From a virus, in IMG/VR virus record IMGVR_UViG_3300007516_000128, positions 1 through 25,297 of that record: 25,297 bases of DNA; one strand, written 5' to 3'. The position numbers were made by a program, and so were the translations under genes. The notes beneath the pieces were generated by a model that saw nothing but the letters and a program-made list of their open reading frames with translations, was not told where the DNA came from and did not search any database. Positions 1 to 25,297 of the stretch are shown here, in pieces. Every line of letters starts with the position of its first letter. The first letter of the stretch is position 1.

Positions 1-278
1 ACCCAGGCGAACTGATCCCGGATTTCGAAGCCTGCGTCCTCAATCGCACATACCATCCGGTGATAGGTGCGGGTCCCGCCGAAGGCGAACATGTGCCCGC
101 CCGGCTTGAGCACCCGAAGCGCGGCCGCCCACGTCTCGGGGCGGAAGGCGACGCCGGAACTGTCCCAGGACTGGCCCATGAAGCCTAATTCATACGGCGG
201 ATCGGTGACGATGCTGTCCACCGAATCGGGAGACATTTGCGACATTTGGGACACGCAGTCCCCGTGAAGAATCTCCAT
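1..278 (-). CDS. DNA methyltransferase (N4/N6 type), 5' part only
   Basis: Seen: a minus-strand frame starts at ATG 278 and runs off the window at base 1, giving about 92 residues. It begins MEILHGDCVSQM and has VTDPPYELGFMG near residues 26-37. DPPY is the catalytic motif IV of amino-methyltransferases that modify adenine N6 or cytosine N4. A later stretch, LKPGGHMFAFGGTRTYH, fits the next beta strand of the same fold. A strong Shine-Dalgarno (GGAGGGGTGAG) sits just upstream. A GC-rich frame ending PKRLWELEG stops 2 nt before the ATG, which suggests coupling to a gene that was cut away. Known of the family: such enzymes are frequent orphan methylases in prophages. The GC content is far above that of the T4-like genes to the right, so this gene probably belongs to a different genome. 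The target-recognition region lies outside the window. Confidence 0.8.
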   Translation of the reverse strand, partial: MEILHGDCVSQMSQMSPDSVDSIVTDPPYELGFMGQSWDSSGVAFRPETWAAALRVLKPGGHMFAFGGTRTYHRMVCAIEDAGFEIRDQFAW

Positions 279-280
279 GC

Positions 281-334
281 TCACCCCTCCAGCTCCCACA
301 ACCTCTTGGGGAACTCGTATTCCGCCCCCCGCAT
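281..334 (-). pseudogene. 3' remnant of an unknown GC-rich gene
   Basis: Seen: an 18-codon frame reads MRGAEYEFPKRLWELEG and stops with TGA at 281-283, two bases before the methyltransferase start. The TGA-GC-ATG spacing is typical of translationally coupled neighbours, so this frame is probably the true tail of an upstream gene. The rest of that gene is replaced by the AT-richer gp62-like sequence from about 335 onward. The ATG at 332-334 is probably incidental, since it lies at the join. The product cannot be identified. Confidence 0.45.
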
Positions 335-404
335 CTTCATCTACCATATGATCCTGCTTTGTATGCAGGATTGATGGAATATAGTCTTTGAAAATCTCAA
401 CCAT
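335..404 (-). pseudogene. 62: Truncated 5' end of clamp-loader small subunit (gp62-like)
   Basis: Seen: an ATG at 402-404 overlaps the stop of the preceding small gene by one base (TAATG). It opens a frame MVEIFKDYIPSILHTKQDHM, and about 24 codons look like phage sequence before base composition jumps to GC-rich. Known: T4-like phages place gene 62 shortly downstream of gene 44, and marine versions start with a similar K-DY-x-x-I-x-x-TK-[QK] pattern. Inferred: this is the first part of gp62, the small subunit that works with gp44 to load the gp45 clamp. The frame happens to stay open into the methyltransferase, which would make a fusion, but the RBS at the methyltransferase start argues that protein starts on its own. 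The call rests on position and a short pattern. Confidence 0.5.
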
Positions 405-625
405 TATATATTTGATGCTTTCGTTATATTACCAGCCTGAGAAGCCGCCCACTTCACTTCTCGTTCTGTAAGTGTTGTATTATAAACATCAACGATCTTA
501 AAGATTTCGTTGTAATCCACCACTTCAACCAAAGTACCGACCTTGGCAATATCCTCATTAAGCCATGAAATAATAACCGTTCGGCCGGCCGGGGATTGCA
601 TTTCGCATTGCTTGTAGTTTTTCAT
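404..625 (-). CDS. Small phage protein of unknown function (73 aa)
   Basis: Seen: 73 residues beginning MKNYKQCEMQSP, with TVIISWLNEDIAKVGTLVEV in the middle and a charged, helix-prone end. The start is preceded by AGGTGTG, and the stop overlaps the gp62-like start (TAATG). It sits between the two clamp-loader genes. Known: many phages carry small basic proteins with the pattern 'MKxYKxC...TVSWIPExxAKVGxxL', none with an assigned role. The alternating hydrophobic pattern suggests a small beta-barrel. No catalytic motif is visible. The tight packing in the replication operon suggests early expression, but gives no function. Confidence 0.75.
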   Translation of the reverse strand: MKNYKQCEMQSPAGRTVIISWLNEDIAKVGTLVEVVDYNEIFKIVDVYNTTLTEREVKWAASQAGNITKASNI

Positions 626-632
626 TACACAC

Positions 633-1586
633 CTATATGTTTAGAAATTGGCAATCAACCAACATCTCCGTCAAACAGGCCACGAGATTGATTTCTTGAT
701 CAGCCACAAATGCAGCCTGGTATTGATACTTGGATAGAGTGATGACAGCCTGAGGAATAGAACTTGGTTCCAGATGCCCTCGCAAACTATCATAAATCTT
801 CTTATACATAACAGAAGGGTCAATATCACCATTATCAACAACCCATTTCTGCACTTTACCAAAATCCTTTTCCCTCATAAATGCAAACAACTCATGGATG
901 TTTCGAATATCTGAAACCTGAGAGATAACGCTTTCATCGATTGGACCCAACTGAGAGAGTCTTTGCAACTCATTGAGAGTCCTGCGATAATCAGGGAAAT
1001 ATTTCTTGATGATTGATGCTAGAGCCGCCTTTTCATAACTGACATTCTCAAGCTTGAGAATTTCTTGAACCCTCTTATAGAATTCAGCCTGCATCTTAGG
1101 CACTTCACTGGTAAGTATCTTGAAATCGATTACCGCAGACCGAGAATGTAAAGCATCAATCAGTTTGGACTTGTAGTTACACGTCATAATGAACGTGCAA
1201 TGATTGGAGTATTCTTCGATTGCTCCGCGTAACCCGGCTTGGGCTTCGGGAGTTAGGTAATCAGCCTCATCAAGAATGATGACCTTTTGTCCGCCATCAA
1301 GACTCATTGTTGATGCATAGGACTTGATCTTGGTTCGCAAAATATCAATACCCCGTTCATCCGAGCTATTGATCTTCAAATAGTTAATACCCAACTCACT
1401 ACACATAGCCATAGCCACGGTTGTCTTACCAACACCCGCGGTTCCGGTTAGCATTAGATTGGGAACTTGCTTACTATCAACATAAGACTGAAAAACAGTC
1501 TTTAGCCGGTCGGGAATAACACATTCTCCCACTGTACCAGGACGGTACTTTTCGGTGAATATGAATTCAGATTCACGTACCCGCAT
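633..1586 (-). CDS. 44: Sliding-clamp loader large subunit, gp44-like AAA+ ATPase
   Basis: Role (family): with gp62 it uses ATP to open the gp45 ring and place it on primer-template DNA for the phage polymerase. Seen: 317 residues, close to T4 gp44 (319). Walker A GTAGVGKT is at 48-55, Walker B VIILDEAD at 102-109, and the sensor 1 segment TFIMTCN at 131-137. The SRC-type arginine-finger position reads SRS (148-150), with Ser in place of Cys. The N-terminal FTEKYRP is the usual opening of clamp-loader ATPases. The start has AAGGAAAA upstream. It lies downstream of gp45 and the DsbA-like gene and upstream of a small gene and the gp62 remnant, which is the normal T4-like order apart from the inserted small genes. 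Confidence 0.95.
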   Translation of the reverse strand: MRVRESEFIFTEKYRPGTVGECVIPDRLKTVFQSYVDSKQVPNLMLTGTAGVGKTTVAMAMCSELGINYLKINSSDERGIDILRTKIKSYASTMSLDGGQKVIILDEADYLTPEAQAGLRGAIEEYSNHCTFIMTCNYKSKLIDALHSRSAVIDFKILTSEVPKMQAEFYKRVQEILKLENVSYEKAALASIIKKYFPDYRRTLNELQRLSQLGPIDESVISQVSDIRNIHELFAFMREKDFGKVQKWVVDNGDIDPSVMYKKIYDSLRGHLEPSSIPQAVITLSKYQYQAAFVADQEINLVACLTEMLVDCQFLNI

Positions 1587-1599
1587 AATATATTTTCCT

Positions 1600-1878
1600 T
1601 TACTTCAGTAGAGAATCGTACCAAGTTTCAAACGTTTCAAACGTTTCAACATCCTCATCGTATGAGTCCTTATAGAAGGTCTTGACAAGCTTCTTAACGA
1701 TTTTCTTGTCGATCACAAGTTCATCAGAAATGTCTCCAACACCTTCACTTTGAAAAGTACGTTCATCATCTCGTCGCTTCATAGACTCGGACAGTTCTCC
1801 GATTACAGCCTTGAGTCGGCGCTTTTGCTCATCATTGAGACTGGCAATATCATTGTATACCTTGGGTGTTCTAGCCAT
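1600..1878 (-). CDS. dsbA: DsbA-like double-stranded DNA-binding protein (late transcription)
   Basis: Seen: 92 residues from ATG 1878 (MARTPKVYNDIA). AAGGAG lies 8 nt upstream inside the end of gp45, so this start is preferred over the GTG at 1884. The protein is charged and helical. Its second half, VIDKKIVKKLVKTFYKDSYD followed by an acidic stretch and WYDSLL, matches the shape of T4 DsbA (a 'VDGKMFNRLLALYHKD' type motif, then acidic, then ELYDTVF). Known: T4 DsbA binds DNA at late promoters and stimulates late transcription. In T4 it is encoded near gene 33, whereas here it lies between the clamp and clamp loader. A 9-bp tandem repeat at about 1623-1650 gives a repeated ETF near the C terminus. 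The homology is recalled, not computed. Confidence 0.55.
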   Translation of the reverse strand: MARTPKVYNDIASLNDEQKRRLKAVIGELSESMKRRDDERTFQSEGVGDISDELVIDKKIVKKLVKTFYKDSYDEDVETFETFETWYDSLLK

Positions 1879-1880
1879 TT

Positions 1881-2549
1881 TCACTTCTCCTTGGACTTAG
1901 TAATCGCAATAACATAGCTTCGAGTGGAGGATACGAATGTTGCAAACTGTTTCTTGGAAAATTCAACTCGGTAATCATCCGGAATGAGTACAAGATTCTC
2001 AATCTTGAGTGACACTTCGAAATCCTCGCCTGTAAACACACCAACCTCCTTTGTGGCCGAGTTGGAAGTATCAACTTCTTTATCGGATACGCGGACATAT
2101 ATCTTGCCGGTGTTCCCTACAATGGTAACGTCGGGCAGACTCATTGAGTTTGCAATCTTTATTATCTTAGATAATGCAGCCTTTGTCAAGTCAAATGATG
2201 CATCCACCGAAACAAGCGACAACGACTTACCAGATGGCTTGGTCTTGATCAGAGAAGCCTCACTGTAGAGGTAGTTAATCGAGGTGCCGTCCGTATCAGT
2301 AATGATGGCTTGCGAGGTATCTCCCTGAAAATCGATATCAGGTGCATCAAGTTGAGAGAGAATGCCCAGAAATGCAGGCAAATCATAGATCGGCACGGTT
2401 GTGGGAATAGTCTCCTCAATCGTAGCTTCAACAAAGATTGTCTGTTCAGGGGAAATGGTACTTTGAAGTTGGCCTGGTATCAGAACGACACCGGCATATA
2501 TTTGGGAGAAGTTCTTTAATGTTTCGAGTGTATTCTTTGAAAGTTTCAT
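1881..2549 (-). CDS. 45: Sliding clamp, DNA polymerase processivity factor (gp45-like)
   Basis: Role (family): a homotrimeric ring around DNA that tethers the phage polymerase. In T4 it also activates late transcription through gp55 and gp33. Seen: 222 residues, against 228 in T4. The N terminus MKLSKNTLETLKNFSQIYAG closely matches the T4 start MKLSKDTTALLKNFATINSG. YDLPAFLGILS (about 55-65) corresponds to the T4 YDLNGFLGILS segment, and the C-terminal SYVIAITKSKE is the last clamp strand. The gene is tightly packed with the DsbA-like gene, whose start region overlaps its stop. The upstream gap to the diphosphohydrolase-type gene is only about 24 nt and shows no promoter. Confidence 0.95.
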   Translation of the reverse strand: MKLSKNTLETLKNFSQIYAGVVLIPGQLQSTISPEQTIFVEATIEETIPTTVPIYDLPAFLGILSQLDAPDIDFQGDTSQAIITDTDGTSINYLYSEASLIKTKPSGKSLSLVSVDASFDLTKAALSKIIKIANSMSLPDVTIVGNTGKIYVRVSDKEVDTSNSATKEVGVFTGEDFEVSLKIENLVLIPDDYRVEFSKKQFATFVSSTRSYVIAITKSKEK

Positions 2550-2572
2550 ATATTTACTCCATTGTGTAAAAG

Positions 2573-3190
2573 TTAAGTTCTAATAGTAATAGAATCAGTG
2601 GTACTCCTATAATCGTCGGGGGTAAACCTATGGGTCGCGTCGACCCACAACGTCCGTGGGAAGGAATTGACATGACTGCTAAGATAATAAGCGCCGGACT
2701 TGTCGCGCCTTAAGCATCGCTTTAATATACCCAGTTCATACGCGGACTCATCAATCGGTGTAAACTGATGCAAATCCGGTGCGGACTCATCAATCGGTGT
2801 AAACTGATGCAAATCCCGTTCCGGCATATCTTTTTCCTCGACCTTCTCAGAGGCCTCGGGGTGGTAAATCTCAGGAATATCGTTATTACCGATATCGCGA
2901 AGTTCATATGTGAGAAGGGCGATAGCGTTCCAGGCCACCATAGCCAAATGGCGGCATTCTGTCAATTCATCGTCATGCGTTTTTCCCAACTCCCACTTGT
3001 TAAGATGGGACTTCAAGGCTCGGAGACATTGGCTCCAATCCATACCCCGTTCCCAGTTTCTAGAAGCATACTTTCGGGCGCCCTCGGTATATACCTTGAC
3101 TATTTCTTCATATGCATCGGGAGGAAACAAGTCATAACGCAACTTACCTTCACTGTACCGCAAACCCTTATTGTCCGCTTCTACCATCAT
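2573..3190 (-). CDS. dATP/dGTP diphosphohydrolase-type protein (DUF5664 domain)
   Basis: Seen: 205 residues from ATG 3190, chosen because GGAG lies 6 nt upstream; a GTG 33 nt further out lacks this. Residues about 9-95 carry GLRYSEGKLRYDLFPPDA, YTEGARKYASRNWERG, and the helical CLRALKSHLNKWELG followed by ECRHLAMVAWNAIALL. This is the hallmark of the all-alpha domain named dATP/dGTP diphosphohydrolase N-terminal (formerly DUF5664). Family knowledge: related NTP pyrophosphohydrolases trim dNTP pools, and some serve 2-aminoadenine DNA pathways. No PurZ is in this window, so pool sanitation is the safer reading. The C-terminal half has a 39-bp tandem duplication (2742-2819) repeating DLHQFTPIDESA, then an unrecognised region. 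It overlaps the upstream 57-aa gene by 23 nt. Confidence 0.75.
   Translation of the reverse strand: MMVEADNKGLRYSEGKLRYDLFPPDAYEEIVKVYTEGARKYASRNWERGMDWSQCLRALKSHLNKWELGKTHDDELTECRHLAMVAWNAIALLTYELRDIGNNDIPEIYHPEASEKVEEKDMPERDLHQFTPIDESAPDLHQFTPIDESAYELGILKRCLRRDKSGAYYLSSHVNSFPRTLWVDATHRFTPDDYRSTTDSITIRT
2742..2819. repeat. 39-bp tandem duplication inside the diphosphohydrolase-type gene
   Basis: Two copies, 2742-2780 and 2781-2819, differ at about one base and keep the frame. They encode a 13-residue repeat, DLHQFTPIDESA plus P or Y, in the linker after the catalytic domain. The near identity implies a recent duplication. Confidence 0.9.
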
Positions 3191-3341
3191 TTTTATCTCC
3201 ATTTTGTAACTTTTCAAACTCACGTTCTTTGGCTTTGTAGTAGGCCTGATAGCCGTACATACCAGTAGGTTTATTTGGTTCTTTTTCCAAACACTCTTGT
3301 ATATACTTTAACAGTTTTTGTGTATCTGTATTCGCAATCAT
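3168..3341 (-). CDS. Small hypothetical protein (57 aa), overlapping the next gene
   Basis: Seen: a 57-codon frame starts at ATG 3341 (MIANTDTQKLLKYIQECLEK) and ends at TAA 3168. AGGTGA precedes the start, and the ATG lies 9 nt past the TAG of the upstream gene. Without it, a gap of about 160 nt would be left in an otherwise fully packed operon. The protein is charged and helical, with MYGYQAYYKAKEREFEKLQNG near the end. It overlaps the following diphosphohydrolase-type gene by 23 nt, and that gene's RBS lies inside it, so the two are probably coupled. No family is recognised. Confidence 0.65.
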   Translation of the reverse strand: MIANTDTQKLLKYIQECLEKEPNKPTGMYGYQAYYKAKEREFEKLQNGDKNDGRSGQ

Positions 3342-3349
3342 TGGTTCAC

Positions 3350-3853
3350 CTATGTCGTAAACCGAGCGGAAGCTTTCTTTTTGGAAGGTCTTAACTCCGT
3401 TTGAAAGGGGGACTCAGTATTGTTAAACTTTAGCTTGTTTCCAACAGTTTCGGATTTATCTAAACCCGGATAGCCTGTTGCATTTGTACCTACTAGTCTA
3501 GCAGATTTGCCGTCATGATGCAATACAGAATCTTGATTAAAATGCTTTCCTAGTCGTATTCCCAAAGCCGCAACCTTGGATCCTTCTTCATCTCCATGGG
3601 CCTTGGCGTGTATTATATGAGAAGATTCCTTATTTCCCTCATAACGCCCCTCGGCTTTTCTAACTCCATAACCGGCTTTTCTAGCCATAGAAACCAGTTC
3701 TTTATTTCTAGACTTGATCTCAGCAGGGGTCAATCCAGGTCGTTCGGTGGATAGAGCAACGAAATGTATACCCTTTTCCTGCCTAGAATACATTCTAGCC
3801 AAAGGGTTTCCTTCCTTTATAACTTTCTGTATAAACTCTCGAAATGACTTCAT
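3350..3853 (-). CDS. Phage protein of unknown function with QDSVLH motif (167 aa)
   Basis: Seen: start taken at ATG 3853 (MKSFREFIQKVIKEG), which overlaps the stop of the glycosyltransferase gene by one base (TAATG). Longer frames run through that gene and are unlikely. Residues about 27-130 read HFVALSTERPGLTPAEIKSR, RKAGYGVRKAEGRYEG, then SSHIIHA and NQDSVLHHDGKSARLVGTN. The 'ALSTER...N..L...RKAGYG...GRY.G..E.S' layout, ending in QDSVLH, resembles a family of small globular phage and bacterial proteins of unknown role (DUF3293-like, from memory). The C terminus is basic (PSKKKASARF). MKSFREFI-type N termini are common among T4-like structural or packaged proteins, but no function is assigned. 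Confidence 0.7.
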   Translation of the reverse strand: MKSFREFIQKVIKEGNPLARMYSRQEKGIHFVALSTERPGLTPAEIKSRNKELVSMARKAGYGVRKAEGRYEGNKESSHIIHAKAHGDEEGSKVAALGIRLGKHFNQDSVLHHDGKSARLVGTNATGYPGLDKSETVGNKLKFNNTESPFQTELRPSKKKASARFTT

Positions 3854-4668
3854 TATCCTAAACTCCCGGTCAGATTCGCAATGATCGGAAGGTTTCCTGA
3901 AAAGCCATATGTTCCGACATGAGTCGTTTTCATCCAAGGACATAGAAAAACCTGTCCTCCGATGATTCTCCAGTTTTGGCAAAACATATAATCCTCGGAC
4001 AAGTATCGATCAGTATTAGGATCAATAACTGTGTCGAAATATGCATGGATCATACGGGAACCATCAAAATGAGCCTGGCCGACGTGATCTGGCTTATACT
4101 TCAGGTGGGGGTATTCTTCTCGGTACTTATCGAAAACTTCTCGCTTGATCATCATAAACCCAGTACCGATTTCCAGTACATCCAAAGGCTCATTAACATC
4201 AAACTTAGTTGTACCTGGCACTGGATTAAATACATAATCACCAACTAGATTGTTCAATGTATTGGGATCAAACTTTTCCAACTCTGCGGCCGGAACGTTC
4301 CGGGCTGCTTTCAAAATATTCTTCCAGTTAATAGATTTCTTAGGATAGGGAGCACCGATCACGTCCTTATCATAAGCCAATAGAAATAACACATCCATTG
4401 GATTAAACTCAATATCAGCATCAATAAAGAGCATATGAGTGCAATCAGAACGCAAAAACTCATCAACCATATAGTTTCGCGCTCTAGTAATCAATGATTC
4501 ATTAAAAAGAAATGAAAATCTAATCTTCAGTCCGTGAGCATGAAATAACCCTTGCAAATCAAGGATAGACTTCAAATATAAACCGTGATTCATACCTCCA
4601 AACATAGGAGTAGCCACAAATAAATTTCTAGTTTCTCTCAGTTCCTCAGTGTTAATCTCAATATTCAT
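3853..4668 (-). CDS. Glycosyltransferase, GT-A fold, with DAD motif
   Basis: Seen: 271 residues. RNLFVATPMFGG (14-25) is a nucleotide-binding first strand, and LITRARNYMVDEFL (59-72) precedes FIDADIEF (81-88), whose D-A-D is the metal/UDP-sugar binding DXD. KDVIGAPYPKK follows at 101-111. The SEDY at 224-227 is a likely catalytic acidic site, and H250 in KTTHVGTYGF is a likely late metal ligand. Known: this family recurs in marine T4-like phages and is thought to glycosylate phage DNA, virion proteins or host surface sugars; the acceptor is unknown. GGAG precedes the start, and upstream lies an imperfect hairpin containing a late-promoter-like CATAAATA. There is no signal peptide, so it acts in the cytoplasm. 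Confidence 0.8.
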   Translation of the reverse strand: MNIEINTEELRETRNLFVATPMFGGMNHGLYLKSILDLQGLFHAHGLKIRFSFLFNESLITRARNYMVDEFLRSDCTHMLFIDADIEFNPMDVLFLLAYDKDVIGAPYPKKSINWKNILKAARNVPAAELEKFDPNTLNNLVGDYVFNPVPGTTKFDVNEPLDVLEIGTGFMMIKREVFDKYREEYPHLKYKPDHVGQAHFDGSRMIHAYFDTVIDPNTDRYLSEDYMFCQNWRIIGGQVFLCPWMKTTHVGTYGFSGNLPIIANLTGSLG

Positions 4669-4687
4669 TTTTTCTCCTACATTATCA

Positions 4688-4724
4688 AGGGTGGTATATA
4701 GACTATTTATGCCACAACCACCCT
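4688..4724. repeat. Inverted repeat upstream of the glycosyltransferase
   Basis: Arms AGGGTGGT (4688-4695) and ACCACCCT (4717-4724) are perfect complements around a 21-nt loop. The loop contains CATAAATA on the minus strand. No T run follows on either strand, so this is not a clear Rho-independent terminator. It could be an mRNA leader structure or an operator. Confidence 0.6.
4704..4711 (-). promoter_or_regulatory. Candidate late promoter (CATAAATA)
   Basis: CATAAATA on the minus strand is one base from the T4 late consensus TATAAATA. It lies about 36 nt upstream of the glycosyltransferase ATG. gp55 is encoded in the window, so a late promoter is plausible, but an 8-mer alone is weak evidence. 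Confidence 0.35.
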
Positions 4725-4737
4725 CGATATGCAGAGG

Positions 4738-4956
4738 TTAGCCGCTAACCATCTGGTAATATGCGCGGACTACTCCTGATCGATCCGAGACATTCGTACG
4801 AATATCGTATTCGATTCGCAGGTCGGAAATCCTCTTGAGAACGTTGGCTCGCGGCACATTTCTCAAGTTTGAAATCTGAGATGCAGTAATCCCCGGATAA
4901 CTATGCGGAATTGACTCCAACACCTTGGCTCTCTGACTCATTCTGGTTCTTGACAT
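4738..4956 (-). CDS. Small winged-helix/HTH protein (72 aa)
   Basis: Seen: 72 residues beginning MSRTRMSQRAKVLESI. The segment ITASQISNLRNVPRANVLKR (about 23-42) has helix-turn-helix spacing, and is followed by SDLRIEYDIRT and a beta-like GVVRAYYQM wing. This is the compact winged-helix layout of MarR/ArsR-like DNA-binding domains. GGAG lies 7 nt before the ATG, within GGAGAATATAAATG. It sits between a 63-aa gene and the glycosyltransferase. It could be a phage transcription regulator, but no target site can be assigned. Confidence is good for the gene and moderate for the fold. Confidence 0.7.
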   Translation of the reverse strand: MSRTRMSQRAKVLESIPHSYPGITASQISNLRNVPRANVLKRISDLRIEYDIRTNVSDRSGVVRAYYQMVSG

Positions 4957-4992
4957 TTATATTCTCCATAAAAATAACCAACACCATGTCAG

Positions 4993-5184
4993 TTATCGCT
5001 TCATCATAATCAATATTGAATCAAGTTCTTCGCAGAACCCTGTATTTTCATCAGTGATGGCTGCTACCACCCCGTCATGAATATCAGCACACACCAGACT
5101 TGACGGTACGCTTCTGGATGCATCATTTAGAGTGACGGTAAAGGTAACGGTCACCTCACATGTCGTATATTCATGCTTATTCAT
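4993..5184 (-). CDS. Small hypothetical protein (63 aa)
   Basis: Seen: the likely start is ATG 5184 (MNKHEYTTCEVTVTFTVTL), with GAGG 6 nt upstream. A longer in-frame reading to 5361 runs through the GC-rich CobS tail in antisense-like proline/arginine sequence and is rejected. EVTVTFTVTL is a beta strand, followed by a short helix-prone acidic region (TDENTGFCEELDSIL) and a basic end. It lies 22 nt after the CobS-like stop. No family is recognised. Confidence 0.65.
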   Translation of the reverse strand: MNKHEYTTCEVTVTFTVTLNDASRSVPSSLVCADIHDGVVAAITDENTGFCEELDSILIMMKR

Positions 5185-5206
5185 AAGATTCCTCAAATAT
5201 TGTCGA

Positions 5207-6700
5207 TCAGGTGGAGATGACCGCGCGTCCCAATCGCCGAAAATTTTCGGCGAGCAACCGGCGCGCCGCCCAGGTCCAGGGCGTGCCGAGGGTCGCACCG
5301 GGGGTCGCCCAGGTCCAGCCCGCGCCGAGGGTCGCACCGGGGGTCGCACCGGGGGTCGCACCGATCAGGTCGTCGAGCGTCTTACTCACCGTCGTCGGCG
5401 GCGTGCCGGAGGCAGTGAAGTCGATAGTAACAACATCGTTAAGTGGCGGCAGTTCCTGCGATTCCTTATTCGCATCCGCGTCCACCATGTCGTAAAAGGA
5501 TGAGAATGAGTTTTTCGTATCAGTATCAAACCGAGCGATTGACAGGTTAATCGCCTTCTTTCGTGCACCAAAGATCACATACGCCTTGATGATATGGACG
5601 AGGCGCCGAGTGCTGATAATCTCGGAAATGGCACCTTGGTTGAAAGAGTTTCGAATAACCGTGGACCACTTCACCAGGCGAGTGATAAACTCCTTATCCT
5701 CTTCCTGTATATTTGTCCGTAGCAGGCGAAGGTTATTAAGAAGAATCTCAACCTCAACCTTTTCCGTCGGATAAGTCTGCTCCATCGTAATGGAGAACCT
5801 CTCCAGAAACGCCTCATTCAGAATATTGGTACCAACAAATCGACCATCATCCGAACCCTTACCCTTGGTATTGGCGGTGGCGATGATATTGAACCCAGCC
5901 TTGGGATAGATAATCTTGTTTGCCTTTTTGATAAAAATAGGCTTACCTTCAAGGACAGGCTGGAGACACATCAGTTTATTCGATCCAAGATCGACTTCAT
6001 CCAGGAGAAGAACGGCGCCCCGCTCCATAGCAATGGCCACAGGACCATTCTGGTAAACAGTCTGACCATTTACCAGTCGCATACCGCCGATAAGATCATC
6101 CTCATCGGTTTCAATCGTAATGTTAGCCCGGATCAGTTCCCGTCCAAGCTTTGCACAAGACTGCTCCGGCATCATTGTCTTTCCGTTACCAGACATTCCT
6201 GTGATGTAAATTGGGTAAAAAATCCGTGACTTGATAATCGAGTGCAAATCGGCATAGTTACCGAACGGTACATAAGCCACATCAACCACTGGTACCAGGT
6301 CAATCTTTTCACTCATGGTCTGACCATAGAGGGACACTTCCATAACGGGAGAAGTAGTCGCAGGCACAACCATTGAAAAAGGTCCGGGATTGCTGGGCAA
6401 TACCATACTGTCGATATCACCAACGATAATCTTTCCGCCAGACCGAGCAAGCCTGTTGGCCTTTCGTACAGCCCGCTTAGCCGCAGCCGATTGGTCTCCT
6501 ACATCTTTGGGAGTTAGGTAATACATTCCACGATCCGCCCGATAGGACTTATCGATAAGTAGCCAGTGTGGTCGAGGAAGATTATACTTTTCGCATACAT
6601 CCAGGACCTGCTGCCTGGAAACGACCGTCGTATTATCTCCATACTCAGCCTTGATTGTGCTGATAAAGATTTCTCGACTTCCCTGATTAACCTGTCGCAT
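5207..6700 (-). CDS. cobS: MoxR/CobS-like AAA+ ATPase with GC-rich C-terminal extension
   Basis: Seen: 497 residues. Walker A GMSGNGKT is at 168-175, Walker B AVLLLDEVD at 229-237, sensor 1 IATANTKGKG at 273-282, the arginine finger in LERF at 299-302, and a sensor 2-like STRRLV at 363-368. The large N-terminal domain (1-150) is typical of the version in marine T4-like phages, usually labelled cobS (cobaltochelatase subunit). Known: MoxR/CobS ATPases act with VWA-domain partners to remodel proteins or insert metals. The VWA partner is the next gene upstream. It has its own TTGACA-17-TATCAT promoter and an AAGGTGAG ribosome site. Odd: from about residue 447 the protein becomes GATPGATPGATLG-type low-complexity repeats encoded by very GC-rich DNA. 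Confidence 0.9.
   Translation of the reverse strand: MRQVNQGSREIFISTIKAEYGDNTTVVSRQQVLDVCEKYNLPRPHWLLIDKSYRADRGMYYLTPKDVGDQSAAAKRAVRKANRLARSGGKIIVGDIDSMVLPSNPGPFSMVVPATTSPVMEVSLYGQTMSEKIDLVPVVDVAYVPFGNYADLHSIIKSRIFYPIYITGMSGNGKTMMPEQSCAKLGRELIRANITIETDEDDLIGGMRLVNGQTVYQNGPVAIAMERGAVLLLDEVDLGSNKLMCLQPVLEGKPIFIKKANKIIYPKAGFNIIATANTKGKGSDDGRFVGTNILNEAFLERFSITMEQTYPTEKVEVEILLNNLRLLRTNIQEEDKEFITRLVKWSTVIRNSFNQGAISEIISTRRLVHIIKAYVIFGARKKAINLSIARFDTDTKNSFSSFYDMVDADANKESQELPPLNDVVTIDFTASGTPPTTVSKTLDDLIGATPGATPGATLGAGWTWATPGATLGTPWTWAARRLLAENFRRLGRAVIST
5234..5253. repeat. 20-bp perfect palindrome
   Basis: TCGCCGAAAATTTTCGGCGA at 5234-5253 is a perfect two-fold palindrome at the edge of the GC-rich tract, inside the last codons of the CobS-like gene. 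No T run follows it on either strand. It could be a protein-binding site or part of an inserted element. Confidence 0.85.
5267..5365. repeat. GC-rich tandem repeat (39-bp unit plus shorter GTCGCACCGGGG units)
   Basis: Two imperfect 39-bp copies start at 5267 and 5306, each CGCCCAGGTCCAG...GAGGGTCGCACCGGGGGT. They are followed by further copies of GGGGGTCGCACC to about 5363. On the minus strand they encode WTWATPGATLG-type repeats at the C terminus of the CobS-like protein. The composition is strikingly richer in G+C than the surrounding phage genes. Confidence 0.85.
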
Positions 6701-6726
6701 TTCTCACCTTTTCCATTGTAAGATTT

Positions 6727-6755
6727 ATGATAACATATATTTCAACTTGTGTCAA
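6727..6755 (-). promoter_or_regulatory. Sigma70-like promoter for the CobS-like gene
   Basis: On the minus strand the -35 TTGACA (6750-6755) and -10 TATCAT (6727-6732) are 17 bp apart. The -35 overlaps the TGA stop of the CobT-like gene. The predicted start is near 6720, leaving a 20-nt leader with the ribosome site. This would let the ATPase be transcribed by host RNA polymerase independently of the gene before it. Confidence 0.75.
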
Positions 6756-9001
6756 GAGGTGACTTTGGCTATAAACTCCTTAACCAAGAGTCGCGAATTT
6801 ACCTTATTTTCCAAGGCTTTGATATATTGCTTGGTCATAGCCGCGGTAGTACCATTTGCGTTAACTCCAGACAAATCCAAACGAGAGGAAGGAGTTCCAC
6901 CCTTAATGATGTAATATTCATCATATCCTAGTTCAGGGTTGGCAACTTTCACAAACCCCGTTTCCTTCCACGCGGCCGCGTACTCACGATTTTCACCGTA
7001 TATTCCATAGGGATAGAGACCATCCTTATAGGACTTGGCTAAGAAGAACCCGATAATGTTGGCCTGGGTCTTTTGTCCAATCCACTTTAGAATACGACTT
7101 GTAAGTCTTGTGCCATAGTTCAATTCTACAGGAACAGTATCCTCCAAAATAATCTTGGCCGCCGTTTGAGGAGAAGAAACAGAAAGGTCGTCCGAACCAC
7201 CATCGGTCAGGCAGATAAAGTTGACAACTTCCAAGTTATTGGCTTTGCGGAAATCATTAATGACTTTTGGCATAACCAATAGTGCATCATTAAGAGGAGT
7301 ACCTCCCATCGAATCAATACGACTCATAGGACCATAGACTACTTGGTTATAACCCAATACTAAACAGGTCATCATCGCTGTAGTATATTCGGAAGCAGTC
7401 ATCCTCGACGAGATCATATTCCTTAACAGGAATGAGTTAAACCTAACATCACTTTCGATTTGAGTAAAGGTACGTTCAGGCAGGCCATTTCGAAAGAGAT
7501 AAACGTCAAAGGGAATGTTTAGACGCCGGCAAAAGCTACTGATCACCAGCAACTGATTGATTGTGCCAATTACATTTGGCATCATAGACCCAGACCAATC
7601 AAGCAAAATCACAAAACCATGACTCTGTCCTTTGGGTTGAGTAAAGGCTTTCTTAAAAATGTCCTCACTATAGGAATGAGAGAACATCTTATTCATATCC
7701 AACTTACCTGTTTTGGTAGTAACAATCAGAGACGACTCCCGGGCCGCTTTCTTAAGCAGGAACTCCTTGACCATAAGGGAAATAGTACCAGCTTCCTTAT
7801 TGGTAAAATCATTCATTTTCTTATAGATAGAGGGCAATACATTCTTTATATCTACTGGCTGGTCCCGAAGTTTTTTCCAAATAGGATCATAATCCTTATA
7901 TACGCGCTTATAATCATGGACGAAATTCTTAACCAGTATATCCTCAGAGGGCATCTTAACATATGATATATTATATCCAGTATCAATGACGTTTTTCATG
8001 TTTTCTTGCCAAGCATCACTTGTTGTAATGACTGGAACAATAAACTTTTCCTCTTCGAATCGATCCAAAAAATCTTCGTGATCCTTGGCTTTTTCTTCCT
8101 CGGTCCGAGTATCCTCTTCCTTGGATTTTTTTCCGAGCATACCAAGAGCCTCATCAGAATCAGCGTCAGTCAAATCAGACTTTAACGACTCTTCATCCAC
8201 CTCTAGTATATTATCCATCGCTTCATCAACGTCATCGAAAGTTGCTTCCGGCCGATCCTCCTTCTTGGTGGGTTTCCCTACCGTCGAATCATACTCCTCT
8301 TGCATCTTAAGAGCGTCCTCAAGTATCTCCGATTTCTTATCAAGATTTACTGTATCCTTCTCATTCATCGCGATTTCAATGTTAGGAAGGTTGGTGCGGG
8401 TTACTCCAGAATCTTTCAAAATCTGGAAATACTTTTTATAAATCATTTCGGAAAAATCTGAAACTTCCTGGAGGGTATCCAACTCATAAGCTTGCTCCAC
8501 CATAACCATTTCATCCGAGGAGAAATGGATATTCTTGGTGACACCACCCTTATAGTAACAGTTCAAACGGTCCACAAACGTAAGAGAGTTTACGTTCCGA
8601 CCATTCTTTCCGAGATTGAAAAAATCCCTTTGCCACAGTTCCTCATAAGCAATGGTATAAATACGATTGGTGCCCGGGTACCGGCGCTTTTGCCTACGGT
8701 CGATTCGAACGTCCTCAACAATATTGACGATATCCTTATAGACAGAGGACTCAGTCAATCCTTTTGACATGATGATTTTCATCCACAACTCAGGATCGGT
8801 ATCCAAAGCGTGGCCCACTTCATGTACCGTCAACATATCAATCAATTCTGGAGACATATCCTTCCAAATGGGAAGGGACAATACTCGATTGACGATATCC
8901 ATCGATGCGGTACTGATAGTGGAACGATGCCTGATCCGCAAATTTTCGGTTGCGAGAATCTTAGCCAGCTGACCTTGAGAGTTTTGTGTGATCTGGTTCA
9001 T
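6752..9001 (-). CDS. cobT: CobT-like protein: HExxH region plus VWA (MIDAS) domain
   Basis: Seen: 749 residues. The N-terminal part has TVHEVGHALDTDP (58-70), an HExxH metal-binding helix, followed by NIVEDVRIDRRQ (93-104), which could supply the third ligand as in metallopeptidase-like folds. Residues 240-320 are very acidic and probably unstructured. The C-terminal VWA domain has a full MIDAS: DWSGS (468-472), GGTPLNDAL (566-574) and LTDGGSDD (598-605). Known: CobT and other VWA proteins pair with MoxR/CobS ATPases, which are encoded directly downstream here. Inferred: a two-part ATP-driven remodelling or metal-insertion machine, perhaps with a protease-like component. A sigma70-like promoter lies immediately before the start. 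Actual cobalt chelation by the phage is unproven. Confidence 0.85.
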   Translation of the reverse strand: MNQITQNSQGQLAKILATENLRIRHRSTISTASMDIVNRVLSLPIWKDMSPELIDMLTVHEVGHALDTDPELWMKIIMSKGLTESSVYKDIVNIVEDVRIDRRQKRRYPGTNRIYTIAYEELWQRDFFNLGKNGRNVNSLTFVDRLNCYYKGGVTKNIHFSSDEMVMVEQAYELDTLQEVSDFSEMIYKKYFQILKDSGVTRTNLPNIEIAMNEKDTVNLDKKSEILEDALKMQEEYDSTVGKPTKKEDRPEATFDDVDEAMDNILEVDEESLKSDLTDADSDEALGMLGKKSKEEDTRTEEEKAKDHEDFLDRFEEEKFIVPVITTSDAWQENMKNVIDTGYNISYVKMPSEDILVKNFVHDYKRVYKDYDPIWKKLRDQPVDIKNVLPSIYKKMNDFTNKEAGTISLMVKEFLLKKAARESSLIVTTKTGKLDMNKMFSHSYSEDIFKKAFTQPKGQSHGFVILLDWSGSMMPNVIGTINQLLVISSFCRRLNIPFDVYLFRNGLPERTFTQIESDVRFNSFLLRNMISSRMTASEYTTAMMTCLVLGYNQVVYGPMSRIDSMGGTPLNDALLVMPKVINDFRKANNLEVVNFICLTDGGSDDLSVSSPQTAAKIILEDTVPVELNYGTRLTSRILKWIGQKTQANIIGFFLAKSYKDGLYPYGIYGENREYAAAWKETGFVKVANPELGYDEYYIIKGGTPSSRLDLSGVNANGTTAAMTKQYIKALENKVNSRLLVKEFIAKVTS

Positions 9002-9007
9002 GCTCTT

Positions 9008-9036
9008 ATCATATCAAAGAATGAGAGGGATAACAA
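9008..9036 (-). promoter_or_regulatory. Sigma70-like promoter just before the CobT-like gene
   Basis: On the minus strand TTGTTA (9031-9036) and TATGAT (9008-9013) are 17 bp apart. The -10 ends only 6 nt before the ATG at 9001, so transcription from it would give an almost leaderless mRNA. No good Shine-Dalgarno is visible. Confidence 0.5.
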
Positions 9037-9046
9037 TAGACATTTT

Positions 9047-9063
9047 TGCATAGCAGGTATGCA
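9047..9063. repeat. Short inverted repeat in the dCMP deaminase-CobT gap
   Basis: TGCATA (9047-9052) and TATGCA (9058-9063) flank a 5-nt loop, about 10 bp upstream of the CobT promoter -35. It could be an operator or an mRNA hairpin. It has no terminator T run on the minus strand. Confidence 0.4.
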
Positions 9064-9106
9064 TTTTCCGCATATCAGGAATCGATGGTTTCTTTCGTTG
9101 TATATT

Positions 9107-9571
9107 TCAGTCGTAAAACATATATTTCACAACCTGTACGCCAGCCTCGCGGAACTGGATGTCCGAAAGGTCGAAACGTACCTTACTATCCCCGGGTGAA
9201 CATATGATGTTATCGTCAATACAAACGACTTTCTTGATACCGGAGTTGATGATTTTAGCCGCACACCTGGAGCAGGGCATCAACGTGGAATACATTGTAA
9301 ACCCAGAAACATCCCGTTCCGCGGTCAGTAAAGCATTATCCTCTGCATGGACAACCAGTTCATATTTGGTATCTCGGTTTTCCAAACGATCCCGATGATC
9401 CTCAACCCCCGTAGCAAAACCGTTATAACCTATGGATACCAGCCGTCTGTTAGGCTTTACAATGGCAGCCGCCACCTGTCTTGATGGATCCTTCGACCAT
9501 CCTCGGGGTCCTTCCGAACAGTTGATCCACCTCAAAAATCTCAAATCCCACTTGGAATCATTAGTTGTCAT
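9107..9571 (-). CDS. cd: Deoxycytidylate (dCMP) deaminase
   Basis: Role (family): converts dCMP to dUMP, feeding dTMP synthesis for phage DNA. Seen: 154 residues. The zinc site is HAEDNAL with H75 and proton-shuttle E77, plus PCSRCAAKI with C100 and C103, the classic cytidine/dCMP deaminase pattern. WDLRFLRWI near the start and DPSRQVAAAIV (28-38) are standard for the dCMP branch. It is shorter than T4 Cd (193 aa) and lacks the extra zinc-binding insert, so allosteric control may differ. It follows the TSPPY methyltransferase with a short gap containing AAGGA, and precedes the CobT-like promoter region. Confidence 0.9.
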   Translation of the reverse strand: MTTNDSKWDLRFLRWINCSEGPRGWSKDPSRQVAAAIVKPNRRLVSIGYNGFATGVEDHRDRLENRDTKYELVVHAEDNALLTAERDVSGFTMYSTLMPCSRCAAKIINSGIKKVVCIDDNIICSPGDSKVRFDLSDIQFREAGVQVVKYMFYD

Positions 9572-9595
9572 CGCAAGGGAATCCTTTCCAAAAAG

Positions 9596-11257
9596 TCATG
9601 GTTTTCTCCAAATGAAAATAGGTTCGAATTTTAACATCGTCTCTTTCCCCGTAACACCCCTTATCCTACAAAAATTCTTCATTTTCCCCTTGAGTCTTGG
9701 TTTCTTGACCGTTTCGTCTCCATAAATATCCGAGACGATTTCGTCATATTCCCCCACCACTTCAAAACGGTTTGCACCGGGCATAGCAGCCAGGGCCATC
9801 TTCATCGTACCAACATACTCCATACCAAGGGATACTAATATCTTAGCAGAATCCTCTTCTAAAGGCAAGAACTTTCCTCCGATATCCACGTCCGCAATAT
9901 TCCATAATAGATACCGGTCATTTCTCAACCATTCAACGGCTGTTTCAAGTGTTGGTTGTAAGAACCCCTTTTTCCAAGATTCATAGCTATCACCAAACTT
10001 ATGGCACGATTGATTTTCATCATCCGAATAAACCTCTTTTGAGAAGTAGGGTGGCGAAGTGAAAACCATATCCACCAATCCCTTATGTTTCTGGAAATCT
10101 ACATTGGTTGAGATAACCTCCGAACCAAGCTGGTATATCTCAGACTCTTGCTTATCAGCAAATAACGTATTGGTTTCCCTAACGTTTTCGTTGAAAAAAT
10201 CAGTTATCTCATGATATTTGGTTCGACCGGGAGTCGTATTATGATCCGTATTTGGATCAGTACCTATATACAAATATTTCTGGTTTGTAGCGAGAGCCAA
10301 TGCACCCAGCAATCTACCTCCCCAACCAGCCGATGGGTCGTATAGTCTTATAACCTCTTGATTTTTAATGTGATTTGTATATTTCTTGTAAAGATAGTTA
10401 GCCGTCAGCGGCGGAAAATTTACCGCATATTGCGAAAACGTCACCTTGAACGCCTTCAAGCCTAGGGGAAATAGCTTCTGCCCATACTTAAATACTCGAA
10501 TTTGATATACTGTCTTTGGTAGATTAGTATCAACAATCGTCCGGCATTTTTCTGGTATTTTTAGAATGTCAGGATCAGCACCACTGATTACGAAGTTCTT
10601 GCGATCCTTCAACTCTGTGTTGTAACCTGTGTATTCATATTTTCCCTGGACAGGGGATAGGAAATAATCCCAACCTGTGGCTCGAATATTGTTTGACTCA
10701 AACCATTCAACAAACTCAGAGATTGACTTTGCGCGAAAGGTTTTATTACCATATTCGCGAATCTGGTCATAAGCAATGGGGCTGGAATAGTGGTAAAAAC
10801 TGTCGCGCTTAAGGTTGCGATAGGCATATTTCCGAAACCTATCAAAAAGATCAGGGTCCTTAAACCAATCGTAAATCGACTTTGCATTCTTACTTGAACC
10901 CGTGGTAATCCTGGTTTTCATTTGGGTCGGAAACCACTGATTTACAGCATTACCAAGTATACTAGTGTTTCGAATGATATCCCTTTCATTGGTATCCAAG
11001 TTTGTGATTAAGAAATCTTCTACCGGAAATGATATCATCTTCCGAAACTGGTCAATGATATCAGCCTCGTTAAATCCCACCCGGGGAGGTAGACCCTTGG
11101 TATCCCATAGTTCGACAACCAAGGTGCGAAGTCTCAACACCCAGTTGTCGAAGGCGGTTTCATCCATCCATAGTATATCTTCAAAGTTGCAGTTCACGTC
11201 ACTGTTTATCAACTCATCATTTTTTTCATAAAAGTATTTCATTGATCTACTCATCAT
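9596..11257 (-). CDS. SAM-dependent DNA methyltransferase-like protein (TSPPY)
   Basis: Seen: 553 residues. LYDPSAGWGGRLLGAL (305-320) is a motif I SAM-binding loop, GTDPN (332-336) follows as the acidic strand end, and TSPPYF (400-405) is motif IV. The [ST]SPPY form is most common in cytosine-N4 methylases but also occurs in adenine enzymes. The order motif I before IV is kept. The first 290 residues are an additional domain without a recognised match and could recognise the target or act on another base. The C terminus (PIFIWRKP) resembles the last strand of such folds. ATGA coupling joins it to a 36-aa membrane-protein frame upstream, and a PLP enzyme and dCMP deaminase are neighbours. The exact modification is unknown. 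Confidence 0.8.
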   Translation of the reverse strand: MMSRSMKYFYEKNDELINSDVNCNFEDILWMDETAFDNWVLRLRTLVVELWDTKGLPPRVGFNEADIIDQFRKMISFPVEDFLITNLDTNERDIIRNTSILGNAVNQWFPTQMKTRITTGSSKNAKSIYDWFKDPDLFDRFRKYAYRNLKRDSFYHYSSPIAYDQIREYGNKTFRAKSISEFVEWFESNNIRATGWDYFLSPVQGKYEYTGYNTELKDRKNFVISGADPDILKIPEKCRTIVDTNLPKTVYQIRVFKYGQKLFPLGLKAFKVTFSQYAVNFPPLTANYLYKKYTNHIKNQEVIRLYDPSAGWGGRLLGALALATNQKYLYIGTDPNTDHNTTPGRTKYHEITDFFNENVRETNTLFADKQESEIYQLGSEVISTNVDFQKHKGLVDMVFTSPPYFSKEVYSDDENQSCHKFGDSYESWKKGFLQPTLETAVEWLRNDRYLLWNIADVDIGGKFLPLEEDSAKILVSLGMEYVGTMKMALAAMPGANRFEVVGEYDEIVSDIYGDETVKKPRLKGKMKNFCRIRGVTGKETMLKFEPIFIWRKP

Positions 11258-11364
11258 TTAGTGTTCTGTATTATAGACCGACATAATACAAAAACAAAGG
11301 TTGCCAATACTGCCAGAGTGGGTATAACCACAAAAATGAATGGCATGATATCGCTCATGGGCAT
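11254..11364 (-). CDS. Small single-pass membrane protein (36 aa)
   Basis: Seen: a 36-codon frame, MPMSDIMPFIFVVIPTL then AVLATFVFVLC and a short polar tail RSIIQNTK. It has one clear transmembrane segment of about 21 residues. Its TGA stop overlaps the methyltransferase ATG (ATGATGAG), which suggests coupling. It fills what would otherwise be a 115-nt gap in a packed operon. The Shine-Dalgarno is poor for both the ATG at 11364 and the one at 11358, which lowers confidence. The function is unknown. Confidence 0.5.
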   Translation of the reverse strand: MPMSDIMPFIFVVIPTLAVLATFVFVLCRSIIQNTK

Positions 11365-11372
11365 GTTACATA

Positions 11373-11690
11373 TTAGCATTTGCACCAATCCTTAGACTCT
11401 GTTATTGCTTCTCTTTCAGCCTTGATGGTAGTCATACCATAAGACCACATAGAACCCTGTATAAATCCCAACCAACGGTTTACTTTACCTTCATCAAAGT
11501 CCTTATCCAAAGACGTTTCTTCAAGGTAGTGAAGCATTTCCAATATCATCCAGTATAAGTGATTATAATCCCTATAGAAACTATAATCATCACAAGATCG
11601 TTCGGTTTCATCGACTATTTCTGGTAGTGCATCAGGTTGGCGGTCATTTATAATACCTAGTAGTCTTTCAAACTGTTGTCTATAATCCAT
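11373..11690 (-). CDS. Hypothetical phage protein (105 aa)
   Basis: Seen: 105 residues, acidic and helical, with YNHLYWMILEMLHYLEE in the middle and VNRWLGFIQGSMWSYGMTTI (about 70-89) near the end. The 'NRWLGFIQGxxWxxGxxTIxxxR' pattern recurs in small proteins of many tailed phages without assigned function (from memory). The start has GGGGTGAT directly upstream. That sequence is also the stop of the PLP-enzyme gene, so the two are translationally linked. Confidence 0.75.
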   Translation of the reverse strand: MDYRQQFERLLGIINDRQPDALPEIVDETERSCDDYSFYRDYNHLYWMILEMLHYLEETSLDKDFDEGKVNRWLGFIQGSMWSYGMTTIKAEREAITESKDWCKC

Positions 11691-11691
11691 A

Positions 11692-12474
11692 TCACCCCGC
11701 TACGTTCCACAATAAGGCGGATTTCTTTCCAAACTCTCGTATAAACTTCCAAGTTTTAGCATCATAAAACTTTTCTGAGGGAAATGGTGGCTCTTCCCCC
11801 TTCCTAACGGCTTGGTCATATTTATAGGGAGATATATGGAGTTTCGCGCGACCAATTTCTCGTTCCGAGAGCTTATGACCTATCTGAACCATTATAACAG
11901 GTTTGTCAGGAAATGCAAGTTGTAATCCCCTAGAAAGTGTTCCGGAACCGGCGGCTGTCCAAATCTCCGAGAATTCAACATCAAGGTCTCGGGCTACCTT
12001 GATTATAGAACCGAATACCCATGGATGTTCTAACCCTATAGGAAGCAACTGAGATCGAGAGGTTTCCTTGTGATATTTTCTGGCTCTCGACTCACAGACA
12101 TTCAACATACCGAACGACTGCCATTCAAAATGAACATCAAAATCAATGGCTTTTTGTTGTTGTTCCGTAATCACTCGGCGGGCCGGAGCAAAAATAGTGG
12201 CTTTCTTGCCGTATTTACGACAAGCATAACCCAAAGATATCGGTCCCCAACCAGTTTTTGTAGCACCACCATACACCCATTCGTCACAATCTGTGTCTCT
12301 TACCAACTTATCAATAAATCTGGCCTTGGAGCCGTATCCCAACAAGTCATCCCTGACGACTAGAAATCCCTCATGATCAACAACCACAGGTTTTGGATGA
12401 GGGTCTGTCCAATCCGCAACTTGTTCTAATAATTCTTCGGCTGTTGGTTGAAATAGTCCATTACAGGTATTCAT
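11692..12474 (-). CDS. PLP-dependent enzyme, fold type II (ACC deaminase/Trp synthase beta-like)
   Basis: Seen: 260 residues. VVRDDLLGYGSKARFIDKLV (39-58) matches the '(K/R)RDDL...G(N/S)K.R' segment of the 1-aminocyclopropane-1-carboxylate deaminase / D-cysteine desulfhydrase group, with K50 the likely Schiff-base lysine. VYGGATKTGWGPISLGYACR (67-86) corresponds to the substrate-carboxylate loop, and AAGSGTLSRGL (174-184) to the glycine-rich loop that binds the PLP phosphate. It is shorter than the cellular enzymes (about 330 aa). Known: PLP enzymes occur in phages with hypermodified DNA bases. The adjacent methyltransferase-like gene makes a role in base modification an attractive but unproven idea. 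It overlaps the upstream gene by 14 nt. Confidence 0.7.
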   Translation of the reverse strand: MNTCNGLFQPTAEELLEQVADWTDPHPKPVVVDHEGFLVVRDDLLGYGSKARFIDKLVRDTDCDEWVYGGATKTGWGPISLGYACRKYGKKATIFAPARRVITEQQQKAIDFDVHFEWQSFGMLNVCESRARKYHKETSRSQLLPIGLEHPWVFGSIIKVARDLDVEFSEIWTAAGSGTLSRGLQLAFPDKPVIMVQIGHKLSEREIGRAKLHISPYKYDQAVRKGEEPPFPSEKFYDAKTWKFIREFGKKSALLWNVAG

Positions 12475-12892
12475 ATGGTTTTAGCTCCATCAATTCAGAC
12501 AGCATTCTTGCTCGCTTAGACGGACCTTTACCACCAGTTTGCATGAATCCGCGTTTTTTTGCTTTTGTGTAGTCGAGTTGTATAGTATCGGGAAATTGAT
12601 CACAGGTTGCATCAATGATATCACCATTGGGATATATCAAAAACCTGTGTAATCCGGGGTCACCAGACACCTCCAAAGACATTGGTTGTGTTCCTAATGG
12701 GGACAGATAGAAGTAAATCATTTCCGACACAACATAACAATAATTCCTGGTGGGGTTTTCCCAACACCAGGATGCCTTCATATCAGCACCCTTTACATGC
12801 TTTCTTCCCATAGTCCTGAGACTAGAGTATAGTTTTTCTTGGTCGAGTCCCGCCAACTCAAGAGATTTTTTAGCCTGTTGTAGGTGTGTCAT
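12461..12892 (-). CDS. Predicted Cys-His-Asp protein (143 aa), unknown function
   Basis: Seen: 143 residues. CYVVSEMIYFYL places C52 at the start of a hydrophobic helix. LHRFLIYPNGDIIDAT gives H82 and D94, followed by CDQFPDTIQLDY. The C-terminal GGKGPSKRARMLSELM is a distinct basic motif. A Cys at a helix start followed by His and Asp on strands is the layout of papain/transglutaminase-like folds. The spacing (30, then 12 residues) is the same as in the protein encoded at 20106-20591. It overlaps the end of gp46 by 23 nt. No activity can be assigned. Confidence 0.65.
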   Translation of the reverse strand: MTHLQQAKKSLELAGLDQEKLYSSLRTMGRKHVKGADMKASWCWENPTRNYCYVVSEMIYFYLSPLGTQPMSLEVSGDPGLHRFLIYPNGDIIDATCDQFPDTIQLDYTKAKKRGFMQTGGKGPSKRARMLSELMELKPYEYL

Positions 12893-14603
12893 CTTGTATC
12901 ATCCTTGAAAATCCCTTCACCTTATCAAAACGTATTACTTTATCAAACTTATCCAATAACTGATCCCCTTTATGGGATATGATAAACACATTGGTATTCC
13001 CCACCAGAGTCTTGATAATCTTGATAAACTCTTCCACCCCATTGGTATCAAGACTACTATCAAATACTTCATCCAATATTAGTAGATTGGTACTGACAGA
13101 ATTCCTCATTCTAGCCACTGTTCTCCAAGTGAACAAAATAGCTAGGTCGAGCCTCATACGTTCACCATTGGAAAAGTTACCATATTGAAACTCGTCTCTA
13201 TGTCTGGATTTAATGGATTCATTAAAGTTATCATCCAACTCAAAGTTAATGAAAAAGTCCATTGCACCAAGGTACTTGTTGATTTGCTTATTAATAATCG
13301 GCAGGTATTGCTTGATGATCTTGGTTTTGATACCACCATCTTTAAGCAATGATAGTATCAACTCAAGATAACTTCTATCTGAAAGAAGAGTTTCCAAACC
13401 TTTTTTAGTCCTAGTCAACTCACGTTCAGTATCTTTCAAGTCGAGCTTTCTGTCAGAAACCAAGGAATCGGCCTGATTTAATTCTTCAATACTACGTTCG
13501 ATTCGCGCGATATTTGCCATAATATTCTTCAGATTCGCATTAGCCGTTGATATATTAGACTTTATTTCATTGATATCACCGACTAAAGTATCAACTGTCA
13601 CGATATCATCAATGACCTTGGATATTTCATCAGTTAACTTATTCAGCCCATCCTGAATAGTCAAGACTTTCTGGTCCGTCGAAGTGATGATAGTTTCCTT
13701 AAATGCAGTTTCAATAATTTGGTGGCAAGTCGGGCAGTTATCATTGATATGGTAGAATTCAATATCCTGGCGGTGCCTCTCCAAATTAGATTGTATTTGG
13801 CTCTGTAACCCTATGAACTTTCTATGCTTTTCCTTTAGTTTTTTTTCATCCTGCACCATTTCAAAGAGAGATTCCATTTGTTGATTGAGTATGATGATTT
13901 CTTCCTCAACACCTTCTTTCTCGTCGGTAAAATCCTTCATTTCAACTCGTAGTAAGTTCAGTTTACTATCATTGTTATGAATGATACTATTCAGAGTCCT
14001 CTCAATCAGAAGTTTCTTTTCCTCATGAACGCGAATATCTGTTCTGGTATTCTCAGTCACCTCACGATTGGATTGCATCTTTTGTTTGGCAATGATATTC
14101 ATGATCGAGAATATTTGAATATCCAACAAATCTTCAATGATTGACCGGCGATCTGCCGCAGCCAGTTGCATAAAGGGGGTGAAAGATTGGGCCCCCAGAA
14201 TAACGATTTGGGTGAAGCTTTTGAAGTTCATTTTAAGAATTGTAGTTTCCAGGAAAGCTTGATAGTCTCGGGAAGCATTTTGATCCACCAAGTTACCATC
14301 TTTATAAATCTCGAAAATGGCCGGCTTAACCCCTCGCACAATCCTATACCGCTTACCGGCGGCTGTAAACTCTAACTCAACAACCAGATTCTTACCATTG
14401 ATAGAATTTACTAAATTTGGTTTGTTAATACGGCGAAAAGCTTTTCCAAACAAGGCAAAACAAAGAGCCTCCAAAATGGTAGATTTACCCGCCCCATTAG
14501 TACCCACAATCAGGGTATGGGCATCTTTATCCAGTACTATCTCAGTAAACACATTTCCAGTAGATAAGAAGTTTTTATATCTTAGTGTATGGAAAACTAT
14601 CAC
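12870..14603 (-). CDS. 46: Recombination nuclease ATPase subunit, gp46-like (Rad50/SbcC type)
   Basis: Role (family): with gp47 it resects DNA ends for recombination-dependent replication and host DNA degradation. Seen: 577 residues, against 560 in T4. Walker A is in VGTNGAGKST (33-42), followed by two long coiled-coil arms meeting at the zinc hook CPTC (290-293). The ABC signature is FSNGERMRLDL (477-487), Walker B LLILDEVFD (507-515), the D-loop SSLD (516-519) and the switch His in IISH (541-544). All expected motifs are intact. Its ATG overlaps the gp47 stop (ATGA), so the two subunits are co-translated in order gp47 then gp46, as in T4-like phages. Confidence 0.95.
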   Translation of the reverse strand: MIVFHTLRYKNFLSTGNVFTEIVLDKDAHTLIVGTNGAGKSTILEALCFALFGKAFRRINKPNLVNSINGKNLVVELEFTAAGKRYRIVRGVKPAIFEIYKDGNLVDQNASRDYQAFLETTILKMNFKSFTQIVILGAQSFTPFMQLAAADRRSIIEDLLDIQIFSIMNIIAKQKMQSNREVTENTRTDIRVHEEKKLLIERTLNSIIHNNDSKLNLLRVEMKDFTDEKEGVEEEIIILNQQMESLFEMVQDEKKLKEKHRKFIGLQSQIQSNLERHRQDIEFYHINDNCPTCHQIIETAFKETIITSTDQKVLTIQDGLNKLTDEISKVIDDIVTVDTLVGDINEIKSNISTANANLKNIMANIARIERSIEELNQADSLVSDRKLDLKDTERELTRTKKGLETLLSDRSYLELILSLLKDGGIKTKIIKQYLPIINKQINKYLGAMDFFINFELDDNFNESIKSRHRDEFQYGNFSNGERMRLDLAILFTWRTVARMRNSVSTNLLILDEVFDSSLDTNGVEEFIKIIKTLVGNTNVFIISHKGDQLLDKFDKVIRFDKVKGFSRMIQDDTPTTG

Positions 14604-15685
14604 ACTTCCTCCAAAATCATCGCTTCTTGGTAAATACTCTTCATCATCGACTTCATCTTGGTTGAATCCAAGGATAGCTGCAAACCATCAATATAGTTAC
14701 TGATCAATGTTACCGTATCCTCAACCTGATCTAAATCCCCCTCACCAGTATCATCAAACAATACCGCATCCTCAACCATTGATATATCAACGGGGCTCGC
14801 TTTATATAACTTATCAATGAATAGATCGAAAAGATAGGGATTGTTTCTACCAACTACAACCACTTTGACATAACAGTTCTCAAGGTATGAAAAATCTGTA
14901 GTTTTGATGTGTTCTTGGACCTTCTCCGGCTGTCCAATATCATCATAGACTATCATATGGAACTTTTTGAAAGGATTTTGATAAAAAGTAAATGACAGAT
15001 CAGAAAAATCAAATATATGATAACCACGGGGATCATTATGATCAGCCCAAGTAAACTCATAAGCAGCCCCAAGATAATGAATATTATCCACACTGGACTT
15101 ATGATGAAAATGACCACTAGCAACAATAGAAAATCGATTAAAATCCGATTTATTGAAATCTTCAACATTAGCACCTTCTCTGATATGACCTCTGTTTTGC
15201 TCATATCCATTAACAGATAGATGACCTAAACATATCGTCGCGGTTGTATTTTTAATAAGGTCAACCGAAGCCTTCTTATTCGCATCACATATCCATGGTA
15301 GTAAAAGTATTTTATTATCATACAGTTCAATTTCGGTGGGTTCCGTATAGACGATAAAGTTTTCATAACCACGCAGCATTTCTATCAAAGAGTTGACCTC
15401 ATTAGTGTTTTTATAGGAAACATCATGATTACCAACAAGAAAATGGCACGTTATGCCGCGTTTATGCAGAGGCTCAAAGAAATCTTCTCTGGCGCGCTTG
15501 GCTGTCAAATAGTTGATGTATTTTCGCCTATCAAAAACATCACCAAGATGCAATAATGTGGTAATACCAAGACCATCTATTGTTTGAAACATTTTCTCGT
15601 TGGACTGCTTGAAATATTCATAGAAATTCTGAGCGTCTGATCTGACCCCGAAATGAGAATCTGTAATGATGGCTACTCGACTCAT
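14600..15685 (-). CDS. 47: Recombination nuclease subunit, gp47-like (Mre11/SbcD type)
   Basis: Role (family): metal-dependent nuclease partner of gp46. Seen: 361 residues, against 339 in T4. The calcineurin-like phosphoesterase motifs are complete: DSH with D9 and H11, GDVFD (48-52), GNHD (85-88), a mid-protein CLGHLS, and ASGHFHH further on. The C-terminal half is the capping/gp46-binding region. The start overlaps the stop of the small gene before it (ATGA), and GGAAG lies upstream. The ATGA overlap with gp46 keeps the subunits in balance. Confidence 0.95.
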   Translation of the reverse strand: MSRVAIITDSHFGVRSDAQNFYEYFKQSNEKMFQTIDGLGITTLLHLGDVFDRRKYINYLTAKRAREDFFEPLHKRGITCHFLVGNHDVSYKNTNEVNSLIEMLRGYENFIVYTEPTEIELYDNKILLLPWICDANKKASVDLIKNTTATICLGHLSVNGYEQNRGHIREGANVEDFNKSDFNRFSIVASGHFHHKSSVDNIHYLGAAYEFTWADHNDPRGYHIFDFSDLSFTFYQNPFKKFHMIVYDDIGQPEKVQEHIKTTDFSYLENCYVKVVVVGRNNPYLFDLFIDKLYKASPVDISMVEDAVLFDDTGEGDLDQVEDTVTLISNYIDGLQLSLDSTKMKSMMKSIYQEAMILEEV

Positions 15686-15921
15686 CTTTGCTTCCGGAAA
15701 ACGTTATAACTATCGTTATAACTATCGTTATAATAACTATCGTTATGACTATCGTCATGGTCTATATTAAATCGTTCAATATTTTGATTGATTTCTTGAA
15801 CCAAATCAATCAATCTGTTATAATAGTTTTGTCGAATTTGAGGGGAACTCTCCCGATCATTCATACCGTTAACTATTGTTTGTACTGACACTGGTAATGA
15901 GGGTTTCTGTATTTTTTGCAT
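15682..15921 (-). CDS. Small hypothetical protein with Asn/Asp/Tyr-rich repeat tail (79 aa)
   Basis: Seen: 79 residues from ATG 15921, preferred because AAGGA lies 8 nt upstream. This places it 53 nt inside the 3' end of gp55. A shorter start at 15864, just after the gp55 stop, lacks a good RBS. The body contains QIRQNYYNRLIDLVQEINQN, a likely helix. The tail HNDSYYNDSYNDSYN comes from 12-bp DNA repeats and looks disordered. The stop overlaps the gp47 ATG. T4-like phages often carry a small gene between genes 55 and 47, but no function is known. Confidence 0.6.
   Translation of the reverse strand: MQKIQKPSLPVSVQTIVNGMNDRESSPQIRQNYYNRLIDLVQEINQNIERFNIDHDDSHNDSYYNDSYNDSYNVFRKQR
15701..15758. 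repeat. 12-bp tandem repeats (ACTATCGTTATA)
   Basis: About four to five imperfect copies of a 12-bp unit (TATCGTTATAAC and variants) lie at the 3' end of the small gene before gp47. The unit is a multiple of three, so copy-number change would lengthen or shorten the peptide tail without a frameshift. Confidence 0.8.
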
Positions 15922-16459
15922 TTTCTATATCCTTCAATCTCTTCTTTTCCAACCGATTCAAGCGTTTACGTTCTTGCTTGGCCTCATAGTTTTGAATGAA
16001 CAGATTAATGTTATCATATATTTGACCAGATAGCAAGTGATTTTCATCATCCACCAATAGATCTCCCATACCTCCATGTATTATAGTATGTTCAAAGTTC
16101 TTATATTTGATATATCTAGACTTTTCTTCTTCGCCAATTCGGCTGACGAAAGCCCTCCATATAACCATGGTAAAGTAACCAAATGGATTTCTTCGGGGCT
16201 CCTCGATATCATAGCGGTCGAAATATTTAAGACACGTCTCGATTGCATCTCCGATCATTTCCTCGCGAAAACTATAGTTGATGAATTCCCTGGAATAGGA
16301 GGTTCGAATCGCTATATCCTGAATACACTTACCCAAATAGGGAGTGAGTCGGGGTATTATAATACCAGCCGCTTTGGCTTCATCACATTTATGGGTATAT
16401 TTCACTATCTCATCATAGAATTTCTGATTATCAACATAATAATTTGCATTATTCTTCAT
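15869..16459 (-). CDS. 55: Late-transcription sigma factor, gp55-like
   Basis: Role (family): replaces host sigma on RNA polymerase to read TATAAATA-type late promoters, coupled to replication through the gp45 clamp. Seen: 196 residues, against 185 in T4. Region 2-like sequence FREEMIGDAIETCLKYFDRY, then NPFGYFTMVIWRAFVSRIGEEEKS, aligns with the T4 segment WKQEMIADGIEASI...NPHAYITQACFNAFVQRI. The N-terminal YYVDNQKFYDEIVKYTHK parallels T4 YNYVNNKELLQAII. The C terminus is basic and helical (KQERKRLNRLEKKRL), and I see no counterpart of the T4 clamp-binding tail SLDFLYE. The gene starts 29 bp from a divergent plus-strand promoter. Confidence 0.9.
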   Translation of the reverse strand: MKNNANYYVDNQKFYDEIVKYTHKCDEAKAAGIIIPRLTPYLGKCIQDIAIRTSYSREFINYSFREEMIGDAIETCLKYFDRYDIEEPRRNPFGYFTMVIWRAFVSRIGEEEKSRYIKYKNFEHTIIHGGMGDLLVDDENHLLSGQIYDNINLFIQNYEAKQERKRLNRLEKKRLKDIENAKNTETLITSVSTNNS

Positions 16460-16487
16460 TTTTCTGTGTATAACTCCATTTTAAGGA

Positions 16488-16516
16488 TTGACATGGTTTT
16501 TTGATTTGTGTATAAT
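16488..16516 (+). promoter_or_regulatory. Perfect consensus sigma70 promoter on the plus strand
   Basis: TTGACA (16488-16493) and TATAAT (16511-16516) are separated by exactly 17 bp, matching the sigma70 consensus at all 12 positions. It points away from gp55 and into a non-coding gap on the strand that carries no genes here. The predicted start is near 16523. Confidence 0.9.
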
Positions 16517-16522
16517 AGGCCT

Positions 16523-16796
16523 TAGAAACCCCTTAGATAACGTTTCTTAAACGTTTAACGTTAAAGACCTCAAGAAAACCGTAGATAACGTTAGAAAAAT
16601 AAAACCCTACGACGACGAACGGAGCGAAGCGGAGTGAGGAGGAGTAGAAAAACTTAGCAGAGTTTCTTAATGTATCACCTTAAGAAACCGTTACAACCCT
16701 TTGATTTACTTGAGGTTTCACTTAATGTAACAACCCGTTAGATTGTATCTCACTACGTTCGATACAATGCTCCGCTGCGCTCCGCGGGTTTTTTTT
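16523..16796 (+). ncRNA. Candidate orphan structured non-coding RNA (about 270 nt)
   Basis: Seen: no convincing reading frame lies in this stretch on either strand; the longest plausible plus frame is about 24 codons with no RBS. It is bounded by a perfect promoter and a T8 terminator. Structures include AACGTTT-CTT-AAACGTT (16539-16555) and GTTTCTTAA/TTAAGAAAC (16662-16670 with 16680-16688). Long-range pairs are ACCTCAAG/CTTGAGGT (16567-16574 with 16709-16716), GTTACA/TGTAAC (16690-16695 with 16726-16731), and a 14-of-15 complement, CGGAGCGAAGCGGAG (16620-16634) with CTCCGCTGCGCTCCG (16770-16784). AACGTT occurs four times (16539, 16550, 16557, 16587). Inferred: a host-polymerase-transcribed regulatory RNA, or an origin-associated transcript. 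I recognise no known RNA family. Confidence 0.7.
16732..16796 (+). terminator. Rho-independent terminator of the plus-strand RNA
   Basis: An inner hairpin ATTGTATC/GATACAAT (16742-16749, 16761-16768) is enclosed by AACCCG (16732-16737) and CGGGTT (16785-16790), and merges into a run of eight T (16789-16796). The stem is composite, with a GC-rich 3' bulge that can instead pair with 16620-16634. The terminator ends 9 nt before the stop codon of the convergent Sm-like gene. Confidence 0.7.
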
Positions 16797-16804
16797 CAAA
16801 GGTA

Positions 16805-17296
16805 CTATTTACCAGGCGGTTTCGTTAACTTCCGTAACTCACTCTTGACGAATTTCTTCACGTTCTTATTATTATCTATGGAAGGCTCCAACCTATCCAT
16901 CGTATCCAATATTTCCTGAGTAGTATTTTTTACGGGTGTTAGTACATTGGAAATCTTGATTGATTCTGTATAGGCCTTGTAAGCCATCATATAACTATCC
17001 GTTAATGATTCGGAAGGTTCGGCCGTGGTTAGTACATCCTGGGTATATATTTTATAGGGTTCGGTATTATTCACCATTGCATCCCAAAACCATGGTTTAA
17101 ACCCGATTTTCCATAACCTAGTTTTCCGATCCTGAAAGGTGGTTATGACAAATGGTACAGATATAATGTAATGATCCGCATCCATATCATCTTGCACATC
17201 GACACAAAGGCCGATCAAGTCTGTTCCATTTTGCAACCTTAATATTAGTAGTTCGCTTTCCATTTCATTATCGAAATTTTCAGATTCTGGTTCCAT
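16805..17296 (-). CDS. Phage protein with Sm-like N-terminal fold (163 aa)
   Basis: Seen: 163 residues. ELLILRLQNGTDLIGLCVDV (15-34) has the strand-turn-strand 'L.NG..IIG.V' signature of Sm-type barrels. It is followed by YIISVPFVI, FKPW and the motif TTAEPSESLTDSYMMAY (about 90-106), then a helical charged tail. From memory, marine T4-like phages carry a family with the same order (small-barrel motif, 'F.PW', 'EPN/S..L...Y..M'), of unknown function. GGAG precedes the ATG. It follows uvsW at a 12-nt gap and its 3' end faces the terminator of the candidate RNA. RNA binding is possible from the fold but untested. Confidence 0.65.
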   Translation of the reverse strand: MEPESENFDNEMESELLILRLQNGTDLIGLCVDVQDDMDADHYIISVPFVITTFQDRKTRLWKIGFKPWFWDAMVNNTEPYKIYTQDVLTTAEPSESLTDSYMMAYKAYTESIKISNVLTPVKNTTQEILDTMDRLEPSIDNNKNVKKFVKSELRKLTKPPGK

Positions 17297-17308
17297 TATT
17301 GGATCTCC

Positions 17309-18769
17309 TTAATTAAGCTGAATTTTATATTGCTTGTATGCAAACTTCTCGGTTGCATATATTTGCAGTCTTTCGATGTAGTGTTTCAGGGTTGTATTTT
17401 CATAGCTACCTACCCTTAGGTCATCCGCAATATCATACAACACCGCTTCCTTTCCTGGTAATGGTCTTAGGGCCCTACCTATGGACTGGAGTAGCCGAAC
17501 CTTGGCCTTGTTAGGAAAGGCAATGATCAGGTTGACAAGGTTTTTGATGTTGGAGCCGCGGGAGAAGGTACCAGTTGACGCAATGAGTATAGCATTGGTT
17601 TCCGTCTCCATGATCTTTCTAAACTGTTCCCGTATTTCAATATCAGTGCTTCCATCTATGTAATATACATTACGTCCTGTTCCCTCAAGCTTCTCGGTTA
17701 TGATATCTCGCAACACTTTACCATGTTTATCCACATACCGATATAGTATTAATGTATTCCCTTTAAGGGAAACCGCTAAATTCGCGATATAATTGTTGCG
17801 AGCAGTACATCCTATCAAAAACTCGATTTCCTCTTGATAATTGAATTTCCTGGGAATAAGTGTCGATTTGTGCTTTAGAATCAATGCTTTAATTTTGAAC
17901 TTTGATAGAACTCCCTTTTCGATCAATCCCTGTGTGGTTACCGTTTGATTGACTGATCCAAATAATCCCTCAAGGGTATATTTGGATACTTTGGTGCCAT
18001 TTAACGTGCCGGTCATACCTATTCGATATTCTGCATTAGTGGATGATTCGACTATATGCTTCAATGACTTGGCATCACATTCATGGGCCTCGTCCCCTAA
18101 AATAGCTGTATACTGGGAAAACCATTTTGTTGGTTTTGTGTATATTGATTGCCATGTTGATACAATAATTGGCTTGGTTGAGTCTTTTTCAATACCACCG
18201 TATACCTGGTGGCAGAATTCTCTGGCTTCAGTCCAGCCGTATTCCTCGAAATCCGTAATCATTTGGCTGGTAAGGGCAATGGTGGGTACCGTCAATAACA
18301 TCTTGGTATCAGACTTGTTTTTCAACAACCATCTGATAACGACGTATATTATGAGACTTTTACCCGACGCGGTGGGACTGATAACAAGTATTTTCTTCCG
18401 CCTAATAACATCAATGAAATACTTGAGTTGGTAATCTCTTAAGGGATAGGGTAGATTGAGTGAGGCGATAAATTCTTCAGCCTCTACAATTGAAAGTTCA
18501 TTTTGAAACTCATTGGTTGCATCATCAATATTATATGATCTTTCATGGGCCCATTGTTCAATATACGGTAGCAATCCCATGTAGCATCGTTTGGTATACC
18601 GATTTAGTAACCGTATCTTACCATCCCATACTTTATTCTTGAATAATGGATGCCACTTATAGTTGTTTGCAAAAAAAGATAGGTATTCTGATAGACCCAT
18701 AATGATACCATCATCGGCGTCTATGTGAATCCAAGTCTCGTCTATTTTTCTAATCGTGATATCAGCCAT
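17309..18769 (-). CDS. uvsW: UvsW-like helicase (SF2 ATPase)
   Basis: Role (family): unwinds branched DNA and R-loops, helping the switch from origin to recombination-dependent replication. Seen: 486 residues from ATG 18769, which overlaps the uvsY stop by 8 nt. A longer frame reaching back into uvsY is not needed. Motifs: RDYQ (111-114), Walker A SPTASGKS (131-138), TVPTIALTSQM (160-170), DEAH (226-229) and GMTGTL (251-256). In the second RecA domain are the late motifs LIASTGTFSRGSNIKN and QSIGRALRP. The N-terminal 100 residues form the small UvsW-type DNA-binding domain. Length is close to T4 UvsW (about 500 aa). Position next to uvsY supports the call. Confidence 0.95.
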   Translation of the reverse strand: MADITIRKIDETWIHIDADDGIIMGLSEYLSFFANNYKWHPLFKNKVWDGKIRLLNRYTKRCYMGLLPYIEQWAHERSYNIDDATNEFQNELSIVEAEEFIASLNLPYPLRDYQLKYFIDVIRRKKILVISPTASGKSLIIYVVIRWLLKNKSDTKMLLTVPTIALTSQMITDFEEYGWTEAREFCHQVYGGIEKDSTKPIIVSTWQSIYTKPTKWFSQYTAILGDEAHECDAKSLKHIVESSTNAEYRIGMTGTLNGTKVSKYTLEGLFGSVNQTVTTQGLIEKGVLSKFKIKALILKHKSTLIPRKFNYQEEIEFLIGCTARNNYIANLAVSLKGNTLILYRYVDKHGKVLRDIITEKLEGTGRNVYYIDGSTDIEIREQFRKIMETETNAILIASTGTFSRGSNIKNLVNLIIAFPNKAKVRLLQSIGRALRPLPGKEAVLYDIADDLRVGSYENTTLKHYIERLQIYATEKFAYKQYKIQLN

Positions 18770-19223
18770 TGGTGGGTCCCGGTCCGAAGTACTTTTCTGC
18801 ATCTAAAATCGTCTTGCATTGCCATGTTCTGCTGTTTATTTCCTTGATAACCGCCTCAGCAAATACTACAATCTCATCATGTATCGCTCGTTTGAGTGTC
18901 AGGTTAATCAAATCGGTATCAGCCGCTAAAACTTCGGGCATTGCTGCATTCATCACCTTATTGTGCGGCCATTGCTCCCAACCGTACTTGGTTAGAGTTT
19001 CGGGGTCTGAGATTTCACCCTTATAGTATGACTTCTTGATACCCACCATTCTATCATAATCGGTCTTGGCTTTTAAGGCCCTTAGTCTATGACGTATTCT
19101 GATGCCGGAGTATTTCGCATGGAGGGAACCGATCTTTGCTGTTTCTGCCGAGATTTCAGTAACATCCAGTTTGCTATCTTTTTCCCACATTGAAATCAAC
19201 TGGTCTATATCTGTGATTATCAT
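18762..19223 (-). CDS. uvsY: UvsY-like recombination mediator
   Basis: Role (family): loads the UvsX recombinase on gp32-coated single strands. Seen: 153 residues with the marine-phage layout: LISMWEKDSKLDVTEISAE at the start, LHAKY at about 34-38, a basic helix (RIRHRLRALKAK), then YYKGEISDPETLTKYGWEQW and VLAADTDLINLTLK. The end, VIKEINSRTWQCKTILDAEKY, matches the conserved UvsY C terminus (I.NR.FQIK..I.W..F). T4 UvsY is 137 aa. It is the first gene behind a near-consensus promoter (19250-19278) and overlaps uvsW. Confidence 0.85.
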   Translation of the reverse strand: MIITDIDQLISMWEKDSKLDVTEISAETAKIGSLHAKYSGIRIRHRLRALKAKTDYDRMVGIKKSYYKGEISDPETLTKYGWEQWPHNKVMNAAMPEVLAADTDLINLTLKRAIHDEIVVFAEAVIKEINSRTWQCKTILDAEKYFGPGPTNG

Positions 19224-19249
19224 TATGTTTGGATTTCCTCATTTTTTAC

Positions 19250-19278
19250 ATTATAGTCTAAATCTTCTATAAAGTCAA
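19250..19278 (-). promoter_or_regulatory. Near-consensus sigma70 promoter before uvsY
   Basis: On the minus strand TTGACT (19273-19278) and TATAAT (19250-19255) are 17 bp apart, 11 of 12 consensus bases. The predicted start is near 19243, giving a leader of about 20 nt that includes GAGG. It lies between the tail-tube-type gene and uvsY, so it separates late structural from early replication transcription. In T4 the uvsY promoter region also serves as a replication origin. Confidence 0.8.
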
Positions 19279-19282
19279 GTAC

Positions 19283-19777
19283 TTATATAGTTCTTTCTAT
19301 AAAAAATGTATCGTAGCGTATTGAAATGTCGAACGTTGGTATTTGTTCAGGTCCTGTTTTGGTGGAGAAACGTAATCCTGAAAGACTTGTTGGGTGACAA
19401 TCAATATATTTCACCTTGAAGTTGGCCAAGTTTGAGTTTTTATGGGGGATTAGTGTGATATCCTGATATGAGGTGCCTTTATACTCGGGAAACTCATGAG
19501 GGAAAGTAAAACTGCGAAACCAGTTGTATATTTCTTCCCAGGCTCGCATATCCTCATCACATATAATGGTGACACCCAACACTTCATAGGTTAGTTTATC
19601 ACCGTGTCTGTATGTGGAGACAAATGGTGTTGGAACCTCTGCTGCTGTTGTGCTAACACCAGGAAATGTCACATCCTGACAGTAATATTGACTGGTCTTG
19701 AGGTTTGGTATAATAATCGAGAACTTGGATAGCTGTAGAATGTTATCGTTTATGGGTTGATATAGTCTAGTTGTCAT
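19283..19777 (-). CDS. gp19-family tail tube-like protein
   Basis: Seen: 164 residues. FSIIIPNLKTSQYYCQDVTF is followed by PGVSTTAAEVPTPFV, then GDKLTYEVLGVTIICDEDM, WEEIYNWFRSFTFP and a C-terminal strand YIDCHPTSLSGLRF. This is the pattern of the T4 gp19-type tail-tube fold: an early 'N...C..V.FPG' region, then 'Y..L.V.F..D.DM' and an aromatic helix. Known: T4-like marine phages carry a second gp19-like protein near uvsY, distinct from the main tube gene next to gp18 and variously named tail completion or tube initiator. The exact role (tube, initiator or gp3-like terminator) is open. It is the last gene of the structural stretch, ending 5 nt before the uvsY promoter. Confidence 0.75.
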   Translation of the reverse strand: MTTRLYQPINDNILQLSKFSIIIPNLKTSQYYCQDVTFPGVSTTAAEVPTPFVSTYRHGDKLTYEVLGVTIICDEDMRAWEEIYNWFRSFTFPHEFPEYKGTSYQDITLIPHKNSNLANFKVKYIDCHPTSLSGLRFSTKTGPEQIPTFDISIRYDTFFIERTI

Positions 19778-20109
19778 GGTAATACCTTTAATGTTACGGT
19801 ACCAAGTCCTCTAATACCTAATGCGCGGGCTGCTGCTGGAGACAAGTCTATTATCCTGCCGCCCACAAACGGGCCTCTATCATTTATGCGGACAACGATT
19901 GACTTACCCTTATATGTTACTTGAACTCGGGTACCAAAAGCCAAGGTTTTATGTGCGGCTGTCAATGCTTCGCAGTTGAACTTTTCTCCTGAGGCTGTTT
20001 TATTGCCGCACAACCCATCGGAACCTCCATAAACAGAAGCCCCTCCGGTCTGGGCTATAGCCATTGTTACGGTGGATAGCAGTATGATCAGAACTATTAT
20101 GAATTTCAC
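19774..20109 (-). CDS. rlpA: Exported RlpA-like (double-psi beta-barrel) lytic transglycosylase
   Basis: Seen: 111 residues with a classic signal peptide (MK, then IIVLIILLSTVTMAIA, probably cut after AIA or AQ). After it comes a complete small RlpA domain: ASVYG, CGNKTASGEKF, LTAAHKTLAFGTRVQV, IVVRINDRGPF and RIIDLSPAAARALG. E42, H53 and D77 sit where RlpA carries its catalytic Glu, His and Asp. Known: RlpA cuts glycan strands lacking stem peptides. There is no lipobox Cys at the cleavage site and no SPOR domain, so it would be a soluble periplasmic enzyme. The start is GTG, overlapping the stop of the gene before it (GTGA), with AGGTG upstream. A role in lysis or infection is inferred. Confidence 0.85.
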   Translation of the reverse strand: MKFIIVLIILLSTVTMAIAQTGGASVYGGSDGLCGNKTASGEKFNCEALTAAHKTLAFGTRVQVTYKGKSIVVRINDRGPFVGGRIIDLSPAAARALGIRGLGTVTLKVLP

Positions 20110-20591
20110 TTTTGTACACCTGTTTCTGGTTTTAAGGTTAGTAATGTCTTATGGCTCCTATAACCAAATACCCCCCAATACTTATTCTTCAAAATGAACT
20201 TTTGAAACCAGTCAGTTTTCAGTGGTACTCCATAATATTCAGTCACACCCTTACCGTTTGGTAGTGTAGGGTCGATGACGTTATTTTGTTTATCTATAAC
20301 CCAGGCGTGCTCCAGGGGTATACCTAAAAACTCCATATAACCTTCAACATATGTCAAATCTGGATCACTTAACGCCAGCCTACCGGCATTCATAAAGCAT
20401 AGTTTTTGCTGTCCTCGTTTACCAAGATAAGTTTTGTCTCCTTGATTGTAGTTCTTACCGTATTTTATCAAAAAGTCAACAATAGTGCTATCATGACCGA
20501 TACCTTTAAGCATAGACAAGTGACTTCTGACCGATTCGTTGATTGATTTTCTTTTGTATATTTTCATATTAGTATTTAGAGATAAATCCAT
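20106..20591 (-). CDS. Predicted Cys-His-Asp protein (161 aa), unknown function
   Basis: Seen: start at ATG 20591 (MDLSLNTNMKIY), with AGGAG 10 nt upstream. A longer frame to 20660 runs into a plus-strand promoter region and is rejected. The core reads QQKLCFMNAGRLAL with C65, LTYVEGYMEFLGIPLEHAWV with H95, and NNVIDPTLP with D107. This Cys on a helix, His, Asp series is typical of papain/transglutaminase-like folds. The C-H-D spacing equals that of the 143-aa protein at 12461-12892. It is coupled to the RlpA-like gene downstream (GTGA), so a shared cell-wall role is possible. The substrate is unknown. Confidence 0.7.
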   Translation of the reverse strand: MDLSLNTNMKIYKRKSINESVRSHLSMLKGIGHDSTIVDFLIKYGKNYNQGDKTYLGKRGQQKLCFMNAGRLALSDPDLTYVEGYMEFLGIPLEHAWVIDKQNNVIDPTLPNGKGVTEYYGVPLKTDWFQKFILKNKYWGVFGYRSHKTLLTLKPETGVQK

Positions 20592-20624
20592 GCAACTATT
20601 CTCCTGGGAAAGCACCGCTTTTTC

Positions 20625-20653
20625 TTGACATATATGAAAGATTTTGATATAAT
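20625..20653 (+). promoter_or_regulatory. Second perfect consensus sigma70 promoter on the plus strand
   Basis: TTGACA (20625-20630), a 17-bp spacer and TATAAT (20648-20653) match the consensus at all 12 positions. It points right, through the gp23 terminator hairpin and into the gp23 gene in antisense. No coding frame with an RBS follows. The predicted start is near 20660. Confidence 0.8.
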
Positions 20654-20675
20654 GAATCATGGAGTAATGAGAAAT

Positions 20676-20703
20676 AAAAAAAAGAGGGGGAAATTCCCCC
20701 TCT
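20676..20703 (-). terminator. Rho-independent terminator after the capsid gene
   Basis: On the minus strand AGAGGGGG and CCCCCTCT form a perfect 8-bp GC-rich stem (20696-20703 with 20683-20690) around a 5-nt loop. It is followed directly by eight T (20676-20683). It lies 36 nt after the gp23 stop codon, as expected for a highly expressed capsid operon. On the plus strand the hairpin has no T run. Confidence 0.95.
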
Positions 20704-20738
20704 AGTTCCTTAGTCTTTCGCTAAGTTATTGGTATCGT

Positions 20739-22082
20739 TTAGGAAATATTGCGTACCCTAAAAATACGGTAGTATATATTGGCTTGTGGTGCGTAGTTTC
20801 TATCACCGACAACACCATCACCAGCAACTGTAGCGAATGGGTTGGCGACTAGTCCGTATCGGGTTTTGAAACCGACCTTATTCTGGAAACTGTTTGGACC
20901 AGTTGCACGAACCATTTGAAGTGGTACGTATGGGCAGTAGAATAGACCAGCGTCGTATGCTGATGCACCCTTATATCCAACAACTGCCAGCTCATCACCG
21001 TTAGATGAACCACCGAAGAAGGGATCAATATATACCTTCATTCTTGAGTGAATGGTACCGGCAAAGGTATTACCAGTATCGTCAACCTGTAGATCAACAT
21101 TCAAAGCAGGTGTGTAATCTAGGACCTTAGCCATGACAAGTACAGATGCAATGTCTGAGGATACGATCAGAATATTTCCACGACCTCTACGAGTTGCTTT
21201 CGCAATAGCGTTGGCTTCTCTTTCGATCTGGAAAACCAGTCCCTTGAACTTTTCTACTGACCAACGACCGCTTGAGTCTGTGTCAAGGTCGTATGTGCCA
21301 GCGGTTGTGGTACCGTATGCAGCACCCAGAGAAGCAGAACGGTAGATCGAACGAACGACTTCACGATTGATTTCTGCCAAGATTTCGTTAGCCAAAATGC
21401 TTGACAACTCTGCTTCTGCTTCAAGACCGTGAATAGCCTTAAGGTCTTGTGCAACTTCCATGGTGTACTCGGCTTTTAGGGCTCGGCTTCTAGCAGTTAC
21501 AGTAACCTTATCGATGCTGAATGCCATTTCTGCGAACTCATTACCGGCGGTACCATCACCCAAAGCTTCTGCTTGAGCGGTTGTCATACCTATACCACGA
21601 CCGTACGATAGGGAATCAGTTAGTGCAAATACGGGGTTGGTGTTAGATACGCTGCCGTTTGCTGTACCTGTCAGACCACCACCAGAACTCTGCGAGGAGA
21701 AGTTGGTGTTTGCTTCATTGAACAAAGCCTCGGTGCCGGATTGGGTGACGTGTCTTGACTTCATTGCGAAGATAAGACCAACTGGACCGGTCATTGGCTG
21801 AACACCACAAATGTCATAAGCGATCAAGTTTGGTAGTGCTCGGCGTACCAAAGAAATAAGAATAGGATCATAGTTCTGAATACCAGCACCGGTTGCGTTT
21901 GCAGGTGCTGCTTCATTCAGGTTGTCCTGATAGCCGTATCCTCTTTCTTCAAAGATTGCCTTTTCTTGGTTCTCAAGAATAATGGCTGTTACCGCTTTGC
22001 GATATGGGTCCTTAATAGGAGATACTGAGTCATGCTCCAATATTGCTGCCCATTTTGTTTGTAAGTTTTCAGTCAAATACAT
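20739..22082 (-). CDS. 23: Major capsid protein, gp23-like
   Basis: Role (family): forms the hexamers of the head. Seen: 447 residues, shorter than T4 gp23 (521) but usual for marine T4-like phages. LISLVRRALPNLIAYDICGVQPMTGPVGLIFAM (in two adjoining parts, about 75-107) is almost the T4 sequence 'VRRAIPNLIAFDICGVQPM'. VEKFKGLVFQIEREANAIAK and RGRGNILIVSSDIASVL are further conserved stretches. A gp21 cleavage site of the [LI]xE type is visible as LNE|AAP, after E57. Two late-promoter-like octamers and GGAG lie upstream, and a strong terminator follows. The C-terminal FRVRNIS is normal for the family. Confidence 0.97.
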   Translation of the reverse strand: MYLTENLQTKWAAILEHDSVSPIKDPYRKAVTAIILENQEKAIFEERGYGYQDNLNEAAPANATGAGIQNYDPILISLVRRALPNLIAYDICGVQPMTGPVGLIFAMKSRHVTQSGTEALFNEANTNFSSQSSGGGLTGTANGSVSNTNPVFALTDSLSYGRGIGMTTAQAEALGDGTAGNEFAEMAFSIDKVTVTARSRALKAEYTMEVAQDLKAIHGLEAEAELSSILANEILAEINREVVRSIYRSASLGAAYGTTTAGTYDLDTDSSGRWSVEKFKGLVFQIEREANAIAKATRRGRGNILIVSSDIASVLVMAKVLDYTPALNVDLQVDDTGNTFAGTIHSRMKVYIDPFFGGSSNGDELAVVGYKGASAYDAGLFYCPYVPLQMVRATGPNSFQNKVGFKTRYGLVANPFATVAGDGVVGDRNYAPQANIYYRIFRVRNIS

Positions 22083-22125
22083 TTGATTATTCTCCTTATT
22101 ATTGTATTCTTTAGAATAATGTACT

Positions 22126-22143
22126 TATTTACTATTATTTAGT
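22126..22143 (-). promoter_or_regulatory. Paired late-promoter-like octamers before gp23
   Basis: On the minus strand ACTAAATA (22136-22143) and AGTAAATA (22126-22133) lie 10 bp apart, 45-60 nt upstream of the gp23 ATG. They resemble the T4-type late consensus TATAAATA. They partly form an inverted repeat, ATTTACT/AGTAAAT (22127-22133, 22141-22147). Confidence 0.5.
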
Positions 22144-22165
22144 AAATCTCATTTTTACACTATTG

Positions 22166-23428
22166 TTATTGTTTCGTTCCAAGAAATCTTGAGTATCTGT
22201 CGATAGTTGGGCTAGCCACTACTTCTTCTACTAATAGTCCATCATCATTTTGTACATCTCTGTTTACTACCAAGTACTCCGGAAAGTAGTTTTCTCTCAA
22301 GGTCAAGACTGCATTACTAAAATCATCATCGGATGTGTATGCAATACCTTCTGCCAAATCCTTAAGCTTCTCGACTTGAGTATCGGCCAGACCTTCTGTT
22401 AGTTCATAGAAAGCAACTTCTTTCTTTGCTTCAGAGATGATTGAAGTCAGTTCAACGTTGGTTTCGATTTCTTCATTCAATTGACCTTCTAGGTCTGAAA
22501 CTCTTTCGGATAGTTCTTCGATGATATCCATTTTCTCTTCAGGAACATCAATGTAATGCTCTCTACACAAGTTTAGAAATCCTTGAATGAACTCTTCGGT
22601 CAATTCTGTACGCAAACCGGTTTCGATTGCAACTTCATTATCGTCAACCCAGTTTTCAACAACATAATCAATGTATTTCTCAACATTTTCACTTAGTTGG
22701 GTTTCAACTTGAGTAACAGCCTGATTAAGACTTAGCTTGAATGTTTCGTCAAGCTTCTCTTGATATTCGGTTAGACGGGCCTTTATAACCGTCTCGAAAA
22801 TCAACTTCGCCTTATCCTTGAACTCCTCAGATAGTTCTTCTCCCTGTACCAGGGCTTCGATATCATCGGTTAGGTCAACGTCAAGGTCTAGTTCAGGATA
22901 TTCGATTTCTTCATCGTCCTGATCGTCATCTTCATCATCTTCATCATCTTCTTCGGTTTCATCGTCGTCACCTTCGGTGTCCTCGGAAAGAACTTCCTCG
23001 TAATCTTGAAGAATGGTGTCGATTGCTTCTGCGATTTGATCTTCATCCAGACCTTCTTCGGCCAGCTGGTTGGCATACTCGATTAGGTCATCTTCCGTGA
23101 TGAAATCTTCATCTTCCTTGAGGCTGTGTCTTGGCTCAGGACCGACTTGGGACTTGGAGGACTTTGATGTATCCTTACTCATACCGGTAGTTGCATCGGG
23201 ATTATTCTTTGCGATAACCGTTGGTGTGTCGCCACCCAAATCAACAACTTTACCTAGAGGGGCTTTCTTTTCTTCCTTGAACTTTGATCCAGGAGCAAGT
23301 GTTGCCATGTTCGCTGTACGTTTCTTTGGTGAAGGATCATTATCGGTAGGGGTTAGTGAAGTATTATCTTCGTTAACTTGTCCGCCCACGATTGATCTGA
23401 TTTCATCATTAAGAGATTTCTTTGTCAT
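22166..23428 (-). CDS. 22: Prohead scaffold/core protein, gp22-like
   Basis: Role (family): internal scaffold for head assembly, degraded by gp21 protease. Seen: 420 residues, against 269 in T4, and larger as in marine relatives. The first 110 residues are low-complexity and polar. Residues about 110-180 are extremely acidic (long D/E runs such as EEDDEDDEDDDQDDEE). Residues 185-360 are predicted coiled coil with heptad-like leucines. The end, TIDRYSRFLGTKQ, is the conserved gp22 C terminus that contacts the shell. Position between gp21 and gp23 confirms the identity. GGGAG precedes the ATG, and a late-promoter-like octamer overlaps the gp21 stop. Confidence 0.9.
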   Translation of the reverse strand: MTKKSLNDEIRSIVGGQVNEDNTSLTPTDNDPSPKKRTANMATLAPGSKFKEEKKAPLGKVVDLGGDTPTVIAKNNPDATTGMSKDTSKSSKSQVGPEPRHSLKEDEDFITEDDLIEYANQLAEEGLDEDQIAEAIDTILQDYEEVLSEDTEGDDDETEEDDEDDEDDDQDDEEIEYPELDLDVDLTDDIEALVQGEELSEEFKDKAKLIFETVIKARLTEYQEKLDETFKLSLNQAVTQVETQLSENVEKYIDYVVENWVDDNEVAIETGLRTELTEEFIQGFLNLCREHYIDVPEEKMDIIEELSERVSDLEGQLNEEIETNVELTSIISEAKKEVAFYELTEGLADTQVEKLKDLAEGIAYTSDDDFSNAVLTLRENYFPEYLVVNRDVQNDDGLLVEEVVASPTIDRYSRFLGTKQ

Positions 23429-23456
23429 TTATTACTCCCTTGTATTGTATTCTATA

Positions 23457-23464
23457 TATTTAGA
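23457..23464 (-). promoter_or_regulatory. Candidate late promoter before gp22 (TCTAAATA)
   Basis: TCTAAATA on the minus strand overlaps the gp21 stop codon and lies 29 nt before the gp22 start. It shares CTAAATA with the octamers upstream of gp23 and the core protein gene. Confidence 0.4.
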
Positions 23465-24116
23465 AAATCTGAAGATTAGACAAGTAAGAACCAAAGGCTC
23501 GTAGCTTTATTCTGTCGTAATCTTCTTTGGTTGCTTCATCTAGCATTTTTTTGTATTTGTTTCTGATTTTCTCACTCCAGACACCATGTTCTATCACCCA
23601 TTCTTGCGATTCACGCAAAGCTGAGACAAATGCATCCGGGGCTGAAGGATCAGCAACGATATCAATGGTGGCCAGGAAAAAATCTTCTCCAACCATTTGA
23701 TATCCATTGGCCGGTTTGAGTGATCCAACCCCTCGGGTTGAAACTCCAAGTTGTACTCCTGCATCCAACAATCGCTGAACAGTTATTCCGCAGGGTGTAT
23801 CAATGATTTCCGCCGTACCAATGTAGTTATTTCCGTCTTTTACCAAGTCTGTAATGAGGTGTGATACTCTATCCAAGTTAATGGAGGGAGTGTCTGGATG
23901 ATTTAGTTCACCCACCGCTCTTTTCTTTGAAATATAGTTATCTCGATAGCGATTAACTTCCCGTTCCATTATGGCTCCGGAATAAACTCGACCATTCTTG
24001 TTTTTCTTCTCTGTTTGAGCAAATACGCCGTGTATCTTGTACTTTTTCTGAGCACCCACAGATTCAACCAGGCATTCAACGTCATTAAAGTTATCTTCTA
24101 TTAAGAGTTGCGCCAT
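23460..24116 (-). CDS. 21: Prohead protease, gp21-like
   Basis: Role (family): serine protease that matures the prohead by cutting gp22, gp23 and core proteins. Seen: 218 residues, against 212 in T4. NKNGRVYSGAIMEREV (40-55) is the conserved start of the herpes-protease-like fold. GELNHPDTP contains the likely catalytic H73, and LGVSTRGVGSL the likely nucleophile S126. The His-to-Ser distance of 53 is close to that in T4 gp21 (about 55). FFLATIDIVADPSAPDA follows as expected. It starts 1 nt after the stop of the core-protein gene, so expression is coupled. Confidence 0.95.
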   Translation of the reverse strand: MAQLLIEDNFNDVECLVESVGAQKKYKIHGVFAQTEKKNKNGRVYSGAIMEREVNRYRDNYISKKRAVGELNHPDTPSINLDRVSHLITDLVKDGNNYIGTAEIIDTPCGITVQRLLDAGVQLGVSTRGVGSLKPANGYQMVGEDFFLATIDIVADPSAPDAFVSALRESQEWVIEHGVWSEKIRNKYKKMLDEATKEDYDRIKLRAFGSYLSNLQIF

Positions 24117-24117
24117 T

Positions 24118-24603
24118 TTAATACTTTCTAAATAGGTTGTTTAGTTTTAGACCAGTAAAGGGGGTTCTTGGTTTAAGTTGTCTGGCCTTATGGTCGGCCG
24201 CCATGGCATCATACTCGCTCTTGGGGCCGATTTCCATGGGTAGTTTATTTCTCGCTAACATTCTAGCCTCGCGCGCAGCGGCCTTTTCTTCCTTGGAAAG
24301 GTCTTTTTCCATGACATAGGTGCCGGCATGTATGCGAGCCGATCGTTTGGCGTTTTTTACTTCCAGGTCTGTATTTCTGGCTGCTTTATGAGAAGCACTT
24401 GAAAGATAGGGATCAGAAGTTATTATTCCCTTCTTTTTTTTCTTAAATCTATCAAATATACCTTCATCCAGCCCATAGCGTTGGGCTGCTACAACCTTCT
24501 TTTGTTCATTGAGGGCAAAGAAACACCTTTCGGAAATACGATTGTGTATCATTTCCTTGGCTTCCGCTAGATTACCTGTTCTGATTTGCTTGATTATTGA
24601 CAT
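24118..24603 (-). CDS. Prohead core protein, gp67/gp68-like
   Basis: Seen: 161 residues, basic overall. The N terminus MSIIKQIRTGNLAEAKEMIH, with NRISERCFFALNEQKKVVAA after it, has the 'L..G.L.EAKE.I...I.E....L.E.KK..AA' pattern common in small prohead-core proteins of myoviruses. The rest is rich in Ala, Lys and Arg with predicted helices and a basic end (RTPFTGLKLNNLFRKY). It sits directly upstream of gp21, where T4 places genes 67 and 68. AGAGG precedes the ATG, and TATAAATA lies 19 nt upstream. Gene 67 and the portal gene 20 would be expected next, but the sequence switches to GC-rich foreign genes about 50 nt upstream. Confidence 0.7.
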   Translation of the reverse strand: MSIIKQIRTGNLAEAKEMIHNRISERCFFALNEQKKVVAAQRYGLDEGIFDRFKKKKKGIITSDPYLSSASHKAARNTDLEVKNAKRSARIHAGTYVMEKDLSKEEKAAAREARMLARNKLPMEIGPKSEYDAMAADHKARQLKPRTPFTGLKLNNLFRKY

Positions 24604-24621
24604 TTATATTCCTCTTTACCT

Positions 24622-24629
24622 TATTTATA
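24622..24629 (-). promoter_or_regulatory. Exact T4-type late promoter (TATAAATA)
   Basis: TATAAATA on the minus strand exactly matches the T4 late -10 consensus. It lies 19 nt before the ATG of the core-protein gene, leaving a leader of about 10 nt that includes AGAGG. A second octamer, ACTAAATA, is at 24646-24653. gp55, which reads such sites, is encoded in this window. Confidence 0.7.
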
Positions 24630-24648
24630 TTTATTGGTAAGTATATAT

Positions 24649-25002
24649 TTAGTTTCCTGCAAATACTGGTTCGACTATCCAGTTTGTCTTGGCGGAAACA
24701 ACGGCGTCAACCTTCGTTGCGATTTTGCTCTCACGGTTCATGATGGTCGTGCCGGCCATCTTGTCTAGCACGCTGTCCTGCGACTGGAGTCCGACCTGGA
24801 TGAACCAGCCGGGCACATAGTCGCGAGTCTCAGAAACGTTGCCGTCTTTATCCTCAACCGTGCCGGTGATGGAATAGACCTTGCTGTCCGGAATGCACTG
24901 GGATGTGTCCCAGGAGGCGTCCTTGCCCTTGCCAACGCGAAAGCGCGGCAGGGCGGCGATAGCCTCAGCTTCGGATGCGAACCTGAGAAGGTGATCGATC
25001 AT
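24649..25002 (-). CDS. GC-rich phage/prophage protein of unknown function (117 aa)
   Basis: Seen: 117 residues from ATG 25002, with GGAG upstream and an ATGA overlap with the gene before it. MIDHLLRFASEAEAIAALPRF is a helical N terminus, and WDTSQCIPDSKVYSITGTVE and YVPGWFIQVGLQSQD are strand-rich. The last residues (PVFAGN, TAA) fall where GC-rich sequence changes to AT-rich phage sequence, so the natural C terminus may have been different. The neighbour is a LamG-like tail protein, so this is probably a small protein of a tail-fibre region. It does not belong to the usual T4-like order. Confidence 0.7.
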   Translation of the reverse strand: MIDHLLRFASEAEAIAALPRFRVGKGKDASWDTSQCIPDSKVYSITGTVEDKDGNVSETRDYVPGWFIQVGLQSQDSVLDKMAGTTIMNRESKIATKVDAVVSAKTNWIVEPVFAGN

Positions 25003-25297
25003 GTTGTTATCTCCTGTAATTGAGCATTGGTTAGGCGGGTCGGGAAGTAGACGAGGCGGCGGATGTAGCCCGAGAACATGCTTGACGTGTTCGATCCGAA
25101 CCTTGCCGCGCTGACGGTCGGCAGCGTGGCTGCACCATCAGTTAGCGCCGCCGCCCCGTTGATGCTGGCCGCTATATCATTGGTCGCAAATGCCATCGCG
25201 ATCTTGGTGTTGGCGGTAGAGACCGCGAGCAACGCCGCCTGTTGCACCCCGCCTGTGATTACGTTCCCACTCGCGTTGTCCCCCGCACCGTCAATGG
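24999..25297 (-). CDS. LamG/concanavalin-like tail or receptor-binding protein, C-terminal part
   Basis: Seen: a frame open from the window's right edge to TGA 24999, about 98 residues. The internal GTG at 25247 is not a needed start because the frame continues upstream. KIAMAFATNDIAASINGAA is followed by MFSGYIRRLVYFPTRLTNAQ and LQEIT. 'G.I.RL.YYPTRL(S/T)NAQLQ.(I/L)T' is the typical end of LamG/concanavalin-like jelly-roll domains in phage tail-fibre proteins. The DNA is GC-rich and the gene is coupled to the 117-aa gene. The N-terminal part lies outside. Confidence 0.75.
   Translation of the reverse strand, partial: IDGAGDNASGNVITGGVQQAALLAVSTANTKIAMAFATNDIAASINGAAALTDGAATLPTVSAARFGSNTSSMFSGYIRRLVYFPTRLTNAQLQEITT

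Follow-up and report, generated by a model that had tools for sequence, protein, structure and literature searches.

An antisense sigma70-type promoter located just upstream of gp55, the gene of the late-transcription sigma factor, appears from sequence comparison to be an element under selection across a group of T4-like phages that spans cyanophages, marine metagenomic phages and a Stenotrophomonas phage. The case studied here lies in the window, a 25,297-base virus record from an aquatic T4-like myovirus, in which the promoter heads a plus-strand transcription unit for which no protein is apparent. This unit is real in that its promoter, its terminator and its non-coding character are present in the DNA, and from these features we infer its transcription, early timing and function. 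The RNA body, as far as sequence searches indicate, is an orphan and a local elaboration in this lineage. Most of the distant T4-like relatives compared keep the promoter for transcription in the 'wrong' direction at gp55, not the RNA. The timing of the early-to-late change in T4-like phages lacking MotA and AsiA is unsettled (PMC2984593), and an antisense sigma70 promoter at the late sigma-factor gene is a concrete candidate control point for this change.

The plus-strand unit and its neighbors

The capsid protein of the window is 59-63% identical to the capsid proteins of Pelagibacter, Methylophilales and Stenotrophomonas phages. It had been stated that all coding genes around the unit lie on the minus strand, and this holds for the long open reading frames (ORFs) that match known families: gp23, UvsY, UvsW, the Sm-fold gene, gp55, gp47 and gp46 are all carried by that strand. 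The unit occupies a gap of 345 nt (16460-16804) flanked by gp55 and the small Sm-fold gene (SmL), with uvsY-uvsW upstream on the minus strand. The order uvsY-uvsW-SmL-gap-gp55-47-46 is common to annotated cyanophages and phage DLP_6, with small insertions in some. The genes and promoters concerned are as follows.

15869-16459, minus strand: gp55, late-transcription sigma factor (PHROG 234, E 1e-47)
16488-16516, plus strand: perfect sigma70-type promoter, TTGACA-17-TATAAT, 12/12, antisense to the surrounding genes (consensus match)
16805-17296, minus strand: Sm-fold protein of the cyanophage 'methylamine utilization' family (PHROG 471; AlphaFold model compared with 3BY7)
17309-18802, minus strand: UvsW-type helicase (PHROG 16; order uvsY-uvsW-SmL-gp55 as in annotated cyanophages)
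18762-19223, minus strand: UvsY (Pfam UvsY, E 5e-18)
19250-19278, minus strand: nearest good sigma70-type promoter upstream of gp55, TTGACT-17-TATAAT, upstream of uvsY (consensus match)
20625-20653, plus strand: second perfect TTGACA-17-TATAAT, within the first codons of the minus-strand gene 20106-20660 (consensus match)

Both flanking genes had been named correctly in the original prediction, gp55 by its family match and the Sm-like gene by its predicted fold. The AlphaFold model of the latter (pLDDT 79.5) matches 3BY7, a solved Sm/LSm-like protein, with a TM-score of 0.86 by target length, and the Syn1 homolog of the gene belongs to Pfam Sm_like; an Sm-like nature of this neighbor is thus supported by the model. 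A sibling contig, L083, stops within 8 bases of the window end at 25297, perhaps at a common assembly break.

The perfect promoter originally reported in the gap is present at 12/12, and the first base of its -35 box lies 29 nt upstream of the gp55 start codon. Two promoters with a 12/12 match are found in the window and none across 30 Markov-shuffled windows. The second one is directed across the terminator hairpin of gp23 and would read that gene in antisense; a comparable promoter is absent from most relatives, and this site serves as an internal negative control. In the gp55 gap of the window, no minus-strand sigma70 match of at least 10/12 is found, the overlapping sense match reaching only 8/12, so gp55 probably depends on read-through. 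The probable source of a uvsY-uvsW-SmL-gp55 message, as far as the sequence indicates, is the promoter at 19250-19278. As the nearest good minus-strand promoter is situated there, polymerases reading through to gp55 would run head-on, within the gap, into the plus-strand unit, which is encoded opposite the spacer of the presumed uvsW-gp55 message.

Within the unit, the following elements have been located.

16523-16797, plus strand: predicted non-coding RNA of ~275 nt, which begins at the expected start site and includes the whole T-tract (promoter and terminator)
16539-16592, no strand assigned: four AACGTT palindromes, two of them inside TAGATAACGTT repeats, iteron-like (repeat search)
16597-16607, plus strand: AAATAAAACCC, pairing at 10 of 11 positions with GGGTTTTTTTT at 16786-16796 (long-range stem extended into the T-tract)
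16620-16634, plus strand: long-range pairing, 5' arm CGGAGCGAAGCGGAG (14 of 15 positions complementary to the 3' arm at 16770-16784)
16662-16688, plus strand: local hairpin, GTTTCTTAATGT / ACCTTAAGAAAC (pairing search, folding)
16742-16768, plus strand: local hairpin immediately 5' of the terminator, ATTGTATC / GATACAAT (folding)
16770-16784, plus strand: long-range pairing, 3' arm CTCCGCTGCGCTCCG, which shares bases with the terminator hairpin (14 of 15 complement)
16771-16796, plus strand: intrinsic-terminator-like hairpin (16771-16788) followed by T8 (16789-16796) (sequence)

The absence of a coding frame was confirmed, the longest plus-strand ORF within the unit having 23 codons (at 16670) and no Shine-Dalgarno sequence nearby; a mechanically called ORF of 58 amino acids with a TTG start (16743-16919) crosses the terminator. 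The sequence is structured, as had been proposed: the plus strand folds with a minimum free energy of -69.7 kcal/mol, compared with an average of about -55 for shuffled sequences (z -3.1 to -3.6). The minus-strand complement of the gap also folds (z -3.3), and foldability is therefore silent on the strand used. The hairpin-T8 terminator was likewise found, with a modest hairpin (5-bp stem, 8-nt loop, -7 kcal/mol locally), and it is the only one among the plus-strand candidates of the window with an unbroken T8. The 14-of-15 complement described earlier is present and extends through AAATAAAACCC and GGGTTTTTTTT. An attenuator-like choice between this pairing and the terminator stem, which had been suggested as well, is unsupported: alternative pairings exist, but no plus-strand gene lies past the terminator to be controlled, as an attenuator or riboswitch would have.

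Searches for relatives of the RNA body identified no carrier besides the near-identical sibling contig. In agreement with the statement that no known RNA family could be recognized, Rfam at gathering threshold gave no match in the whole window, and the best permissive hit, OmrA-B, reached 20.4 bits against the 40 needed. An exact 35-mer of the RNA body was found in only one IMG/VR contig, L083, which is 99.8% identical overall, is identical throughout the stems, and differs across the gap only at the T-tract (TCTTTT for T8). This difference may be true variation or an assembly error; as it stands, the terminator of the sibling may be weaker. Comparison of the gap with 50,697 phages by blastn returned short fragments only (best E ~0.1), blastn-short and nhmmer against the loci collected at that stage gave no convincing match, and when UvsW or the Sm-like gene was used to look for closer relatives, the sibling alone was retrieved. 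In the pair L060/L062, on the reverse strand, an antisense promoter at the same distance of 29 nt from gp55 is followed in the gap by another terminated and structured transcript (folding z -4.2), the sequence of which is unrelated. Both the window and L060/L062 have the 13-mer TTAGATTGTATCT immediately ahead of the terminator. It was considered as a sign of homology and rejected as chance, since the base pairing of the two hairpins differs and a scan of the collection for this 13-mer before a T-run gave 21 stretches, none of them near gp55.

Antisense promoters upstream of gp55 in relatives

The gp55 loci were collected in three IMG/VR searches and selected by gp55 similarity, mostly at 35-55% gp55 identity. 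ORFs and gaps were called mechanically, and promoters were scored as consensus matches. After removal of similar sequences, 83 distinct gp55-upstream gaps were retained, and 196 other same-strand gaps from the same loci were used as controls. A sigma70 match of at least 10/12 on the opposite strand is present in 66 of the 83 gp55 gaps, of at least 11/12 in 43 and a perfect match in 16. The corresponding numbers are 22, 4 and 2 in the control gaps, and 7.7, 0.35 and 0.05 in shuffled gp55 gaps. The enrichment over the control gaps corresponds to an odds ratio of 31 and a P of 8e-29, which is nominal because relatives are not independent samples. The original prediction had named conservation of promoter and stems in relatives keeping the flanking genes as its check, and had described the gene as an orphan. 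For the promoter, conservation is strong and the description does not hold; for the RNA body the description is apt, and the stems were found only in the window and its near-identical sibling.

Among named phages, the antisense promoter is found at 11/12 in S-RSM4, S-SSM7, Syn1, DLP_6 and Syn9, and at 10/12 in DSL-LC02. In the 177-kb genome of Syn9, six minus-strand sites reach at least 11/12, and only the one at gp55, with its -10 box at about 123.7 kb, is intergenic. The promoter is also found where UvsW directly precedes gp55 without an Sm-like gene (L067, L196, L216 and L230). In L196, the gap of 227 nt behind a UvsW-sized gene contains two stable hairpins, CGGGCTGTGCCCG and GTGCGAAGCAC, after the antisense promoter. 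In L213, two perfect antisense promoters are arranged in tandem upstream of gp55, which is an argument for selection; each has a similar dyad at its start site and GTTGAATAATACTAATG behind it, and the element has apparently been duplicated. On the other hand, the antisense promoter is dispensable, as it is missing from 17 of the 83 gaps and in many relatives no gap precedes gp55.

Sixty-five distinct antisense promoters show a preference for T-G-T 6-8 nt past the -10 box, which is the expected location of the start site; the bases of the window at these positions are TTA. Beyond T-G-T, A+T richness is all that the antisense promoters have in common downstream. DNA dyads centered on T-G-T, such as CACTGTGTAGCAGTG and AACTCTGTCAGAGTT, are seen in many lineages and might be operators. 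A start-site hairpin (AACTCTGTCAGAGTT and similar) was considered as a conserved RNA element, with 21 stable cases compared to 10.3 in shuffles; it is not claimed as such, since TGT at the expected start site would put the 5' arm in untranscribed DNA.

In many relatives, gp55 has a sense sigma70 promoter of its own, with its -35 box next to the antisense -35 box or overlapping it; for this geometry only, gp55 relatives from assemblies of bacteria and archaea (at most 45% identical) were also used. The transcripts would differ in their reach. No terminator is found within 350 nt past the antisense start in 61 of 63 relatives, so a transcript there would enter SmL and uvsW in antisense, while in the window and L060/L062 it is predicted to close inside the gap.

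Possible roles of the antisense transcription

The reading that we favor, with a probability of about 0.45, is that the antisense promoter has a cis role: early and in dependence on sigma70, its head-on transcription would brake or insulate at the border of the gp55-47-46 unit. Early in infection, host RNA polymerase with sigma70 would start at about 16523 and stop at about 16797, firing head-on against read-through messages from uvsY-uvsW-SmL towards gp55 and producing an RNA antisense to the SmL-gp55 spacer. While sigma70 dominates, gp55 and the genes behind it would be insulated or braked. Once gp55 takes the polymerase, the sigma70 promoter would become silent and the brake would be released. 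In lineages with a back-to-back sense sigma70 promoter of gp55, both promoters would also compete for polymerase. The promoter is kept without its RNA sequence, indicating that transcription itself matters and not the RNA product. Against a brake, it can be noted that the structured body of 275 nt exceeds what a pure brake needs. A sigma-exchange switch operating in most aquatic T4-like phages is also conceivable, though rather unlikely. While the host sigma rules, head-on transcription would restrain gp55, and gp55 would release itself by silencing the promoter, a positive feedback on the change from early to late genes; a few lineages would have turned the antisense transcript into a terminated and structured RNA, possibly bound by the adjacent Sm-like protein.

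The main rival to the cis brake is that the site serves as a replication origin resembling T4 oriE or an R-loop origin, in which the early antisense transcript would remain annealed to an unwinding region and prime the leading strand, and the AACGTT and TAGATAACGTT repeats would be iterons. An early-type promoter, direct repeats, an A+T-rich stretch (65%) and the adjoining uvsW and uvsY are all present at the window's gap, and transcription conserved without RNA sequence fits an R-loop primer. However, the repeats (two copies of TAGATAACGTT and four of AACGTT in 54 nt) are not evenly spaced 12-mers, and although at least four copies of AACGTT occur in 0.05% of shuffled gaps, one hexamer or another recurs four times inside a 54-nt stretch in 11% of shuffles. 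In addition, the gaps of most relatives are too short to hold repeats, the cumulative GC and AT skews of Syn9 have no extremum at gp55, and the window has no skew switch at the gp55 gap, which leaves an origin a doubtful explanation. Silencing of uvsW and the Sm-like gene by cis-antisense transcription alone would block premature UvsW, which would unwind origin R-loops. In T4, a late promoter drives UvsW, which takes origin R-loops apart (PMC3016281), and the open-ended transcripts of most relatives would suit such a role; in the window and L060/L062, however, the transcript is predicted to stop short of the Sm-like gene, which makes uvsW silencing impossible there and the explanation as a whole quite improbable.

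Hfq-bound small RNAs occur in bacteria, and by analogy the unit could encode a small RNA that acts in trans or is bound by a protein, for which the adjacent Sm-fold protein would be a possible partner. The promoter, the terminator, the 3' U8 and the fold are present, the synteny of the Sm-fold neighbor with the promoter is conserved, and L060/L062 carry their terminated, structured transcript at the same place. A trans-acting RNA is possible for these two terminated lineages; in general, however, we consider a small RNA unlikely, as the RNA body is not conserved, the promoter persists in the four loci without an Sm-like gene there, a single 12-nt match is all that was found in the window outside the gap, and in the sibling the U8 run is interrupted. 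A further account would be promoter-like DNA, fortuitous or inert, in a gap that does not code. A+T-rich phage DNA readily gives weak sigma70 matches (48 against 31 expected in the scanned 10 kb), and the second perfect plus-strand promoter, beside gp23, is unconserved. Yet the enrichment in gp55 gaps over controls and shuffles far exceeds chance, which refutes this account for the promoter as a group and makes it highly improbable overall.

Comparison with known systems

Structured RNAs have been described in other marine T4-like phages that are capsid-protein relatives of the window, namely a glutamine riboswitch and a permuted tmRNA in the Melnitz and Mosig phages (PMC9004378). The RNA predicted for the gp55 gap resembles them in being structured and in its type of phage, but differs in that it matches no Rfam family. 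In T4, oriE consists of an early-mode promoter and 12-nt direct repeats, while at oriF and oriG promoter transcripts act as R-loop primers that are removed late by UvsW (PMC3016281). The gp55 gap shares with these origins, at the sequence level, an early-type promoter, direct repeats (as in oriE), a predicted non-messenger transcript and the UvsW/UvsY neighborhood. In contrast to them, it has different flanking genes and lacks a skew signal in Syn9.

At adjacent or overlapping divergent promoters, one polymerase can exclude the other, as reported for bidirectional bacterial promoters (PMC12825309). The predicted divergent sigma70 promoters at gp55 in many relatives would similarly be close enough for mutual exclusion. 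They are mostly two complete promoters with adjacent or overlapping -35 boxes at one conserved phage locus, and the window itself is without a good sense partner. Another antisense RNA of a T4-like phage is CfrI of cyanophage S-PM2, which is ~225 nt long and links psbA and a homing endonuclease gene (PMC2984593). As with CfrI, the RNA predicted here from sequence would be made opposite the gene strand. Unlike CfrI, it would lie in a non-coding gap with gp55 and the Sm-like gene as neighbors, with no overlap with psbA or a homing endonuclease gene; it matches no Rfam family, and the promoter of the unit is conserved group-wide.
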